Below, piece after piece: positions 1-64,000 of a stretch of 64,000 bases of DNA. Made by a program: the position numbers and the translations under genes. The stretch spans positions 105,086 to 169,085 of the forward strand of contig CAJXKF010000007.1 in assembly GCA_913055695.1 (NCBI GenBank), given 5' to 3'. The DNA comes from an uncultured Methylophaga sp. GTDB lineage: Bacteria; Pseudomonadota; Gammaproteobacteria; Nitrosococcales; Methylophagaceae. The notes beneath the pieces were generated by a model, which saw nothing but the letters and a program-made list of their open reading frames with translations, made no database searches and was not told where the DNA came from. Numbering within the stretch: the stretch's first letter is position 1; each line of letters begins with the position of its first letter.

Positions 1-1
1 T

Positions 2-193
2 ATTGTTCTCAAAGCCAGACGGCTGGAACGTCAGCTTCAACAGGCCTTCCACCATAATGACGATGTGCTGCCGCTCAGTGCCAGTATCGGCGGCGCGGTT
101 TATCCTCATGATGGGAGGAATCTGGAAACCCTGCTGGAAAAAGCTGATCGTGAAATGTATGCCCGCAAGCGGGCACTGAAAAAAAGTCGCTAA
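2..193 (+). CDS. C-terminal end of a GGDEF diguanylate cyclase (partial)
   Basis: This reading frame is open from the left edge and ends at a TAA; it is missing from the ORF track because its start lies outside the window. The 63 visible residues match the last part of a GGDEF domain: a strand reading LSASIGGAVYPHDG, then the ADREMYARKRALK helix that closes most diguanylate cyclases (compare ADxALYxAK). GGDEF proteins make cyclic di-GMP from two GTP molecules. The signature GGDEF loop, any sensor domain and any EAL domain are not visible, so activity and input signal cannot be judged. It converges on yicC with almost no gap. Confidence 0.85.
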   Translation: MVLKARRLERQLQQAFHHNDDVLPLSASIGGAVYPHDGRNLETLLEKADREMYARKRALKKSR

Positions 194-194
194 G

Positions 195-1061
195 TTATTC
201 GATATTCTGAATCTGTTCGCGCATCTGTTCTATCAGGACTTTCAGATCCACGGAAAAACGCGTGGTATCGGTATCAATCGATTTTGAACCGAGCGTATTG
301 GCTTCCCGGTTCAGCTCCTGCATCAAAAAGTCGAGCCGGCGACCGATAGGCTCGTTCCGCTGAAGGACAGATTCAACCTCGCGGACATGGTTCTGCAAAC
401 GGTCCAGTTCTTCGGCGACATCGCTTTTCTGGGCCAGCAAAACCATTTCCTGCTCGAGTCTTTCCGGCTCCAGATTGATCGCAAGATCCTGCACTCTTTC
501 CTGAAGTTTCTGCCGGTGATTTTGCAGAATTTCCGGCATCCGCTCCCGAACCTGCTCGGCAATATGGTGGATCTGCTGACAACGCTGTTCAATCATAACC
601 TGCAGAGCGGCGCCTTCACGTTCGCGGGTATCGACCAGATCAATCAAGGCTTGTTGCAGTGAGGCCATCACCCGTTCGCTGAGCGCTTCCTGATCCAGGC
701 TGGGCGTTTCAATAACGCCCGGCCACTGCATTACCTTCATCAGGTCCAGCGGCGCGGCATTGTCACTGAGTAAGGCCAGTTGCTGATAACGGCTGATAAC
801 CCGCTTCGCCAGCGCTTCATTGATTTCCAGACTCTCCTGTTGCCGTTCCGGTGACTTGTAACGCAGCGCCACTTCAACCTTACCGCGCCCGAGTGTATCG
901 CTGATAAATTTGCGCATCGCCATTTCCAGCGGCCGGAAGCTGTCTTCCAGACGAAATCCCACTTCCAGATAACGGTGATTGACCGAGCGGATTTCCCAGC
1001 TCAGAGTACCCAGATCAGTTTGCTCCTCATAGCGGGCAAAGGCGGTCATGCTTCGTGTCAC
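195..1061 (-). CDS. yicC: YicC family endoribonuclease
   Basis: A 288-residue protein of the usual YicC length. The N-terminus MTRSMTAFARYE and the C-terminal EANTLGSKSIDT followed by IEQMREQIQNIE are the hallmark conserved segments of YicC proteins (YicC_N domain, then the DUF1732 domain). In Escherichia coli YicC has been linked to RNA turnover as an endoribonuclease; that function comes from family knowledge. The middle of the protein is glutamine- and glutamate-rich helix, consistent with the coiled-coil arms of the family. It lies divergent to rph, another RNA-processing gene, an arrangement common in proteobacteria. Confidence 0.93.
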   Translation of the reverse strand: MTRSMTAFARYEEQTDLGTLSWEIRSVNHRYLEVGFRLEDSFRPLEMAMRKFISDTLGRGKVEVALRYKSPERQQESLEINEALAKRVISRYQQLALLSDNAAPLDLMKVMQWPGVIETPSLDQEALSERVMASLQQALIDLVDTREREGAALQVMIEQRCQQIHHIAEQVRERMPEILQNHRQKLQERVQDLAINLEPERLEQEMVLLAQKSDVAEELDRLQNHVREVESVLQRNEPIGRRLDFLMQELNREANTLGSKSIDTDTTRFSVDLKVLIEQMREQIQNIE

Positions 1062-1108
1062 AGATAAATTCCAGCGTCAGAGAAAACCCTGATCTTACCC
1101 AAATCGCT

Positions 1109-1137
1109 CTGCGACCGACAGTCACGATCGGTATAAT
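1109..1137 (+). promoter_or_regulatory. Candidate sigma70 promoter for rph-rdgB
   Basis: A perfect TATAAT box lies at 1132-1137, about 30 bp before the rph start codon. The hexamer 17 bp upstream, CTGCGA, is a poor -35, so the -10 element is the main evidence. The position in the yicC/rph divergent gap supports it. Confidence 0.45.
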
Positions 1138-1168
1138 GAGCCAAATTTGATTGGGAGAAATATCGGTT

Positions 1169-1888
1169 ATGCGTCCAAGTGGTCGTCAAACGAATGAGTT
1201 AAGACAAATCAACATCACCCGCAACTACACCAAACATGCTGAAGGCTCGGTGCTGGTCGAATTCGGTGACACCAAGGTGCTGTGTACCGCCTCTGTTGAA
1301 GAGCGTATTCCCCCTTTCCTGCGTGGCACCGGCGAGGGCTGGGTCACCGCTGAGTACGGCATGCTGCCGCGCTCCACCGGTTCACGCATGCAGCGTGAAG
1401 CGGCCCGCGGCAAACAGGGTGGCCGCACCATGGAAATTCAGCGTCTGATCGGCCGTTCCCTGCGCGCGGCGATTGACCTGAAATCACTGGGAGAGCGCAC
1501 CATCACCATCGACTGCGATGTGATCCAGGCCGACGGCGGTACCCGCACTGCCTCTATTACCGGCGCTTATGTCGCGCTGCAGGATGCGATTAATTATCTG
1601 CTTAAAAACCGCAAAATCAAATCCAGCCCGCTTTACGGTCAGGTGGCCTCGATTTCCGTCGGTATCTTCCAGGGCACGCCGGTGCTGGATCTGGACTACG
1701 CCGAAGACTCTTCTGCCGAAACCGATATGAATGTAGTCATGAACGAGGCCGGGGCGTATATTGAGTTACAGGGCACTGCTGAAGGTCATGCCTTCCGGGC
1801 TGATGAGCTCCAATCCATGCTGGACCTCGCCAAAAAAGGGATTGAAGAACTGATGGAAAAACAACGGGAAGCTTTGGCGGCATCATGA
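1169..1888 (+). CDS. rph: Ribonuclease PH
   Basis: RNase PH is a phosphorolytic 3'-to-5' exoribonuclease that trims tRNA precursors. The protein begins [12 protein letters not shown], the canonical N-terminus, and carries the conserved [13 protein letters not shown] and [16 protein letters not shown] segments that bind phosphate and RNA. The ORF track begins at an upstream TTG (1151), but the ATG at 1169 is preferred: it gives 239 residues, the usual family length, and has GGGAGA upstream. The stop overlaps the rdgB start by 4 bp (ATGA), so the two are probably translationally coupled. Confidence 0.95.
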
Positions 1889-2490
1889 GCCAAATCGTAC
1901 TGGCCACAGGAAACCAGGGTAAGCTGCGTGAATTCACGCAGCTGCTGGCACCGCTCAATATTGATGTTGTCACACAATCTGAACTGGGCGTCACCGAAGT
2001 GGCTGAAACCGGCCTCAGTTTTGTTGAGAATGCGATCCTCAAGGCCCGTAATGCCTGTGCCCAGACCGGAGTGCCGGCGATTGCTGATGATTCCGGTCTG
2101 GAAGTCGATGCCCTGCTCGGTGCGCCCGGCATTTACTCCTCCCGTTATGCCGGAGAGAACGCCAGTGATGCTGACAATATCGAGGCCCTGCTGACAGCCC
2201 TGCAGGATGTGCCCGAAACAGAACGTCAGGCCCGTTTCCAGTGTGTACTGGTATTTATGCGCCATGCGGATGATCCGACACCGCTGATCTGTCAGGGTAC
2301 CTGGCATGGTCAGATTCTGAATGCACCTGCCGGGGACGGGGGGTTTGGTTATGACCCGGTGTTTTTTGTTGCTGAAACCGATTGCAGTGCGGCTGAACTC
2401 AGTGCCCAGCAGAAACATGCAGTCAGCCATCGCGGTCAGGCGATGCGCCGTTTTATCGAGGAGTTTCAGTATGCGAGGCACCTGCCCTGA
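1885..2490 (+). CDS. rdgB: dITP/XTP pyrophosphatase (HAM1 family)
   Basis: This enzyme hydrolyses non-canonical purine triphosphates (dITP, XTP, ITP) to monophosphates so they do not enter DNA or RNA. The 201 residues open with [14 protein letters not shown], the nucleotide-binding (T/S)GNxxK motif, followed by [12 protein letters not shown] and the metal and substrate motifs [11 protein letters not shown] and [14 protein letters not shown] near the C-terminus is also a family marker. It overlaps rph by 4 bp. The rph-rdgB-hemW order is a conserved gammaproteobacterial cluster, here with one lipoprotein gene inserted before hemW. Confidence 0.96.
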
Positions 2491-2502
2491 GGCACTCCTT
2501 TC

Positions 2503-3177
2503 TTGAAACTCAGTTTGCCTTTGTTGTTGCTGTTTTTTCTGCCCGGTTTGTTTCTGAGCGGCTGCAGTCTGTCTCCCTACAGCGAACGGGCGATTAAGCC
2601 CATCTGGCTGCAACAGAATGTGCATGAAAGCTGGCAGCAGTCGCATCGTTATTTTATCGGTTTCCCTGAGCCGAGCGCTTTTTCAGTCTGCCATGATTTG
2701 AGCTGTCACAGTGTCAGTAATACCTATTTTTCCGCCGCTGAATGGCAGCAAATTCAAAGCCTGTTCAGGGCTGATACAGACTCCGCGCACGAGGAGCGTA
2801 AGCAGATTCAGCAGGCTGTGGCGCTGATGGAGACACTGGTCGGTGATAAAATCGGCACCCGTAATGACCTGGCACAGAATGCCTTGCGTGGCAGCCGCAT
2901 CGGCCAGCTCGACTGTATCGATGAAGCCACCAACACCTCGGTGTATTTACGCATGATGGAAACTCAGGGTTTACTGCAATGGCATCGTGCAGCGCCGCGA
3001 ACATCCCGCGGTATTTTTATCGGCCGGGCACCGCATAACACAGCAACGATTGTCGAACTGAGTACCGGTAACCGCTTCGCCGTTGATGCCTGGTATTTTG
3101 ATAACGGCGAGCCACCTGCCATCGTGCCGCTGTCAAGCTGGAAACAAGGCTGGCAACCCGGAACTGTTGAGAACTGA
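2503..3177 (+). CDS. Uncharacterised lipoprotein with a possible Cys-His-Asp hydrolase core
   Basis: I do not recognise a named family. The start is a TTG with GAGG about 10 bp upstream. The N-terminus is a lipoprotein signal: a leucine-rich stretch ending in the lipobox LSGC, with Cys21 the predicted lipidated residue. The C-terminal third contains DCIDEATNT (Cys138), a histidine after a strand (His178 in PHNTATIVE) and VDAWYFDNG (Asp195). That order and spacing resemble the Cys-His-Asp triad of transglutaminase- or papain-like folds; this is inference. The stop shares a base with the hemW ATG (TGATG), so it belongs to the rph-hemW operon. Confidence 0.7.
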   Translation: MKLSLPLLLLFFLPGLFLSGCSLSPYSERAIKPIWLQQNVHESWQQSHRYFIGFPEPSAFSVCHDLSCHSVSNTYFSAAEWQQIQSLFRADTDSAHEERKQIQQAVALMETLVGDKIGTRNDLAQNALRGSRIGQLDCIDEATNTSVYLRMMETQGLLQWHRAAPRTSRGIFIGRAPHNTATIVELSTGNRFAVDAWYFDNGEPPAIVPLSSWKQGWQPGTVEN

Positions 3178-4337
3178 TGTTTAATTTTACTGCCCTGCCC
3201 CCTTTAAGCCTCTACATTCATGTGCCCTGGTGTGTACGAAAATGTCCTTACTGTGATTTCAACTCGCATAAAAGCCCGCAGGAGATTCCGGAACAGGCTT
3301 ATATCGATGCGCTGATCCGCGATCTGGAACAGGAGGTCCCCCTGGTCTGGGGCCGCAGTGTGCAAAGCATTTTTATCGGCGGCGGCACGCCCAGCCTGCT
3401 GTCGGCAGAGGCCTATGACCGTCTGTTTTCCGCCATCCGCGCTCTGCTGCCGCTGCAGCATAATGCTGAAATCACGCTGGAGGCCAATCCGGGCACAGTG
3501 GAGGCCGGTCGTTTCGAAAACTATCGTGCTGTCGGTATTAACCGTCTTTCCATTGGCATTCAGAGTTTTGATAATGAGGCACTGAAAGCGCTAGGCCGGA
3601 TTCATGACAGCAGGCAGGCTATCGCTGCGGTGGAAACGGCACGTCAGGCCGGTTTTGATAATTTCAATCTGGATCTGATGTTCGGCCTGCCGGGGCAGGA
3701 TGAAAACAAAGCCCGCCATGATGTCGAGACGGCAATTGCCCTGAATCCGGCCCATATCTCTTATTACCAGCTGACAATCGAACCCAATACCCTGTTTTAC
3801 AGCCAGCCGCCCGCATTGCCCGATGATGATCCGGTTTATGACTGGCAACTGGCTAACCAGACAAGATTAGCTGAGGCCGGTTATCTGCAATATGAAACCT
3901 CGGCCTATGCCCGTAAAGGCAAACAATGCCGGCATAATCTCAATTACTGGCAGTTCGGTGATTACCTCGGCATCGGTGCCGGTGCCCATGGCAAAATCAG
4001 CAGCGCCTCACCGCAGCAGATTGTGCGCCGGGTCAAGCAGAAACAACCGCAGGCCTATATGGATACTGCCGGCAAAGATAATTGCCTGCTGGAAAGGACT
4101 CTGGTCGATGAACAGGAAGTCGGTTTTGAGTTTATGCTTAATGCGATGCGCCTGCTCGATGGCGTGCCCACGCCCTTATTCCAGCAGCACACCGGTGTGC
4201 CGATATCACAGATTAAAAAACCACTGGCGGAAGCGGAAAAACTGGGCCTGATAGAGCACGATATTCATCGTCTGCGCCCCACAGAGAAAGGTCAGCGTTA
4301 TCTCAACACGCTGATTGAGCAATTCCTGACCCCGTAG
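3177..4337 (+). CDS. hemW: Heme chaperone HemW, radical SAM family
   Basis: A 386-residue radical SAM protein related to coproporphyrinogen dehydrogenase. The cluster motif CVRKCPYCDFNSH has three cysteines and a phenylalanine where true HemN has a fourth cysteine, which is diagnostic of HemW; HemW binds heme and delivers it to apoproteins rather than making it. GGGTPS, the SAM-binding segment, and a C-terminal HemN winged domain (RLRPTEKGQRYLNT) follow. It is translationally coupled to the preceding lipoprotein gene. HemN-type mis-annotation is common for this family. Confidence 0.93.
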   Translation: MFNFTALPPLSLYIHVPWCVRKCPYCDFNSHKSPQEIPEQAYIDALIRDLEQEVPLVWGRSVQSIFIGGGTPSLLSAEAYDRLFSAIRALLPLQHNAEITLEANPGTVEAGRFENYRAVGINRLSIGIQSFDNEALKALGRIHDSRQAIAAVETARQAGFDNFNLDLMFGLPGQDENKARHDVETAIALNPAHISYYQLTIEPNTLFYSQPPALPDDDPVYDWQLANQTRLAEAGYLQYETSAYARKGKQCRHNLNYWQFGDYLGIGAGAHGKISSASPQQIVRRVKQKQPQAYMDTAGKDNCLLERTLVDEQEVGFEFMLNAMRLLDGVPTPLFQQHTGVPISQIKKPLAEAEKLGLIEHDIHRLRPTEKGQRYLNTLIEQFLTP

Positions 4338-4370
4338 TATTCTGTTATCACTCATTCTAGGAGCATATCG

Positions 4371-4667
4371 ATGCGGACCATCAGCTTAATGCTTGCAGCC
4401 TTTATTCTGAGCCTGACAGCGGTGCAGGCAGAAGTGATTTCCATTGCCGATCCGCGCTATGACGTGCCAAACAGCGACACCGGTGTGATGCGCCCGACCC
4501 AGGGCATGAATATGACCCAGGTTGAACAGAAATACGGCGCGCCTCAAACCAAGCTGCCAGCTGTCGGTGAACCACCCATCAGCCGCTGGATTTACAGTGA
4601 ATTCGAAGTTTTTTTTGAATACGATAAGGTGATTCACTCGGTCGTTAAACGCGCCGAGCAGCCCTAA
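4371..4667 (+). CDS. Small conserved periplasmic protein, possibly BamE-like
   Basis: A 98-residue protein with a clear signal peptide ending near AVQA-EV, so about 78 residues are exported. The mature part has the pattern GMNMTQVEQKYGAP then AVGEPPISRWIYSEFEVFFEYDKVIHSVV, recalling the short alpha-beta repeat of SmpA/BamE-type proteins, where a GM-helix-YGxP segment precedes two strands. No lipobox is present, so it should be soluble in the periplasm. The ATG has AGGAG upstream in TCTAGGAGCATATCG. Function is not known. Confidence 0.75.
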   Translation: MRTISLMLAAFILSLTAVQAEVISIADPRYDVPNSDTGVMRPTQGMNMTQVEQKYGAPQTKLPAVGEPPISRWIYSEFEVFFEYDKVIHSVVKRAEQP

Positions 4668-4674
4668 ATTAGCA

Positions 4675-5328
4675 GTGCTCATTCGGTCCGTTAACGTTTC
4701 TCTGCCGAAACAGATTCAGTATAAAAACAAAACGGTCTCTACCGGTATCTTCAAGCAAGCGGTTTCAGGCCGCGTCATTGTTAAGGCCTTCAATCTGGAG
4801 GGTGACAAGCAGGTCGACCTCGTCAATCACGGTGGTGAGCACAAAGCCGTTTACGGCTTCGCTGCAGAACACTACTCATACTGGCAAGCTAAGCTCGGTC
4901 TAGTCTCATTGCCTTTCGGCAAATTCGGTGAAAACCTCACAATAGAAGGACTCGACGAAGCGACATTGTGTATTGGTGACCGGCTCAAGGTCGGCCGGAC
5001 GCTGCTGGAAATATCGCAACCACGAGTACCCTGTTTCAAACTGGGCATCGCCTTTAAGCGAGACGATATGCCAAGATTGTTTGTAGAGCATGCCGCGACC
5101 GGTATTTATTTCAGAGTAATTGAGGCCGGCTCGGTCGCCGCTGGCGATACTGTCACCGTGGTTGAACCGCATCCGGCGAAATTGACTGTGCAGCGTGTAT
5201 TCCGCGCCTATTTCGATAAAAGTCTGCCCGACAACGAAAAAACGCCTGTTATCAAACAGGCGCTTACAATCGATGCATTGTCTCAGGAATGGCGCGAGAA
5301 ACTGGAAAAACGGTTGACTCAGTCCTGA
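4675..5328 (+). CDS. MOSC domain protein, YiiM-like
   Basis: A 217-residue protein with the MOSC fold found at the end of molybdenum cofactor sulfurases and in standalone YiiM/YuaD-type enzymes. Visible markers are VDLVNHGGEHKAVYGF near the N-terminus, LPFGKFGENLTIEGLDE, and the conserved cysteine in ISQPRVPCFKLG, which would carry sulfur or ligate the cofactor. E. coli YiiM reduces N-hydroxylated purines using molybdenum cofactor; the same role is plausible here but not shown. The start is GTG, 8 bp after the previous stop. It converges with the following gene and overlaps it by 10 bp. Confidence 0.85.
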   Translation: MLIRSVNVSLPKQIQYKNKTVSTGIFKQAVSGRVIVKAFNLEGDKQVDLVNHGGEHKAVYGFAAEHYSYWQAKLGLVSLPFGKFGENLTIEGLDEATLCIGDRLKVGRTLLEISQPRVPCFKLGIAFKRDDMPRLFVEHAATGIYFRVIEAGSVAAGDTVTVVEPHPAKLTVQRVFRAYFDKSLPDNEKTPVIKQALTIDALSQEWREKLEKRLTQS

Positions 5329-5837
5329 GTAGGGGCCGGCTCGATACCCAGAAAACGACGTAAAGCCCAGCCCGGCAGTGTACCGACCCGGGCATGGTGT
5401 AATGAGTCTGATTCAATCACGATCAGTATCAGTACCGTTACCAGCGTCGGCAACAGCCCTAGGCCACCAATCATGCCGTACACCGCTTCGCGCATCATGC
5501 CAAGGTAGGTTTTGCCCATCCAGCCCAGCGCTGATACCGTGACCAGAAGCAAGAGTACATAGAAGAATATCTTGCTCCAACGCCTGGCTATCTGCCAGTG
5601 CGCCCAGACAAACTCACTGTCTTCACGGTGAATATGGCCCGAACGATACCATGTATAAGCAAGCGCCGAAAACGAAAGCAAAGGCACCAGCACCATGTAC
5701 TTGAAGTAAGCCGGACCAAAGGTCGAGATAGCGGTAAAAATCAGAATATGATTACCGATGAGATTACTCAGAAAAATATCATGCGGCCGCTTGGCCAGCA
5801 GTCTCTCTCTCTCGCTAGGGTCCGGTAAATTAGCCAT
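5319..5837 (-). CDS. Hypothetical membrane protein downstream of thrC
   Basis: No family recognised. I place the start at the ATG giving MANLPDPSERERLL (172 residues) rather than the 191-residue ORF, because the extension runs back into thrC. About three to four hydrophobic segments are visible: around the AISTFGPAYFKYMVLVPLL region, the KIFFYVLLLLVTVSALGWM segment and the GMIGGLGLLPTLVTVLILI segment. The N-terminus is charged and cytoplasmic-looking. It follows the thrC stop by 4 bp, so it is probably cotranscribed with the hom-thrC genes, but nothing ties it to amino acid synthesis. Confidence 0.7.
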   Translation of the reverse strand: MANLPDPSERERLLAKRPHDIFLSNLIGNHILIFTAISTFGPAYFKYMVLVPLLSFSALAYTWYRSGHIHREDSEFVWAHWQIARRWSKIFFYVLLLLVTVSALGWMGKTYLGMMREAVYGMIGGLGLLPTLVTVLILIVIESDSLHHARVGTLPGWALRRFLGIEPAPTQD

Positions 5838-5841
5838 GAAT

Positions 5842-6987
5842 CTACTGTGCCATATTTTGAATGATGGCGTCACGTACCGATTCAAGATTCGCATCCACAG
5901 TCACCACAGCCGAGGTGCTCTGTTTGATAGCGGTATCCGGATCTTTCAGACCATGACCGGTCAGGGTGCAGACAATGGTGCTGCCTTCCGGAATCTTGCC
6001 GTTTTTAACATCACGCAGAGCACCCGCCAGTGACGTCGCTGAAGCCGGTTCGCAGAACACGCCTTCTTTTTCCGCCAACAGTTTCTGCGCCGCCAGTATC
6101 TCTTCGTCACTGCACTCGTCGAACCAGCCGCCGGACTCTTCTTTAACCTGCCAGGCTTTATCCCAGCTTTGCGGGTGGCCGATACGAATGGCAGTCGCCA
6201 CAGTTTCCGGATCGTCGACCATATGGCCACGCATAAACGGCGCGCTGCCGGCAGCCTGATAACCGATCATTTTCGGACGGTTGCCGACAATGGCACCGCC
6301 GGCGTATTTGCACTTACCATCACAGTAAGCACAGGCATCAGTGACATGATCGCCGGAATCGCAGGAATATTCGCAGTAACCAATCCAGTGGGCGGTGATA
6401 TTACCGGCGTTACCGACTGGCAGGCAGTGGTAATCCGGCGCCCGGCCCAGCTCTTCAACGATTTCGAAAGCTGCGGTTTTCTGACCCTGCAGACGATAGG
6501 GGTTGATGGAATTCACAATGGTGACCGGCGCATGGTCGGCGACTTCTTTCACCAGACGCATGCCTTCATCAAAGTTGCCTTTGATCTGAATCACGGTGGC
6601 ACCATGCATCATTGCCTGCGCCAGTTTGCCCTGGGCGATTTTGCCGTCAGGAATCAAGACGAATGCCGCAATACCGGCACGCGCCGCATAAGCGGCTGCA
6701 GCGGCTGAGGTATTACCAGTGGAGGCACAGATAATCGCCTTGCTGCCTTCCTCGACGGCTTTGGTCACGGCCATGGTCATGCCACGGTCCTTGAAAGAGC
6801 CGGTCGGGTTCAGACCCTCGTATTTGACGTAGATATCGACATCCTTACCCAGCTCTTTGGCAATGTGGTTGAGCTTGATAAGTGGTGTGTTCCCCTCGCC
6901 CAGACTAATCAGGCGAGTGTCGTCATTGACCGGCAGCCGATCGCGATAGCGTTCAATCAGTCCAGTGTAACGGGGGCGAAATGACAT
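5842..6987 (-). CDS. thrC: Threonine synthase with a cysteine-rich insertion
   Basis: Converts O-phosphohomoserine to threonine using pyridoxal phosphate. Family features: [11 protein letters not shown] near the N-terminus, the PLP lysine in [11 protein letters not shown], the [18 protein letters not shown] loop and the phosphate-binding PVGNAGNI segment. At 381 residues it is longer than the roughly 350 of the compact class, because an insertion with five cysteines (205, 209, 219, 222, 226; pattern CX3CX9CX2CX3C) sits just after [15 protein letters not shown]. That spacing suggests a zinc or iron-sulfur site, which is inference. It is 39 bp downstream of hom and belongs to the same operon. 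Confidence 0.95.
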
Positions 6988-7026
6988 AGTGTTTTCCTCT
7001 AAACTAAATTCGTCAGGCTGGCTTTA

Positions 7027-8340
7027 TCAGCCGCCCAGAGATTCCATGCGGATGCGCATGATGGAATCAGGCACGGTGTCCAGTGCTTCAATCTGACTGA
7101 TGGCGCGGTCCATATTTTTCTCGACCACGGCCTGCGTCAGCATAATGATGGGCACCATGCCTTCGTGTTCTTCCGGTTGTTTCTGCAGAATGGCTTCGAT
7201 ATTGATGCTTTCATCACTGAGAATACGGGTGATATCGGCCAGCACGCCCGGTTTATCCAGCGTGTTAATACGCAGATAGTAGGATGTGACCACCTCGGTC
7301 ATTGGCAGAATCGGCGTATCTTTCAGGGCATCGGGCTGGAAAGCGAGATGCGGTACACGGTTTTCCGGGTCGGTAGTCAGGGCGCGGACGATATCGACGA
7401 TATCAGCGACCACCGCTGAAGCAGTCGCATCCGAGCCGGCACCGGCTCCGTAATAAAGGGTCGGTCCGACCGCGTCACCTTTTACGACAACGGCATTCAT
7501 CACCCCGTTCACATTAGCAATCAGACGGCGTTGCGGGATCAGGGTCGGATGTACGCGCAGTTCAACTCCGGAAGCGGTTTTCTTGGCAATGCCCAGGTGC
7601 TTGATGCGATAGCCAAGCTCAGCCGCATTCTGCACGTCTTCCTGGGAAATCTTGCTGATGCCTTCGGTATAGCATTTGTAATACTGCAGCGGGATACCAA
7701 AAGCGATGGAGGCCATGATGGTCAGCTTGTGAGCGGCATCGATACCTTCAATATCGAAAGTCGGGTCGGCTTCGGCATAACCCAGTGCCTGCGCTTCGGC
7801 CAGCACATCGGCAAAATCACGGCCTTTTTCACGCATTTCGGTGAGAATGAAGTTACCGGTGCCGTTGATAATACCGGCCAGCCATTCGATACGGTTACCG
7901 GCCAGGCCTTCACGCATCGCTTTGATAATCGGAATACCGCCGGCAACGGCCGCTTCAAAGGCGATTGTCACGCCTTTTTGCTGAGCCAGTTCAAACAGCT
8001 CATTACCGTGCATCGCAATCAGGGCTTTATTGGCGGTGACTACATGCTTACCGTTTTCAATCGCCTTGACCACCAGGTCTTTGGCAATACCGGTGCCGCC
8101 GATGAGTTCAACCACGATCTGTATATCGGGATCGTTAATCACCTCAAAGGCATCATCCGTCAGGTTGATGTTTGAAGTATCACAACTCTTGGGTTTATCC
8201 AGATCGCGATCAGCGACGCGATATATCTCAATATCACGACCGGCGCGACGGCTGATTTCTCTTGAGTTGCGGGTCAGTACATTGACGGTACCGCTACCGA
8301 CTGTACCCAGACCCAGGATTCCGATTTTTACTGATTGCAC
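7027..8340 (-). CDS. hom: Homoserine dehydrogenase
   Basis: Reduces aspartate semialdehyde to homoserine, the branch point to threonine and methionine. The 437 residues show the three usual parts: an N-terminal NAD(P) fold with GILGLGTVGSGTV, a catalytic domain with AAVAGGIPIIKAMREGLAGNRI and GIINGTGNFIL, and a C-terminal ACT domain from about residue 350 (SYYLRINTLDKPGVLADIT), the site of threonine feedback control in this monofunctional class. It sits 8 bp downstream of alaC and 39 bp upstream of thrC, matching the alaC-hom-thrC order seen in many proteobacteria. Confidence 0.97.
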   Translation of the reverse strand: MQSVKIGILGLGTVGSGTVNVLTRNSREISRRAGRDIEIYRVADRDLDKPKSCDTSNINLTDDAFEVINDPDIQIVVELIGGTGIAKDLVVKAIENGKHVVTANKALIAMHGNELFELAQQKGVTIAFEAAVAGGIPIIKAMREGLAGNRIEWLAGIINGTGNFILTEMREKGRDFADVLAEAQALGYAEADPTFDIEGIDAAHKLTIMASIAFGIPLQYYKCYTEGISKISQEDVQNAAELGYRIKHLGIAKKTASGVELRVHPTLIPQRRLIANVNGVMNAVVVKGDAVGPTLYYGAGAGSDATASAVVADIVDIVRALTTDPENRVPHLAFQPDALKDTPILPMTEVVTSYYLRINTLDKPGVLADITRILSDESINIEAILQKQPEEHEGMVPIIMLTQAVVEKNMDRAISQIEALDTVPDSIMRIRMESLGG

Positions 8341-8348
8341 ACAGCCCC

Positions 8349-9527
8349 CTAAGCTTTTCTCATCATGTCACGGATCCCGCGGATCGCCTGACGCGTACGA
8401 TGTTCATTTTCAATCAAGCCGAAGCGAACATATTCATCGCCGTATTCACCGAAACCGATACCGGGTGAAACCGCGACTTTGGCTTCCTTGAGTAATTTTT
8501 TACTGAATTCCAGCGAGCCCATCTCACGATAACGTTCCGGAATACGGGCCCAGACAAACATGGTGGCCTTGGGTTTCTCCACCTGCCAGCCAATCGCATT
8601 CAAACCATCACAGAGCACATCACGGCGGCTCTTATAAGTCGCCACGATTTCATCGACGCAGTCCTGCGGTCCGTCCAGCGCGGTAATCGCCGCTACCTGA
8701 ATCGGCGTGAACATGCCGTAGTCGAGATAGGACTTCATGCGTGCCAGTGCCGCGATCAAAGTCGGATTACCGGACATGAAACCGACGCGCCAGCCGGGCA
8801 TATTATAGGTCTTGGACAGGGTATAGAACTCGACCGCCACTTCCTTCGCACCGGGCACCTGCAGAATAGACGGCGCTTTGTAACCATCGAAACATATCTC
8901 ACCGTATGCGAGATCATGCACCACCCAGATCTGATGTTCCTTGGCAAAGGCAACGATACGTTCGAAGAAGTCCAGTTCCACACACTGCGTGGTCGGATTA
9001 CCCGGGAAGTTCAGCACCAGCATTTTGGGCTTGGGCCAGGAATCCTTGACCGATTTTTCCAGTTCGGCAAAGAAATCGACATCGGGTGTTAACGGCACGT
9101 GACGGATATCGGCACCGGCGATGACAAACCCATAAGGATGGATAGGATAAGCCGGGTTCGGCACCATGACCGCATCACCGGGACCCATGGTAGCCAGCGC
9201 CAGATGTGCCAGACCTTCTTTGGAACCGATGGTGACGATACATTCACTGTCCGGATCCAGGTGGACGTCGAACTTGCGTTGATACCAGTCGCAGCAGGCT
9301 TTGCGCAGACGGGGAATACCCTTGGACACGGAATAACGATGGGTATCCGGTCGCTGGGCCGCCTCGACCAGCTTATCAACAATATGGGCCGGGGCCGGTT
9401 TATCCGGATTTCCCATGCCAAAGTCGATAATATCCTCACCACGCGCACGTGCTTTTGCTTTCAAATCATTTACAATGTTGAAAACATAGGGCGGGAGGCG
9501 TTTGATTCTCGGAAACTCGTCGTTCAA
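8349..9527 (-). CDS. alaC: Alanine/glutamate-pyruvate aminotransferase, AlaC type
   Basis: A 392-residue fold-type I PLP aminotransferase. The opening [38 protein letters not shown] is characteristic of the AlaC/YfdZ group, which makes alanine from pyruvate with glutamate as donor. The PLP-binding lysine lies in [15 protein letters not shown], and the carboxylate-binding arginine is in [15 protein letters not shown]. It is the first gene of the leftward alaC-hom-thrC operon and is divergent from the HDOD gene. Some annotations call orthologues LL-diaminopimelate aminotransferase-like; the N-terminal signature favours AlaC. Confidence 0.9.
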
Positions 9528-9621
9528 CTGAATACCTGCGATTAGCTAAAACTGTCGGCAAACTAAGCAAAATAACTGAAATTCATCAACACTTCAAATT
9601 CATTTATCAGAAGCGAAACCC

Positions 9622-10467
9622 ATGAGCGAACAAGACGTATTTTACAACACTATCCTGGAGGAAATGGACAGCGGCAAGCTTGTCCTGCCAACACTTCCCG
9701 AAGTCGCCCTGCAAGTTCGGGAAGTCGTCGATGACCCCGAGGCCACCGCCAAACAGCTGGCCGATATCATTACCACCGATGCCGCCCTGTCTGCGCGTCT
9801 GCTGAAAGTTGCCAACAGCCCCTTATACCGTGGTCGGGTCGCTATCGACAGCGTGCAGATGGCCGTGTCGCGTCTGGGTCTCTCCATGGTGCGAAATCTG
9901 GTCACCAGTCTGGTGATGGAACAAATGTTCCAGGCCACCAATAATCGTCTGGATAAGCGTCTTCGCGGCTTATGGGAACAAAGCACCAAAGTCGCGGCGG
10001 CGTCTCAGGTCATCGCCGCCAAACTGCCCGGCATCAGAACCGATGAAGCGATGCTGGCCGGTCTGATTCACGCGATTGGCATACTGCCCATTCTGATGAA
10101 AGCCGATGAAGACGGCGATCTTATCAGAGACAGTAGAAAACTGGATCAACTGATTGATAATCTCTATCCGCGTCTGGGTGCCACCATCCTTGAGAAATGG
10201 GAATTTCCGGGTAATCTGGTCACTGTCGCCCGTGAACACGCTAACCTGAACCGTAACAGCGGTGAAAACGGACCGGACCTGGTCGATGTGGTTCAGGTCG
10301 CCGTACTGCAGAGCTACAACGGCACCGATAAAGCCATTGATCCCTTAAAACTCAATGATGTTATTGCTTTCAAACAGGTCGGCGCCGACACCGGCTTCAG
10401 TGTGGAAGAGCTGGATGAAAACAGCGAGGAATATCGCGAGGCGTTGGCCCTGTTCAATATGGGCTGA
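9622..10467 (+). CDS. HDOD domain signalling protein
   Basis: A 281-residue single-domain HDOD protein. HDOD is a degenerate HD-hydrolase fold used in signalling rather than catalysis. The usual HDOD markers are present: LPTLPEVALQVREVVDDPEATAKQLADIITTDAALSARLLKVANSP, then the VSRLGLSMVRNLV segment and LAGLIHAIGILPIL, where catalytic HD proteins would have HD-type metal ligands (here HA). No receiver, GGDEF or EAL domain is fused. It is monocistronic, with a strong terminator right after it, and is divergent from alaC. The pathway it regulates cannot be read from its context. Confidence 0.88.
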   Translation: MSEQDVFYNTILEEMDSGKLVLPTLPEVALQVREVVDDPEATAKQLADIITTDAALSARLLKVANSPLYRGRVAIDSVQMAVSRLGLSMVRNLVTSLVMEQMFQATNNRLDKRLRGLWEQSTKVAAASQVIAAKLPGIRTDEAMLAGLIHAIGILPILMKADEDGDLIRDSRKLDQLIDNLYPRLGATILEKWEFPGNLVTVAREHANLNRNSGENGPDLVDVVQVAVLQSYNGTDKAIDPLKLNDVIAFKQVGADTGFSVEELDENSEEYREALALFNMG

Positions 10468-10493
10468 GATCAGAACAGTCAATTACCCCGTCA

Positions 10494-10519
10494 AAACCCG
10501 GCTATTGCCGGGTTTTTTT
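10494..10519 (+). terminator. Rho-independent terminator after the HDOD gene
   Basis: A 9-bp perfect stem (AAACCCGGC / GCCGGGTTT) with a TATT loop followed by a T run. It lies 26 bp after the HDOD stop codon. Confidence 0.93.
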
Positions 10520-10592
10520 ACAGCTGTGTAAATCGCTTCGGTGCCTTGCTGCTTGCGATCAATTTACTGCGATGAACGAAATGCCGGTTTTG

Positions 10593-10621
10593 TTGACTAT
10601 TTTATTAAAGGGTTGAATAAA
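10593..10621 (+). promoter_or_regulatory. Candidate sigma70 promoter for the resolvase-like gene
   Basis: TTGACT at 10593-10598 and AATAAA at 10616-10621 are separated by exactly 17 bp. The -10 box ends 14 bp before the start codon, leaving room only for the TAGGAG ribosome site, so the transcript would have a very short leader. Confidence 0.5.
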
Positions 10622-10635
10622 GCTAGGAGTATTCA

Positions 10636-11169
10636 ATGAGAATAGGCTACGCAAGAGAGAGTCGGCAAGGCCAGCCGCTGCAAATGCAACTCGATAAACT
10701 TAAAGACTGCGACACGGTGTTTAAAGAAAAAGCCGGTGGCGGCGATCAGCAAAAAACGCTGGATGCCTGTCTGGATGCCCTTCATAACGGTGATGTGCTG
10801 GTTGTAACCCGACTCGACCGCTTGGCTGACAACACCAGTAAACTGGCGCAAATAGCGGCAAGGCTGCAGAAACAGGGGATTGATTTAGTCGTTAGGGATC
10901 AGGCTATCGATACAAGTAAAGACGCCAATGATGCGGCGCTGAAAGTCATATCCGCGCTGGCCGATCTCAGACAGTCAGACGCCGGACCGCAATCAGCAAC
11001 AGTGACCCCGATTCATAATGGTAAAGCTATGGCCAGCCATACCGGCGTGCAACTGTCTAAAGAGCAAATCGCTGAAATGCAGTACCGGATTGCCTGTGGT
11101 GAGGAAGTGTCTGAACTCTGTGATGAATACAACATCAGCATCCCGACTTTTTATCATCTCACCGACTAA
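10636..11169 (+). CDS. Minimal serine recombinase/resolvase-like protein
   Basis: A 177-residue protein built like a small resolvase/invertase. The N-terminal catalytic domain starts GYARESRQGQ with the nucleophile candidate Ser9, and RLDRL follows at residues 59-63. The end (LSKEQIAEMQYRIACGEEV then ISIPTFYHLTD) aligns by eye with the Hin-type helix-turn-helix. Departures from active resolvases: the LDRLGR motif reads LDRLAD, losing a catalytic arginine, and there is a low-complexity linker. TAGGAG precedes the ATG closely. No transposon ends or inverted target repeats flank it. It may be a domesticated recombinase or a regulator. Confidence 0.8.
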   Translation: MRIGYARESRQGQPLQMQLDKLKDCDTVFKEKAGGGDQQKTLDACLDALHNGDVLVVTRLDRLADNTSKLAQIAARLQKQGIDLVVRDQAIDTSKDANDAALKVISALADLRQSDAGPQSATVTPIHNGKAMASHTGVQLSKEQIAEMQYRIACGEEVSELCDEYNISIPTFYHLTD

Positions 11170-11261
11170 GGAGAGCTGAGTGTGACAAGCTGGCTGGTTT
11201 TTTCAGTCTGCGCTGTGTAATTTATGCTGAAGATTTATCCAAATGGCTGTCACTGATTAAA

Positions 11262-11768
11262 ATGCCGAATCTCTCTGTTATTGCTTCACCCCGGCGCTTT
11301 CTGCCTTTACTGTTGCTGGTGATGCTGCTCACAGGCTGTGGCAGCAGCCCGAAAATGCCCTCGCCCGCTTTCAAACCTGAATTAAAACCAGCCGCAGCGG
11401 ATACTGAATCCACCCTGTCACGACTTTATCAGCAACATACAGACTGGCGCGGCACCCCCTACCGTCTCGGTGGCCAGAGCCGGAGCGGGATAGACTGCTC
11501 AGCCTTTGTGCAAATCACCTATCAGGATGTGTTCGGACTCCGTTTGCCGAGAACAACCTCTCAGCAGATCCGGGCGGGGCAGCCGATCAGCAAAACAGAT
11601 TTACAGGCTGGCGATCTGGTGTTTTTCCGTAATGGCAATCATGTCGGAATCTATCTTGAAGACGACCATTTTCTGCACGCCTCCACCCGCCTCGGTGTCA
11701 CCATCTCCAGCATGAATAATATTTACTGGTCACGAAAATACTGGCGCTCAATAAGGATCAAACCCTGA
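11262..11768 (+). CDS. NlpC/P60 family peptidoglycan endopeptidase lipoprotein
   Basis: A 168-residue outer-membrane-type lipoprotein with a hydrophobic leader and lipobox LLTGC near residue 25. The NlpC/P60 papain-like domain spans about residues 55-165: the nucleophile is in GIDCSAFVQITYQDVFG, the histidine in NHVGIYLEDDHFLHAS. This is the MepS/NlpC group, which cuts D,L-peptide bonds in murein stems. Tyr-Arg-Leu-Gly-Gly preceding the Cys motif also fits. It is not clearly in an operon; the resolvase-like gene upstream ends about 90 bp earlier. It converges with the transthyretin-like gene. Confidence 0.92.
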   Translation: MPNLSVIASPRRFLPLLLLVMLLTGCGSSPKMPSPAFKPELKPAAADTESTLSRLYQQHTDWRGTPYRLGGQSRSGIDCSAFVQITYQDVFGLRLPRTTSQQIRAGQPISKTDLQAGDLVFFRNGNHVGIYLEDDHFLHASTRLGVTISSMNNIYWSRKYWRSIRIKP

Positions 11769-11780
11769 TTAGTGCAGCTT

Positions 11781-12191
11781 TCACTGTGTCATTTGTGATA
11801 CTGAATAGCTGGTCTCTGAAATGCTGACAGCCACTGAAACCGGCTCAGCGCTGTCAATATTGATAACCACCGGAATCAGTGGATACAGCGTGTTTTGATT
11901 GTTTTGCTGGAAAAACTTCTGATTTCTTAATACCAGCCTGTACACGCCTCGATGATCGTTCCCGCGAAGAAAACCTGCAAACGCTCCCTTTTGATTACTG
12001 ACCTGACTGTCTACCAGCCGCCAGGTCGAGCGGGTCTCGCTAAAATGAAACAGCACCACCTGCATGCCTTTGATGGGTTCGCCTGTTTCGGCATCGCTCA
12101 CCGTCAATTTTAGCTGGGGCTTAGCTTCAGTGGCCTGAAGTGGCGCTGTCACCAGCAGCGTAGCCAGCAACAGCAGCGTTTGTGGCCTCAT
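11781..12191 (-). CDS. Secreted transthyretin/HIU-hydrolase-fold protein without catalytic residues
   Basis: The first 20 or so residues are a signal peptide (MRPQTLLLLATLLVTAPLQA). The mature part follows the transthyretin-like pattern of 5-hydroxyisourate hydrolase: a first strand, TGEPIKGMQVVLF, TWRLVDSQVSNQKGAF, then YRLVLRNQKFFQQ and TLYPLIPVVINI. The enzyme's catalytic set is missing: no histidine on the first strand, no arginine after the TN(D)G turn and no C-terminal YRGS. It is therefore probably a binding or structural beta-sandwich, not a hydrolase; this is inference from motifs. I use the ATG at 12191, coupled TGATG-style to the preceding gene, rather than a GTG one codon earlier. 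Confidence 0.65.
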   Translation of the reverse strand: MRPQTLLLLATLLVTAPLQATEAKPQLKLTVSDAETGEPIKGMQVVLFHFSETRSTWRLVDSQVSNQKGAFAGFLRGNDHRGVYRLVLRNQKFFQQNNQNTLYPLIPVVINIDSAEPVSVAVSISETSYSVSQMTQ

Positions 12192-12511
12192 CACTCTGAG
12201 CGGTATATCGTTTCATACTCAGGATTTTCCAGCCGCGGATCGTCGGCCTCCACGCACTGAAAGGTAACGTCGTAGCGATAGCGAACCTGATGCTGCTTGA
12301 AAATCTTGATTACCAGCAGGGATTTAGCCATTTCATTACAGTGATTTTCAGCCAGACCCAGTGCCGTGCCCTTGGCCGTGGTGTCATCCAGATCTGTAAC
12401 GGTAATAGTATAGGTCTCACCGCCCAGAGTGCGGACACCGGAAGTTTTGACGCCACAGGCACTGATCGCAAACAGCGCCAGCAAGGTGGCAATAACAGCG
12501 ATAGTTTTCAT
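12191..12511 (-). CDS. Small putative lipoprotein
   Basis: A 106-residue protein with a leader MKTIAVIATLLALFAISAC; Cys19 ends a lipobox-like AISAC and would be lipidated. The remaining 85 residues contain TYTITVTDLDD, AENHCNEMAKSLLVIK and YDVTFQCVEADDPRL. The two later cysteines (in NHC and FQC) could form a disulfide in the periplasm. No family is recognised. Its stop and the next gene's ATG share one base, so it is translated with the transthyretin-like protein, and the two may act together at the envelope. Confidence 0.7.
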   Translation of the reverse strand: MKTIAVIATLLALFAISACGVKTSGVRTLGGETYTITVTDLDDTTAKGTALGLAENHCNEMAKSLLVIKIFKQHQVRYRYDVTFQCVEADDPRLENPEYETIYRSE

Positions 12512-12599
12512 TCAAATTCCTCAGCTAAAAAACGCCATAAGGTCTGACAGACAATGATCATTATCATCGCATCTGCTGACTGCCACAATGGGCAGAAAT

Positions 12600-13631
12600 T
12601 TACTGAAAGAAAATCACGGTGACGCCAATAGCGTAACTCAGCAGTACCAGCACCCCTTCAAAACCGATATTGCCCAGACCATGACGCTCACGACGCAGCA
12701 GGCCCAGTAACAAAATGCCGGTCAGCAGAATATTGAGCGCCATCCAGAACGCCAGCGTATCCGACACCGCCAGGTAGATCGAGCCCGGCCGGTAAGCCAT
12801 ATCCGACAACACCAGAAACAGCACATCAAAGGTATTGCCGCCAATAATATCGCCGAGCGCCAGCGCCAGCGCCCCGCGTCGCACAGCGGTAATCGCAATC
12901 ACCAGTTCCGGTATGGACGTCACGACCGCGGTGAATATAGTCCCGAACAATGTCTGACTGAGACCGGTATGACGGGTGATCGCAATCCCGGTTTCGGCAA
13001 TCAGCCAGCCGCTCACTGCCACCATCACTGCTAATAATAAAAATGGTATCCACAATCCCAGTCCCGCTGAAGCCATATTTGCAGACGGTGGCGAGGGCTG
13101 CTCTGCCCTGGTCTCACTGGTTTTCTTGGGAGACCACATAGGCGTGTTATGTGACTGGCGCAGTAAACGCAAACCAAACAGATAAGCCGCCAGAATCACA
13201 AAGGAAAGGATATCCACCGACCAGACCGTGATGCCAGGCCCAGCCATGGCCAGCATCGGCAGCGACAGCATCACCACCAGCAGCACGCCCTGCATCAGAT
13301 TTTCTTCCGATGCCGCCGCATGCTCGAGGTTAGCGTTGCGATAGAGCATATCGGCAATCACCAGAAAGGTCGTCTGCGCTGCAATACCACCAATCGCGTT
13401 ACCGAAGGCGAGTTCTACGGCCCCCTCCCAGGCGGACGTGACCGAGGTGATTGTGCCCGCCAGCGAAGTAATAATGCCGAGAAATACCGCACCGAGGATA
13501 GCCTGTCCCAGGCCGGTGATATGCGCCAGCTGCTCCGCCCGCTGCGTCAGCCAGACACCGCAGATACCCACAACGGCACCGGCAGCGAGGAAGATGACGA
13601 GATTAATGCCTAAACTGAGGTCGACAAACAT
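12600..13631 (-). CDS. Sodium/calcium exchanger family (CaCA) membrane protein
   Basis: A 343-residue integral membrane protein with the two-repeat CaCA architecture, about ten hydrophobic segments and a hydrophilic central loop around residues 160-190 (SPKKTSETRAEQPSPPSAN). The second alpha-repeat is canonical: VTSIPELVIAITAVRRG, then GDIIGGNTFDVLFLV. The first is degenerate: TSLAGTITSVTSAW lacks the proline-glutamate pair, and GNAIGGIAAQTTFLV lacks the asparagine of the GxN motif. Those residues bind cation in characterised exchangers, so ion specificity or activity may differ. Monocistronic; followed by a noncoding repeat upstream of its promoter. Confidence 0.85.
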   Translation of the reverse strand: MFVDLSLGINLVIFLAAGAVVGICGVWLTQRAEQLAHITGLGQAILGAVFLGIITSLAGTITSVTSAWEGAVELAFGNAIGGIAAQTTFLVIADMLYRNANLEHAAASEENLMQGVLLVVMLSLPMLAMAGPGITVWSVDILSFVILAAYLFGLRLLRQSHNTPMWSPKKTSETRAEQPSPPSANMASAGLGLWIPFLLLAVMVAVSGWLIAETGIAITRHTGLSQTLFGTIFTAVVTSIPELVIAITAVRRGALALALGDIIGGNTFDVLFLVLSDMAYRPGSIYLAVSDTLAFWMALNILLTGILLLGLLRRERHGLGNIGFEGVLVLLSYAIGVTVIFFQ

Positions 13632-13782
13632 GTGACTCCGGTTTGGGTTGGGATCTTGGTGTCTATCCTAGCGGGTGGGGTTGGGAGTTGTCATTGTTGT
13701 TGCGGTTTTGGTTTTTATCGACTCAGGTTTTTTCTTTAGTCAGGTGATTAGATCAAAGCTCCATCCCATATCATGGATTGAT

Positions 13783-14058
13783 TTTCGCCTTGATGGCGAG
13801 TTCATTTTTTGCGTGGCCAAAAAACGAACCAAAAAAGGCCAGACCCATGCTTGCCCTGGGGGTCCCCCCCCCCTTTTGTGCTGACGAGTAGCGCAGGTTT
13901 ATCTGGGTAAGGATTGAGCAGTGTCTGAGCGCAGCGAGTTTTGCTCAATCCCCAGATAAACTGAGCAACGCAGTGGAGCCGCAGGCCAGCACAATGGGGC
14001 GCCCTAGGGTTGTTAGGGAAATGGGCGCGCATTTCCCTGACTCGCCATCAAGGCGAAA
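13783..14058. repeat. Palindromic noncoding repeat element, copy 1 (276 bp)
   Basis: The element is bounded by perfect 18-bp terminal inverted repeats, TTTCGCCTTGATGGCGAG at the left and its reverse complement at the right. Inside are nested inverted arms: GTTTATCTGGG plus GGATTGAGCA (13897-13920) pair with 13942-13961, and TGTGCTG pairs with CAGCACA further out, so the whole unit can fold into one long hairpin. A second, inverted and diverged copy is at 54716-54988. It carries no credible ORF. It resembles the dispersed REP/MITE-like palindromes found in proteobacterial intergenic regions; the family name is not known to me. Confidence 0.85.
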
Positions 14059-14062
14059 TAAT

Positions 14063-14443
14063 TCAGTTAGTTAGAAACTGCCGTCTAACTGAAGGGAGTA
14101 AAAGCAGTGTCAGGAAAGCAATGAAAAGTACAATAAACATGCCCATCAACAGTGGCAGTGTCGACTGAGAAGACAACAACCTTTGAGCAGCGATACTAAT
14201 ACCTATCAATTGATAAATACCTGCCACTAAGCCCAACCACCATGACCAGCGATAATGTTTAATCAACCCAAAGCCAATGACTAATGCCATAACAAGCACT
14301 AACCATGTTTTTGGCAAGCTAAGGCTATATTTCAAAGTATATGAACTACCTGATATGAGGTAGTGAAAAAAAATGCCACCAAAAAAAGTGATGGCATAAA
14401 GAATGGCCAGAATTCCAGCAAGTTTGGCGTATCCATTTCGCAT
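14063..14443 (-). CDS. AT-rich small membrane protein of unknown function
   Basis: About 126 residues with four hydrophobic segments: YAKLAGILAILYAITFFGGI, TWLVLVMALVIGFGLI, WWLGLVAGIYQLIGISI and LLMGMFIVLFIAFLTLLLL. I take the ATG at 14443 because AAGGA lies 8 bp upstream; the longer 142-residue version has no such site. The sampled stretches are near 37-42% GC against about 55% in neighbours, and the gene abuts a palindromic repeat at its 3' end, so recent acquisition is likely. No family recognised. Confidence 0.65.
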   Translation of the reverse strand: MRNGYAKLAGILAILYAITFFGGIFFHYLISGSSYTLKYSLSLPKTWLVLVMALVIGFGLIKHYRWSWWLGLVAGIYQLIGISIAAQRLLSSQSTLPLLMGMFIVLFIAFLTLLLLPSVRRQFLTN

Positions 14444-14516
14444 TATTTCATCCTTGGTAGTCGGTTGTGTCTTCATATAAGGCATCAACATCTTATCCGA
14501 CGTTCAAACTCAATAC

Positions 14517-16022
14517 TTACTCTGGTCTCATATGCGGGAAAAGAAGAACATCCCGAATCGAAGGCGAGTCGGTCAACAACATGACAAGACGGTCGATACC
14601 AATCCCCTCTCCCGCTGTCGGCGGCATACCGTACTCAAGAGCCCGGATGTAATCGGCATCAAAATGCATCGCTTCATCATCACCGGCATCTTTTTCAGCG
14701 ACCTGGGCCTGGAAGCGCTCGGCCTGATCTTCGGCATCATTGAGCTCGGAGAAGCCATTGGCAATCTCGCGACCACCGACGAAGAACTCGAAACGTTCGG
14801 TGACAAACGGGTCATCATCACTGCGGCGGGCCAAAGGCGAAACTTCGGTCGGATAGGCGGTGATGAAGGTCGGGTCCATCAGGCGGTGCTCAACCGTTTT
14901 CTCGAAGATCTCGATTTGTACCTTACCTAAGCCGTAAGTCTCCTTGATCGGAATATCGAGACCAGCGGCAATTTCACGAGCCGCTTCCAGTGTTTCAAGA
15001 TGCTCCGGCTTGATACCCGGATTGAAGTGCAGGATCGATTCCCTGACCGTCATACGGGTGAACGGCTTGGCGAAGTCGATATCGAGACCCTGGTAATGCA
15101 CCTGTGAGGTACCCAACACATCCTGGGTCACTGTGCGCAGCATATCCTCGGTCAGGTCCATCAGGTCGTGATGGTTAGCGTAAGCCTGATAGAACTCGAC
15201 CATAGTGAATTCCGGGTTATGGCGGGTCGACAACCCTTCATTGCGGAAATTACGGTTGATTTCAAACACCCGCTCGAAACCACCGACAATCAGCCGCTTG
15301 AGGTAGAGTTCAGGCGCTATACGCAGGAACAGGTCCATATCGAGCGCATTGTGATAGGTGGTGAACGGACGCGCGGTCGCACCGCCCGGAATCGCCTGCA
15401 TCATCGGCGTTTCGACTTCAAGGTAGTCCTTGCTCATCAGGTAGCGGCGAACACCGTCAATAATCAGCGTGCGCAGACGGAATACATCACGGCTCGCTTC
15501 GTTCATGATGAGATCAACATAGCGCTGACGATAGCGGGTTTCCTGATCCGACAGGCCATGAAATTTTTCCGGCAGCGGACGCAAAGACTTGGTCAGCAAA
15601 CGGATATTATCGACCAGCACCGACAGTTCGCCTTTCTGAGTGCGGAACATCACGCCTTCAGCAGCAATAATGTCACCCAGATCCCAGCGTTTGAACTGGG
15701 CATAAACGCCTTCCGGCAGATCGTCACGTTTGACGTAAAGCTGCATATCTCCGGACATATCACGGATATTGGCAAAGCTGGCTTTACCCATCACCCGTTT
15801 GGTCATCATCCGACCGGCAATTTTGACCCGGCGCGGGGTTTCGGCCAGTTGCTCGGCGCTCCAGTCTGCATATTCGGCGCTGAGCTCTGCATTCATCACA
15901 TTACGGCGGAAGTCGTTGGGAAAGGCATTGCCCTGTTCACGCAGTTCGGCCAGTTTTTCGCGACGCTGCGCGATCAGTCGGTTTTCGTCCAGTTCGGTTC
16001 CGGTTTCGGTTTCGTTGCTCAT
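14517..16022 (-). CDS. lysS: Lysyl-tRNA synthetase, class II
   Basis: A 501-residue class II aminoacyl-tRNA synthetase. An N-terminal OB-fold anticodon-binding domain (residues about 60-150, [22 protein letters not shown]) is followed by the catalytic core with motif 2 ([21 protein letters not shown]) and motif 3 near the end ([21 protein letters not shown]). It charges tRNA-Lys with lysine in the cytoplasm. It directly follows prfB with only a 2-bp gap, the widespread prfB-lysS arrangement. Length and motifs are normal. Confidence 0.98.
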
Positions 16023-16024
16023 GC

Positions 16025-17120
16025 TTATAATCCTGATTTCAGCGACGCTTCGATAAATTGGTCCAGATCGCCGTCAAGTACGGCCTGGGTATTGCCAGTC
16101 TCGACATGGGTGCGCAGGTCTTTAATCCGTGACTGGTCGAGGACATAGGATCGAATCTGACTACCCCAGCCGATATCCGATTTCGATTCTTCTGCGGCCT
16201 GCTTGACTTCGTTCTGCTTCATTAATTCCAGCTCGTACAGCTTGGCCCGCAGCTGGTTCATGGCACGGTCACGGTTCTGATGCTGACTGCGCTCGGTCTG
16301 GCACTGCACCACGGTATTGGTCGGTACGTGGGTGATGCGCACGGCCGAATCGGTGGTGTTAACGTGCTGACCACCAGCGCCACTGGAACGGTAAGTATCG
16401 ACACGCAGATCGGCCGGGTTGATTTCAATTTCGATGGTCTCATCGACTTCCGGATAGACAAACACCGACGCAAATGAGGTATGACGGCGGGCACCGGAAT
16501 CGAATGGCGATTTACGCACCAGACGATGAACGCCGGTTTCGGTACGCAGCATGCCGAAAGCATATTCGCCTTCAAAGCGCACGGTGGCACTCTTGATACC
16601 GGCGACCTCACCGGCTGAGACTTCCATCAGTTCGACCTTGTAGTCATGGTCCTCACCCCAGCGCAGATACATGCGCAGCAGGATATTGGCCCAGTCCTGT
16701 GCTTCCGTGCCGCCGGAGCCGGACTGAATATCCAGATAGGCACTGTTTTTATCCAGTTCGCCGGAGAACATGCGCTGAAATTCGAGTTTCTCCAGGCCTT
16801 TTTCCAGTTCATCCAGATCAGCGATAACCGCATCAAAAGTGGCCTGATCGTTTTCTTCCGCTGCGAGTTCAAGCAGATCCTGGGCATCATTCAGGGTATC
16901 GCGGTGTTTGGACAGCGTGCTGACGATTTTTTCCAGACTGGCCCGTTCCTGACCCAGTTTCTGGGCCCGTTCCGGATCGTCCCAGACGCTGGGAGATTCA
17001 AGTTCGCGGGTAACTTCGATTAAGCGTTCAGACTTTTCATCGAAGTCAAAGATACCCCCTAAGATCGTCACTGCGATCACGAAGGTCTTTAATACGTTGT
17101 AATGGCGCGCCTAGTTCCAA
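16025..17120 (-). CDS. prfB: Peptide chain release factor 2, made by programmed +1 frameshift
   Basis: RF2 recognises UGA and UAA stop codons and triggers peptide release. The ORF track splits it: 24 codons starting at a TTG (17120, AGAGG upstream) end RGYL at an in-frame TGA, and after skipping one base (17048) the remaining 340 codons continue DFDEKSERL. The joined product is 364 residues, the normal length. [17 protein letters not shown] carries the GGQ catalytic motif and [14 protein letters not shown] the SPF stop-codon recognition motif. The frameshift autoregulates RF2 level: scarce RF2 lets ribosomes pause and shift. It is cotranscribed with lysS. Confidence 0.97.
17045..17063 (-). 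promoter_or_regulatory. prfB programmed +1 frameshift site
   Basis: On the minus strand the sequence reads AGGGGG-TAT-CTT-TGA-C. The AGGGGG acts as an internal Shine-Dalgarno element three bases from the slippery CTT, and TGA is the in-frame stop. This matches the classical bacterial RF2 site exactly. Confidence 0.97.
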
Positions 17121-17211
17121 GGTTAACCTCTGATATTGAGTAAAGGATGAAACGCCGGATAAAAACCGGCAAAACGCTATATTGTAACGGATTAATCGTG
17201 TTTTTTGTGGT

Positions 17212-18027
17212 TCAGCGCTTGGGCAGAAAGCGCATCGGGTCGACCGGCTTGCCGTTACGGCGGATTTCAAAATGCAGCTGATCGCGCTGGGTGCCGGTGC
17301 GGCCCATCAGGGCGATTTTCTGACCACTTTTAACAACAGCGCCCTCTTTGACAAGGAGCCTGTCACTGTGCGCGTAAGCGCTGAGATAAACATCATTATG
17401 TTTGATGATCAGCAGATTACCGTAGCGTGGAAGACTGTTGCCGCTGTAGACCACTTTGCCGGAAGCCGCTGCATAAACCGGTTGCCCTGACTGACCTGCA
17501 ATATCAATGCCCTTGCGACCGGGGCTGCTGTTGGAATAGGTCGAGACCACTCGTCCCTCTGTCGGCCAGCGCCATTGCAGGTTCTGATTGCCGACAAAAG
17601 GCTCTGCTGATGGTTTCGGTTGCGGTTGTGGCTTCGCTGCGGTGGTCTTCGGCGTCGGCGCTGGCAGCGGTTTAGCCTGAACCGATGGACTCGGCTTGAT
17701 CGGCTGGGTTTTGGTCGGCTGCGGACTGCTTGCTCGCTGCGCCGTTGTAGCGCTGGTCGGTTTGAAACGGATTCTCTGGCCGACATAGATGGTATAGGGC
17801 GAACGGATGTTGTTGATACGGGCAACATCCTTGTAGTCCATGCCATAGCGCCAGCTTATTGAGTACAGCGTATCGCCTTTTCTGACCGTATAGTAACTGG
17901 GTGGTGTGGCGATTTTGCGCTCGCTGCTACGGTCATCACTGTAAGAACCGACTGGCGCTACAGCCCGACCACCGCCGCCACAGGCGGTCATCATGATCAT
18001 CAGCAATAGCGGCAGAATCCATTTCAT
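17212..18027 (-). CDS. nlpD: Murein hydrolase activator NlpD (LysM + M23 lipoprotein)
   Basis: A 271-residue lipoprotein: signal with lipobox MMTAC near residue 15, a LysM domain at about 45-90 (YYTVRKGDTLYSISWRYGM to IYVGQRIRF), a long proline/lysine/glutamine linker, and a C-terminal M23-like domain from about 150 (GIDIAGQSGQPVYAAASGKVVYSG). The M23 domain keeps only part of the zinc site: the first HxxxD is replaced by GIDIAG, as in E. coli NlpD, so it should activate an amidase (AmiC) instead of cutting murein itself. It is the last gene of surE-pcm-yqaA-nlpD; rpoS, its usual downstream neighbour, is absent. Confidence 0.92.
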   Translation of the reverse strand: MKWILPLLLMIMMTACGGGGRAVAPVGSYSDDRSSERKIATPPSYYTVRKGDTLYSISWRYGMDYKDVARINNIRSPYTIYVGQRIRFKPTSATTAQRASSPQPTKTQPIKPSPSVQAKPLPAPTPKTTAAKPQPQPKPSAEPFVGNQNLQWRWPTEGRVVSTYSNSSPGRKGIDIAGQSGQPVYAAASGKVVYSGNSLPRYGNLLIIKHNDVYLSAYAHSDRLLVKEGAVVKSGQKIALMGRTGTQRDQLHFEIRRNGKPVDPMRFLPKR

Positions 18028-18029
18028 CT

Positions 18030-18605
18030 CTATGCAAATATCAGGTAAGCCATCACCAAAATCAATACCGTCAGCCAGCCCAGCCTGTCGACCCAGAGGT
18101 GCAGACTGGCCTCCAGTTCCGGTCCGCCCCAGCGCATCAGGCCTGCAACCAGAAAAAACCGCATACCGCGGCCTATTAATGAGCCGATAACAAAAGGCAG
18201 CAGTAACATATTGGCAGCGCCGGCAGCGATAGTAAAAATTTTATAGGGGATCGGGGTAAAACCGGCGATGAAAATCGCCCAGAATCCCCACTTATCAAAC
18301 CAGGCTGCGGCCTGCTGATACGCATGCATATAATCCAGTGAGATCAGCCAGGGTTCCGCCATCTGAAAGGCGAACAAGCCAATCGCATAACCAAGCAGCC
18401 CACCCAGCACCGAGGCAATCGTGGTCAGCGTGGCATAAAACCAGGCGCGGTCGGGCCGGGCCAGGCTCATCGGCGCCAGCATGACATCAGGCGGAATCAG
18501 AAAAAAGGACGACTCACTGAAACTGACCAGCGCCAGCCAGTAGCTCGCATATTTGTGACGGGCCCAGTGCATAACACGGGCATAAAGACCGGAAAATAAA
18601 CGCAT
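18030..18605 (-). CDS. yqaA: DedA-like inner membrane protein YqaA
   Basis: A 191-residue membrane protein of the SNARE-associated/DedA (VTT) superfamily in its short YqaA form. Markers are FSESSFFLIPPDVMLAPMSL at the first membrane segment, a glycine-rich LGGLLGYAIGLFAF helix and the FIAGFTPIPYKIFTIAAGAANM re-entrant region with the conserved G-F/x-TPIPYK motif. Relatives help maintain proton motive force and lipid carrier recycling; the exact role of YqaA is not settled. It starts at the pcm stop codon and ends 2 bp before nlpD, fitting a conserved gammaproteobacterial operon. Confidence 0.88.
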   Translation of the reverse strand: MRLFSGLYARVMHWARHKYASYWLALVSFSESSFFLIPPDVMLAPMSLARPDRAWFYATLTTIASVLGGLLGYAIGLFAFQMAEPWLISLDYMHAYQQAAAWFDKWGFWAIFIAGFTPIPYKIFTIAAGAANMLLLPFVIGSLIGRGMRFFLVAGLMRWGGPELEASLHLWVDRLGWLTVLILVMAYLIFA

Positions 18606-19267
18606 CAGATTTGACCGCTCAACAGGGGTACAAAGCTGACCGGATCCAGTTCGGTCTCCTCATAACGGTCCCCGACACGGTCTATCACCCGCAGTGACTG
18701 TCCCATACTGCCTCCAACCGGGATCACCAATCGGCCACCCGGTGCCAGTTGCTTGAGCAGTTCATGCGGCACCTGTTCGGGCGCGCAGGTGACGATAATG
18801 CCATCGTAAGGTGCATACCACTCCCAGCCCCAATTACCATCACTGTGCTTAAGCTTAATATTATTCAGTTTAAGCTGGTAGAACCGTTCACGAGCCTGGT
18901 TCTGCAGCGGCGAAATGCGTTCCACACTGAACACACGGGACACTAGTCTAGACAGCACCGCTGTCTGATAACCGGAACCAGTACCAACTTCCAGCACTTT
19001 TTCCCGTTCACCGTCACCGGCAAGCAGGATTTCGGTCATTTTAGCGACGATGTAAGGCTGGGAAATAGTCTGACCATGGCCGATAGGCAGCGCAGTATCC
19101 TCATAAGCACGACTGGCCAGGGCTTCATCGACGAACAGATGGCGTGGCATTTCACGGATCACAGCCAGCACCTCGGGGTTGGTAATGCCGCGCTCCTGCA
19201 AGCGGGCAACCAGCCGGTCACGGGTACGTTGTGATGTCATGCCGATACCGCGGTAATCCGTGTTCAT
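18605..19267 (-). CDS. pcm: Protein-L-isoaspartate O-methyltransferase
   Basis: Repairs isomerised aspartyl residues in aged proteins by S-adenosylmethionine-dependent methylation. The 220 residues carry the PIMT signature set: [36 protein letters not shown] at the substrate site, [18 protein letters not shown] for SAM binding, and the PIMT-specific [18 protein letters not shown] motif. It follows surE by one base, the classic stationary-phase survival pair. A second PCM-like gene at 57649-58305 lacks the DGNWGWE motif, so this copy is the likely true repair enzyme. Confidence 0.96.
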
Positions 19268-19268
19268 A

Positions 19269-20015
19269 TCAGCAATCTTTCAGCCACCTGGCGACACCAT
19301 CGATGGCGTCATAACGGGTCAAGTCGATTTGCAGCGGCGTAACAGATACCGCGCCGCGGCGAATAGCATCAAAGTCGGTGCCGGGACCGGCATCCTCTTC
19401 ATCACCGGCCGGACCGATCCAGTACATCGGCCGTCCGCGCGGGTCGAACTCCTTGATGACCGGTTCCGCTTTGTGGCGATGGCCGAGGCGGGTGCTCTCG
19501 ATACCGGTGATTTCCTCGATAGGCAGGTCAGGGACATTCACATTGAGAATGGTGTCTGCCGGCAGTGAAGATGTTTTCAATCTGGACACCAGCTTCTGCG
19601 CCACCCAGGCTGCAGTCTCGTAATGCGTACCGGTATGTGAGGCCAGTGAAATAGCGATGGCCGGCAGGCCCAGAAAGCGACCTTCCATTGCCGCAGCGAC
19701 GGTGCCGGAATAGAGCACATCATCACCCAGGTTGGCGCCGGCGTTAATACCGGAGACCACCATATCCGGATCTTCATCCAGCAAACCGGTAATCGCCAGG
19801 TGAACACAGTCCGTGGGCGTGCCCTCGACCCGGTAGACGCCGTCTTCCTGCCTTTCCAGCCGCAGCGGGTTTTCCAGGGTCAAAGAATTGCTGGCACCAC
19901 TGCGATTTCTGTCAGGTGCCACCACGGTAATATCACCAAAACTGCTTAATGCATCGGCCAGGGTGCGAATGCCCTGGGATAGATAACCATCATCATTGCT
20001 GATCAGGATTTTCAT
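19269..20015 (-). CDS. surE: 5'-/3'-nucleotidase SurE
   Basis: A 248-residue metal-dependent nucleotidase and exopolyphosphatase that hydrolyses nucleoside monophosphates in stress and stationary phase. Opening [19 protein letters not shown] holds the Asp-Asp metal ligands, followed by [17 protein letters not shown] with the serine ligand and [21 protein letters not shown] with the asparagine ligand. It is the first gene of surE-pcm-yqaA-nlpD and directly abuts pcm. Length is normal. Confidence 0.97.
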
Positions 20016-20085
20016 TATGATTTTAGCCTAATTGGAGCTCTGAAATACGCTCCATATCTTAGCAAGAATGTGAACTGCTAGTTAG

Positions 20086-20113
20086 AAAAAAGGCATCCGA
20101 AGATGCCTTTTTT
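20086..20113 (-). terminator. Bidirectional terminator between surE and the formate dehydrogenase operon
   Basis: A perfect 12-bp inverted repeat (AAAAAAGGCATC / GATGCCTTTTTT) around a CGAA loop. It lies 15 bp past the stop of the NAD-linked formate dehydrogenase alpha gene, which it should terminate on the minus strand; the symmetric A/T tails also allow use on the plus strand. Confidence 0.92.
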
Positions 20114-20127
20114 ATTGGAAATACCGC

Positions 20128-22926
20128 TTATAGCAGTACGTTTTTCGACTGACCGCCGCCGTAGCTATAGAACTGCATCGGTTCACCACCCGGGGTGACA
20201 TTGACCGCACAGTACTTGAACTCGGGGATTTTCGCCGCCGGGTCCAAAGCCGGGTTGGACAGTTTATTGACCGCCGCTTCGTAATAACAGAAAGCCATAA
20301 ACACGGCGCCGGTCGGTACGCCCATATCGGCACGGGCAATTGCCGAGACACTGCCACGGCGGGTAGACAGGGTAATCAGTTCGCCCGGATTGACGCCCAT
20401 TTCATCGAGCGTAATCGGATTCACTGTTGCTACCGCTTCCGGCTCCAGCGAGTCGAGCACGTTGGAACGACGGGTCATTGAACCGGTATGCCAGTGTTCC
20501 AGCATGCGACCGGTAATGAGCACGAACGGATAGTCTTCATCCGGTCTTTCATCCGGCGGCACAATATCAGCCGGGACAAACTTGCCACGACCACTCGGGG
20601 TCGGGAAGGCGCGGGTAAAGATCACCGGATCGCCCGGATCCCCCTCTTCCACACAGGGGTAAACCACACCATGCTCACGTTGCAGGCGATCCCAGGTAAT
20701 ACCGGCCATCGACGGCACCGCTTTGCGGATTTCAGCAAACACATCTGCCGGTCCGTCATAGTGCCAGTCGAGGCCCATACGGTTGGCAATTTGCTGGATG
20801 ATCCACAGATCCTGACGGGCATCACCCGGCGGGTCGATAGCCTGACGGCCCAGTTGTACCCAGCGGTCGGTATTCGTGAAAGTACCGGTCTTTTCCGGGA
20901 ACGCCGATGCCGGCAGAACCACATCAGCCAGGTAGGCGGTCTCGGTCAGGAACAGATCCTGTACCACCAGATGCTTAAGCTCTGAGAGTGCCTGACGGGC
21001 ATGATTGACATCCGGATCCGACATCGCCGGGTTTTCACCCATGATGTACATGCCATGCAGTTTACCGGCATGGATCGCATCCATGATCTCGACCACGGTC
21101 AGACCGGCTTTATCGCTGATTTCCCCCTGCCAGAGCTGCTGCATATTTTCACGCGCCGCCTTGTCTTCAACACGGAAATAATCCGGCAGACACATCGGAA
21201 TCAACCCCATGTCGGAGGCGCCCTGGACGTTATTCTGACCACGCAGCGGATGAAGGCCAGTGCCCGGACGACCGATCTGACCGGTCATCAAGGCCAGTGA
21301 AATCAGGCAGCGGGCGTTATCGGTACCATGCACATGCTGGGAAACTCCCATGCCCCAGAGGATCATAGAGGCGTTGGACTTGGCATAAAGCCGTGCCACT
21401 TCACGCAGGGTCTCTGCCGGAATACCGCAGACTGATTCCATCAGTTCCGGCGTATATTTTTCCAGATGCTTCTTCATTGCCTCGAAGCCTTCAGTTCGCT
21501 CAGCAATAAATGCGTCGTCGATGAGTCCTTCCTCAACGATGGTATGCATCATCGCGTTGAGCATAGGCACATCAGAGCCCGGTTTGAACTGCAGGTGATA
21601 GGTGGCTTCACGGCGCAATTCGGTACCGCGCGGATCCAGCAGGATCAGCTTGGTGCCATCGCGCACAGCATTTTTCATCCAGGTCGCGCCAACCGGGTGG
21701 TTGACGGTCGGATTAGCGCCGATAAGCACAATCACTTCGGCTTTCTCAACATCGGCGACGGGGTTGGACACAGCGCCGGAGCCCAGTGTCTCCAACAAAG
21801 CCACTACCGATGAGGCATGGCAAAGACGAGTGCAGTGATCGACATTGTTGGTTTTGAAGCCGACCCTAATCAGTTTCTGGAACAGATAAGCTTCTTCGTT
21901 ACTGCCCTTGGCACTACCGAAACCGGCCAGCGCCTGGGGACCGTCATTATCACGAATATCGACGAGACCCTGTGCGGCACGCTCCAGTGCTTCTTCCCAA
22001 CTCGCCTCACGGAAAACCTTGTCGATATCGTTGGGATCCATTTCAAAGTCAGGATACTTGGGCGCATCGTCGCGACGAATCAATGGCTTGGTAATCCGGT
22101 GGGGATGGTGCACATAATCGAAACCATAGCGGCCTTTAACACAAAGACGGCCATGGTTGGCAGGACCGTCGCGGCCTTCGACATGCAGGATTTTATTGTT
22201 CTTGATGTTGTAGGTGAGCTGACACCCGACACCGCAGTACGGGCAGACCGAATCGACTTTCTTATCCGGCTCAACCATCGCGACCTCACCCGCCGGCATC
22301 AGCGCGCCGGTCGGACAGGCCTGCACACACTCGCCACAGGCCACACAGGAGCTCTCTCCCATGGGATCATCCAGATCAAACACGATTTCGGTGTGGTGAC
22401 CGCGCATCGCCAGGCCAATGACATCATTATTCTGTTCGTCACGGCAAGCCCGGACACAGCGGGTACATTGAATGCAGGCATCCATATTGACCGCAATCGC
22501 CGGATGCGACAGGTCGGCCTGCGGATTTTCACGCGGCTTGAAGCGGGGTGTGCTGATCTCCAGCTTACCGGCCCAGTAATCGAGCTCGGAATGCAGAGTA
22601 TGTGGCTGCTCAGACACATCGGACTTGAGCAGTTCCAGCACCATTTTCTGTGACTTCAGTGCACGCTCGCTTTGTGACTGGACTTTCATGCCTTCCGACG
22701 GATAACGGCAACATGAAGGTGCCAGCACACGCTCGCCGTCGATTTCGACCATGCAGGCACGGCAGTTACCATCCTGCCCCTGGCCTTCGGAATAGCACAG
22801 GTGCGGGATTTCCACGCCATGACGCTGCGCCGCCAGCAGGATAGTCTCGCCTTCTTCGGCAAAGATCTTTTTGCCATTGAGATCAAAGGCAATCAGTTCG
22901 CTTTCAATTTCCGGGTTGATAGCCAT
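20128..22926 (-). CDS. fdhA: NAD-dependent formate dehydrogenase, alpha (catalytic) subunit
   Basis: A 932-residue molybdenum/tungsten-bis-pterin oxidoreductase. Domains in order: NuoG-like 2Fe-2S ferredoxin (CYSEGQGQDGNCRACMVEID), His/Cys and two-cluster 4Fe-4S ferredoxin modules (CIQCTRCVRACRDEQ; CVACGECVQACPTGAL), the 4Fe-4S plus catalytic core beginning CPYCGVGCQLTYN, and a C-terminal dinucleotide-binding domain. The metal ligand is a cysteine, not selenocysteine, in CTRLCHASSVVALLETLG. No export signal, so it is cytoplasmic. It overlaps the beta gene by one base; together they oxidise formate to CO2 and reduce NAD, the last step of methanol oxidation. The two-subunit layout resembles Fdh1 of Methylorubrum. 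Confidence 0.94.
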   Translation of the reverse strand: MAINPEIESELIAFDLNGKKIFAEEGETILLAAQRHGVEIPHLCYSEGQGQDGNCRACMVEIDGERVLAPSCCRYPSEGMKVQSQSERALKSQKMVLELLKSDVSEQPHTLHSELDYWAGKLEISTPRFKPRENPQADLSHPAIAVNMDACIQCTRCVRACRDEQNNDVIGLAMRGHHTEIVFDLDDPMGESSCVACGECVQACPTGALMPAGEVAMVEPDKKVDSVCPYCGVGCQLTYNIKNNKILHVEGRDGPANHGRLCVKGRYGFDYVHHPHRITKPLIRRDDAPKYPDFEMDPNDIDKVFREASWEEALERAAQGLVDIRDNDGPQALAGFGSAKGSNEEAYLFQKLIRVGFKTNNVDHCTRLCHASSVVALLETLGSGAVSNPVADVEKAEVIVLIGANPTVNHPVGATWMKNAVRDGTKLILLDPRGTELRREATYHLQFKPGSDVPMLNAMMHTIVEEGLIDDAFIAERTEGFEAMKKHLEKYTPELMESVCGIPAETLREVARLYAKSNASMILWGMGVSQHVHGTDNARCLISLALMTGQIGRPGTGLHPLRGQNNVQGASDMGLIPMCLPDYFRVEDKAARENMQQLWQGEISDKAGLTVVEIMDAIHAGKLHGMYIMGENPAMSDPDVNHARQALSELKHLVVQDLFLTETAYLADVVLPASAFPEKTGTFTNTDRWVQLGRQAIDPPGDARQDLWIIQQIANRMGLDWHYDGPADVFAEIRKAVPSMAGITWDRLQREHGVVYPCVEEGDPGDPVIFTRAFPTPSGRGKFVPADIVPPDERPDEDYPFVLITGRMLEHWHTGSMTRRSNVLDSLEPEAVATVNPITLDEMGVNPGELITLSTRRGSVSAIARADMGVPTGAVFMAFCYYEAAVNKLSNPALDPAAKIPEFKYCAVNVTPGGEPMQFYSYGGGQSKNVLL

Positions 22927-24623
22927 TATTTCAACTCCTCAGGGAAATACTTAATCACGCAGCGCAACGGATTGGGTGCTGCCTGGCCGAGTCCGCAAAT
23001 AGAGGCATCCACCATTACTTGTGACAACTCTTCCAGTAAGTCTTGATCCCACTGTTTCTGTTTCATTAAGGTCACAGCCTTTGCTGTGCCAACGCGGCAG
23101 GGCGTACACTGACCACAGGATTCATCTTCAAAGAATTTCATCGCATTGACTGCCAGGTCGCGTGCCTTGTCCTTGTCGGAAAAGACCACGACCGCAGCGG
23201 AACCGATGAAACAGCCATAGTCATTTAGAGTATCGAAGTCGAGCGGAATATCCCCCATTGAGGCGGGCAGAATGCCGCCAGAGGCTCCGCCCGGGAAATA
23301 ACCATAAAATTCGTGGCCTTGCTGCATACCGCCACAATACTCATCAATCAGCTCTCGCATGGTGATACCCGCCGGCGCCAGATGCACACCAGGTTTGTTA
23401 ACGCGGCCACTGACCGAAAATGAACGCAAACCCTTACGACCATGGCGACCGTGATCAGTCAGGCATTGCGGTCCTTTTTCCAGGATATCGCGTACCCAGT
23501 ACAGCGATTCCATATTGTGTTCCAGTGTCGGTCTGCCGAATAGCCCCACCTGGGCCACATACGGCGGGCGCAGACGTGGCATGCCGCGTTTGCCTTCAAT
23601 CGATTCGATCATCGCCGATTCTTCACCGCAGATGTAGGCACCGGCACCGCGGCGCAGATACAGCTTGGGCATATTGGCAACCGGTGGACTGGCCACCAGT
23701 TTAGCAATCTCAACTTCCATCATCTCGCGGATCGCCGCGTATTCGTCACGCAGGTAGATATAGATTTCATCAATACCCACGGCCCAGGCGGCAATCAGAC
23801 TGCCTTCCAGGAAGCAGTGGGGATCACGATCGAGGAAATATTTATCTTTAAAGGTGCCGGGTTCACCTTCGTCGATATTGACGGCCATCAGTTTCGGTGC
23901 CGGTTGATCGCGCACGATGCGCCATTTACGGCCGACCGGGAAACCGGCACCGCCGAGACCACGCAGACCGGAGTCATCCATGGTGTCGAGCACTTTTTCG
24001 ACATCATAATGACCTTCCATACAGAGGCGGTAGGTGTTGTAACCACCCTGCTCGACATATTGTTCAAAGCGAATCGGTTCGATGCCTTCCGGACGGGTGT
24101 GTCTGTTTTCAACCAGTTCGGAAACCCGGGCGGTATCGGCATTCTCTACCGGATGCATACCGACCACCGCAACCGGCGCTTTATCACAGCGGCCGACACA
24201 GGGAACGCGCTGCACACGAACATCACTGCCAAGGCCCTGTTCCAATGAGTCTATTAGTTCGTTTGCACCCAGCATTTCGCAGGTCATCGAATCACAAACA
24301 CGCACGGTCAGTGCCGGCGGTGGTGTCTGATCTTCTTTAATGACATCAAAATGATGATAAAAGGTGGCGACTTCGTAGACTTCGGCTCGCGACAGTTTCA
24401 TCTCATAGGCCAGCGCCACCAGATGGGCAGCCGAAATGTACCTGTAGTTGTCCTGAATTTTGTGCAAATGCTCAATAAGTAAATCTTTGCGGCGCGGTTC
24501 ATCGCCCAGTAATGCCTGGACTTCAGCCAGCGCTTTGGGGTCAACCTGTCTGCCTTTATTGACAGCCCGCGGCAATTTAAGCTCTTTGCCCAGCTTTTGA
24601 GCACTGATTTGCTGCCCACTCAT
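22926..24623 (-). CDS. fdhB: NAD-dependent formate dehydrogenase, beta subunit (fused NuoE-NuoF type)
   Basis: A 565-residue fusion. Residues about 20-170 are a NuoE-like thioredoxin-fold 2Fe-2S domain (AAHLVALAYEMKLSRAEVYEVATFYHHF; RVCDSMTCEMLGA; VQRVPCVGRCDKAPVAV). The rest is NuoF-like: GLRGLGGAGFPVGRKW for FMN, GEPGTFKDKYFLDRDPH, the NAD-site GAGAYICGEESAMIESIEGKRG and the 4Fe-4S motif ESCGQCTPCRVG. Other soluble formate dehydrogenases keep these as separate gamma and beta subunits; the fusion matches the Fdh1B type. It passes electrons from the alpha subunit to NAD. It is first in the operon, behind a 370-bp upstream region. Confidence 0.94.
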   Translation of the reverse strand: MSGQQISAQKLGKELKLPRAVNKGRQVDPKALAEVQALLGDEPRRKDLLIEHLHKIQDNYRYISAAHLVALAYEMKLSRAEVYEVATFYHHFDVIKEDQTPPPALTVRVCDSMTCEMLGANELIDSLEQGLGSDVRVQRVPCVGRCDKAPVAVVGMHPVENADTARVSELVENRHTRPEGIEPIRFEQYVEQGGYNTYRLCMEGHYDVEKVLDTMDDSGLRGLGGAGFPVGRKWRIVRDQPAPKLMAVNIDEGEPGTFKDKYFLDRDPHCFLEGSLIAAWAVGIDEIYIYLRDEYAAIREMMEVEIAKLVASPPVANMPKLYLRRGAGAYICGEESAMIESIEGKRGMPRLRPPYVAQVGLFGRPTLEHNMESLYWVRDILEKGPQCLTDHGRHGRKGLRSFSVSGRVNKPGVHLAPAGITMRELIDEYCGGMQQGHEFYGYFPGGASGGILPASMGDIPLDFDTLNDYGCFIGSAAVVVFSDKDKARDLAVNAMKFFEDESCGQCTPCRVGTAKAVTLMKQKQWDQDLLEELSQVMVDASICGLGQAAPNPLRCVIKYFPEELK

Positions 24624-24991
24624 GAAAAAGGCCTCTCTCTAATCTTCTATGCCATCGTTGGCTTTTGTTGCTGTTAAACAGACAAAAATTAGCATGGCTA
24701 AGTTTTACTGTGAAGCGGCATCAGCTGCCATATTTTCCTGTAAAACAGGCATTTGCTTCGTTTTGGTGCAGATTCGGGCGGTTTCAGCCATGGCCGGACG
24801 TGACTTTTCCGGCTACTGGACTGTATCCAGCCTCAGCTTAAACCTAGGGGAGTTTGTAAGTCATTGAAATGACTAAAAAGTAGTAGTCGGCATCAAAAGC
24901 AGGCAAAAAACTGATTTATTTAGAGAAAAAATTTACTCAAAAATGCATAACGGATTGCTGGCAACCACAATTTATACCTATTTGCGCAAAA
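24624..24991 (-). promoter_or_regulatory. Upstream/leader region of the NAD-formate dehydrogenase operon
   Basis: These 368 bp hold no credible gene. The half nearest fdhB is GC-mixed and contains two adjacent hairpins: GCCGGA/TCCGGC (24793-24813) and CTGGA/TCCAG (24816-24830). The distal half is A/T-rich with runs of A, as expected for a promoter. A long structured leader of about 200 nt before fdhB is possible. I could not match it to a specific riboswitch; a molybdenum- or tungsten-cofactor type would fit the enzyme but is conjecture. Confidence 0.4.
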
Positions 24992-26011
24992 TCAGTCGGA
25001 GCGGTCTGAGGACGAGGCATTTTTTTCACGGATCTCCTGTAACCAGAGATCGTGATGCTGCTCCGCCCAGGCGACATCAACACGGCCTGTGGTCATGCCT
25101 TCCAGTGCGCCTTCGGTTCCGATAGTGCCGATATAGATATGACCGAAAGAAAAGGCAATCAGGATGAGGGCGGTGGTCAAATGAATGACATGCGCCAGTT
25201 GGATCACCTGACGTTCCTGTCCGAAATTGGGGAAGTCCAGCACCAGTCCTGAGAAACACAGGGCAATACCGGCAGTTGCCAGTGCCCAGTACCAGACCTT
25301 TTCCCCGCCATTCATGCGCCCGGCAGAAGGATGTTTATCCCCTACCATGCCGCCGTAGGCCTTGAACCATTCGAGATCGACTTTGTTAAAGAAGTTATGC
25401 CTGAAAAACTTCACCAGGATCGCAAACAGGGCAATCATGAACACCGGTCCCAGGGCGTTATGCAAAAACTTGGCGCCAGTGGCATAAAGAGAAAAGCCGG
25501 GGTAGCCCATCAGCGGAATCAAAACCGCCCGACCGTAGAGAATGCTAAGCCCGGTGATCGTCAGTAGTATGAACAGAATAGCCGTCGTCCAGTGCAACCG
25601 CCGTTCGTTGAGTGTCCAGCGTTCTACCGTTTCACCTGTTCGCGGATGCGTCAGTTCAACTCTGCCGCGCATGACATAAAAGGCCAATATTGCCAGCAGC
25701 ACAAAGCCCATCAACCAGCTGCCGTATGTCGCCATCGGACCATTTCGCACCTGCCGCCAGGTTTCCCCGGAAGACTGAATCAACTCATTGGCTTCCTGAC
25801 CGGTGACCGCGGTATAGCCCTCGTTGCCACGCCGGACCTGACGCCAGGTATCAGAACGGGGATTCTCAACATCTGTTTGATACTGCTGATTTGGCTCATA
25901 ACCGGTAACCAGGTAGCCGCTCATCGGCAAAATGATGATGGCAAGCAGAATCACAATGCCGCTCCAGAGCATCATTTTTTTGCGTTTGTTCAGCGAGTCT
26001 GCCACAGCCAT
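24992..26011 (-). CDS. fdhC: Membrane-bound formate dehydrogenase, gamma (cytochrome b) subunit
   Basis: A 339-residue diheme cytochrome b of the FdnI/FdoI family that carries electrons from the periplasmic catalytic unit to quinone. After an N-terminal membrane segment (LWSGIVILLAIIILP) and a roughly 70-residue periplasmic stretch come four core helices; the heme-ligating histidines are likely in NERRLHWTTAILFI, LHNALGPVFM and LAHVIHLTTALILIAFSFGHIYIG. The short ending ITGLSILYG and GTEGALEGMTTGRVD are typical of the family. The N-terminal extension with its extra helix is longer than E. coli FdnI (217 residues). It is the last gene of the operon. Confidence 0.92.
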   Translation of the reverse strand: MAVADSLNKRKKMMLWSGIVILLAIIILPMSGYLVTGYEPNQQYQTDVENPRSDTWRQVRRGNEGYTAVTGQEANELIQSSGETWRQVRNGPMATYGSWLMGFVLLAILAFYVMRGRVELTHPRTGETVERWTLNERRLHWTTAILFILLTITGLSILYGRAVLIPLMGYPGFSLYATGAKFLHNALGPVFMIALFAILVKFFRHNFFNKVDLEWFKAYGGMVGDKHPSAGRMNGGEKVWYWALATAGIALCFSGLVLDFPNFGQERQVIQLAHVIHLTTALILIAFSFGHIYIGTIGTEGALEGMTTGRVDVAWAEQHHDLWLQEIREKNASSSDRSD

Positions 26012-26023
26012 TTATCGCCTCCG

Positions 26024-26203
26024 CTAGCGGTCGGTCTGAACTTGTTGAAAGCGTCTTGCCAGGATATCCGCCCGCGCTTCATACGATTTGACATGGCTAT
26101 CCGGCTTGCCTTTGTAAACACCGGCTTCATGCAAAGTCACGTCGGTGTCCTCGTAACAGCCGCTGACAGCAAACAATGCAATTAAAGGTAGGAGATATTT
26201 CAT
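26024..26203 (-). CDS. Small lipoprotein inside the formate dehydrogenase operon (59 aa)
   Basis: Absent from the ORF track because it is only 59 residues. On the minus strand the ATG overlaps the stop of the iron-sulfur subunit gene (ATGA), so translation is coupled, and its TAG lies 12 bp before the gamma gene. MKYLLPLIALFAVSGC is a textbook lipoprotein signal with Cys16 lipidated. The mature 44 residues are charged and contain EAGVYKGKPDSHVKSYEARAD. The codon pattern and tight packing between two structural genes argue for a real protein, perhaps an assembly or docking factor at the membrane. I recognise no named family. Confidence 0.8.
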   Translation of the reverse strand: MKYLLPLIALFAVSGCYEDTDVTLHEAGVYKGKPDSHVKSYEARADILARRFQQVQTDR

Positions 26204-26793
26204 AGCTTCACTTCGTATGCTGTTTCCCAGCCACCCCAGTTATCAGGGCGGCCACCACGACGGACGACCCGTTTGCGGAACAGATCGGCAACAATATCGC
26301 CATCGCCGGCCAGCAAAGCCTTTGTAGAGCACATTTCGGCACATAAAGGCAGCTTGCCTTCTGCCAGTCGGTTACGACCGTATTTATCCAGTTCCGCCTG
26401 GGAATTATCCTCTTCAGGGCCACCCGCACAGAATGTGCATTTATCCATTTTACCGCGGGCACCGAAGGCGCCTTCCTGTGGATATTGGGGTGCACCGAAG
26501 GGACAGGCATAAAAACAGTAACCGCAACCGATGCAGATATCCTTGTCATGAAGGACTACCCCTTCCGGGGTGGTATAGAAACAGTCTACCGGGCACACGG
26601 CCTGACAGGGGGCATCAGTACAGTGCATACAGGCAACAGAAATCGACTTTTCCTGCTTGAGACCATCATCAATGGTCACAACCCGGCGGCGGTTAATGCC
26701 CCAGGGTACCTCATGCTCGTTTTTACAGGCAGTGACACAGGCGTTGCACTCGATACAACGATCGGCATCACATAAAAACTTCATTCGAGCCAT
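26200..26793 (-). CDS. fdhB2: Formate dehydrogenase iron-sulfur (beta) subunit
   Basis: A 197-residue four-cluster ferredoxin subunit like FdnH/FdoH, relaying electrons from the catalytic subunit to cytochrome b. The cysteine groups run in the expected order: CIECNACVTACKNEHEVPWG, CMHCTDAPCQAVCPVDCF, CIGCGYCFYACPFGAPQ and the CTFCAG and C-terminal CAEMCSTKALLAGDG pairs. Unlike E. coli FdnH (294 residues) it has no C-terminal membrane helix, so it must be held by the gamma subunit, as in other short forms. It follows the alpha gene by 16 bp. The symbol is a working label. Confidence 0.93.
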   Translation of the reverse strand: MARMKFLCDADRCIECNACVTACKNEHEVPWGINRRRVVTIDDGLKQEKSISVACMHCTDAPCQAVCPVDCFYTTPEGVVLHDKDICIGCGYCFYACPFGAPQYPQEGAFGARGKMDKCTFCAGGPEEDNSQAELDKYGRNRLAEGKLPLCAEMCSTKALLAGDGDIVADLFRKRVVRRGGRPDNWGGWETAYEVKL

Positions 26794-26809
26794 GGTTTGA
26801 CCTCTTTAC

Positions 26810-29704
26810 TCAAGCTGCTCTGACCCGACACAGTGACACCTTGGTCTCCTGCATCATGGTCACGGAATCGTAGCCATAGGTGAAAACAATATTGCAGGAC
26901 TCGCCCAGCACATAGGGCGCAGCCCCTTCCGGATATTTATCCCGCAATACTTCGCCCTGGAAATGGCCGCCGAAGTGGAAAGGCATAAACACCGTGCCAC
27001 GCTCTACCCGTTCGGTGACAAAAGCCATGACTTTGATCGAACCGCCTTCGGGTCCGTCGACCCAGACCATATCACCGTGAATTACACCGGCATTGTTGGC
27101 ATCGGCAGGATGAATCTCGACAAACATGTCCTGCTGCAGTTCAGCCAGCCAGGGATTGGAACGGGTTTCCTCGCCGCCACCTTCGTATTCGACCAGACGT
27201 CCACTGGTCATAATCAGCGGAAACTCCTGGGTAAAGTCCTTGGCCTGGATCGAACCATAACGGGTCGGCAGACGGTAGAAGCTGCGGCGATCTTCATAGG
27301 TGGGATATTCATCAACCAAATCCCGACGGTTGGTATAAAGCGCTTCCCTATGTATCGGCACTGGATCCGGGAACTGCCAGACGATAGCCCGGGCTTTGGC
27401 ATTGCCATAGGGGGCACAACCATGTTTGATTGCCACACGTTGTATGCCGCCGGACAAATCGGTTTTCCAGTTTTTGCCTTCTGCCTCTTGTTGCTCTTCG
27501 GCGGTCAGTTCATGCCACCAGCCCAGTTCTTTGAGCATATCGGCGGTGAATTCGGGATAGCCGTCTTTAATATCAGAGCCGACTGTGTAGGAATCTTCAG
27601 CCAAGAGATTAACGCCATCACGCTCGATACCGAAACGAGCCCGGAAAGGCAGACCACCGTCTTTAACCGGCACCGAAGTATCATAAAGAATCGGCGTGCC
27701 TGGATGATTCATCTCGCCGGTTCCCCAGCAAGGCCATGGCAGACCGTAATATTCACCATCACAGGGGCCACCCTGGGCTCTGAGCGTAGTGGTATCGAAT
27801 GTATGCAGATTTTCAGACTGGCGTTTCAGTCGTTCCGGTGTCTGACCGGTATAGCCGACGGTCCACATGCCACGGTTGTACTCGCGGGTGATGTCTTCAA
27901 TCAGGGGCTCTTCACCATTGACCTGGATATGTTTGCAGAGCTTATCGGCATAGCCGAATTTTTTGGCAAACTTGTACATGATGGTGTGATCAGGGAGTGA
28001 CTCAAACAGTGGATCGATAATTTGATGACGCCACTGCACGGAACGATTGGAAGAAGTCACTGAACCGTATGTTTCAAACTGGGTCGATGCCGGCAGCAGA
28101 TAAACACCGTCAGTACGATCATGCATCACTGCGGAAACCGTCGGATAAGGGTCCACGACCACCAGCAGCTCCAATTTTTCCATTGCCGCTTTCATTTCCG
28201 GACCACGTGTCTGGCTGTTGGGTGCATGTCCCCACAGCACCATGGCACGGATAGTGTTTTTCTGATCGATGTTTTCCTTGTCTTCCAGCACCCCGTCTAT
28301 CCAGCGTGACACTGGAATACCGTTGGTGTACATCGGTGATTTACCGGCTTCGGTGGGGCCATCTTCGCCCATGCCGGCCTCCGGCTCGTAAACATGCTGA
28401 TCAAAGCGTTTTTTCAGCCATTCGTAATCGATGTCCCAGACCCGGGCCCAGTGTTTCCAGGCCCCTTCGGAAATACCGTAGTAGCCCGGTAAGGTGTGTG
28501 AAAGCACGCCAAAATCGGTCGCCCCCTGAACATTGTCATGGCCGCGGAAGATATTGGTGCCGCCACCGGCAACCCCCATATTGCCGAGCGCCAGCTGGAA
28601 AATGCAGTAGGCGCGGGTATTGTTGTTACCGATGGTATGCTGGGTGCCGCCCATGCACCAGACAAAGGTACCCGGACGGTGTTCAGCCATCGTTTTGGCT
28701 GCCTGATAGACATCTGCCTCTTTGGCACCGGTCACCCGTTCGACTTCGGCTGGCGTCCAGTGCGCCACTTCTTTGCGGATCTCATCCATGCCATAGACAC
28801 GCTGGCGAATGAATTCTTTGTCTTCCCAGCCGTTTTCGAAGATATGCCAGAGCATACCCCAGACAAACGGCACATCGGTGCCTGGACGAATCCGGATAAA
28901 CTGATCAGCATGCGCGGCAGTGCGGGTCATTCGTGGATCAACCACAATCAGTGGCGCACCACGTTCCTTGCCACGGAAAATATGCTGTAAGGAGACCGGA
29001 TGGGCCTCGGCCGGGTTGGCACCGATAATAAAAATGGCCTTGGCATTATGGATATCGTTGTAGGAGTTGGTCATCGCGCCGTAACCCCAGGTGTTGGCTA
29101 CACCGGCTACCGTGGTGGAGTGACAGATCCGGGCCTGGTTATCGACGTTATTGGTACCCCATAGCGAGGCAAATTTACGGAACAGGTAGGCCTGTTCGTT
29201 GGAATGTTTGGAACTGCCCAACCAGTAAACAGAGTCGGGGCCGGCATTCTCCCGAATCGCCAGCATCTGGTCACCGATTTCCTCAATGGCCTGATCCCAG
29301 CTGATCCGCTGCCATTTGCCGTTGACCTTTTTCATCGGATATTTGAGCCGTCTGTCGCCGTGGCCGTGTTCACGAACCGACGCGCCCTTGGCACAGTGTG
29401 CGCCAAGATTGAAAGGATGCTCGAAACTGGGTTCCTGTCCGGTCCAGACACCATTCTGAACTTCAGCAATAACACCGCAGCCGACACTGCAGTGGGTGCA
29501 GACACTGCGTTTGCGAACGATTTCGCCATCAGCATAGGTCAGCCGTTGTTCTTCCGCGGCTTCCGCTTTCTGCATCATCGCCGGTGGCAACATGGACATG
29601 AAAGCAGCGCCACCGGCGGCGATACCTGAGCCTTTGAGGAAAACTCGGCGGTTCACACCATTGGCATTGCTGGCCGGAACAGATTGTCGTTTAGTCAGTT
29701 TCAT
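26810..29704 (-). CDS. fdhA2: Periplasmic formate dehydrogenase, alpha (catalytic) subunit, Tat-exported
   Basis: A Mo/W-bis-pterin enzyme of about 964 residues that oxidises formate in the periplasm. A twin-arginine signal NRRVFLKGSGIAAGGAAF lies near residue 20. The 4Fe-4S motif is CTHCSVGCGVIAEVQNG, and the metal ligand is cysteine in QARICHSTTVAGVANTWGYG, where FdnG has selenocysteine. GVAGGGTNIFRGHDNVQGATD is the usual cofactor loop. I take the ATG at 29704 (MKLTKRQS) over the GTG three codons earlier. The preceding tiny Tat-signal gene and the following iron-sulfur, lipoprotein and cytochrome genes form one operon. The symbol is a working label. Confidence 0.94.
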   Translation of the reverse strand: MKLTKRQSVPASNANGVNRRVFLKGSGIAAGGAAFMSMLPPAMMQKAEAAEEQRLTYADGEIVRKRSVCTHCSVGCGVIAEVQNGVWTGQEPSFEHPFNLGAHCAKGASVREHGHGDRRLKYPMKKVNGKWQRISWDQAIEEIGDQMLAIRENAGPDSVYWLGSSKHSNEQAYLFRKFASLWGTNNVDNQARICHSTTVAGVANTWGYGAMTNSYNDIHNAKAIFIIGANPAEAHPVSLQHIFRGKERGAPLIVVDPRMTRTAAHADQFIRIRPGTDVPFVWGMLWHIFENGWEDKEFIRQRVYGMDEIRKEVAHWTPAEVERVTGAKEADVYQAAKTMAEHRPGTFVWCMGGTQHTIGNNNTRAYCIFQLALGNMGVAGGGTNIFRGHDNVQGATDFGVLSHTLPGYYGISEGAWKHWARVWDIDYEWLKKRFDQHVYEPEAGMGEDGPTEAGKSPMYTNGIPVSRWIDGVLEDKENIDQKNTIRAMVLWGHAPNSQTRGPEMKAAMEKLELLVVVDPYPTVSAVMHDRTDGVYLLPASTQFETYGSVTSSNRSVQWRHQIIDPLFESLPDHTIMYKFAKKFGYADKLCKHIQVNGEEPLIEDITREYNRGMWTVGYTGQTPERLKRQSENLHTFDTTTLRAQGGPCDGEYYGLPWPCWGTGEMNHPGTPILYDTSVPVKDGGLPFRARFGIERDGVNLLAEDSYTVGSDIKDGYPEFTADMLKELGWWHELTAEEQQEAEGKNWKTDLSGGIQRVAIKHGCAPYGNAKARAIVWQFPDPVPIHREALYTNRRDLVDEYPTYEDRRSFYRLPTRYGSIQAKDFTQEFPLIMTSGRLVEYEGGGEETRSNPWLAELQQDMFVEIHPADANNAGVIHGDMVWVDGPEGGSIKVMAFVTERVERGTVFMPFHFGGHFQGEVLRDKYPEGAAPYVLGESCNIVFTYGYDSVTMMQETKVSLCRVRAA

Positions 29705-29719
29705 GGCAGGCACTCAAGC

Positions 29720-29932
29720 TTAAAAATCAGCAAGGCGGTAATAGGTCTCAACATGCTCGGTATGTTGATAGCCTTTTTTAGGGGAATCGGGCTTGGTTTC
29801 TGTTTCAGGCGGCGAAGTTGTTGGCGCGGCCTGAACCATACCCGATGACGCAGCGAGGGCGGCACCGCCACCTACTGCCGATGTCAGCTTGACCAAAAAG
29901 TCCCTGCGTGAGCGACTGTTTTGCATGCTCAT
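29720..29932 (-). CDS. Formate-dehydrogenase-region Tat-signal protein (70 aa)
   Basis: A very short protein that is mostly signal peptide: SRRDFLVKLTSAVGGGAALAAS with the twin arginines, then a short mature tail ending GYQHTEHVETYYRLADF. This is the recurrent small protein found beside membrane formate dehydrogenases (the family annotated as formate dehydrogenase region TAT target). Its role is not established; escorting the cofactor-loaded subunit is one idea. I start at the ATG at 29932, just after GGAGG; a second ATG two codons on has better spacing and is an alternative. It ends 15 bp before the alpha gene. Confidence 0.85.
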   Translation of the reverse strand: MSMQNSRSRRDFLVKLTSAVGGGAALAASSGMVQAAPTTSPPETETKPDSPKKGYQHTEHVETYYRLADF

Positions 29933-30023
29933 AGCGCCTCCGAAAAACCGAGTGTTGAGGTTCAACCTCAATATTTAATTGCTGCAAACATTGGCTGTTT
30001 GCTTTTATTGTTTGTTATACGTG

Positions 30024-30052
30024 AGTATCGCGCAGCTACCGTGCTCTATCAA
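30024..30052 (-). promoter_or_regulatory. Candidate promoter of the periplasmic formate dehydrogenase operon
   Basis: On the minus strand TTGATA (30052-30047) and GATACT (30029-30024) are separated by exactly 17 bp. The site lies in the 151-bp gap between the TorD-like gene and the Tat-signal gene and would start transcription about 85-90 bp before the latter. Confidence 0.45.
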
Positions 30053-30083
30053 GGCTTTATTGATGAAATATCTCAATTAATGC

Positions 30084-30647
30084 CTATTTAATCGACTGCA
30101 GCTCGGACTGCAAAAAAACACTCGCAACATGGGCGAGCTGACGATAGAAAACAGCGCTGTCGGCTTTAGCCAAATCGGCGAAAAACTGATTGGCCCAGGG
30201 AGAAATGTGTTTTTTAAAAAATGTGGCAGCATCAATAACCGGCGTTCCCTGCGCAGTCAGGATGAGACGCATCACATCACATTCAGCCGCGATATGATCC
30301 TCAGGTTCTTTTTTGTCCTGTTGTCGCTCCAGCCCGAGTAAAGCCAGATCCTGGCGTAACGCTGCCAGCGGCTTCTCATTTAGAAAACCGGTCTGATAAT
30401 AAGAGCCATAAGGGATGACTTCCCCCTCGCTGAGGCCGATAAACAGATCATTGTATTCCTGCTCCAACTCATCCGCTTGCACAGCACCGGCAACCTGTTT
30501 CAGACCCTGCCAGGCACGGCCCATTTCCGAGTCCGGATCAGTAATGTCAATCCGGGCAATTTCATCCAGCAGATTCTGTGAAGGCGGTGCTGAAAGCAAT
30601 GTCGCCAATAGCGCGTAGTGCTGGGCCCGCCAAGCATCCTGTTCCAT
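30084..30647 (-). CDS. TorD/DmsD-family maturation chaperone for formate dehydrogenase
   Basis: A 187-residue all-helical chaperone. The family motif (E)PxDH is present as EPEDHIAAECDVMRLIL, and YNDLFIGLSEGEVIPYGSYY matches the conserved N-half region. TorD-type proteins hold a molybdoenzyme precursor, shield its Tat signal and aid cofactor loading. Its place in the cluster makes the periplasmic formate dehydrogenase alpha subunit the obvious client. It follows the ferredoxin gene by 22 bp, so DUF3305-DUF3306-ferredoxin-TorD are probably one accessory operon. Confidence 0.88.
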   Translation of the reverse strand: MEQDAWRAQHYALLATLLSAPPSQNLLDEIARIDITDPDSEMGRAWQGLKQVAGAVQADELEQEYNDLFIGLSEGEVIPYGSYYQTGFLNEKPLAALRQDLALLGLERQQDKKEPEDHIAAECDVMRLILTAQGTPVIDAATFFKKHISPWANQFFADLAKADSAVFYRQLAHVASVFLQSELQSIK

Positions 30648-30669
30648 TTCTTGACCTTCAGTTTTTGTT

Positions 30670-32217
30670 CTAGTTTTTGAACATCGATTTAACCCGGCAG
30701 TCTTCGCACATTTTCAGCCTTTCCAGCGCCTGCCCCTGAAACATCGGGTGGTCAGACAATTTGCCGATAATGGTGTCGATCATTTTCTGGGTCGCAAACG
30801 GTTTGTGACAGCTGATGCAGTTGAATACCGGTTCTTCATGTAACAGACGTTTCTGGCGGGCCTGATTTCTGTCGAAAACATAGCGCGGTGATAAATCAAT
30901 CGCATCCTCGGGACAGGCAGTCTCGCATAGACCGCACTGCACGCAGAGATCCTCGATAAAATGCAGCTGCGGTTTATCGACGCCGTCTACCACCGCGCCG
31001 ACCGGACAGACGGACACGCAGGACATACACAAGGTACAGGCCTGTTTATCCACCAGAATTTCACCAAAAGCCGCATCCTCAGTCAGCGTCATCTGTTCTG
31101 GTTTTACAGCTGCCTGCTCATGCAGATGCGTGAGGGCCATGGTGGTCATACGCCGTTTGTCGTTGATACCGGCAAAGCGGGCAGGCTCAATCTTGCTGAC
31201 TTGCGGAGATACTGACAGGGCTGACTGCAGCGTTTCAATATCCCGGCTGTGAAGATACTCAATGCGGCGATCCGATAAGCCCAGTTCCGCCAGCATCGCA
31301 TTACTCTCACCGATACTGCGCTGCAGTTCCTGCCAGTCATGATCGTCGTGGCTGCCGGCGTCCCAAACGACAATTCTGGATACGCCGTAAGCTACGGCTG
31401 AGAGCCAGAAAGGCTGACCGAGGGCAGCGATTTCTTCAATTGAAAACGGCAACACATCATCAGCAAACGGGTAATCATAGGCATCAAGCTGCTGTTGTCC
31501 CAGATTTTCATCATGAATCAGTAACTGCGGCGGCTTAGACTGATAGTGCTCATATTGCTGCAGCATCTGCCGTAGCCGGTTAATGCTGACATCCAGGCTC
31601 GGCAGGCTGTAGCTGATAGCACCGGAAGGACAGACCACAGTACAACTGCCACAGCCCTGACATAAATTCGGATTCACATTGATTAAATCACCGCCGCTGC
31701 TGATCGCTTCCGCGGGACAGGCTTCAATACAGTTAGTGCAGCCTTTGACGCCACGACGACTGTGCGCACAGATATCGGCTCTGTAATCAAAATAACGCGG
31801 CTTATCAAACTCCCCCACCAGTTCGGGTAACTGTTGCAATGCTTCGGCCAGCGCCTGCGGATCATCGCCGGGCGCGAAATAGCCCAGCGGCGGCACTTTG
31901 CTTTTTATCCGGGGGGTATCGCTTAAATCCAGTACCAGATCGACCGTCAGTTCATGTTCACCGAAACGCGCTTGAAACTGACCCAGCCAGCCATTCAGTT
32001 CGCTGAGAGGCTGACGGATCACGGTGACTGTTTCTACTGTTTCTATGTCTGCCTGATCGCTGGAATAAACATACAATTGCAGCGAAGTCAGCCGTGGTAT
32101 GACCCGACTCAGGATTGCGGCCGGGGCAATTAGCAGACAGCGACCACTGGATTCGAAGCTGATTTGCTCTTCAGGCTCAATTGGAATCTGCCCGGCTTCT
32201 ACCACCGCTTTAAGCAA
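30670..32217 (-). CDS. Polyferredoxin-like protein of the formate dehydrogenase cluster
   Basis: A 515-residue protein with several 4Fe-4S sites: CAHSRRGVKGCTNCIEACP, CQGCGSCTVVCPSGAISY around residues 165-205, then CTLCMSCVSVCPVGAVVDG and CVQCGLCETACPEDAIDL around 395-445, and a C-terminal CISCHKPF plus CEDCR pair. The regions between are not ferredoxin-like (FDDLs, strands and helices without cysteine). The start is TTG with AGAGGA upstream, 8 bp inside the preceding gene. The family recurs next to membrane formate dehydrogenases with DUF3305 and DUF3306, presumably for electron transfer or maturation; that role is unproven. Confidence 0.87.
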   Translation of the reverse strand: MLKAVVEAGQIPIEPEEQISFESSGRCLLIAPAAILSRVIPRLTSLQLYVYSSDQADIETVETVTVIRQPLSELNGWLGQFQARFGEHELTVDLVLDLSDTPRIKSKVPPLGYFAPGDDPQALAEALQQLPELVGEFDKPRYFDYRADICAHSRRGVKGCTNCIEACPAEAISSGGDLINVNPNLCQGCGSCTVVCPSGAISYSLPSLDVSINRLRQMLQQYEHYQSKPPQLLIHDENLGQQQLDAYDYPFADDVLPFSIEEIAALGQPFWLSAVAYGVSRIVVWDAGSHDDHDWQELQRSIGESNAMLAELGLSDRRIEYLHSRDIETLQSALSVSPQVSKIEPARFAGINDKRRMTTMALTHLHEQAAVKPEQMTLTEDAAFGEILVDKQACTLCMSCVSVCPVGAVVDGVDKPQLHFIEDLCVQCGLCETACPEDAIDLSPRYVFDRNQARQKRLLHEEPVFNCISCHKPFATQKMIDTIIGKLSDHPMFQGQALERLKMCEDCRVKSMFKN

Positions 32218-32659
32218 GGTCTTTATCCTCTTTATCTTGGTTATCAGGCTGCGTATCAGCTTCTGGAATTGTGTTTTCCGGCATCTCAGGCGGCCGGGTT
32301 TTCTCCTCAGCCAGTTTCAGCATCCGTTTCATCTCATGGGTCACGATATTGCCAAGACTGGCAAAGCGGGTGAAATCATCATCGTATTCATTGAGGCCAT
32401 CACGGATATTAAAATCAGGCTTGCGAAACAGTGCGCGCAACGCCGCCTTTTTGCTGTCTTCATCGACATCGTCCCGTTGCCAGAGCGGTGTTTCCTGCTC
32501 CGACTCTGCTTCTGCAGCCTGAGCCTGTTCCGGACTATCAACAGCCTCAGAGGGCGCCTCAGATTCTACAGGCAAGGATTCCTCTTTATCAGCGCTATCT
32601 ATGTCCAGTTTGCGGCTGGACCAGCGGCTGAGAAAGCCCTGTTCATGCTCACGGCTCAT
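32210..32659 (-). CDS. DUF3306 family protein
   Basis: A 149-residue acidic protein. The diagnostic part is FLSRWSSRKLD at the start and the central ALRALFRKPDFNIRDGLNEYDDDFTRFASLGNIVTHEMKRML, the DUF3306 signature. The rest is a low-complexity, glutamate- and proline-rich linker and tail, probably disordered. No signal peptide. DUF3306 proteins occur with formate dehydrogenase accessory genes in many proteobacteria; their function is unknown. It overlaps its neighbours by 4 and 8 bp, so translation is coupled. Confidence 0.88.
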   Translation of the reverse strand: MSREHEQGFLSRWSSRKLDIDSADKEESLPVESEAPSEAVDSPEQAQAAEAESEQETPLWQRDDVDEDSKKAALRALFRKPDFNIRDGLNEYDDDFTRFASLGNIVTHEMKRMLKLAEEKTRPPEMPENTIPEADTQPDNQDKEDKDLA

Positions 32660-33129
32660 TGCGCACCCCCTTTTTCCGCCTCATGCCATTTACGGCGACG
32701 GCGTTTTTTGGGTGCCGTCGGCTGATAATGAGTAACGACAAAATGTTCCAGCCAGACACACATGGCATCGGCCAGCGGCGCATCAAACACGACTTCATCG
32801 GTTTCCATAAAGGAAGCAGCTTCATCGAAATCCACAGTCGCCAGCATTGGTGCCAGATTGTCACCTTCCTCACTGCAGATAAGGTAGCCCTTGGGTTGAC
32901 CTGACATCAGGTTGTGATAGTAAGCATCACAGTGCTGTTTATACAGCTGAAATTGTAACTCGGTGAGATAAACCAGTTCGCCCTCACTGGCAGCCTGTTG
33001 CAGCCTGGTTTCGTCGAGCCCGGGCATAAACCCCAGTAACTGCCATGAAGTTTTCAGCCAGCGGTGCTGACTGGGTTTTCTCAGTAATACCGCGGTGACC
33101 GGAAAATGGGCGGAAGGTGTGTCCTGCAT
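32656..33129 (-). CDS. DUF3305 family protein
   Basis: A 157-residue cytoplasmic protein, recognised as DUF3305 from FPVTAVLLRKPSQHRWLKTSWQLLGFMPG at the N-terminus, the LTELQFQLYKQHCDAYYHNLMSGQPKGYLIC middle and the ending PKKRRRRKWHE. It starts the accessory operon DUF3305-DUF3306-ferredoxin-TorD and lies only 31 bp after parC, so it may be read through from parC or use a promoter inside it. Function is unknown; the association with formate dehydrogenase is established by recurrent neighbourhood only. Confidence 0.88.
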   Translation of the reverse strand: MQDTPSAHFPVTAVLLRKPSQHRWLKTSWQLLGFMPGLDETRLQQAASEGELVYLTELQFQLYKQHCDAYYHNLMSGQPKGYLICSEEGDNLAPMLATVDFDEAASFMETDEVVFDAPLADAMCVWLEHFVVTHYQPTAPKKRRRRKWHEAEKGGAQ

Positions 33130-33160
33130 AAATCCTGTGACTGCAAAAGCAAACTAAAGT

Positions 33161-35404
33161 TTATTCCGCGACTTCGACGCCACTCACCTTCTGCAGACCG
33201 CGCGGCAGCTTGTGACCACGCTTACCACGCTCACCGGCATAATGCGCCAGATCCGCCGGTTTCAGGGTCAGGTGTCGACGCCCGGCATGCAGGGTCAGGC
33301 TGCTTTCCTGCGGCACGATAATGACCGACTGCAGCCATTCCTGGCCGGCACTGAAACGGGCCTGTGGAATATTGATCAGACGTACACCCTTGCCTTTATT
33401 GAGCGGCGGAATTTCTTTAGCCGCGAAAACCAGTAATCTGCCATCGCCTGAAGCGACTGCGATCTGATCCTGTTCAGGATTTTCCAGCATCAAAGGCGGC
33501 AGGATCTGAGCTCCCTCCGGCACATTAAAGACCGCTTTACCGGCCTTGTTCTTGGCCAGCAGATTTTCCAGCGTGGTGACAAAGCCGTAACCTGCGGTAT
33601 TGGTCAGCAGCACCGGCTTGTCAGCATCGTCAACCGCCAGCACCGAGACAAAACGGACTTCCGGAGGTGACTGCAAGCGACCGCTCAGAGGCTCGCCCTG
33701 ACCTCTTGCCGAGGGCAGTGAGTGTGCTGACAGCGAATAGCTGCGGCCGGTCTGGTCCAGGAACACGATCTGCTGATTGCTGCGGGCCTTGACCGAGGTC
33801 AGATAACGATCACCGGTTCGGTAATTCAGCGAGACCGGATCGACGTCGTGGCCTTTGGCTGCACGCACCCAGCCGCTTTCGGAGAGCACAATGGTTAACG
33901 GTTCGGTCGGCAGCAATTCAGTCGCATCCAGCGCTTTCGCTGCTTTGCGTTCGACGATATGGGAACGGCGATCGTCCCCGAATTTTTCGGCATCGGCAGT
34001 CAGTTCCTTGCGGATCAGTGTTTTCAGACGGTTATCCGAGCCCAGCAGTAATTCCAGCTGTTTGCGTTCTTTCGACAGTTCGTCCTGCTCACCGCGGATT
34101 TTCATTTCTTCCAGCTTGGCCAAATGGCGCAAACGCAGTTCCAGTATCGCTTCTGCCTGGCGGTCACTGATGCCGAAACGTTCCATCATCACCTGCTTGG
34201 GCTCATCCTCGTTACGGATGATGGCAATGACCTCATCGATATTAAGATAGGCAATCAGCAGACCTTCCAGGACATGCATGCGGTCCAGCACTTTATCGAG
34301 CCGGTACTGCAGGCGGCGGCGCACGGTGGTGACGCGGTACTCCAGCCATTCCACCAGCATATCGCGCAGGTTTTTGACCTGCGGGCGGCCATCCATGCCG
34401 ATCATGTTCATGTTAACGCGGTGACTGCGTTCCAGATCAGTCGTTGCGAACAGATGTGACATCAGACCGTCGATATCGACCCGGTTGGAACGCGGTACAA
34501 TCACCAGCCTCACCGCATGTTCGTGATCCGACTCGTCCCGTAGATCGGCAACCATCGGCAGTTTCTTGGCCTGCATCTGGGCGGCGATCTGTTCCAGAAT
34601 CTTGGCACCGGACACCTGGTAAGGCAGCGCATCGATAATGATTTCGCCATCGACTTTGTCATAAGAAGCGCGTTGTTTGATAGAACCGTTGCCGGTTTCA
34701 TAAATCTTGCGGATTTCGTCGCGGCTGGAGACGATTTCAGCACCGGTAGGAAAGTCCGGTCCCTGAATATCTTCCAGAATCTCATCCAGTGTGGTGCGGG
34801 ATGACTTCAACAGTTTGAGACAGGCTTCGACCACTTCGCGCAGATTATGCGGTGGGATATCGGTGGCCATACCGACCGCGATACCGGTGGTGCCGTTAAG
34901 CAGCAGGTTGGGCAAACGCGCCGGCAGCAGCGACGGTTCATCCATGGTGCCGTCAAAATTCGGTACCCAGTCAGCGGTACCCTGCCCCAGTTCACTCAGC
35001 AGCACCTGCGCATAAGGGGCCAAACGCGCTTCGGTATAACGCATCGCAGCAAAAGACTTGGGATCGTCAATTGAGCCCCAGTTGCCCTGACCATCAATCA
35101 GTGGATAACGATAGGAGAAGGGTTGCGCCATCAGCACCATGGCTTCATAGCAGGCCGAGTCGCCATGCGGGTGATATTTACCCAATACATCACCGACGGT
35201 ACGGGCCGACTTTTTATGCTTGGACAGGGCGCTCAGCCCCAGTTCCGACATCGCATAGATAATGCGTCGCTGTACCGGTTTCAGACCGTCGCCGATATGC
35301 GGCAGCGCCCGGTCCAGAATGACGTACATCGAATAATCCAGATAGGCTTTTTCTGTGAAGTCACGCAGTGACAGCTGTTCCAAATCATCGACAATAGCAG
35401 TCAT
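33161..35404 (-). CDS. parC: DNA topoisomerase IV subunit A
   Basis: The DNA-cutting subunit of topoisomerase IV, which unlinks daughter chromosomes. The 747 residues start with [42 protein letters not shown]. The quinolone-determining region reads [16 protein letters not shown], with the wild-type serine and glutamate. The catalytic tyrosine is in [10 protein letters not shown]. The C-terminal beta-pinwheel is present from about residue 500. It lies 18 bp downstream of parE, so both are cotranscribed. Confidence 0.97.
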
Positions 35405-35422
35405 GGTCTTATCTCTTGTTAC

Positions 35423-37324
35423 TTACAGGGCAGCCAGATCGGCAAGATCGCCGTGCTGTTCCAGCCAGGCTTTTCTATCCGAAGAACGTTTCTTGGCCAG
35501 CAGTTTATCCAGCGTCATCAACGTGTCATCTTCGGCTTGAATCGTGAGCCGGACCAGACGGCGGGTATCCGGTGCCATCGTGGTCTCACGCAGTTGCATC
35601 GGGTTCATTTCACCCAGGCCTTTAAAGCGCTGAATGCTGAGTTTGCCCTTGATGTTTTCCCTTTCGATGCGGTCCAGAATGATTTGCCGCTCTTCATTAT
35701 CGAGGGCGTAAAACACCTGTTTACCCACATCGATACGATACAGCGGCGGCATCGCAACGCAGATATGGCCCGCTTCCACCAGCGGCCGGAAATGACGCAC
35801 AAACAAAGCACAGAGCAGCGTGGCGATATGAGCACCATCCGAATCGGCGTCGGCCAGTATGCAGATTTTACCGTAACGCAGCCCGCTCAAATCATCTGAG
35901 CCCGGATCGACGCCAATGGCGACGGCGATATCATGCACTTCCTGCGAGGCCAGCACCTGAGTCGGTTCCACCTCCCAGGTGTTCAGAATCTTACCGCGTA
36001 GCGGCATGATGGCCTGGAATTCACGATCCCGGCCCTGTTTCGCTGAACCGCCGGCGGAATCACCTTCCACCAGAAACAGTTCGGTACGCGCGGGTTCCTG
36101 TGAGGTACAGTCCGCCAGTTTACCCGGCAGCGCGGGACCGGACTGGACCCTTTTACGCACCACTTTCTTGGCCTGCTTGAGCCGCGACTGGGCATTACTG
36201 ATGGCGAGATCGGCGATCTTTTCACCATCTTCAATATGGTGATTGAGCCAGAGACTGAAAGCATCTTTCACCGCCCCGGAGACAAACCCGGCACATTGTC
36301 TGGAGGACAGCCGCTCTTTGGTCTGGCCGGAAAACTGCGGATCTTCCAGCTTGACCGAGAGTACGTAACAACAGCGCTCCCAGACATCTTCCGGTGTCAG
36401 TTTGACGCCGCGTGGCAGCAGATTACGGAATTCGCAGAATTCTCTCAAGGCATCGAGCACACCACTTCGCAGACCATTCACATGGGTACCGCCCTGCGCG
36501 GTCGGAATCAGGTTGACATAGCTTTCTGCCAGGACCTCTCCCGGTTCCAGCTGCCACATGATGGCCCAGTCGACTTCTTCATTTTCTTCACTGATATGAC
36601 CGACAAACGGTGAGGCCGGTACACAGGGCTCATCAGTCATGGCGGAAGCCAGGTAGGATTTCAGCCCGTCTTCATAACACCAGCGGTCTTCCACTTTCTC
36701 CTTACCGCTGAGATCGGTGAAGGTCACCACCAGGCCCGGACATAACACGGCTTTGGCGCGAAGCACATGACGCAGTCTGGCCACCGAGTATTTGGGGCTG
36801 TCAAAGAAGGATTCATCAGCCCAGAACCGCAGGCTGGTACCGGTGTTACGCTTACCCACGGTACCGATTTCGGACAGCGGTTCTTTCAATACCCCGCCTT
36901 CAAACGCGGTGGCATATTCAATACCATTGCGCTTGATTTTAACTTCCAGCCGGGTAGACAGCGCATTGACGACCGACACCCCCACCCCGTGCAGACCGCC
37001 TGAGTATTTATAGTTCTTGTTGGAGAATTTACCGCCGGCATGCAGACGGGTCAGAATCACCTCAACCCCCGGCACCCCCTCTTCGGGATGAATATCGACC
37101 GGCATGCCGCGACCATCATCGCTGACTTCCAGTGAATTATCCTTGTGCAGGGTGACCTGGACCTGACGGGCGTGGCCGGCTATTGCCTCATCCACGCTGT
37201 TATCGATGACTTCCTGAGCAAGATGGTTGGGTCGCGTTGTATCGGTGTACATGCCCGGTCTCTTGCGGACCGGCTCCAGTCCTGTCAGGACCTCAATCGC
37301 CGAAGCATCGTAGGTATTTGTCAT
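35423..37324 (-). CDS. parE: DNA topoisomerase IV subunit B
   Basis: The ATPase subunit partnering ParC. The 633 residues contain the GHKL ATP site (EVIDNSVDEAIAGHA; VSDDGRGMPVDIHPEEG; GGLHGVGVSVVNALS), the transducer domain, and a TOPRIM domain with the EGDSAGGSAKQGRDREFQAIMPLRGK and LADADSDGAHIATLL metal-binding motifs. The end (MNPMQLRETTMAPDTRRLVRL) is also canonical. It is ParE, not GyrB, judging by its shorter length and by the adjacent parC. It is first in the operon and divergent from the DUF2892 gene. Confidence 0.97.
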   Translation of the reverse strand: MTNTYDASAIEVLTGLEPVRKRPGMYTDTTRPNHLAQEVIDNSVDEAIAGHARQVQVTLHKDNSLEVSDDGRGMPVDIHPEEGVPGVEVILTRLHAGGKFSNKNYKYSGGLHGVGVSVVNALSTRLEVKIKRNGIEYATAFEGGVLKEPLSEIGTVGKRNTGTSLRFWADESFFDSPKYSVARLRHVLRAKAVLCPGLVVTFTDLSGKEKVEDRWCYEDGLKSYLASAMTDEPCVPASPFVGHISEENEEVDWAIMWQLEPGEVLAESYVNLIPTAQGGTHVNGLRSGVLDALREFCEFRNLLPRGVKLTPEDVWERCCYVLSVKLEDPQFSGQTKERLSSRQCAGFVSGAVKDAFSLWLNHHIEDGEKIADLAISNAQSRLKQAKKVVRKRVQSGPALPGKLADCTSQEPARTELFLVEGDSAGGSAKQGRDREFQAIMPLRGKILNTWEVEPTQVLASQEVHDIAVAIGVDPGSDDLSGLRYGKICILADADSDGAHIATLLCALFVRHFRPLVEAGHICVAMPPLYRIDVGKQVFYALDNEERQIILDRIERENIKGKLSIQRFKGLGEMNPMQLRETTMAPDTRRLVRLTIQAEDDTLMTLDKLLAKKRSSDRKAWLEQHGDLADLAAL

Positions 37325-37477
37325 CGTTTACAAATCAAGTTGAATTTATTCCCATCGAAGATTAGCAGCATCAAAGCCTAACACACAACATTTAAGCTTT
37401 TTTGTTCCGCCACGCTTGACAGCAAGAGTGACAGCCAAAATATTAGAAGTTAATAATTATCTAACATGGAGACTATC

Positions 37478-37681
37478 ATGAATATTGATCGTGCTGTGAT
37501 GGCCTTTGCCGGCTCAGTCATTCTGTTAAGTCTATTGCTGTCGCAACTTCACCATATTGGCTGGCTATGGCTGACAGCTTTTGTCGGCGCCAATTTGTTA
37601 CAGGCTGCCTTTACCGGCTTTTGTCCGCTGACCCGACTACTGAGAAAACGGGGCGTTTCTGCCGGCCCGGCATTTGACTGA
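37478..37681 (+). CDS. DUF2892 family inner membrane protein
   Basis: A 67-residue protein with two hydrophobic helices: [19 protein letters not shown] and [22 protein letters not shown]. The [11 protein letters not shown] opening and [13 protein letters not shown] ending are the DUF2892 signature, also found as the membrane half of YgaP-type rhodaneses. The ORF track starts four codons early; the ATG at 37478 has GGAG upstream. Function unknown. The 223 bp that follow hold no gene that I can support, only a weak inverted repeat near 37710. Confidence 0.85.
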
Positions 37682-37904
37682 CGGAGTTTATCCCAGGCTG
37701 CTGAGCCTTCCGCAGCGGAGGGTTTACATAGCGTCTGTATGCACGGGACTTCTCAGCAACATGCGCTGATGATAGTGTGAATATAGACATACACATCGGT
37801 AAACTCGGGCGGACAAAGCCCGCTACTGACTGATAAAATCACTTCAGTGCTGACAAATCCGATGTCCGGATAATTAACTATGCTATCTGTGTGAGGATAT
37901 ATCC

Positions 37905-38483
37905 ATGTTGCGTTCGTTAGCCTTAGTTCTGGCTCTGCTGTTTACCGGCATGATAGCCGCCAGGGCTGAAGATACCGCCCAACAGGCATTCGAAAAAGAT
38001 GCTCAGGCGGCCATCAAGGAACTGGCAAGCAGTCTTAAGTCATCGCTGATGGCGGCAATGAACGAAGGCGGTCCGGCCGAAGCGGTGTCGGTATGTCATC
38101 TGATAGCCCCGACGCTGGCCGCTGAAATTTCCAAGAAATACGGTCTCGAAATCCGTCGCACCAGCCTCAAGGTGCGTAATCCTGCAAATGAGGCCGATGC
38201 CTGGGAAACAGACGTACTGCAACGCTTTGAGACCCGGCTGGCCAGTGGTGAGGCGATACAGAAACTGACCTTCAAAGAGAAAGTCGACAGCGAATCCGGC
38301 AGCCAGTGGCGAATGATGAAAGCCATTCCCACAGATAAAGTCTGTCTTTCCTGTCATGGCAAAAAGATCGCCGAGCCGGTCCAGGCCAGAATAGATACTC
38401 ACTACCCTGACGATATGGCGACCGGCTTCAAGCTGGGTGATATCCGCGGCGCCTTTACCGTCAGCAGAGATATTATCGAATAG
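37905..38483 (+). CDS. DUF3365/Tll0287-like periplasmic c-heme protein
   Basis: A 192-residue exported protein with a signal peptide ending near IAARA-ED. The conserved VSVCHLIAPTLAAEISKKYG and RRTSLKVRNPANEADAWE regions and the heme-attachment site CLSCHG near residue 145 identify the DUF3365 (Tll0287-like) fold, a PAS-like domain that binds one c-type heme. Such domains serve as redox or gas sensors or as small electron carriers. No kinase or cyclase is fused, so this is a stand-alone heme protein. A good GAGGATATATCC site precedes the ATG. Confidence 0.85.
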   Translation: MLRSLALVLALLFTGMIAARAEDTAQQAFEKDAQAAIKELASSLKSSLMAAMNEGGPAEAVSVCHLIAPTLAAEISKKYGLEIRRTSLKVRNPANEADAWETDVLQRFETRLASGEAIQKLTFKEKVDSESGSQWRMMKAIPTDKVCLSCHGKKIAEPVQARIDTHYPDDMATGFKLGDIRGAFTVSRDIIE

Positions 38484-38485
38484 GG

Positions 38486-38683
38486 TTATTTGAGGCTGAT
38501 CATTTCGCTGCGGCCTTTGACTTCAAAGCTGAGCTTGTCTTCCTTGGCCAGCCAGCCTAATGCCCGATGCAGGACTTTGCTGTCCAGCTTGGTGTCTTTG
38601 GCGAGTTTGCTCGCTGAGACCACCCCATTTTCAGCAAGATAATGCCAGATAATGCCTGCCGCTGAGCCAATTGCCTCTGTCAT
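38486..38683 (-). CDS. Small winged-helix DNA-binding protein (DUF2582-like)
   Basis: A 65-residue protein consisting of one winged helix-turn-helix: AAGIIWHYLAENGVVSASKLAKDTKLDSKVLHRALGWLAKEDKLSFEVKGR. This matches the short wHTH family annotated as DUF2582. It has no ligand domain. Its stop lies 2 bp from that of the convergent DUF3365 gene. It may be cotranscribed with the upstream lyase and ovoA genes, though a hairpin-rich gap of 158 bp intervenes. Targets unknown. Confidence 0.78.
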   Translation of the reverse strand: MTEAIGSAAGIIWHYLAENGVVSASKLAKDTKLDSKVLHRALGWLAKEDKLSFEVKGRSEMISLK

Positions 38684-38718
38684 AGCTTCTTCTCCATCAG
38701 TCAGTTGCGTGATGCCCT

Positions 38719-38780
38719 AAGGCTTTGATTATTTGGCAACTTTTGTGCCAATCAAAAGCGCATGCTAAAGCCTTATTTTT
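38719..38780. other. Nested inverted repeat, possible terminator read on the plus strand
   Basis: AAGGCTTT and AAAGCCTT form an outer stem, and TTGGCA-ACTTTTG-TGCCAA forms an inner one. On the plus strand the structure ends in ATTTTT, so it could stop transcription coming from the left; on the minus strand there is no T run. A second imperfect stem (TTTCGGCGCAGT / ACTGCACCGAAA) follows right before the lyase stop codon. Confidence 0.5.
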
Positions 38781-38841
38781 GCAGCAGCATGACAGATGGA
38801 TGCACTTTTTCGGCGCAGTAACAGCAATGACTGCACCGAAA

Positions 38842-40014
38842 TCAGCGTTTTATTTGAGCGACAGCCTCAGCCATTTTAGTCAGCGCCGTTTCCAGCTGTG
38901 CTCTGGGGCAGCCCATATTCAGACGCATAAAGCCAGCGCCGGAATCACCGAAAACGTAACCCGGGTTCATGCCGACACCGGCCTGTTCGATAAAAAATGT
39001 TCGCAGTGCCTGATTGTCCAGCTTGAGCTGACGGCAATCCAGCCACAACAGATAAGTCCCTTCCGGCTCAATCAAGTCAATATCTGCCAGTTCGTGACTG
39101 ATAAAGCCACGTGCTGAGGCCAGTGACTGCTGCAGATAAATCATCAAGGCATCCAGCCAGGCTTCACCGTGACGGTAAGCCGCCTCATAAGCCGTGATAC
39201 TGAAAGGGTTGGCGGCACTGACATGCCAGCTATCGAAAACCTGGTTGATGGCCTTACGGTCATTCTTTTGCGGCACCAGCAATGAAGACAGCCCGAGACC
39301 GGGGATATTGAAGGTTTTGCTCGGGGCGATGGCGGTGAGCACGTTGACTGAGTCAGTCAAATCCGCCAGTGGCAGATGCGTTTGTCCCGGAAAGATCAAA
39401 TCAGCATGAATTTCATCCGAGATAATGGTCATTTCATAACGCGCAGCCAGTGACAGCAGATCCAGTAATTCCTGACGCTGCCAGACCCGGCCCACCGGAT
39501 TATGTGGCGAACACAGTAATAACAGTCTGGCACCGGCCTTGGCGCAGTCTTCCAGGTGGTCGAGATCCATCGAATATCGACCATTTTCAAGCTTCAATGG
39601 ATTGAGCAGCAGTTCCCGACCGGTCTGGGTCACTGCCGTGAAAAACGGAAAATAGACCGGCGGCTGAGCAATCACTTTATCACCGGGCTCAGTCAGGGCT
39701 TCAATCGCGGCATGCAGGGATGGCACCACTCCCGGACACATCATGATATCGCTGCGTTTGACCGACCAGTGATAGCGGCGCTGGCACCAGTCGATCAGAG
39801 ACTGGTACAGTGACTCCGGATACAGCGTGTAACCATAGACAGGGTGCTCGGCTCTTGCCACCAGCGCTTGCGTCACCTCTGGCGGCGCGGCAAAGTCCAT
39901 ATCGGCAACCCACATCGGCATCACATCAGCACGGCCGAAATAGGCCTGCCGGGCATCAAATTTCAGACTGCTGGAATGACTGCGATCTACTGGCCTGTCA
40001 AAATCAAAGCTCAT
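38842..40014 (-). CDS. PatB/MalY-type PLP C-S lyase, candidate ovothiol sulfoxide lyase (OvoB)
   Basis: A 390-residue fold-type I PLP enzyme of the PatB/MalY cystathionine beta-lyase group. Markers: the N-terminal FDFDRPVDRSHSSSLKFD, MPMWVADMDF, SPHNPVGRVWQRQEL, and the PLP lysine in TAIAPSKTFNIPGLGLS. Such enzymes cleave C-S bonds of cysteine conjugates. It lies 95 bp downstream of ovoA on the same strand. Ovothiol synthesis needs a PLP lyase to split the histidine-cysteine sulfoxide made by OvoA, so this gene is a strong OvoB candidate by context. Without that neighbour it would be called patB. Confidence 0.85.
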   Translation of the reverse strand: MSFDFDRPVDRSHSSSLKFDARQAYFGRADVMPMWVADMDFAAPPEVTQALVARAEHPVYGYTLYPESLYQSLIDWCQRRYHWSVKRSDIMMCPGVVPSLHAAIEALTEPGDKVIAQPPVYFPFFTAVTQTGRELLLNPLKLENGRYSMDLDHLEDCAKAGARLLLLCSPHNPVGRVWQRQELLDLLSLAARYEMTIISDEIHADLIFPGQTHLPLADLTDSVNVLTAIAPSKTFNIPGLGLSSLLVPQKNDRKAINQVFDSWHVSAANPFSITAYEAAYRHGEAWLDALMIYLQQSLASARGFISHELADIDLIEPEGTYLLWLDCRQLKLDNQALRTFFIEQAGVGMNPGYVFGDSGAGFMRLNMGCPRAQLETALTKMAEAVAQIKR

Positions 40015-40109
40015 GCTTAACCCGCTATTATTTCAACTCAAGAAACAGCGAGTTTAAGGTCTAGCTGACCGCTTGGGCAATTCACCGCTCAGGAAGACTG
40101 TTAAATGGC

Positions 40110-42266
40110 TCAGCTTGTCTGTCCAGCGGGTTTTAGTTTCCACACCGTGACTTCAGACAGAGTATGTTGGAATTTATGACTGGTTTCACGAATCACAAAC
40201 GGGACTGACTCGGGACCACGAACCAGTTCAAAGTGCGGCTGCAGAATCGCTTTGATGCCATCCAGCGTGGTAAAGCTCTCCCCGTCTTTTTTGAAGCCAC
40301 CCAGCCATTCCGATTTCTCGGTATGATCTTCCAGCCAGGTGTAAGGAGACGCCAGCATCAGAATCCCGCCTTCATTGAGTCTCTCATGCACACTGCGCAG
40401 GAACTGAGCCGGGCGATAGAGGCGGTCAATCAGATTGGCTGCCAGAATCAGATCATAACCACGGTAAATCGCTTTCAGATTGCAGGCATCGCCCTGCATA
40501 AATTCGACTTTATCAGCGACTTCAGTCAGACCCAGTTGATCCAGCCGGCGTTCTTCATAGTGCACAAGGTCACCTTCATCAGTGATGGTGTAACGCACCA
40601 CGCCTTTTTGCGCCATCTGCACACCCAGGTTGATGAGTCGAGCTGAAAAATCAACGCCGGTGACTTTTTCGAAATGATGCGCCAGTTCGAAACTGGCACG
40701 GCCGACCGCACAGCCGATATCGAGCGCATGGCCTTTAGGCTGTTCGCCCATCACTTCCACAGCCAGTTGCGCCAGCGTTTTAGGGAAATTGGCGACATTG
40801 AAGTAGCTTTCACCGTAGTGAAATTCAGCATACTGCGAGAGCATCTGGTCGGTTTCATAATTGGAGCTGTGCTGCTCGACTTCGTTGTCGGAGACCACAT
40901 AGCGGAAACCGGCATGCTGGAAAAAGTGGCGGCGGAAAGCATAGCGTGATGCCAGCCGGCTTTCATTACCACAGGAAATCCAGGAACCGCCCTTGATCAG
41001 ATTGTGCTGACCATCGAAGGTCGGTGTAGTGAAATCATCATAAATCGGATGCACCTTGAAGCCATCAAACGGATAGGTCGGTGTTTCTGTCCATTGCCAG
41101 ACATTACCAATGACATCATAAAGCTCGCCGTGGGCAAACTGATCCACCGGACAGGATGAGGCGGCATAATCCAGATGGATATTCGCCACCGCCGGTTTAT
41201 CATCCAGCTCGCTCAGACCGGCGTGTTCATAAATCCGGTACCATTCATCCTCGGTGGGCAGACGCACAGGCTCTCCGGTCTGTTCAGCTTTCCAGTTACA
41301 AAATGCCTTTGCCTCGTGATAATTCACATCGACCGGCCAGTTCCAGGGCATATCGACCACTTCAGTCATCAGGCGCAATTGCCAGCCCTTGTGATTTTTA
41401 ATCCAGAAGCTGGGATGGGTCGCCTCGCTAAACCGTCTCCAGGCCAGACCTTCTTCCTGCCACCAGTCATCTTGCTGATAGCCCCCTGCTTCGACAAAAG
41501 CCAGAAATTCCTGATTACTGACCAGAAAGCGGGATGCCTGAAAATCATTGATTTCAGCTTCATGCTGACCGTATTCATTATCCCAGCCATAGATAGTGTC
41601 ACTGTAGTCTTTACCGACTCGAACCGTCCCTCCCGGTATGGCAACCAGGCTGTTTTCAGGAGCCTCGCCTTTCTGTTTGAAAGGCCGCCACTCAGGTCTG
41701 GGCTGCACCAGTTCCAGTTTCTGCTGACGAATCAGTACTGAAGAGGTTTCGAGGTGGATCTGTTCATGCTCGATACCCATCAGAATCGCCCACCACGGAT
41801 TGTCCCAGTCGATCGGCAGTTTCAGCGGCGCTTTCTGAATCACTTTGTTAATCATCGCCTTGACCTGCTGACGATAAGCGGTGACCTCTTCCACCGCAGG
41901 CCACTCATAGTGATCTTCATTCAGATCATCCCAGCTCATCTCATCAACACCGACAGCAAACATGGATTCGAATTTGGGATTGATACGTTTATCGATAAGG
42001 CCAGACAGCAGCATTTTGTTGACAAAAAATGTGGCGGTATGACCGTAATAGAAAATTAACGGATGGCGCAGCGGAATCGACTTGCTATAAAAGGCTTCAT
42101 CAGATTTCAGGGTATTGAACAGAGACTCGTAACGCTCGAAAGTAAAGTTGAAATAGTCTGCGATTTCACGGCGTTTGGCGGCGGGATCATCGCCATCCAG
42201 CAGCGGGGTGCGTAAAAAACTCTGCTCAGCCGCTGCGCTTTTTTTGAGGGTGCTTTCAGCTGTCAT
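40110..42266 (-). CDS. ovoA: 5-histidylcysteine sulfoxide synthase / mercaptohistidine methyltransferase
   Basis: OvoA joins cysteine to histidine with oxygen on a non-heme iron, and its C-terminal domain methylates the thiohistidine to ovothiol A. Three domains are visible in 718 residues: DinB-like with the iron motif HEQIHLE (residues 167-173), an FGE-sulfatase-like middle (VAIPGGTVRVGKDY; GNVWQWTETPTYPF; IKGGSWISCGNESRLASRYAFR) and a SAM methyltransferase (ALDIGCAVGRASFELAHHF). This fused layout separates OvoA from EgtB. The track's 781-residue version is too long; the ATG at 42266 has GGAG upstream. Confidence 0.95.
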   Translation of the reverse strand: MTAESTLKKSAAAEQSFLRTPLLDGDDPAAKRREIADYFNFTFERYESLFNTLKSDEAFYSKSIPLRHPLIFYYGHTATFFVNKMLLSGLIDKRINPKFESMFAVGVDEMSWDDLNEDHYEWPAVEEVTAYRQQVKAMINKVIQKAPLKLPIDWDNPWWAILMGIEHEQIHLETSSVLIRQQKLELVQPRPEWRPFKQKGEAPENSLVAIPGGTVRVGKDYSDTIYGWDNEYGQHEAEINDFQASRFLVSNQEFLAFVEAGGYQQDDWWQEEGLAWRRFSEATHPSFWIKNHKGWQLRLMTEVVDMPWNWPVDVNYHEAKAFCNWKAEQTGEPVRLPTEDEWYRIYEHAGLSELDDKPAVANIHLDYAASSCPVDQFAHGELYDVIGNVWQWTETPTYPFDGFKVHPIYDDFTTPTFDGQHNLIKGGSWISCGNESRLASRYAFRRHFFQHAGFRYVVSDNEVEQHSSNYETDQMLSQYAEFHYGESYFNVANFPKTLAQLAVEVMGEQPKGHALDIGCAVGRASFELAHHFEKVTGVDFSARLINLGVQMAQKGVVRYTITDEGDLVHYEERRLDQLGLTEVADKVEFMQGDACNLKAIYRGYDLILAANLIDRLYRPAQFLRSVHERLNEGGILMLASPYTWLEDHTEKSEWLGGFKKDGESFTTLDGIKAILQPHFELVRGPESVPFVIRETSHKFQHTLSEVTVWKLKPAGQTS

Positions 42267-42351
42267 GATCCTACTCCGTTGTGACTTTTGATGAGTCGTT
42301 ATGACTAGTGAAGCGTGAAATTGTTGCGAAAGAATGGCGATGCGGCAAGGT

Positions 42352-42924
42352 TTAAGAGATTTGTCTCGCCAGCCAGTCTGTTTTGGCCGACAATTCCAGC
42401 GAACAACTCCATTTATACGCGAGATTGATGGTTTCTGCACAGGCGTAGACGCCATGACCGGCGACCACGGTAACTTTATGGTCCCTCAGTTTCTCCGCGA
42501 CCATCGCCGGGGATTTGGCAAGGTAATCCTGATAGGGAATCTTAATAACCGGTACCAGTGGAAAGTAATACTGGCCTTCAAAGTCGACCGGCACATAATC
42601 CTGACCATTGAGAGTGAGTGCCACGGTGTGGGGACCATGACTGTGAAAAACGGCGCGGACAGCCGGATGCTGACGATAGACCTCAATATGCAGTGGCGCA
42701 TCCAGTGAAGCCCCGTGCTCGCGGCGACCATCGATATGACAGCGAATCAGATCTTCAGGCTGCAGCGTATCGGCACAGCATCCTGTCGGTGTCACCCAGA
42801 CTTCATCATGCCAGCGCAGGGAAGCATTGCCGCTGTGAGAATCATTGCAGCCGTATTGACGCAGCCAGCGGTAATGCTGCACCAGTTCCTGTTTGAGCTG
42901 ATTCAGATCAGCCTGCCTCGGCAT
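42352..42924 (-). CDS. Class II aldolase/adducin family protein
   Basis: A 190-residue class II aldolase-like protein. The zinc-site motifs are visible: HSHGPHTVALTLNG in the middle and GHGVYACAETINLAYKWSCSLE near the end, with the SGNASLRWHDEVWVTPTG loop at the start. Family members are sugar-phosphate aldolases, epimerases or methylthioribulose-phosphate dehydratase. Which of these applies cannot be read here. The ORF track start is 55 codons too early; the ATG at 42924 has AGGACA upstream and lies 17 bp inside the end of the TPR gene. It sits 85 bp before ovoA on the same strand. Confidence 0.85.
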   Translation of the reverse strand: MPRQADLNQLKQELVQHYRWLRQYGCNDSHSGNASLRWHDEVWVTPTGCCADTLQPEDLIRCHIDGRREHGASLDAPLHIEVYRQHPAVRAVFHSHGPHTVALTLNGQDYVPVDFEGQYYFPLVPVIKIPYQDYLAKSPAMVAEKLRDHKVTVVAGHGVYACAETINLAYKWSCSLELSAKTDWLARQIS

Positions 42925-44131
42925 TGTCCTGTCTCTCCAGCAAATCATCAATGTGGCGCAGCCACTGACCGGCCTGGTTCGACTGATTTTCAAACGCCAT
43001 CGCCCGGCCGAAGGCGGATTTAGCCTGCTCCAACTGATCCAGATGGAAATAACTGGTGCCGAGCAGTAGTTGTGCCCGGCCTTTGTCATTGCCTTTAAGA
43101 CCGTCCACCACTGGTGTCAGGGTGTCGATGACTTTCTGCCAGTTTTCGGTACTGATGTACACCTGGGCCAGTTTAAGATGACTTTCACCACTGCTGTCTT
43201 TGTCCAGCATGCGGGTCAGTGTCTTCGCAGCCAGGTCATTTTCGCGGGCTGCCAGCCAACTGTCGGCCAGTTTTTGCAGGTGTTTGAAATCAGCCGGAAT
43301 CACACCGTCATTCATGGCGCGTTCCAGCAACTTGCCTGATTTATACGGTACCCGCAGGTAACGATACATATCGGCCAGGTTAACCAGGGTTTCAGCATCG
43401 CCCAGATTGAGACGATCGGCCAGCATACGCACAGCCAGTGATCTGAACTCTTTTTCCTGCTGCAGGTACAGCGCTGATAACTGATCCCAGTAGATTTTCC
43501 GGTGCGGATAGCGGGTAATCAGGGTTTCCAGCACGCTAATGGCCGACTTGTACTGCTTCAGCGACATATGCGCTGACAACTGCAGGCGATACCAGTCTTC
43601 CTTGGGGTCGCGGTCGTTTTTAATCGCAGTGCGGATATGCTCTATGACTTTGCTGTAATTCTCCACCCGGTAATAAGCGGTTGCCAGCAGTACATAAACA
43701 TTGTTTTCGGGCTGAGGTTCATTGGCCAGCCAGGCTTCCATCAGTCTGATGCCCTGGCTGTACTGACCCTCGGCAATCAGCAGCTGCGCCAGGTTATAGC
43801 GCAGGTTATGCGTCACATCCTCGGGCAAAGCATCAGCCTCCAGTGCCTGCTGAAAGGCTGCCGCCGCCTTGTCGTACTGATCCTGCTCAGAATACAGATA
43901 ACCGATAGTCTGCTGCACTACAGCGCGGTCATAGCTGCCGGCCTCAGTCTGAGCCAGTAATTCATTGAGCTGTCTTGCCGCCTGAGTATACTGCTCGGCT
44001 TCCATCAGTTCCTGGGCCTTGCTCAAAGACTTATAGGTTTTCTCTGTCAGCAAATAATCATCTTCCTGCGCCTGCACAGGCGACAGCAGCAATAAGCTCA
44101 GCAACAATGACGGGATTAGCAATATTCTCAT
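42908..44131 (-). CDS. Periplasmic TPR protein of the TonB2 system
   Basis: A 407-residue protein with a signal peptide (ILLIPSLLLSLLLLSPVQA) and then tetratricopeptide repeats throughout, for example YTQAARQLNELLAQTEAGSYD, YDKAAAAFQQALEADALPED and YSQGIRLMEAWLANEPQPEN. It overlaps tonB by 4 bp (ATGA) and closes the six-gene set DUF3450-ttpC-exbB-exbD-tonB-TPR. The same order is known from Vibrio and other gammaproteobacterial TonB2 loci. The TPR protein probably scaffolds the system in the periplasm; its exact partner is unproven. Confidence 0.9.
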   Translation of the reverse strand: MRILLIPSLLLSLLLLSPVQAQEDDYLLTEKTYKSLSKAQELMEAEQYTQAARQLNELLAQTEAGSYDRAVVQQTIGYLYSEQDQYDKAAAAFQQALEADALPEDVTHNLRYNLAQLLIAEGQYSQGIRLMEAWLANEPQPENNVYVLLATAYYRVENYSKVIEHIRTAIKNDRDPKEDWYRLQLSAHMSLKQYKSAISVLETLITRYPHRKIYWDQLSALYLQQEKEFRSLAVRMLADRLNLGDAETLVNLADMYRYLRVPYKSGKLLERAMNDGVIPADFKHLQKLADSWLAARENDLAAKTLTRMLDKDSSGESHLKLAQVYISTENWQKVIDTLTPVVDGLKGNDKGRAQLLLGTSYFHLDQLEQAKSAFGRAMAFENQSNQAGQWLRHIDDLLERQDNAEAG

Positions 44132-44793
44132 CGTGACAATTTAAACTCGATTTCCTGGGTTGCCTGACGTTCTACCGGCTGCCCCTCCACCAGTTTGGGC
44201 TTGAACTTCCATTTCAGTACCGCCTCAATGGCTTCGTCATTGAAAACATTCGCCGGTTCCGCCTTGATCACTTTGGCGTCTCTGACCGTGCCATCTTTGG
44301 TGATAATAAACTGTACCGTGACTACGCCCTCAATGCCGCGTCTGGCCGCTACGCGAGGATATTTGGGCGGGATGCGTACCAGCGGCACCACTTCATTATC
44401 AATGATCGGTCCCTCGACCGGGGCGGGTGCCGGCGCAGGAGCGGCTTTCGGCGCTTTGGCAAAATCCCCCAGATAAGGGCCACCGGTGATATTCATCGGC
44501 ACGTCGATTTGCGGTACATCCAGTTGTGGCTTGGGCGGCTGCGGTTTATCGGTTTGCGGGGCCGGTGTTTGCGGCGGTGGTGGTGGCTCTTTCGGTGGTG
44601 GCGGCTTTTTTGGCAGCTCGCGCTTTTTGGTTTCCGGCTGCGTTTCCTCACGCTTGAGGCGCACGAAATCAAGCAGGCGGATATCTTCGGTCACCTGTTT
44701 GTCGACTTCCTTGTTGCTGATCATGTTCTGCATCAGCACGAACAGGCCGAAGTTCACCAGCAGCGCCAGAATGATTCCTATCGCCAGTCTCAT
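44128..44793 (-). CDS. tonB2: TonB energy transducer (TonB2 type)
   Basis: A 221-residue TonB: N-terminal membrane anchor (LAIGIILALLVNFGLFVLMQ), a proline/lysine-rich periplasm-spanning stretch (KKPPPPKEPPPPPQTP), and a C-terminal beta domain (YPRVAARRGIEGVVTVQFIITKDG; AVLKWKFKPKLVEGQP). It lacks the classical SHLS-type anchor, having short TonB2-like features instead. It carries proton-motive energy from ExbB/ExbD to outer-membrane receptors. It starts 9 bp after exbD. No TonB-dependent receptor lies in this window. Confidence 0.95.
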   Translation of the reverse strand: MRLAIGIILALLVNFGLFVLMQNMISNKEVDKQVTEDIRLLDFVRLKREETQPETKKRELPKKPPPPKEPPPPPQTPAPQTDKPQPPKPQLDVPQIDVPMNITGGPYLGDFAKAPKAAPAPAPAPVEGPIIDNEVVPLVRIPPKYPRVAARRGIEGVVTVQFIITKDGTVRDAKVIKAEPANVFNDEAIEAVLKWKFKPKLVEGQPVERQATQEIEFKLSR

Positions 44794-44802
44794 AAATTGC
44801 TG

Positions 44803-45210
44803 TTATTCCCGTTCGGCTGCAATCGATACGTTGGCCACACCAGCCAGCCGCGCCTGATCCATAACTTCGATCAACAGGCCGGTTTTAGCTTCCTCGTCAG
44901 CGAGAATAATGACTGACCCTTCCGGGTTTTCCGCATGCATGCGTTCGACATTAGCCCGGACTGCACGACGGTCAATCTGACGTTTATCCATCCAGATTTC
45001 ATCATTGGCCTTGATTGAAATCAGAATATTGGCCCGTTCTTTCTTCACTGCGGTTTTTGCCGTCGGCCGGTTGACATCGACGCCGGTCTCCTTGACGAAG
45101 GAAGTCGTGACGATGAAGAAAATCAGCAGAATGAACACCATATCAATCAATGGCGTCATATTTATATCTGCAATGCCACCGCTTTGTCTGCGGGAGTGTC
45201 GGTTTCTCAT
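44803..45210 (-). CDS. exbD2: ExbD/TolR biopolymer transport protein
   Basis: A 135-residue ExbD: basic N-terminus (MRNRHSRRQSGG), a single membrane helix DMVFILLIFFIVTTSFVKE with the essential aspartate in IDMVF, and a periplasmic domain ending with GLLIEVMDQARLAGVANVSIA. It forms the proton channel with ExbB and drives TonB. Position between exbB and tonB, with 9-bp gaps on both sides, is as expected. Confidence 0.96.
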   Translation of the reverse strand: MRNRHSRRQSGGIADINMTPLIDMVFILLIFFIVTTSFVKETGVDVNRPTAKTAVKKERANILISIKANDEIWMDKRQIDRRAVRANVERMHAENPEGSVIILADEEAKTGLLIEVMDQARLAGVANVSIAAERE

Positions 45211-45219
45211 CTCTAATTC

Positions 45220-45744
45220 CTAGTCTCTTCGCAAGGCATCGGCTACGTTGTCGACTTCGCGCGATACCCGCTGACTCAGTTGGGTACTGAAATACAGGCC
45301 TGACAGCGCTGTCAGCAAACCGCCCATGGTGGTAATCAGGGCAACCGAAATACCCCCGGCCATACCACGGGTATTACCGGTTCCAAATACCGTCATCACA
45401 TCAAAGGTCTGAATCATCCCGTTCACCGTACCCAGCAGGCCCAGCATCGGCAACGCCACCGTCAGTGTTTTGATCGACATCAGGTAACGTGACAGCTCAA
45501 TCCGGCTTTCGGCAATCATGCCCTGGCGGATCTGATGCGCATACCAACTGGTGCGGTCACGGCGTTCATGCCACTCATCAATCCGCTGTTTGACCTGTTT
45601 CGGGTGCTGATAATAGACGTAAATATATCGCTCTATGATCAACGACCACATCAGAATCGATGCCAGCAGAATAATCCACAGCACGAAGCCGCCGCTTTCC
45701 ATCAGCAGCTGAATCTGAAACAGCCCGTTAGTCAGACTGTCCAT
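45220..45744 (-). CDS. exbB2: ExbB/TolQ proton channel protein (short, ExbB2)
   Basis: A 174-residue ExbB-family protein with three membrane helices: WIILLASILMWSLIIERYIYVY, IKTLTVALPMLGLLGTVNGMIQTF and ISVALITTMGGLLTALSGLYF. The conserved LPMLGLLGTVNGMI segment is the MotA/TolQ/ExbB signature. I use the ATG at 45744 (MDSLTNGLF), 17 bp inside the end of the preceding ttpC-like gene; the track ORF reads further into it. This is the second channel protein of the locus, typical of TonB2 systems. Confidence 0.94.
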   Translation of the reverse strand: MDSLTNGLFQIQLLMESGGFVLWIILLASILMWSLIIERYIYVYYQHPKQVKQRIDEWHERRDRTSWYAHQIRQGMIAESRIELSRYLMSIKTLTVALPMLGLLGTVNGMIQTFDVMTVFGTGNTRGMAGGISVALITTMGGLLTALSGLYFSTQLSQRVSREVDNVADALRRD

Positions 45745-47083
45745 GCTGGGTTTCCGCGTTGCGGGCCACGATCGATGCACTCTCCTCATCCAGGATCTGG
45801 ATCAGACGATTGGATTTGCTCGACAGGCCGCTATGAATCAACAGTAAGGGAATCGCTACTGCCAGTCCCAGCTCGGTAGTGACCAATGCCTGGGAAATAC
45901 CACCAGACATCAGTTTCGGATCACCGGTACCAAACAGGGTGATCGACTGGAAGGTTTCGATCATGCCCGATACCGTACCCAAGAGGCCCAGCATCGGGGC
46001 AATCGCTGCCAGTATCGCGAGAGTTATCAAGCCTCTTTCCAGCTTGGGCATTTCACGCAGAATGGCTTCATCCAGTTTCAGTTGCAGGGTTTCCACATCC
46101 TGAGCCAGCTTGTCGTTGTAAACCGACAGAATCCGGCCCAGCGGATTTTTCAGGCTGATTTCTTTCTGCTTCTGCTGCTTGGCGACACCACTACCGGCAC
46201 GCTGCAATGACAGGAACTGCAACAAGGCCACCAGCAGACCGACCGCACCCAGAATCAGGATGATGTAGCCAATCCAGCCCCCCTGCTCGATACGTTCTTT
46301 CAGCGTCGGCGTCTGTACCAGCAGTGCCATAATGGCGCCACGTGTCGGGTCAACGACCGCAGGCATCAGCTCTCCGGCATCGGCTTCTGTGAACTCGATC
46401 ATATGCTCTCTGAGACGATCGACCGGTTGTCTGGCCAGCTCCACCAGGTTGCCGGTTTCAGACAGATAACGCAGGAACTTGCCGTCACTGAAGGCCGTGA
46501 ACACACCAATGCGGGTGACATTCTGCTGCTCCACTTCCCCGGTGACAGTAATGACCGGTGCTTCAAACTGTTTCACCTTGCCGGAAGCGGTCATTTCTTC
46601 CTGCAGGGTCAGCCAGAGCTGGCGCAGTTCATCAATCGTCGGTTGCTGTTTACTCTCGCTGAGCTTTTGCAGAAATTCGAGACGATCCTTGCGGGTCACC
46701 GAGGTCATCGAGCTTTCCAGCACACCGCCAGTATCGCTGGCGATTTGACGAACGGTGCCAAACAGCTCGCCCAGTGAACCGGATTTTTCATCCAGCAAAG
46801 CCTGCTGCTCAGCCAGTTTCTGCTCCAGTTCGTTGAAGGACTGGTTCAGCTTCTGACTGCGCTGCTCTTCTGCGGCCAGCTGCCGGCGGGCCTCTTCCAA
46901 GAGACGCGCCTGCTCATCATGCGCTTCAACAAATTCGGCTTCACGTAATTTATTCTGCTGCTGTTCCAGCACCCGGTCGCGCTTGACCTGCTCCAGCAGT
47001 TCATCCAGATTGGCCGGTTTGTCCTGCGCTGCCAGCGGCAGACTCAGACCCAGCATCAAGATCAGGGAGAGTAAGGATTTCAT
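45728..47083 (-). CDS. ttpC: TtpC-like ExbB-family protein with large periplasmic domain
   Basis: A 451-residue protein: signal peptide (SLLSLILMLGLSLPLAAQ), a coiled-coil periplasmic region rich in Glu/Gln/Leu (about residues 25-120), a further periplasmic domain, then an ExbB/TolQ channel portion from about residue 265 with the IAPMLGLLGTVSGMIETFQ signature. In Vibrio the equivalent protein TtpC is required for TonB2 function and bridges to the outer membrane. It overlaps both the DUF3450 gene (4 bp) and exbB2 (17 bp). Confidence 0.93.
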   Translation of the reverse strand: MKSLLSLILMLGLSLPLAAQDKPANLDELLEQVKRDRVLEQQQNKLREAEFVEAHDEQARLLEEARRQLAAEEQRSQKLNQSFNELEQKLAEQQALLDEKSGSLGELFGTVRQIASDTGGVLESSMTSVTRKDRLEFLQKLSESKQQPTIDELRQLWLTLQEEMTASGKVKQFEAPVITVTGEVEQQNVTRIGVFTAFSDGKFLRYLSETGNLVELARQPVDRLREHMIEFTEADAGELMPAVVDPTRGAIMALLVQTPTLKERIEQGGWIGYIILILGAVGLLVALLQFLSLQRAGSGVAKQQKQKEISLKNPLGRILSVYNDKLAQDVETLQLKLDEAILREMPKLERGLITLAILAAIAPMLGLLGTVSGMIETFQSITLFGTGDPKLMSGGISQALVTTELGLAVAIPLLLIHSGLSSKSNRLIQILDEESASIVARNAETQHGQSD

Positions 47084-47853
47084 TGCTCACCTCCCGTGGC
47101 TTTGAGCGGCAGGACCATCAGATCCGGTGGTAATTGTTTACGGGCGACTTTGAGACCGTCGCTGACCGGTTGCAGATAACTGTCCGGCAGGGTTTGCCAT
47201 TGACCGGATTCGGCATCCCATACACCTGCTTCACGGCCGTCCAGCGTCAGGTAATAAAGGCCGACGCGACCGATCCGGAGGAAATCAACGGTACGGCTCT
47301 CACCCTCGCTTTCCAGATCTGCCTGATAAGCTTCGATGGTCCGGCCGTATTCGGTTTCCACCTGGTAGGCCTCCATAATGCGGCGATATTTTTCAGCCAG
47401 GGAAACATCCGCCCGGCCCATCATGGTCTTGAGGGCGACGATGCGATCATTGCGTTCCTGCTGCAGGAAAGGAATATCGAGTGCCACGAACTGTTCCAGC
47501 ACCTCGATCATTTTAGTCATCAGCGGCACGATATCGCGCTGGGTGGTCTCGATGTTCTGCAATTGGAGACTGATTGACTCAAGCTCTTGACGCTGAGAGT
47601 TAACCAGTTGTTGCAGCTGGTCATTGTAGGCCTTGAGACTCTGGGTCTGACGCAGAATATTGCGATACTCAGCCAGCATATCGGTGGTTTCATCGGCCAG
47701 GTTATCAATCTTTTCCTGTGATTCCTGTGCGGCGATATCGGTATCGACCTGGGTGTCGATAGCCTCATCCAGAGCGCCGGCGCCCGCTGTGAGCGGCAGC
47801 GCCAATAGTAGCGCCAGCGGCCAGCCCCGTCTTATCGTCTGCTTCAATTGCAT
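47080..47853 (-). CDS. DUF3450 periplasmic coiled-coil protein of the TonB2 locus
   Basis: A 257-residue exported protein: signal peptide ending near TAGAGA-LD, a long coiled coil (residues about 45-130, e.g. NQRQ-like QLQQLVNSQRQELESISLQLQN) and a short C-terminal domain (VDFLRIGRVGLYYLTLDGREAG). This is the DUF3450 pattern, constant first gene of gammaproteobacterial TonB2 loci. It is probably a periplasmic partner of the TtpC-like protein. It lies just behind a promoter with a Fur-box-like sequence. Confidence 0.92.
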   Translation of the reverse strand: MQLKQTIRRGWPLALLLALPLTAGAGALDEAIDTQVDTDIAAQESQEKIDNLADETTDMLAEYRNILRQTQSLKAYNDQLQQLVNSQRQELESISLQLQNIETTQRDIVPLMTKMIEVLEQFVALDIPFLQQERNDRIVALKTMMGRADVSLAEKYRRIMEAYQVETEYGRTIEAYQADLESEGESRTVDFLRIGRVGLYYLTLDGREAGVWDAESGQWQTLPDSYLQPVSDGLKVARKQLPPDLMVLPLKATGGEQ

Positions 47854-47918
47854 AGATATTCAATCCCATAGTTACCGGTTTTCGGCATTGTAAAAGCAAC
47901 ATCGTAACAAGAGAAGGC

Positions 47919-47962
47919 ATTTTATAGGAAACAATACATATTCGCAATTAAGAATCGTTATC
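47919..47962 (-). promoter_or_regulatory. TonB2 operon promoter with overlapping Fur-box-like sequence
   Basis: On the minus strand a -35 TTGCGA (47947-47942) and -10 TAAAAT (47924-47919) are 17 bp apart. The 19-mer at 47944-47962, GATAACGATTCTTAATTGC on the minus strand, matches 13 of 19 positions of the Fur consensus in the opposite orientation and overlaps the -35. Iron repression of this operon is therefore predicted, consistent with TonB function. Confidence 0.5.
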
Positions 47963-47980
47963 AAAAAGCGAATGACGGGC

Positions 47981-48010
47981 AAAAAAAAGCCGGGTAACAG
48001 GGTACCCGGC
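47981..48010 (-). terminator. Rho-independent terminator after the response regulator gene
   Basis: Minus-strand stem GCCGGGTA / TACCCGGC with a short loop, followed by eight T. It ends the two-component operon about 160 bp downstream of its last codon and insulates the TonB2 promoter. Confidence 0.92.
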
Positions 48011-48168
48011 GAAACCTTCATAGAAGGAGAGAGAAATATAAGACTATAGAAGCTGAAAATTTCTATAACTTGATGCAAATTTTACAGTTCGTCAGTCTTG
48101 CGGGGATGAGCGACTTGTCCCAATAAAACGGGAATTTCTTCCTTTGTTTCTCTCGCCTTAATCAGGGC

Positions 48169-48816
48169 TCATGACGACAGACCGTGACTGATTGCAAAGC
48201 GCATCAGCTCGGCGGTTTTATTGATATCGAGCTTGCTCTTAATCTGGGTCAGATTGTTGGCCACTGTTTTATAGCTGATACCCAGAACATCTGAAATTTC
48301 ATTCATGCTCTTACCCTCGCCCAGCAGGCGCAGAATTTCCAGTTCACGACGCGACAAATCACTGAGGGCACTGGTACCGGCATCGATGTTGAGCATGGCC
48401 AGTTGCTGGGCCATATCAGGGCTTAGGTAAATCTTGCCATCCAGCACTTTTTCCACCGCTTCAACCAGATGGTCTGCCGCGTTGTTCTTGGTGATATAAC
48501 CGCGGGCGCCGGCCTGCATCGCCCGTGAGGCAAATACCGGATCTTCATGCATGCTGAACATCAGGACCTTGGCATCTTCGCGATTGGCACGGATGCGGCG
48601 CAGCACTTCCAGGCCGCCCATTCCCGGCAAGGTGATATCCAGCAGCACCATGTCAGGGTATTGCTCCTGGAACAACCGGTAGCCTTCCTCGCCGGTTTCA
48701 GCCTCAAAAACCTTGGCCGAGGGAATTTGCTGGATGAGCTGACGACAGCCGGCCCGAACTATCGGATGATCGTCCACCACCAATATCGTTACTGCCTGTT
48801 TCATTGTTTGTTTCAC
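48169..48816 (-). CDS. NarL/LuxR-type response regulator
   Basis: A 215-residue two-domain regulator. The receiver has the acidic pair VVDDHP and phospho-acceptor Asp60 in MVLLDITLPG, with the lysine in GYITKN; the output domain is a LuxR helix-turn-helix (LSRRELEILRLLGEGKSMNEISDVLGISYKTVANNL). It is encoded with the preceding histidine kinase, and the two reading frames overlap by an unusual 113 bp. The regulated genes are not evident; neither neighbouring operon has an obvious target site. ATG at 48816 or 48804 are both possible starts. Confidence 0.93.
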   Translation of the reverse strand: MKQTMKQAVTILVVDDHPIVRAGCRQLIQQIPSAKVFEAETGEEGYRLFQEQYPDMVLLDITLPGMGGLEVLRRIRANREDAKVLMFSMHEDPVFASRAMQAGARGYITKNNAADHLVEAVEKVLDGKIYLSPDMAQQLAMLNIDAGTSALSDLSRRELEILRLLGEGKSMNEISDVLGISYKTVANNLTQIKSKLDINKTAELMRFAISHGLSS

Positions 48817-50143
48817 CTTTCAATGGAATTAATACCCGCACCTGCAGGCCATGTCCTTCTGCTGTATCAAATGCGATGCGGCCACCCAGCGCAGTGACGC
48901 GCTCGCGCATCCCAATCAGGCCGAAGCCGCGTACCATATTGGAATCCAACCCCTTACCGTCATCGGTGACCGCGACTTTCATCGCATCGCCATCACGACG
49001 TACTTCCACCTTCACATGACTGGCATTGGCATGGCGCACACAGTTGGTCGTACATTCCTGCACCACCCGATACACCGTCACCTGCAGGGTGTCAGGCAAA
49101 TCATGAAAGTCACCGACAAAATCCCATTCCCAGTCGATTTCCGGTTGGCGATCGCGCCAGTTATGCAGCATATCGCGCAAGGCTTCGGCGAGGCCCAGAT
49201 CATCCAGCGTCATCGGCCGCAGACGGCTGAGCATTTTACGAACCAGCGACTGAATGTGGTTGGTAATGGTTTTGACTGAACCGACTTTTTCTTCGATTTG
49301 CGGAATCTGTTTTTCTTCAGCCAGTCTTTCAATTTCACCAAGGTCTACCCGGATACCGAACAGGCAGGGTGCCAGTTCATCGTGCAGTTCCCGCGCCAGA
49401 TCGCGACGCTCGGACTCCTGCAGACTGAGCATATTCCCCGCCAGCGCATGGTTTTCCGCCATAGTTTTCTCGAGCACGCTGGCCATATGGTTAAAGCGGA
49501 TCTGAATCGGGTTCAGTTCTTTCACCGCCGTGGTGTCGACCCGCGCGGCAAAATCCCCCTGTTCCAGGTGTCCCAGGGCATCGGATAACTGGGACAAGGG
49601 TTTCAGGCCCTGTCTCAAAGCCAGATAAATCAGCGCCAGGATCAACAGCAGAAAAACCAGCCCCAACCAGAACAGGGTGTTGATGTCCTGCCAGACTTCC
49701 GTCACTTCATCGCTGGGATCGGCCTCGACCACCAGGTAGCCATAGGATTTGCTGCCTTTGGTAATAAGCCGCCGGAAAGCGACTGCCTCCGGTTCCATCA
49801 TCCGGATAAACCAGTCAGGCGCATTCGGCTTGTTGAAAAAGCCGATCTGATCTTCCTGGCCGATCAAGGGCTGACCATTCATATCTTCAAACCAGGCACG
49901 GATGTGGCGGGTGTGGCGCACACTATCCACGATCAGCGTCAAACGTTCACTCAAATCATTGGAAAAACGCAAAGTGGGCAGCGCGTTGACCAGCAAACCT
50001 TTCGCCAGTTGGGTACTGGAAGCCATTTCCTCTGCCAGTGCCTGTCTGGCATTCTGTACCATCAGATAACCAGCCGCGGCAAAGTTAATCAGCAGAATGA
50101 TGGTGACGATGATCAACAATCGTAATTTTAAACTCATGATCAT
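48704..50143 (-). CDS. NarX-type sensor histidine kinase
   Basis: A 479-residue membrane sensor: N-terminal helix (LRLLIIVTIILLINFAAAGYL), a roughly 130-residue periplasmic domain, a second helix (LFWLGLVFLLLILALIYLAL), a HAMP linker, then the HisKA_3 dimerisation segment RRDLARELHDELAPCLFGI with the phospho-histidine, and an HATPase_c domain (DDGKGLDSNMVRGFGLIGMRERV). The catalytic end is followed by a glycine/serine-rich tail that is simply the response regulator region read in another frame, so the true stop could have been lost. It is divergent from hemL. Confidence 0.9.
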   Translation of the reverse strand: MIMSLKLRLLIIVTIILLINFAAAGYLMVQNARQALAEEMASSTQLAKGLLVNALPTLRFSNDLSERLTLIVDSVRHTRHIRAWFEDMNGQPLIGQEDQIGFFNKPNAPDWFIRMMEPEAVAFRRLITKGSKSYGYLVVEADPSDEVTEVWQDINTLFWLGLVFLLLILALIYLALRQGLKPLSQLSDALGHLEQGDFAARVDTTAVKELNPIQIRFNHMASVLEKTMAENHALAGNMLSLQESERRDLARELHDELAPCLFGIRVDLGEIERLAEEKQIPQIEEKVGSVKTITNHIQSLVRKMLSRLRPMTLDDLGLAEALRDMLHNWRDRQPEIDWEWDFVGDFHDLPDTLQVTVYRVVQECTTNCVRHANASHVKVEVRRDGDAMKVAVTDDGKGLDSNMVRGFGLIGMRERVTALGGRIAFDTAEGHGLQVRVLIPLKGETNNETGSNDIGGGRSSDSSGRLSSAHPANSLGQGF

Positions 50144-50220
50144 TTGCTTATTGCATAGATAAGTTAGAATTATCGCATATCTTGTTACTACACATTATCG
50201 GAGAGATTTAGGACCACAGC

Positions 50221-51501
50221 ATGCAAACCAATCACGAATTGTTTCAAAAAGCACAAAAACATATCCCCGGCGGCGTTAATTCACCGGTACGCGCATTTAA
50301 AGGTGTCGGCGGTGACCCGGTTTTCTTCCGTGAAGGTAAAGGCGCCTGGCTGACTGATGCTGAAGGTAAACAATACGTGGACTATATCGGCTCCTGGGGT
50401 CCGATGATCGTCGGTCATGCGCATCCTGAAGTTTTGAACGCGGTCAGCGAAGCGGTACAGCATGGTCTCGGCTTTGGTGCCCCTACTGAAGTGGAAACCA
50501 CCATGGCCGATCTGGTCTGTGAGCTGGTGCCTTCAATGGAACTGGTTCGCATGGTCAGCTCAGGCACAGAAGCGACCATGAGTGCGATTCGTCTGGCTCG
50601 AGGTTATACCGGCCGCGACAAAATCGTGAAATTTGAAGGCTGCTATCACGGCCACGCCGATTCCCTGCTGGTCAAAGCCGGTTCGGGCGCATTAACGCTT
50701 GGAGTGCCCTCTTCTGCCGGTGTGCCGGCGGCGCTTGCTGAACACACCCTGACACTGCGCTTTAATGATATGGATTCGGTACGCGAATGCTTTGAGCAGG
50801 CGGGTGATGACATCGCCTGCATTATCGTTGAACCGGTGGCCGGCAATATGAACTGCATCCCGCCTGAACCCGGTTTTCTGGAAGGTCTGCGTGAAGTCTG
50901 TGACCAGTATGGCAGCGTGCTGATTTTTGATGAGGTGATGACCGGTTTCCGGGTCGCCTTGGGCGGTGCTCAGGCGCATTATGGTGTGACGCCGGATTTG
51001 ACCACTTTCGGCAAGGTTATCGGCGGCGGTCTGCCGGTCGGTGCCTTTGGCGGTAAACGGGAAGTGATGGAACATATCGCCCCGCTGGGACCGGTCTACC
51101 AGGCAGGTACACTGTCCGGTAATCCCATTGCGATGGCGGCTGGTCTGGCGACGCTGAACCTGATTAAACAGCCGGGTTTCCATGATGATCTCAGTGCTGC
51201 TACCAGTAAACTGGTGGATGGCCTGCAACAGGCGGCCAATGAAGCCGGGGTGCCGATGACTACCAACCACGTAGGCGGCATGTTTGGTCTGTTCTTCACT
51301 GATGATAAGAAAGTCAGTTACTACGAACAGGTTGCTGCCAGCGATCAGGAACGTTTCAAAAAATTCTTCCATGCGATGCTGGATCGTGGTGTTTATCTCG
51401 CCCCGTCAGCATTTGAGGCCGGTTTCCTGTCTGCTGCCCATGGTGACAGTGAAATCGCCAAAACCATCAGTGCCGCGAAAGAAGCGTTCGCGTCCCTTTA
51501 A
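50221..51501 (+). CDS. hemL: Glutamate-1-semialdehyde 2,1-aminomutase
   Basis: A 426-residue PLP aminomutase that makes 5-aminolevulinate in the C5 heme pathway. [28 protein letters not shown] is the canonical opening; [18 protein letters not shown] and the PLP lysine in [18 protein letters not shown] are present. AGGACCACAGC precedes the ATG. It is monocistronic, with a strong terminator after it. Length is normal. Confidence 0.98.
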
Positions 51502-51519
51502 AGCTTTACTTGATGATGC

Positions 51520-51553
51520 AGCCATACATCGTCCTGCGGTGTATGGCTTTTTT
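51520..51553 (+). terminator. Rho-independent terminator after hemL
   Basis: A 9-bp stem (AGCCATACA / TGTATGGCT) and a T run, starting 19 bp after the hemL stop. Confidence 0.93.
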
Positions 51554-51621
51554 ATGTCAGCTTGTTCTCTTGGCATGGCTCGGTTAAGTTAAGTTCACTC
51601 ACCTTCAGACACAGACATTTT

Positions 51622-53061
51622 ATGACCACGCTTTATTGGCACGACTACGAAACCTCCGGCACCGATCCCCGCTTTGACCGCCCCATGCAGTTTGCCGGTG
51701 TCCGCACCGATGAAGACCTGAATATCATCGGTGAGCCCCTGATGATTTACTGCAAGCCAGGCGGTGATTTCCTGCCTCACCCGCAGGCGGCACTGGTCAC
51801 CGGCCTGACCCCACAGCAGGCTGAGAAAGAGGGCTTGACCGAAGCCGAATTCATCGCCCGCATTCATCAGGAACTGGCCGAGCCCGGCACCTGCGGCGTC
51901 GGCTACAACAGTCTGCGCTTTGATGATGAGTTCACCCGTTTTACGCTGTTTCGTAATTTTTATGATGCCTATGCCCGTGAATGGCAGAATGGCAATTCGC
52001 GCTGGGATATTATTGATATGGTGCGGCTGACCCGCGCCTTACGGCCGGAAGGCATCAACTGGCCCGATCGTGAGGATGGCCGGCCCAGCTTTCGCCTGGA
52101 ACATCTGACTGCGGCCAATGGAATTGAACACACGGGCGCGCATGATGCGCTGGCTGATGTTTATGCCACGATTGAGATGGCCAGACTCATTAAAAATGCC
52201 CAGCCCAAACTGTATGACTTTGTTTTCAACCATCGCCGCAAGCATGACATCGCTCCCCTATTGAACCTGAACGAGCGTAAGCCGGTAATTCATGTGTCGC
52301 GGATGTATCCGGGTGAATACTGCGGTACGGCGCTGGTCCTGCCTTTGGCTAAGGACCCGACCAACAATAACGGCATCATTGTTTATGACCTGCGCCATGA
52401 TCCCAGCGATCTGATTGATCTCGATGTTGACACCCTGCGGGAAAGACTGTTTACCGCCAGTGCCGATCTGGAAGCAGATACCAGCCGACCCGCGCTGAAA
52501 ACCCTGCATATCAACAAGTGTCCGGTAGTGGTGCCAGCGAGCACGCTGGATGACGATGCTGCAATGCGTCTGCAAATCGATCGCGTAGCACATGATAAAC
52601 ATCTGGCCATGCTCAATGCTGCCGGCGATTTAACCACGAAGCTCAACGCCATTTTTACCAAACCCGAGTTTGAGCCGATCGATGATCCGGATGCCAGTCT
52701 CTACAGCGGCGGCTTTTTCAGTGATAACGACAAACGCAAGATGGAGGTCATCCGCAGCGCCGAAGCTGAAATGCTTAAAACCCTGTCCATTCCGTTTGAA
52801 GACAGCCGACTGCATGAGCTGCTGTTTCGTTACCGCGCCCGTAACTGGCCAGAGACTCTGGATCCGGCTGAACAGGAAGTCTGGCTCAATTACCGCCAGC
52901 AGCGTTTGGGGGATGCTGCACCTGAGCACATCCTCAACTTGGCCCGCTTTGAAGCGGCGCTCGCTGAATGCCGTCAGCAGACGCTCTCTGCAGAACAAAG
53001 CCAGGTGTTAAGTCAGCTGCAGGATTATGCTGATTCGCTACGAAAAGAACTGACATTGTGA
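51622..53061 (+). CDS. sbcB: Exodeoxyribonuclease I
   Basis: A 479-residue single-strand-specific 3'-to-5' exonuclease used in mismatch repair and recombination. The DnaQ-type exonuclease core is visible: YWHDYETSGTDPRFDRPMQFAG holds the first acidic pair, GVGYNSLRFDDEFTRF the second, and EHTGAHDALADVYATIEMARLI the last. The C-terminal SH3-like and helical domains follow. The track ORF begins 20 codons early; the ATG at 51622 (MTTLYWHDYET) is the family start, although its ribosome site is weak. Length compares with about 475 in E. coli. Confidence 0.96.
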   Translation: MTTLYWHDYETSGTDPRFDRPMQFAGVRTDEDLNIIGEPLMIYCKPGGDFLPHPQAALVTGLTPQQAEKEGLTEAEFIARIHQELAEPGTCGVGYNSLRFDDEFTRFTLFRNFYDAYAREWQNGNSRWDIIDMVRLTRALRPEGINWPDREDGRPSFRLEHLTAANGIEHTGAHDALADVYATIEMARLIKNAQPKLYDFVFNHRRKHDIAPLLNLNERKPVIHVSRMYPGEYCGTALVLPLAKDPTNNNGIIVYDLRHDPSDLIDLDVDTLRERLFTASADLEADTSRPALKTLHINKCPVVVPASTLDDDAAMRLQIDRVAHDKHLAMLNAAGDLTTKLNAIFTKPEFEPIDDPDASLYSGGFFSDNDKRKMEVIRSAEAEMLKTLSIPFEDSRLHELLFRYRARNWPETLDPAEQEVWLNYRQQRLGDAAPEHILNLARFEAALAECRQQTLSAEQSQVLSQLQDYADSLRKELTL

Positions 53062-53070
53062 TAGGTCTGG

Positions 53071-53090
53071 CCTTGCCGGCAAGGTATAAT
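53071..53090 (+). promoter_or_regulatory. Palindromic operator-like site next to a TATAAT box
   Basis: A perfect 14-bp palindrome CCTTGCCGGCAAGG (53071-53084) is directly followed by TATAAT (53085-53090), 42 bp before the B12-binding radical SAM gene. The expected -35 region has no good hexamer, so the palindrome may serve a regulator that activates or represses this promoter. Confidence 0.45.
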
Positions 53091-53132
53091 TAACTCCTTG
53101 TTTTCTAAGCCTCCTTTTTCAGAACTGAATTT

Positions 53133-54644
53133 ATGCCAACACAGCGCGATATTCTGCTGACTACGCTCAACGCCCGCTATATGCACAGTGCATTCGGCCT
53201 GCGCTATCTGTATGCCAATCTGGGCGAATTACAGCCTGAGGCCGAGATCGTGGAATTCACGATTCAGCAAAGACCGCTCAATATTGCCGAAAAACTGCTG
53301 AGTTTCCAGCCACAGATCATCGGTTTCAGTGTCTATATCTGGAATGTCGCCGAAATTCATAACACTGTCGCGCTAATCAAGCAGATAGCGCCGGATATCA
53401 CCATTGTGCTGGGCGGTCCCGAAGTCAGTCATCACCCGGATTTACCGGCTGTTTGTGAGCTGGCTGATTATGTCATCAGTGGCCAGGGCGAGCAGAGCTT
53501 CCGCCAGTTATGTGAGCAGGTTCTGGATGGTACTGCTCCTGAAGCCAAACTGATTGAAGGCCAGCCGATGAAGCTGGATGAAATAGCGCTGCCTTATCGC
53601 TTTTATAACGATGAGGACATCCGTAACCGCCTGATCTACGTTGAAGCTTCACGCGGCTGTCCGTTCAAATGTGAGTTCTGCCTGTCAGCACTGGATAAAA
53701 CAGCGACGCCTTTCCCGCTGGAACCGTTTCTGCAGGAAATTGATCAGCTCTGGCAACGGGGCGTTCGCAACTTCAAGTTTATCGACCGCACCTTTAATCT
53801 TAAAGTCAGCACCAGCACCCGTATCCTGGAATTCTTCCTCGAGCGGATGAGTGATGATCTCTACCTGCATTTTGAGCTGGTGCCCGATAACCTGCCTGAA
53901 AAGCTCAAAGCGGTATTGAAGCAATTCCCGCCCCAGAGCCTGCAGTTTGAAATCGGTATACAGACTTTTGATCCCGAAATTCAAACGCGGATTAGCCGCA
54001 AACAGAATAACGACAAGACCCGCGATAATATCCGCTGGTTGCGTGAACATACTGGTGCCCACCTGCATACTGATCTGATTTTCGGTCTGCCCGGCGATAC
54101 GCTGGATAATTTCGCCGACAGCTTTGATCAACTGGTGGCGCTCAATCCGCATGAAATCCAGTTAGGTATTCTCAAGCGACTGCGCGGTGCGCCGCTCAAC
54201 CGTCATAATGATCCTTATGATCTGCGTTTCAACCCGCAGCCGCCTTATAACATCCTGTCCACCAGTACGGTTGATTTTATGACCATGCAACGCGTCAACC
54301 GCTTTGCCCGCTTCTGGGACATGATTGGCAACTCCGGTCGCTTTATCAATACACTGCCTTTGATTATGGGAGAGCAACCCTTTGCCCGCTTTATGCAGTT
54401 GTCGGACAAGCTTTATGAGCTGGCAGGACAGAGTTACAAAATTGCGCTGCGGCGTCTGTTTGAAATGATTTATGTCGTGATGACAGAGGAACTCGCACTG
54501 GATGCAGAGCGGGTGAAAGCGCAGCTGAAACTGGATTATGCCCGCGCCAATATCAAGGGCGTGCCGGATTATGAGAAGCTGCCCAGTCTCACCAAAAAAG
54601 CCAAAGCCGGTGTCGCCAATAAGCGGCAGCTGCAGCACGCCTGA
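53133..54644 (+). CDS. B12-binding radical SAM protein (DUF4080 type)
   Basis: A 503-residue protein: N-terminal cobalamin-binding Rossmann region (ILLTTLNARYMHSAFGLRYLYANL; IGFSVYIWNVAEIHNTVALIK; IVLGGPEVSHHPD), a radical SAM domain with the cluster motif CPFKCEFCLSALD at about residue 177, and a C-terminal DUF4080 region (GAPLNRHNDPYDLRFNPQPPYNILSTS). The first domain lacks a visible DxHxxG cobalamin lower-ligand motif, so cobalamin may bind base-off without histidine. Substrate unknown. It stands alone downstream of sbcB. Confidence 0.9.
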   Translation: MPTQRDILLTTLNARYMHSAFGLRYLYANLGELQPEAEIVEFTIQQRPLNIAEKLLSFQPQIIGFSVYIWNVAEIHNTVALIKQIAPDITIVLGGPEVSHHPDLPAVCELADYVISGQGEQSFRQLCEQVLDGTAPEAKLIEGQPMKLDEIALPYRFYNDEDIRNRLIYVEASRGCPFKCEFCLSALDKTATPFPLEPFLQEIDQLWQRGVRNFKFIDRTFNLKVSTSTRILEFFLERMSDDLYLHFELVPDNLPEKLKAVLKQFPPQSLQFEIGIQTFDPEIQTRISRKQNNDKTRDNIRWLREHTGAHLHTDLIFGLPGDTLDNFADSFDQLVALNPHEIQLGILKRLRGAPLNRHNDPYDLRFNPQPPYNILSTSTVDFMTMQRVNRFARFWDMIGNSGRFINTLPLIMGEQPFARFMQLSDKLYELAGQSYKIALRRLFEMIYVVMTEELALDAERVKAQLKLDYARANIKGVPDYEKLPSLTKKAKAGVANKRQLQHA

Positions 54645-54715
54645 GGATTGCTCCAGCTTGGGGGGAAGTAATTATCTTTCAATTTGTTGGTTTCCAATCA
54701 TCTTCACTGCTCTCA

Positions 54716-54988
54716 TTTCGCTTTAATGGCGAATCAGGGATTTATTCGCCACCTCCCTGTGGCTCACCTGCAAGCAGGTTGCTTCGCAATTCAAAATCGT
54801 TCCCGACGATTTTGTGCGCGGCCAAATCCCTGATTTGGCCCTAGGCACCCCTTGACGCGAGAACGCTGGGGTGAGGCTATTCCGCCCTTTTGAGAAACGC
54901 AGGGTCCCTAGGGTTAGTAGTGGACTCGTCCTTTTGTTTGGTTCGTTTATTCCGGCATGAAAATAAATGAACTCGCGTTCAGGCGAAA
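54716..54988. repeat. Palindromic noncoding repeat element, copy 2 (inverted, diverged)
   Basis: About 273 bp in the gap of 410 bp between the radical SAM gene and the DUF1289 gene. Its right end read in reverse (TTTCGCCTGAACGCGAGTTC, then AAACGAACCAAA) matches the left end of copy 1, and its left end (ATGGCGAATCAGGGA) matches the reverse of copy 1's right end. The CCCTAGGG core is also shared. Local hairpins include AAAATCGT/ACGATTTT. The inner sequence is more diverged than the ends. Confidence 0.8.
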
Positions 54989-55054
54989 TCTGTCTTCAGA
55001 AAAGCGCCGTAAAGTCACCACCCAAACTAACTTAAGACGGTAAAATACCCACCC

Positions 55055-55240
55055 ATGAATCAACAAAGCTTCATCCCCAGTCCCTGTATCCGCAAATGCG
55101 GACTTGATGAGCGTGAAATATGCCGCGGCTGTTTTCGTTCGATTGATGAAATTATCGGCTGGGAATCAATGAGTCGCGAGGACCGACTGCAAACACTGGA
55201 AAACTGTCGCCAGCGCCGTGAAAAAAGGGCGCGGCGTTAG
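55055..55240 (+). CDS. DUF1289 family small cysteine protein
   Basis: A 61-residue protein with the DUF1289 cysteine pattern: SPCIRKCGLDEREICRGCFRSIDEIIGW, giving CX3CX8CX2C, and an arginine-rich tail. Such proteins are thought to bind a metal, and some are fused to or neighbour Fe-S related genes; function unknown. It lies just right of the second palindromic repeat and converges on the isochorismatase-like gene with a 3-bp gap. Confidence 0.9.
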   Translation: MNQQSFIPSPCIRKCGLDEREICRGCFRSIDEIIGWESMSREDRLQTLENCRQRREKRARR

Positions 55241-55243
55241 GCT

Positions 55244-55810
55244 TTAAACTATCAGCTTGGCAAGTTTTTTAAACTCGGGATGGCTGGCATCCCCCAGCCA
55301 TTCGAACAGTACTGACTCGACGTTGGTGATAACCGCTCCGGCCAGCCGCAGACGCTGCAGAGCATTGAACTGATTGCCCTTGGCACGCGAACTCACTGCG
55401 TCTTCAATGATGAAAACTTCATAGCCCTGTTTCAGTAAGTCCAGTCCGGTCTGCAGAATACAGATATGAGTTTCCATCCCGGCCAGAAAGATCTGTTTGC
55501 GGCCGTGCTGTTCCAGTGCCGTACTGACGGCTTCCACTTTAGCGGAAGAAAAATTGGTCTTTTCAATGACCGGCGACCCGGCCGGCAGTTTAGCCAGAAT
55601 GGGGGCCTCCAGCGGCCCCAGTCCTTTAGGATATTGCTCTGTCGCCACTACCGGTACCGACAAGGCTTCAGCCGCTGTCAGCAGCACTTCCACCTGCTCA
55701 ACCACGCGGTCACGCACGCCTTTGGGCATCGCCGTGGTCAGTCTTTCCTGTATATCGATCACCATCAGCACACTGTTGCTGCTGTCTGCAATCGACATAT
55801 TGATTTCCAT
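55244..55810 (-). CDS. Isochorismatase-family cysteine hydrolase
   Basis: A 188-residue hydrolase with the triad of this superfamily: Asp in LMVIDIQERL, Lys in IEKTNFSSA and Cys in GMETHICILQTGLDLL. The cis-peptide and end regions (VIEDAVSSRAKGNQFNALQRL) fit the YcaC-like subgroup. Substrate cannot be told from sequence. I start at the ATG at 55810, which follows GGGAG and the tolC stop by 1 bp; a second ATG lies four codons on. It is the last gene of the run ending pcm-like, rhodanese, tolC. Confidence 0.88.
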   Translation of the reverse strand: MEINMSIADSSNSVLMVIDIQERLTTAMPKGVRDRVVEQVEVLLTAAEALSVPVVATEQYPKGLGPLEAPILAKLPAGSPVIEKTNFSSAKVEAVSTALEQHGRKQIFLAGMETHICILQTGLDLLKQGYEVFIIEDAVSSRAKGNQFNALQRLRLAGAVITNVESVLFEWLGDASHPEFKKLAKLIV

Positions 55811-55811
55811 T

Positions 55812-57125
55812 CTATGCTCCCAGCCAGGTGTTGATTTGTTGTAAATCTTCAACCGTGACAATACCGGCCGCCTGTTTCAGACGCAAGGTATCAAGGATGT
55901 AATCATAACGTGAGCGCGCATAATCTCGGCGGGCACTGAACAGATTACGGCGGGCATTCAGCACATCAACCGTGGTGCGAGTGCCGACTTCATAACCGGC
56001 CTGCGTTGATTCCAGCGCTTTCTCGTTGGAGATCACGGCCTGTTTCAGTGCCTGAACCCGGCTGATACCGGAAATAACGCCATTGTAGGATTCCCGGGTC
56101 TGTCGGACGATAAAACGCCGTTGTTCTTCTTCATTCTGCATCGCTTCATCAAGCCGGTAGCTGGCTTCGCGGGTGCGGGAGACAACAGCCCCACCTTGAT
56201 AGATCGGCACATTCAATTGAATACCGATGACATCTGTATGGGTTTTGCTGCTGCCGCTGAAATTACCGTCACTTTGCGAGTCGTAATTCTTCTGGGCGAC
56301 CAGATCAAGGCTGGGATAATGCCCGCTTTTCTGCAGTTCAATATTCTGCTCGGCATTGTTCACATTGGCCCGGGCGACCATGATAGACGGGTTCTGAACC
56401 AGTGCCGTTTCGCTCCACTCATTGATATTGGCAGGTTCCGGAGCCACCAATGGCGAGTCTTCCAGTTCGGCAAGTTCGTCAACATATATTCCTGTGGTCT
56501 CGCGCAACTGTTCAATGGCATTGGCCAGGGCATTTTCCGCTTCAATCACGGCGGCGCTGGCCAGATCAAATGCAGCCTGCGCTTCGGTGACATCAGTAAT
56601 GGTGGCCATACCGACATCAAAGCGTTGCTGTATCTGCTCCAGTTGCTTGGCAATTGCTTCTTTTTCAGCAAGTGCAAAGGTCAGATCATCTTCAGCGCCC
56701 AGTACCGCAAAATAACGTTCAGCAACGCGCAGAATCAGTGCCTGCTCTGCGACCGCATAACTGGCAGTAGCCCCATCAATCGCAATTTCAGCCTGGGTTT
56801 TCTGGACGAAGTTTTCTCGCCGGTAGATGGGCTGAACCAGACTCAGTGTATAACCATGATTGTTGTAATCGGTCTGACCACCAAAGTTCTGGGCTGAGGC
56901 ATCCACCCAGGTTTTATTGGTATTCGCCGTTAAGTCCACCTGGGGCAGAAAATTAGCCACTGCCTGATCATCCAGTTCACCGACCGCAAGACGGGAGGCG
57001 GCTTCTGCCAGCAGTTGCGGGTCATTTTTCAGTGACAGGGTAAATACGTCCATCAGATCTTCGGCCCAGACCTGGGGTGACATGATGGCTGTTGCCAGCA
57101 TGGCGCTTAGAGCGAGTCTTTTCAT
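55812..57125 (-). CDS. tolC: TolC family outer membrane efflux protein
   Basis: A 437-residue outer membrane channel for efflux pumps and type I secretion. A signal peptide ends near SPQVWA-ED, followed by MDVFTLSLKNDPQLLAEAASRLAVGE, the usual TolC opening, and two repeated halves of long alpha-helices; VGTRTTVDVLNARRNLFSARRDYARSRYDYILDTLRLKQAAG is the conserved second-half motif. No pump or membrane-fusion gene is nearby. A TetR-type operator-like palindrome lies about 80 bp upstream. Confidence 0.95.
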   Translation of the reverse strand: MKRLALSAMLATAIMSPQVWAEDLMDVFTLSLKNDPQLLAEAASRLAVGELDDQAVANFLPQVDLTANTNKTWVDASAQNFGGQTDYNNHGYTLSLVQPIYRRENFVQKTQAEIAIDGATASYAVAEQALILRVAERYFAVLGAEDDLTFALAEKEAIAKQLEQIQQRFDVGMATITDVTEAQAAFDLASAAVIEAENALANAIEQLRETTGIYVDELAELEDSPLVAPEPANINEWSETALVQNPSIMVARANVNNAEQNIELQKSGHYPSLDLVAQKNYDSQSDGNFSGSSKTHTDVIGIQLNVPIYQGGAVVSRTREASYRLDEAMQNEEEQRRFIVRQTRESYNGVISGISRVQALKQAVISNEKALESTQAGYEVGTRTTVDVLNARRNLFSARRDYARSRYDYILDTLRLKQAAGIVTVEDLQQINTWLGA

Positions 57126-57202
57126 CTTCCTTCCTTAGGCATTGCGACGTTTGTGCAGGTCTGTCTTATCAAAAGCTGTTGTAAATCACTGCTTTTCAAC
57201 AA

Positions 57203-57216
57203 ACCGACCAGTCGGT
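57203..57216 (-). promoter_or_regulatory. TetR-type operator-like palindrome upstream of tolC
   Basis: ACCGAC-CA-GTCGGT, a 14-bp inverted repeat 78 bp upstream of the tolC start. This layout is typical of operators bound by TetR-family repressors of efflux genes. No TetR gene is in the window. The surrounding 183-bp gap has no other gene. Confidence 0.5.
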
Positions 57217-57308
57217 ATGTTAGCTGGAAATGGTGACAGAGCCAAACGCAAAAACAATTTTTTGAGCTCGATGACAGCAGGCGCTGTCAGCAGCGCAGTC
57301 AGTATTGC

Positions 57309-57632
57309 CTAGTAAACCGTCATGCTGCTGTCGACCTGACTGGCCCAGTCGTTCATGCCACCATCCAGATTAATGACGTCTGTAAAGCCGACATGTTCCA
57401 TAAACTGGCCGACCTGCGCACTGCGTTTGCCGCTGCGGCAAATCAACACCACACTCTGATCCTTATGGGATGCAAACTCTTCCAGACGACCCGGGATATC
57501 ATTCATCGGGATGTGGACCGCTCCCTCAATCACACCATTGGCCAGTTCATGGGGTTCACGCACATCGATCAACAAGGGTTTAACACCACTTTGCAGCAGT
57601 GCCTGCAGCTCGGTTGCACTCATTTGTTTCAT
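57309..57632 (-). CDS. Rhodanese-domain protein (GlpE-like)
   Basis: A single rhodanese domain of 107 residues. The active-site loop is CRSGKRSAQVGQFM, with Cys as the sulfur carrier, and PLLIDVREPHELANGVIEGAVHIPM gives the entry signature. GlpE-type enzymes move sulfane sulfur from thiosulfate to acceptors. I start at the ATG at 57632 (MKQMSATELQ); the track extension runs into the preceding gene. It lies between the PCM-like gene and tolC, a grouping seen in many proteobacteria. Confidence 0.9.
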   Translation of the reverse strand: MKQMSATELQALLQSGVKPLLIDVREPHELANGVIEGAVHIPMNDIPGRLEEFASHKDQSVVLICRSGKRSAQVGQFMEHVGFTDVINLDGGMNDWASQVDSSMTVY

Positions 57633-57648
57633 GGTTTTTCTCAGTCTT

Positions 57649-58305
57649 TCAGAATTCAAATTCAGCTTTCGGTTCAGCGTGGATCATGGCTGGAATTACA
57701 GTCTCAAACAAAGACGTTGTTTGCCATTCCCGTTCACCGACTCGTCGTATTAATTGTACCGACATCGCTGGTGCCTTGCCGACCACAGCCACCATTCGGC
57801 CGCCGACTTTGAGCTGGTTGAGGTAATCATCCGGTATGAGCACCATGGCTGCCGTCATCACGATTGCGTCCACCCGCTCAGGCAAAGACCAGTATTTGGC
57901 GGCATCGCCGACCTGAAATTCGACATTGTGCAGGGCGAGGTGACTTAGTCGGTCCTGCGCCTGCTGGGCTAACTCATCGAAGTATTCCACCGTGATAACT
58001 CTGGCAGCGAGTCTGGCCAGCAAGGCGGTGAAATAGCCGGAGCCGGTACCGATTTCAAGCACAGTCTCGTCAGGCTGCAATGCCAGTGCCTGCAGTATCC
58101 GGCCCTCCACCATCGGTGACAGCATAGTTTGACCACAGCCTATCGGCAGTTGCACATCGGCATAAGCGAGACCTTTGAGCGAAGCATCCAGAAATTTCTC
58201 TCGGGGGATGTCCGAGATCGCTGCAAGCACCTTGGCATCGGCGACTTCATTGGGACGCAGCTGCTGATTGACCATGTTGAAATGGGCTTTATTCGGCTCG
58301 GACAC
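57649..58305 (-). CDS. PCM-like protein methyltransferase (PIMT paralogue)
   Basis: A 218-residue SAM-dependent methyltransferase resembling PCM: DIPREKFLDASLKGLAYADVQLPIGCGQTMLSPMVEGRIL and VLEIGTGSGYFTALLARLA. The region where real repair enzymes carry a GDGxxGW motif reads VGDAAKYWSLPERVDAIVMT instead, so isoaspartate repair is doubtful. The bona fide pcm is at 18605-19267. Paralogues of this type often sit with rhodanese and tolC. Native substrate unknown. Confidence 0.86.
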   Translation of the reverse strand: MSEPNKAHFNMVNQQLRPNEVADAKVLAAISDIPREKFLDASLKGLAYADVQLPIGCGQTMLSPMVEGRILQALALQPDETVLEIGTGSGYFTALLARLAARVITVEYFDELAQQAQDRLSHLALHNVEFQVGDAAKYWSLPERVDAIVMTAAMVLIPDDYLNQLKVGGRMVAVVGKAPAMSVQLIRRVGEREWQTTSLFETVIPAMIHAEPKAEFEF

Positions 58306-58452
58306 TGGCTACTCCTGTTGCTGTCACTGAACTGGCTTAGACAAGCTAGGATAAGTGCTTTCTTATATAGCTGCAAGCCAGCTCAAGCGTCAATTAAAGC
58401 GTTTTTTGCAAGCAGTCTGCATCGCCGACGAGACTGACACGATAGAGCGCCG

Positions 58453-59244
58453 CTATGACTTTTTAGCCGTGACCCGATGAAACAGAGGCTCGTGTACTGA
58501 TTCACGTGAAAAACGCCAGCAGGCAACCACAATAGCCACCATGGAAAAGCCTGTCAGCACGGCGACATCGGTCATGATAGAGAAATCACTGGTGGCAGCC
58601 GGGACTGCATGTTTCATCAGATCCACGCCGTAACTGAAAGGATTAATCAGCACCACATACTTGAGCAGTTCAGGGAGTTGTGACACCGGGTATAAGGCAC
58701 CGCTCAGGAAGAACAGCGGAAAAATAAAGAAATTCATAATCACGGCAAAGTTATCCAGCGTTTTGGACCAGGCCGCAATCAAGCCACCAATTGCGGCGCA
58801 GCAGATGGCTGTGGCAAAGGCGGGAATAAGCAGTAACAGGGCGATATTCCAATCGATTAGGCCTATCAGCACCAGGATCACCAGCAGCATCAGCGCCTGC
58901 ACCATGGCGGTGATGGTCGCCGCAATCAGCTTGGCAATGACGATCCAGTAATGCTCAATGGGCGCAATCATCATCATCCGCATCACGCCGAATTCTTTGT
59001 CATAAACCAGCGTCAGTGCCGATAATAAAGCCGCAAACAGCAGAGTCATGGCGACGATGCCTGGCACCAGAAATCCGAGGTAGCCTTCCTGCTGACTGCC
59101 CTGCAGCATGCTACCGACACCGCTGCCGATAACCAGTAGCCAGATCAGCGGCCTCACCATGCTGCTGACAAGGCGCCCACGCTGACGGAAAACCTTGCTC
59201 AGTTCACGTCCGGCGACGGCTTTAACGGCCAACCAGTTCTTCAT
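58453..59244 (-). CDS. ABC-2 type transporter permease (PQQ-linked, PedC-like)
   Basis: A 263-residue permease with six hydrophobic segments (for example LGFLVPGIVAMTLLFAALLSALTL, ALMLLVILVLIGLI, ALLLLIPAFATAICCAAIGGLI and VIMNFFIFPLFFLSGALYPVSQLPE). The LFFLSGALYPVSQLPELLKYV segment is the ABC-2 signature. It overlaps the ATPase gene by 4 bp. ATPase-permease pairs at the end of pqq operons occur in alcohol-oxidising proteobacteria (PQQ-associated ABC transporters); what they move is not known. Confidence 0.9.
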   Translation of the reverse strand: MKNWLAVKAVAGRELSKVFRQRGRLVSSMVRPLIWLLVIGSGVGSMLQGSQQEGYLGFLVPGIVAMTLLFAALLSALTLVYDKEFGVMRMMMIAPIEHYWIVIAKLIAATITAMVQALMLLVILVLIGLIDWNIALLLLIPAFATAICCAAIGGLIAAWSKTLDNFAVIMNFFIFPLFFLSGALYPVSQLPELLKYVVLINPFSYGVDLMKHAVPAATSDFSIMTDVAVLTGFSMVAIVVACWRFSRESVHEPLFHRVTAKKS

Positions 59245-60173
59245 GTGACCACTCCGGTTTCAGGGGGACAGACAGTCCACAGATATACATCATTCAGATT
59301 GGGCTTGCGCCATTGCAACGAAATCACGGCATCGCCAAGAGACTGTTGCAACTGAGTGAAATCAACATTTTTATCTTTGACCCGGTAAGTCAGATGCTCA
59401 TCTTCCCAGATAGGCTGACCAAACTGCGGACTCAAGGCCCGGTTAACGGCTTCGGTATCAGCACAATCGATCTCGAGAATGTAAGCAGCAAGATCACGGA
59501 TCAAGGCGCTAGGCGCTCCCCCATACTGCAGTTCGCCTTTCTGGATAAAATCGACACGGTCACAGGACACGGCTTCTTCCAGATAGTGGGTAGTGAGGAA
59601 CACGGTCATGCCCTCTTCCTTGCGAAGCTGTTCTACAAAACGCCAGATCGCACGCCGGTTAGGCAAATCAAGACCGATGGTGGGCTCGTCCAGGAACAGG
59701 ACTCTGGGTTTGTGTAATACGCCACGGGCGATATCCACCGCCCGGCGCTGACCACCGGATAAGGCGGCCAGTTTCATATGCCGCTTTTTCTGCAAGCCAA
59801 ATATTGCCAGCAGTTCATCAATACGCTCATTGGCCTGGGCTGGCTTCAGATTGTATAGCGCTGCCGCAAACTGCAGATTTTCATCGACCGTCATCATCCG
59901 ATCCAGCGCCGAATCCTGAAACACCAGGCCCACAGTAGCTCGAATCGCAACCGGATGCTTCAACACTGATTTTTCTGCGATAAAAGCCTCTCCGGAAGTC
60001 GGCGAGGTCATTGTCGTCAGCATGTGTATCGTGGTGCTTTTGCCTGCGCCATTAGGACCGAGCAGGCCGTAGAACTGACCAGACTGAATGTTTAAATCAA
60101 GGTTATTAACAGCAACGGCCTGACCATATCGCTTGGTCAGGCCGTTGGCGCGAATCGCAAATTTAGGTGCCAC
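59241..60173 (-). CDS. ABC transporter ATP-binding protein (PQQ-linked)
   Basis: A 310-residue ATPase: Walker [10 protein letters not shown], the signature [15 protein letters not shown], Walker [13 protein letters not shown], and the switch histidine in TTHYLEEAV. The C-terminal ~80 residues, including [17 protein letters not shown], form a DrrA-like accessory domain. It overlaps the pqqE end by 11 bp and the permease by 4 bp, so it is translated as part of the pqq operon. Confidence 0.93.
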
Positions 60174-61356
60174 TGATTTCTTTTGAGTTTTTGGGGTTTC
60201 TGAAGACTAAAGGTTTGGCTTCCTGGGCCGGCTTGGCAGCTTCCTCACGACCACGTTCAATCGCTTCCAGGATCAGGTGATGATCCGGGGACTTACTGCA
60301 AACCGGATCAGCCATCGCCGGATCACCGGTCAGCATATATGCCTGACAACGGCAACCGCCGAAGTCTTTAAAGCGTTCATCACAGCTGCGGCAGGGTTCC
60401 TTCATCCAGTCAAAGCCGCGGAAGCGGTTAAAGTCGTTGGAGTCTTCCCAGATTTCCCTGATGCTCAAGTCACGCACATTAGGCAGTTCCATGCCCGGCA
60501 GATCACGGGCCGCGTGGCACGGCAGCGCGGTACCATCCGGGGTCACGGTCAGGAAGACGTTACCCCAGCCGTTCATACAGGCTTTCGGCCGCTCCTCGTA
60601 GTAATCGGGCACAACATAGTAGATCTTCATATTGCCCTTCTGCTCTTCCTGATAGCGGTGAGCAATCGCCTCGGCACGCTCAAGCTGCTCTTTCAGGGGT
60701 AACAGTTGATCACGGTTATGCATGGCCCAGCCATAATACTGGGTGGTTGCGAGTTCAACATAGTCGGCGTCAAGATTGATCGCCAGATCCAGAATGTCTT
60801 CAATCTGATCGATATTCTGGCGGTGAGTCACGAAACACAGCACCATCGGATAGCCGGCCGCCTTGACGGCCTTGGCCATCTCGATTTTATGCTGGAAAGC
60901 GTCAGTCCCGGCAATCAGATTGTTCAGATCCTCGGAGCTGGCCTGAAAGCTGACCTGAATATGGTCGAGACCGGCATCCTTGAACGCCTGTGCTTTGGAT
61001 GCATCCAGACCGATACCGGAGGTAATCAGATTGGTGTAGAAGCCCAGGTTACGCGCTTCCTGAATCAGTTCGATGATATCCGGACGCGCCAGCGGCTCAC
61101 CGCCTGACAGACCGAGCTGGGTGGCTCCCATCGCCCGTGCCTGTTTGAAAACATCGATCCATTCTTCAGTGGTCAGTTCGCTTTTGATGTTGGCGAAATC
61201 CATCGGGTTGGAGCAATACGGGCACTGCAAGGGACAGGCATAGGTGAGCTCAGCCAGCAGCCACAAAGGCTGACGGATATTGTTGCGGGCATTGAGGCCG
61301 ATTTCACCACCGGTACTGCCCGGGGCTTTATTCTGCTCTGATCCAGTCGTTGTCAT
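60163..61356 (-). CDS. pqqE: PQQ biosynthesis radical SAM protein PqqE
   Basis: PqqE links the glutamate and tyrosine side chains of PqqA, the first step of PQQ synthesis. The radical SAM motif is [11 protein letters not shown] near residue 40; [13 protein letters not shown] is the SAM-binding GGE region. The SPASM domain near the end carries the auxiliary Fe-S cysteines ([43 protein letters not shown]). I start at the ATG at 61356, preceded by GGAGG; it overlaps the pqqD end by 29 bp. About 397 residues. Confidence 0.97.
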
Positions 61357-61612
61357 GAGCTTCCTCCAAAAACTGATAGACGTCATCGTCCAAATCGGCG
61401 CCGTTAAAGGCGGCCTTTAATTCAGCGATAAGCTCGCCTACGGTTTGTTTTTTCTCACTGACTCGCTTCAGAATTTCCCCGGCAGCCGGGTTCAGTTTCA
61501 CCATGCCTTCCGGGTAAAGCAGGACATAGCAGTCCTGAGCGGGCTCCCACTGGAAGCGATAGCCCAGTGCCAGTACTGGCACTGAGTCAGCGTTAAATAT
61601 TCGTTCTGTCAT
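61328..61612 (-). CDS. pqqD: PQQ biosynthesis peptide chaperone PqqD
   Basis: A 94-residue RRE-fold protein that binds PqqA and presents it to Pqq[24 protein letters not shown] and [11 protein letters not shown] are the family hallmarks. The ATG at 61612 ([11 protein letters not shown]) overlaps the pqqC stop (ATGA). The track ORF is 19 codons too long. Confidence 0.96.
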
Positions 61613-62346
61613 TTTTCTACTTCCACGTCCATGCAATAGGGCGGACGGTTTTCGATATAAGCCATCCACATGGCATCCAGCATAGTCCAGAGGATATCGA
61701 GTTTAAACTGCAGCAAATCGACCGCTCGCTGCTGTTTCTCACGGGTATCGCAATAGTCCAGCGTAATCTGCAGGCCGTGTTCGACATCACGTCTGGCTTC
61801 GCTCAGACGCTTACGGAAATAACGATAACCTCGTTCATCGATCCAGGGGTATAGTTCCGGCCAATTGTCGAGACGTGCCTGGTGGATTTTCGGCGCGAAC
61901 AGTTCTGTCAGAGAGGAACCGGCTGCTTCCTGCCAGGGCGCCCGGCGGGCAAAGTTGACGTAAGCATCAATCGCGAATCTTACACCAGGTAAGACATGCT
62001 CGTATGACCAGAGTTCTTCACGGCTGAGGCCTACTGACTCGCCCAGTTGCAGCCAGGCTTCAATACCGCCTTCCTGTCCTTCATAACCATCATGATCCAG
62101 AATGCGTTGTACCCAATGCTTGCGGACTTCGGCATCGTCACAGTTCGCCATGATCGCTGCATCTTTGATGGGAATCGCAGTCTGATAGTAAAAACGGTTG
62201 GCAACCCAGCCCTGAACCTGTTTCTGGTTCAGTTTGCCCGTGTGCATCAACTTATGGAATGGATGGTTGATGTGATACAGCGCTTCTTTGTCACGCAGTT
62301 TCTGTTCGAATTCTTCACGGGACCATGGGGCGGGTTTGTCTGACAT
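61609..62346 (-). CDS. pqqC: PQQ synthase PqqC
   Basis: A 245-residue cofactor-free oxidase that performs the last ring closure and eight-electron oxidation to PQQ. Typical motifs: [44 protein letters not shown] and the [19 protein letters not shown] segment with an active-site histidine. It lies between pqqB (33 bp gap) and pqqD (4 bp overlap). Length normal. Confidence 0.97.
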
Positions 62347-62379
62347 TCTCTCTTCCTCTCTCTAATCTGCTGGCAGTGT

Positions 62380-63294
62380 TTACAGTTCGATATCCATGCC
62401 ATCGTAGGCAACTTCGATACCGGCTTTATTCAGAATCTGCCGTTGTTCCGACTCTTCATTGAGAATCGGATTAGTGTTATTGATGTGAATCAGGATCTTG
62501 CGTGGCTTTTGCATGGCATTGAGCAGGCTCATAATGCCACCTTCACTGGACTGATCCAGATGCCCCATTTCCTGGGCGCGTTTATCACTGATGCCTTCGT
62601 GTGACATTTCATCATCGGTCCAGACAGTACCATCAACCAGTACCGCATCGGCATTACTCATGTATTCCAGCACGTGGGGTTCGGCAACACCAAGGCCCGG
62701 AGCATAAAACAGGTTTTTACCGGTACGGGTATCTTCAATTCTCATTCCGATATTGTCACCAGGCACTGTGTTATGGCGATGAGGTGAATATGGCGGCGCT
62801 TCACTTTTCAGCGGAACGGCAGTAAACACCAGACCTTCTGCACTGGGAATGGTGAAAGAAGATTGATCGGTCGCGATTTCATGATGGTTGATACCGCGGA
62901 AGTGGCCCAGGATGTTGAAGACCGGAAACCCCGTGGTCAGATCTTCATAGACGGCCTTGGTGGTATATACCTCCCAGGGTTTATTGTACTCACGCAGGGT
63001 CAGCATACCAGTGCTGTGATCAATCTGGGCGTCGGTAATCACAATCGCGGTGATTGCGGTGTCACGCACTTCCCGTGCCGGTTGCAGTGCCGGAAAATCG
63101 TCCAGCTGTTTTTTGATATCAGGCGAGGTGTTGAACAGGATCCAGTCTTTACCGTTGGCGCTGACTGCAATCGAAGACTGTGTGCGGGGGCTCGCTTTAA
63201 TGGTGCCCTCTCTGACGCCTTTACAGTTGGCGCAATTACAGTTCCATTGCGGGAAACCGCCACCTGCACCTGACCCTAAAACATGTACAAACAT
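62380..63294 (-). CDS. pqqB: PQQ biosynthesis protein PqqB
   Basis: A 304-residue metallo-beta-lactamase-fold hydroxylase that oxidises the tyrosine-derived part of the PQQ precursor. [18 protein letters not shown] is the family opening, with the zinc-binding cysteines; [13 protein letters not shown] holds the DxxxDH-like metal motif. It lies 105 bp after pqqA; a stable hairpin in that gap probably sets the pqqA to pqqB mRNA ratio. Confidence 0.97.
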
Positions 63295-63359
63295 AAATGC
63301 CTCTATCTATCTGCTAAACCGAATCACACTCGGTGAATGGGATTGGGTTTAACGTTGCC

Positions 63360-63378
63360 CGGGGCCATAAAGGCCCCG
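63360..63378 (-). other. Intercistronic hairpin between pqqA and pqqB
   Basis: A perfect 7-bp GC-rich stem CGGGGCC / GGCCCCG around ATAAA, 22 bp after the pqqA stop. There is no T run, so it looks more like an attenuator or RNA-stability element than a full terminator. It would let the short pqqA message accumulate over pqqB-E. Confidence 0.7.
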
Positions 63379-63399
63379 AGCATACATCAAAAACCGATA

Positions 63400-63471
63400 T
63401 TAACGGTTGCAGATGTACATGGTTACTTCAAAACCAAAACGCATATCTGAGTATTCAGGTTTAGTCCACAT
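63400..63471 (-). CDS. pqqA: PQQ precursor peptide PqqA (23 aa)
   Basis: Too short for the ORF track. On the minus strand an ATG after GAGAGGATATAACT opens a 23-residue peptide, [20 protein letters not shown] plus CNR, then TAA. Glu15 and Tyr19, in EVTMY, are the two residues that become PQQ, spaced as in all PqqA peptides. It is the first gene of the pqqABCDE operon. Confidence 0.97.
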
Positions 63472-63507
63472 AGTTATATCCTCTCTAAAATTTTTTTAGA
63501 AACGTTG

Positions 63508-63530
63508 GTCACCCGACCCATTCGGGTGAC
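63508..63530 (-). other. Hairpin in the pqqA leader
   Basis: A perfect 9-bp stem GTCACCCGA / TCGGGTGAC with a 5-nt loop, 37 bp upstream of the pqqA start. It lies in the 5' untranslated region if the promoter is further upstream, and may stabilise the mRNA or mask translation. An A/T palindrome (CTAAAA...TTTTAG) follows between it and the ribosome site. Confidence 0.65.
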
Positions 63531-63812
63531 GGTTAAATGCTACACAGCTCTCATATAAGCCACGTCAGGATTCCCCGCCTTGCCGTTCAGGATTTTCCTG
63601 ATTTGTCTCTCAGTCGCAAAACCAGTCGCAATGCGGGGTTTGCCACTCAATACGGCTCACTGATTCAGAGTAGTTCTGGGGTTAGCGGGAAATTCTTCTC
63701 GGTACTGAAAGGGAAAAAACACCCTGATTGTCAGGCTGTTTTACTCAAGTTTTTTTGTTGCAGGATCAATAGACTATGAGCCTGATATAGACATCAGCTT
63801 ATATCTCTCTCG

Positions 63813-63847
63813 TTTGGCACTCGCATTCCCGATGCCAAAGCTTTTTT
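63813..63847 (+). terminator. Plus-strand terminator, first of a tandem pair
   Basis: TTTGGCA / TGCCAAA, 7-bp stem with a 13-nt loop, followed by GCTTTTTT. No convincing plus-strand gene precedes it. The 340 bp to its left, up to pqqA, have no supported gene. Confidence 0.75.
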
Positions 63848-63874
63848 AGCCGGGCTTATGCCCGGCTTTTTTTT
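63848..63874 (+). terminator. Plus-strand terminator, second of a tandem pair
   Basis: AGCCGGGC / GCCCGGCT with a TTAT loop and an 8-T run: a very strong terminator in the rightward direction, directly behind the first. Confidence 0.85.
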
Positions 63875-63878
63875 GCAT

Positions 63879-63910
63879 AAAAAAAGACCCGACATCTTGC
63901 GATGCCGGGC
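63879..63910 (-). terminator. Terminator of the partial dehydrogenase gene
   Basis: On the minus strand CCCGGCATC / GATGTCGGG (with one G-U pair) around GCAA, followed by TCTTTTTTT. It lies about 50 bp after the stop codon of the gene entering from the right edge. Confidence 0.88.
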
Positions 63911-63959
63911 CTTTCTCAGACTAGTTAGATTAATTGCTTAATCTATTCGGGTCTTGGTC

Positions 63960-64000
63960 TTACAGGCTAAATACGCTCAGAACACCACCCAGGTTAGTCC
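63960..64000 (-). CDS. C-terminal tail of a probable PQQ-dependent alcohol dehydrogenase (partial)
   Basis: Only 12 residues and the stop lie inside the window: TNLGGVLSVFSL. The ending GGxLxVFxL is typical of quinoprotein methanol/ethanol dehydrogenases (MxaF/XoxF type), and the place beside pqqA in a methylotroph fits. With so little sequence the identity is inference; calcium- or lanthanide-type cannot be told apart here. Confidence 0.45.
   Translation of the reverse strand, partial: TNLGGVLSVFSL

What the first reader, a model, noticed from the sequence alone, without database searches (positions are those of the whole stretch)
26024..26203. Unlisted 59-residue lipoprotein wedged between formate dehydrogenase subunit genes
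It is not in the ORF track, has a textbook lipobox, a 4-bp ATGA overlap with the iron-sulfur subunit and a 12-bp gap to the cytochrome subunit. Such placement suggests a small structural or assembly partner of the complex that automated annotation may miss.
Basis: seen in the sequence. Interest (0 to 1): 0.6.

Follow-up and report, generated by a model that had tools for sequence, protein, structure and literature searches.

The report
Unnamed lipoprotein of formate dehydrogenase operons
A tiny membrane-anchored protein, never named in the databases searched here, sits between two subunit genes of a formate-oxidising enzyme in Methylophaga and many other bacteria, travels with that enzyme and is probably a small extra part of it.

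Summary
It encodes MKYLLPLIALFAVSG-C16..VQTDR, overlaps fdhB by ATGA and ends 12 bp before fdhC. The frame is real: 20 of 20 Methylophagaceae genomes with FDH3-type formate dehydrogenase carry it in the same place, and 0 of 15 without FDH3 do. No copy has an internal stop, and dN/dS against the nearest relative is about 0.07. It has no Pfam, NCBIfam or PDB relatives. The family (lip1, 57 distinct sequences) reaches other Gammaproteobacteria, some Syntrophaceae and other 'Deltaproteobacteria'. Every trustworthy hit whose neighbourhood could be read lies between fdhB and fdhC. On an FDH3 tree lip1 marks one clade (59 of 61 rows, 2 lacking it). Many distant members have a second lipoprotein (lip2) in the same gap; Burkholderiales have a third kind (lip3). 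Predicted shape: signal helix, extended tether, one helix, conserved C-terminal tail. Best reading: a small lipid-anchored subunit or stabiliser docking at the periplasmic face, probably on the gamma-subunit loop. The FDH link is strong; docking site and role are inferred; no experiment was found.

The parts
26024..26203 (-). lip1: 59-aa predicted lipoprotein gene, TAG stop
   Evidence: ORF and translation; 20 orthologues at the same operon position; dN/dS about 0.07 vs nearest
26159..26203 (-). signal peptide, residues 1-15, ending in lipobox V-S-G before Cys16
   Evidence: sequence; helix 4-14 in AF2 model; lipobox kept across the family
26027..26158 (-). mature 44-residue part starting at the lipidation Cys16
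   Evidence: Cys16 invariant in 20 close and in 51 diverse members
26039..26083 (-). residues 41-55, the only predicted helix of the mature part
   Evidence: AF2 with 51-row alignment, block pLDDT about 88, pTM 0.36
26027..26041 (-). C-terminal VQTDR tail
   Evidence: ends 37 of 57 distinct lip1 sequences exactly; R59 invariant in the 51-member alignment
26200..26203 (-). ATGA: lip1 start overlapping the fdhB stop
   Evidence: sequence
26200..26793 (-). fdhB, FDH3 beta (4Fe-4S) subunit
   Evidence: NF038355 339.8 bits, cut-off 240
24992..26011 (-). fdhC, cytochrome b gamma subunit with N-terminal TM and periplasmic loop
   Evidence: TIGR01583 171.8 bits, cut-off 115.85; E. coli FdnI aligns only from residue 131
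25724..25909 (-). gamma loop, residues 35-96 (NPRxxxWRxVR...WRxxRNG), proposed docking site; R60 25832-25834, R86 25754-25756, N90 25742-25744
   Evidence: R60, R86, N90 are the only residues conserved in at least 95% of lip1-carrying gammas that are changed in both lip-less members of the clade; inference
26810..29713 (-). fdhA, molybdopterin alpha subunit with twin-arginine signal
   Evidence: Pfam PF00384; closest solved chain 9vap_A, S. oneidensis FdhA
29720..29914 (-). small TAT-signal peptide gene of the FDH region (start codon further upstream uncertain)
   Evidence: TIGR02811 50.3 bits, cut-off 48.45
30084..30647 (-). TorD-like chaperone of the operon
   Evidence: PF02613 108.8 bits, cut-off 22.2; conserved in relatives

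Best explanation
The gene encodes a small lipoprotein that is a dedicated partner, most likely a minor subunit or stabiliser, of the membrane-bound, periplasm-facing FDH3-type formate dehydrogenase FdhABC. Shown: a real, selected gene, strictly tied to FDH3 and to the beta-gamma gene junction. Predicted from sequence: Sec export, cleavage at the lipobox, and lipidation of Cys16. Inferred: the lipid holds it at the membrane; an extended tether (about residues 17-40, with the conserved VTxHxxGxYKGxxD motif) reaches up; and the helix 41-55 with the VQTDR tail docks on the periplasmic loop of the gamma subunit where FdhAB sits. It would hold FdhAB onto the quinone-reducing gamma subunit, or order the otherwise flexible gamma loop. 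Confidence: about 0.95 that it is a real gene, about 0.9 that it is an FDH partner, about 0.5 for the specific structural/docking role.
For: In Methylophagaceae lip1 is found in 20/20 FDH3-positive and 0/15 FDH3-negative genomes. Every trustworthy homologue whose flanks could be read lies between fdhB and fdhC. On the FdhB+FdhC tree it marks one clade of 61 rows with a single two-row loss, and that clade includes Thermodesulfobacteriota and Myxococcota-labelled MAGs, as expected if gene and enzyme move together. It was not found elsewhere in 26 genomes whose FDH3 lacks it or could not be resolved (one E 8e-4 hit covers only the signal peptide). Purifying selection is strong. In the two lip-less members of the clade, the only near-invariant residues changed in both, over gamma, beta and the alpha region available, are three gamma-loop residues, R60, R86 and N90 (3 of 3 in the loop, P about 0.006, one event, post hoc). 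AF2 gives no globular fold, only tether plus helix.
Against: No physical or genetic evidence exists. Many FDH3 enzymes lack any such gene (50 of 115 tree rows), and the solved S. oneidensis FdhAB was described as a two-subunit enzyme, so it is not essential to the chemistry. Lip-less FDH3 outside the clade often keep the same gamma-loop arginines, which weakens the docking inference. The residue after Cys is mostly Tyr, never Asp in lip1; by the E. coli +2 rule (own knowledge) that predicts outer-membrane sorting unless the complex retains it. The fused lip-gamma model was uninformative: the artificial linker became a continuous helix and the gamma loop stayed at pLDDT about 50-58.
Confidence: 0.5

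Rival explanations
1. It is a transient, lipid-anchored assembly factor of FDH3 (for example helping FdhAB meet FdhC after Tat export) and not a subunit of the finished enzyme.
For: Operon also carries assembly-type genes: a TorD-like chaperone and the TIGR02811 TAT peptide. Small size and patchy presence fit. The same co-occurrence data support it.
Against: Its fixed place between the beta and gamma genes, away from the chaperone genes at the front of the operon, is more typical of a stoichiometric part (inference). No sequence relation to a known assembly factor.
Confidence: 0.27
2. It is an outer-membrane or free periplasmic lipoprotein co-expressed with FDH3 for another envelope job (formate handling, redox sensing, cofactor insertion).
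For: Position +2 after Cys is not Asp, which would default to Lol export by the E. coli rule (own knowledge).
Against: A 44-residue mature peptide with one helix has little room for a separate function. No conserved Cys besides the lipidated one. H25 is not invariant in the 51-member set, so it is not a fixed haem or metal ligand. Strict linkage to the beta-gamma junction.
Confidence: 0.12
3. A translational-coupling leader or untranslated filler whose peptide does not matter.
For: 4-bp overlap with fdhB and short gap to fdhC in the close relatives.
Against: dN/dS about 0.07; residues C16, Y30, G32, D35, R51 and R59 invariant over 51 diverse members. In distant members the gaps to fdhC are long, so tight coupling is not kept.
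Confidence: 0.03

Closest known systems
FDH3-type formate dehydrogenase (NF038355 fdh3B; S. oneidensis FdhAB, PDB 9VAP)
   Same: Host operon with alpha, beta, gamma, TAT peptide and TorD-like chaperone; 9VAP chains A and B are the closest solved relatives of FdhA and FdhB.
   Different: The structure is described as a two-subunit FdhAB. Search of PDB chains with the lip1 profile found no relative.
E. coli FdnGHI formate dehydrogenase-N (1KQF)
   Same: Three-subunit membrane FDH; gamma homologous over residues 131-333.
   Different: Its gamma lacks the N-terminal extension with the periplasmic loop that Methylophaga FdhC has.
lip2 and lip3, the other lipoproteins found in the same gap
   Same: Same operon slot, lipobox and short mature part. 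Profile comparison lip1-lip2 97%, lip1-lip3 92%; lip2 mostly ends like lip1 in ...R....Q.DR.
   Different: lip2 has a PWV...ER.RS motif and occurs in addition to lip1; lip3 (Burkholderiales) has GWKxGDxxSWExQ...R..GQNEYxR. Part of the profile similarity is the signal peptide, so homology is likely for lip2 and uncertain for lip3.
Small accessory subunits of respiratory enzymes (such as CydX) and other small lipoproteins (named from memory)
   Same: Tiny operon-encoded partner of a respiratory complex.
   Different: Lipid-anchored on the periplasmic side instead of a single TM helix; no sequence relation found in Pfam or NCBIfam.

Membership tests
Bacterial lipoprotein (signal peptidase II substrate) | Basic n-region, hydrophobic h-region, lipobox [LVI][ASTVI][GAS]C near the N terminus | tested here: met
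   K2, then LLPLIALFAVSG-C16; Cys invariant and lipobox kept across 57 lip1 members
Bacterial lipoprotein (signal peptidase II substrate) | Actual lipidation and membrane location | not testable with these tools
   needs globomycin or labelled-lipid test, fractionation
FDH3-type formate dehydrogenase operon | beta over NF038355 cut-off and gamma over TIGR01583 cut-off, adjacent | tested here: met
   339.8 vs 240 bits; 171.8 vs 115.85 bits
FDH3-type formate dehydrogenase operon | alpha over an NCBIfam equivalog cut-off | tested here: not met
   best is TIGR01591 at 478.6 bits, cut-off 666.25; that model describes other FDH alphas, and the closest solved chain is S. oneidensis FdhA, E = 0
Small dedicated subunit of a respiratory complex | Conserved co-occurrence and operon position with the complex | tested here: met
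   20/20 vs 0/15 in Methylophagaceae; one clade of the FDH3 tree
Small dedicated subunit of a respiratory complex | Co-purification or structure with the complex | not testable with these tools
   no data; fused lip-gamma AF2 model uninformative
Named small-lipoprotein families (YgdI/YgdR, EexN, TrbK, LptM) | Score above curated cut-off | tested here: not met
   the window protein matches none of these at E 1; other lip members at most 13-17 bits against cut-offs 23-42, over the signal peptide region

The most novel reading that the evidence does not exclude
FDH3 enzymes carry an unrecognised module of one or two small periplasmic lipoproteins (lip1, lip2, or lip3 in Burkholderiales), used as lipid-anchored clamps that hold the exported catalytic FdhAB on a flexible periplasmic loop of the cytochrome subunit; lineages without them bear other gamma loops.
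Probability: 0.35. Interest if true: 0.6.

Novelty: new variant of a known kind. Interest (0 to 1): 0.45.

Why it matters
Membrane-bound formate dehydrogenases matter for methylotrophy, syntrophy and CO2-reduction technology, and the FDH3 gamma subunit has no solved relative except E. coli FdnI. A conserved extra gene in the operon tells people who express or purify these enzymes that a part may be missing from three-gene constructs. It gives a named, testable target for how exported FdhAB is kept on the quinone-reducing subunit. The two naturally lip-less lineages inside the clade offer a built-in comparison.

Tried and rejected
Pfam, NCBIfam and PDB searches for lip1, lip2 and lip3: nothing above cut-off (lip2 was not searched against PDB). 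Plasmid collection with lip1: no credible match. Papers on FDH plus small lipoprotein: none on this gene found; the M. thiooxydans proteome paper lists FDH subunits but no lipoprotein in its main text, and supplements were not readable. AF2 of lip1 with gamma as one chain, obtained by reading the natural lip1 stop and the TAA before fdhC as Gln (table 6): the short linker became one long helix, so nothing can be said on docking. Rfam and promoter/terminator scans of the operon: no RNA element, nothing above chance for promoters. Haem or metal ligand role rejected because H25 is not invariant and there is no second Cys. Low-scoring hits without FDH genes nearby (L076, L077, L179, L180, L186) discarded.

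Full report
What is there. The ORF is on the minus strand, 26024-26203: MKYLLPLIALFAVSGCYEDTDVTLHEAGVYKGKPDSHVKSYEARADILARRFQQVQTDR. It begins inside the fdhB stop (ATGA, 26200-26203) and its TAG is followed by 12 bp and the fdhC ATG. The operon on that strand reads polyferredoxin-like 30670-32217, TorD-like 30084-30647, TIGR02811 TAT peptide about 29720-29914, fdhA 26810-29713, fdhB 26200-26793, this gene, fdhC 24992-26011. A second, NAD-type formate dehydrogenase pair follows at 20128-24623 (the NAD-type label is from resemblance, not from a family scan).

Is it a gene? A search of 58 relatives found it in 20 of 35 genomes of the same family, and the family model of FDH3 beta is present in exactly the same 20. 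In all 20, tblastn places it between fdhB and fdhC. All frames are intact and all end in VQTDR. Nei-Gojobori dN/dS against the nearest relative is 0.08/1.13, and the median of finite pairs is 0.15. Only 3 of 174 comparable ORFs in the window pass a crude signal-plus-lipobox filter, this one included.

How far does it go? A profile scan of one genome per GTDB species found 37 loci (two short seed patterns, so a lower bound). A sample of 369 Gammaproteobacteria gave 21 hits, two of them without FDH genes nearby. Every other hit with readable flanks lies at the fdhB-fdhC junction; one (L074) is cut by a contig end and lies just before fdhC, and in another (L066) no fdhC was recognised after it. 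The set includes Syntrophaceae and other MAGs labelled Deltaproteobacteria, and one further genome out of 198 in that phylum sample, again with FDH genes on both sides. I count 57 distinct lip1 sequences, one of them a lip1-like sequence outside the Gammaproteobacteria (L133) of uncertain membership. Invariant in a 51-member alignment: M1, C16, Y30, G32, D35, R51, R59.

Two further small lipoproteins use the same slot. Many lip1 loci outside Methylophagaceae have a second one, lip2 (consensus C..I..PWV...L..ER.RS.E....LR.RA...Q.DR), after lip1. Burkholderiales-like genomes have lip3 in place of lip1; in annotated Variovorax and Diaphorobacter plasmids it lies exactly between fdh3B and the gamma gene and is called 'hypothetical protein'. 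hhalign gives 97% for lip1-lip2 and 92% for lip1-lip3. Because signal peptides contribute, I regard common origin as likely for lip2 and open for lip3.

Evolution with the enzyme. On a tree of FdhB+FdhC from 115 loci (quick search; some loci are the same genome fetched twice), lip1 is one clade of 61 rows with two lip-less rows that group together (L103, L156), and lip3 is another clade. Counts cannot tell gain from loss, but the nesting suggests one loss. A whole-genome search of 26 genomes with lip-less or unresolved FDH3 found no credible lip1 elsewhere. In the two lip-less rows I asked which residues, conserved in at least 95% of the clade, changed in both. The answer is gamma R60, R86 and N90, and none in beta or in the part of alpha held; sister pairs used as controls gave 0-3 changes in gamma, mostly outside the loop. 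Ten of 51 near-invariant gamma positions lie in the loop, so 3 of 3 has P about 0.006. This is one event, looked at afterwards, and lip-less FDH3 outside the clade often keep these residues, so it is a hint only.

Structure. AF2 with 51 sequences: helix 4-14 (signal), extended 15-40, helix 41-55, pTM 0.36. That is a tethered docking peptide, not a domain. A read-through lip-gamma fusion (an artificial single chain used only for computation) gave pTM 0.72 overall, a gamma loop at pLDDT about 50-58, and an artefactual continuous helix across the linker; it says nothing on contact. The closest solved complex is S. oneidensis FdhAB (9VAP), described as two subunits.

Mechanism. Shown: gene, selection, strict linkage to FDH3. 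Predicted: export and lipidation. Inferred: anchoring at the membrane and docking of helix plus VQTDR on the gamma loop next to FdhAB, stabilising the catalytic dimer on the quinone-reducing subunit. The main competing view is a transient assembly factor. The +2 Tyr, by the E. coli sorting rule (own knowledge), would favour the outer membrane, and this is the clearest point against the preferred view.

Novelty. No family, structure or paper on this gene was found in the libraries searched; subscription papers and supplements were not searchable. The kind of thing, a very small accessory protein of a respiratory enzyme, is known; the family and its lipoprotein form in FDH3 appear new.

Noticed in passing
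L187:2941-3192 (Variovorax paradoxus VAI-C plasmid CP063167.1, 2308583-2308834): PLSDB lists this 83-aa lip3 gene as 'CAE-1 beta-lactamase' (RGI, 100% identity) although it is a small lipoprotein in an FDH operon and real CAE-1 has 302 residues (PMC9984417): an apparent false resistance call.
   Followed up: partly
loci L045, L050, L051, L059-L061, L064, L065, L067, L069, L071, L072, L085, between fdhB and fdhC: A second short lipoprotein (lip2, PWV...ER.RS motif) follows lip1 in many distant FDH3 operons and is absent from Methylophagaceae.
   Followed up: partly
20128-24623 (minus): Two further genes resembling an NAD-linked soluble formate dehydrogenase pair lie directly downstream of the FDH3 operon; most sampled Methylophaga loci keep this arrangement.
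   Followed up: no
30670-32217 (minus): A 515-aa protein with several 4Fe-4S motifs heads the FDH3 operon and is conserved with it, including in Syntrophaceae, without a fitting NCBIfam equivalog.
   Followed up: no
25592-26185 (plus): A 197-codon GTG-started open frame runs antisense over fdhC and lip1; it looks like a by-product of the coding strand.
   Followed up: no
L096 (G048): FDH3 beta with a normal score followed by a gap of about 0.8-0.9 kb and a very divergent gamma (31% identity), without lip1.
   Followed up: no
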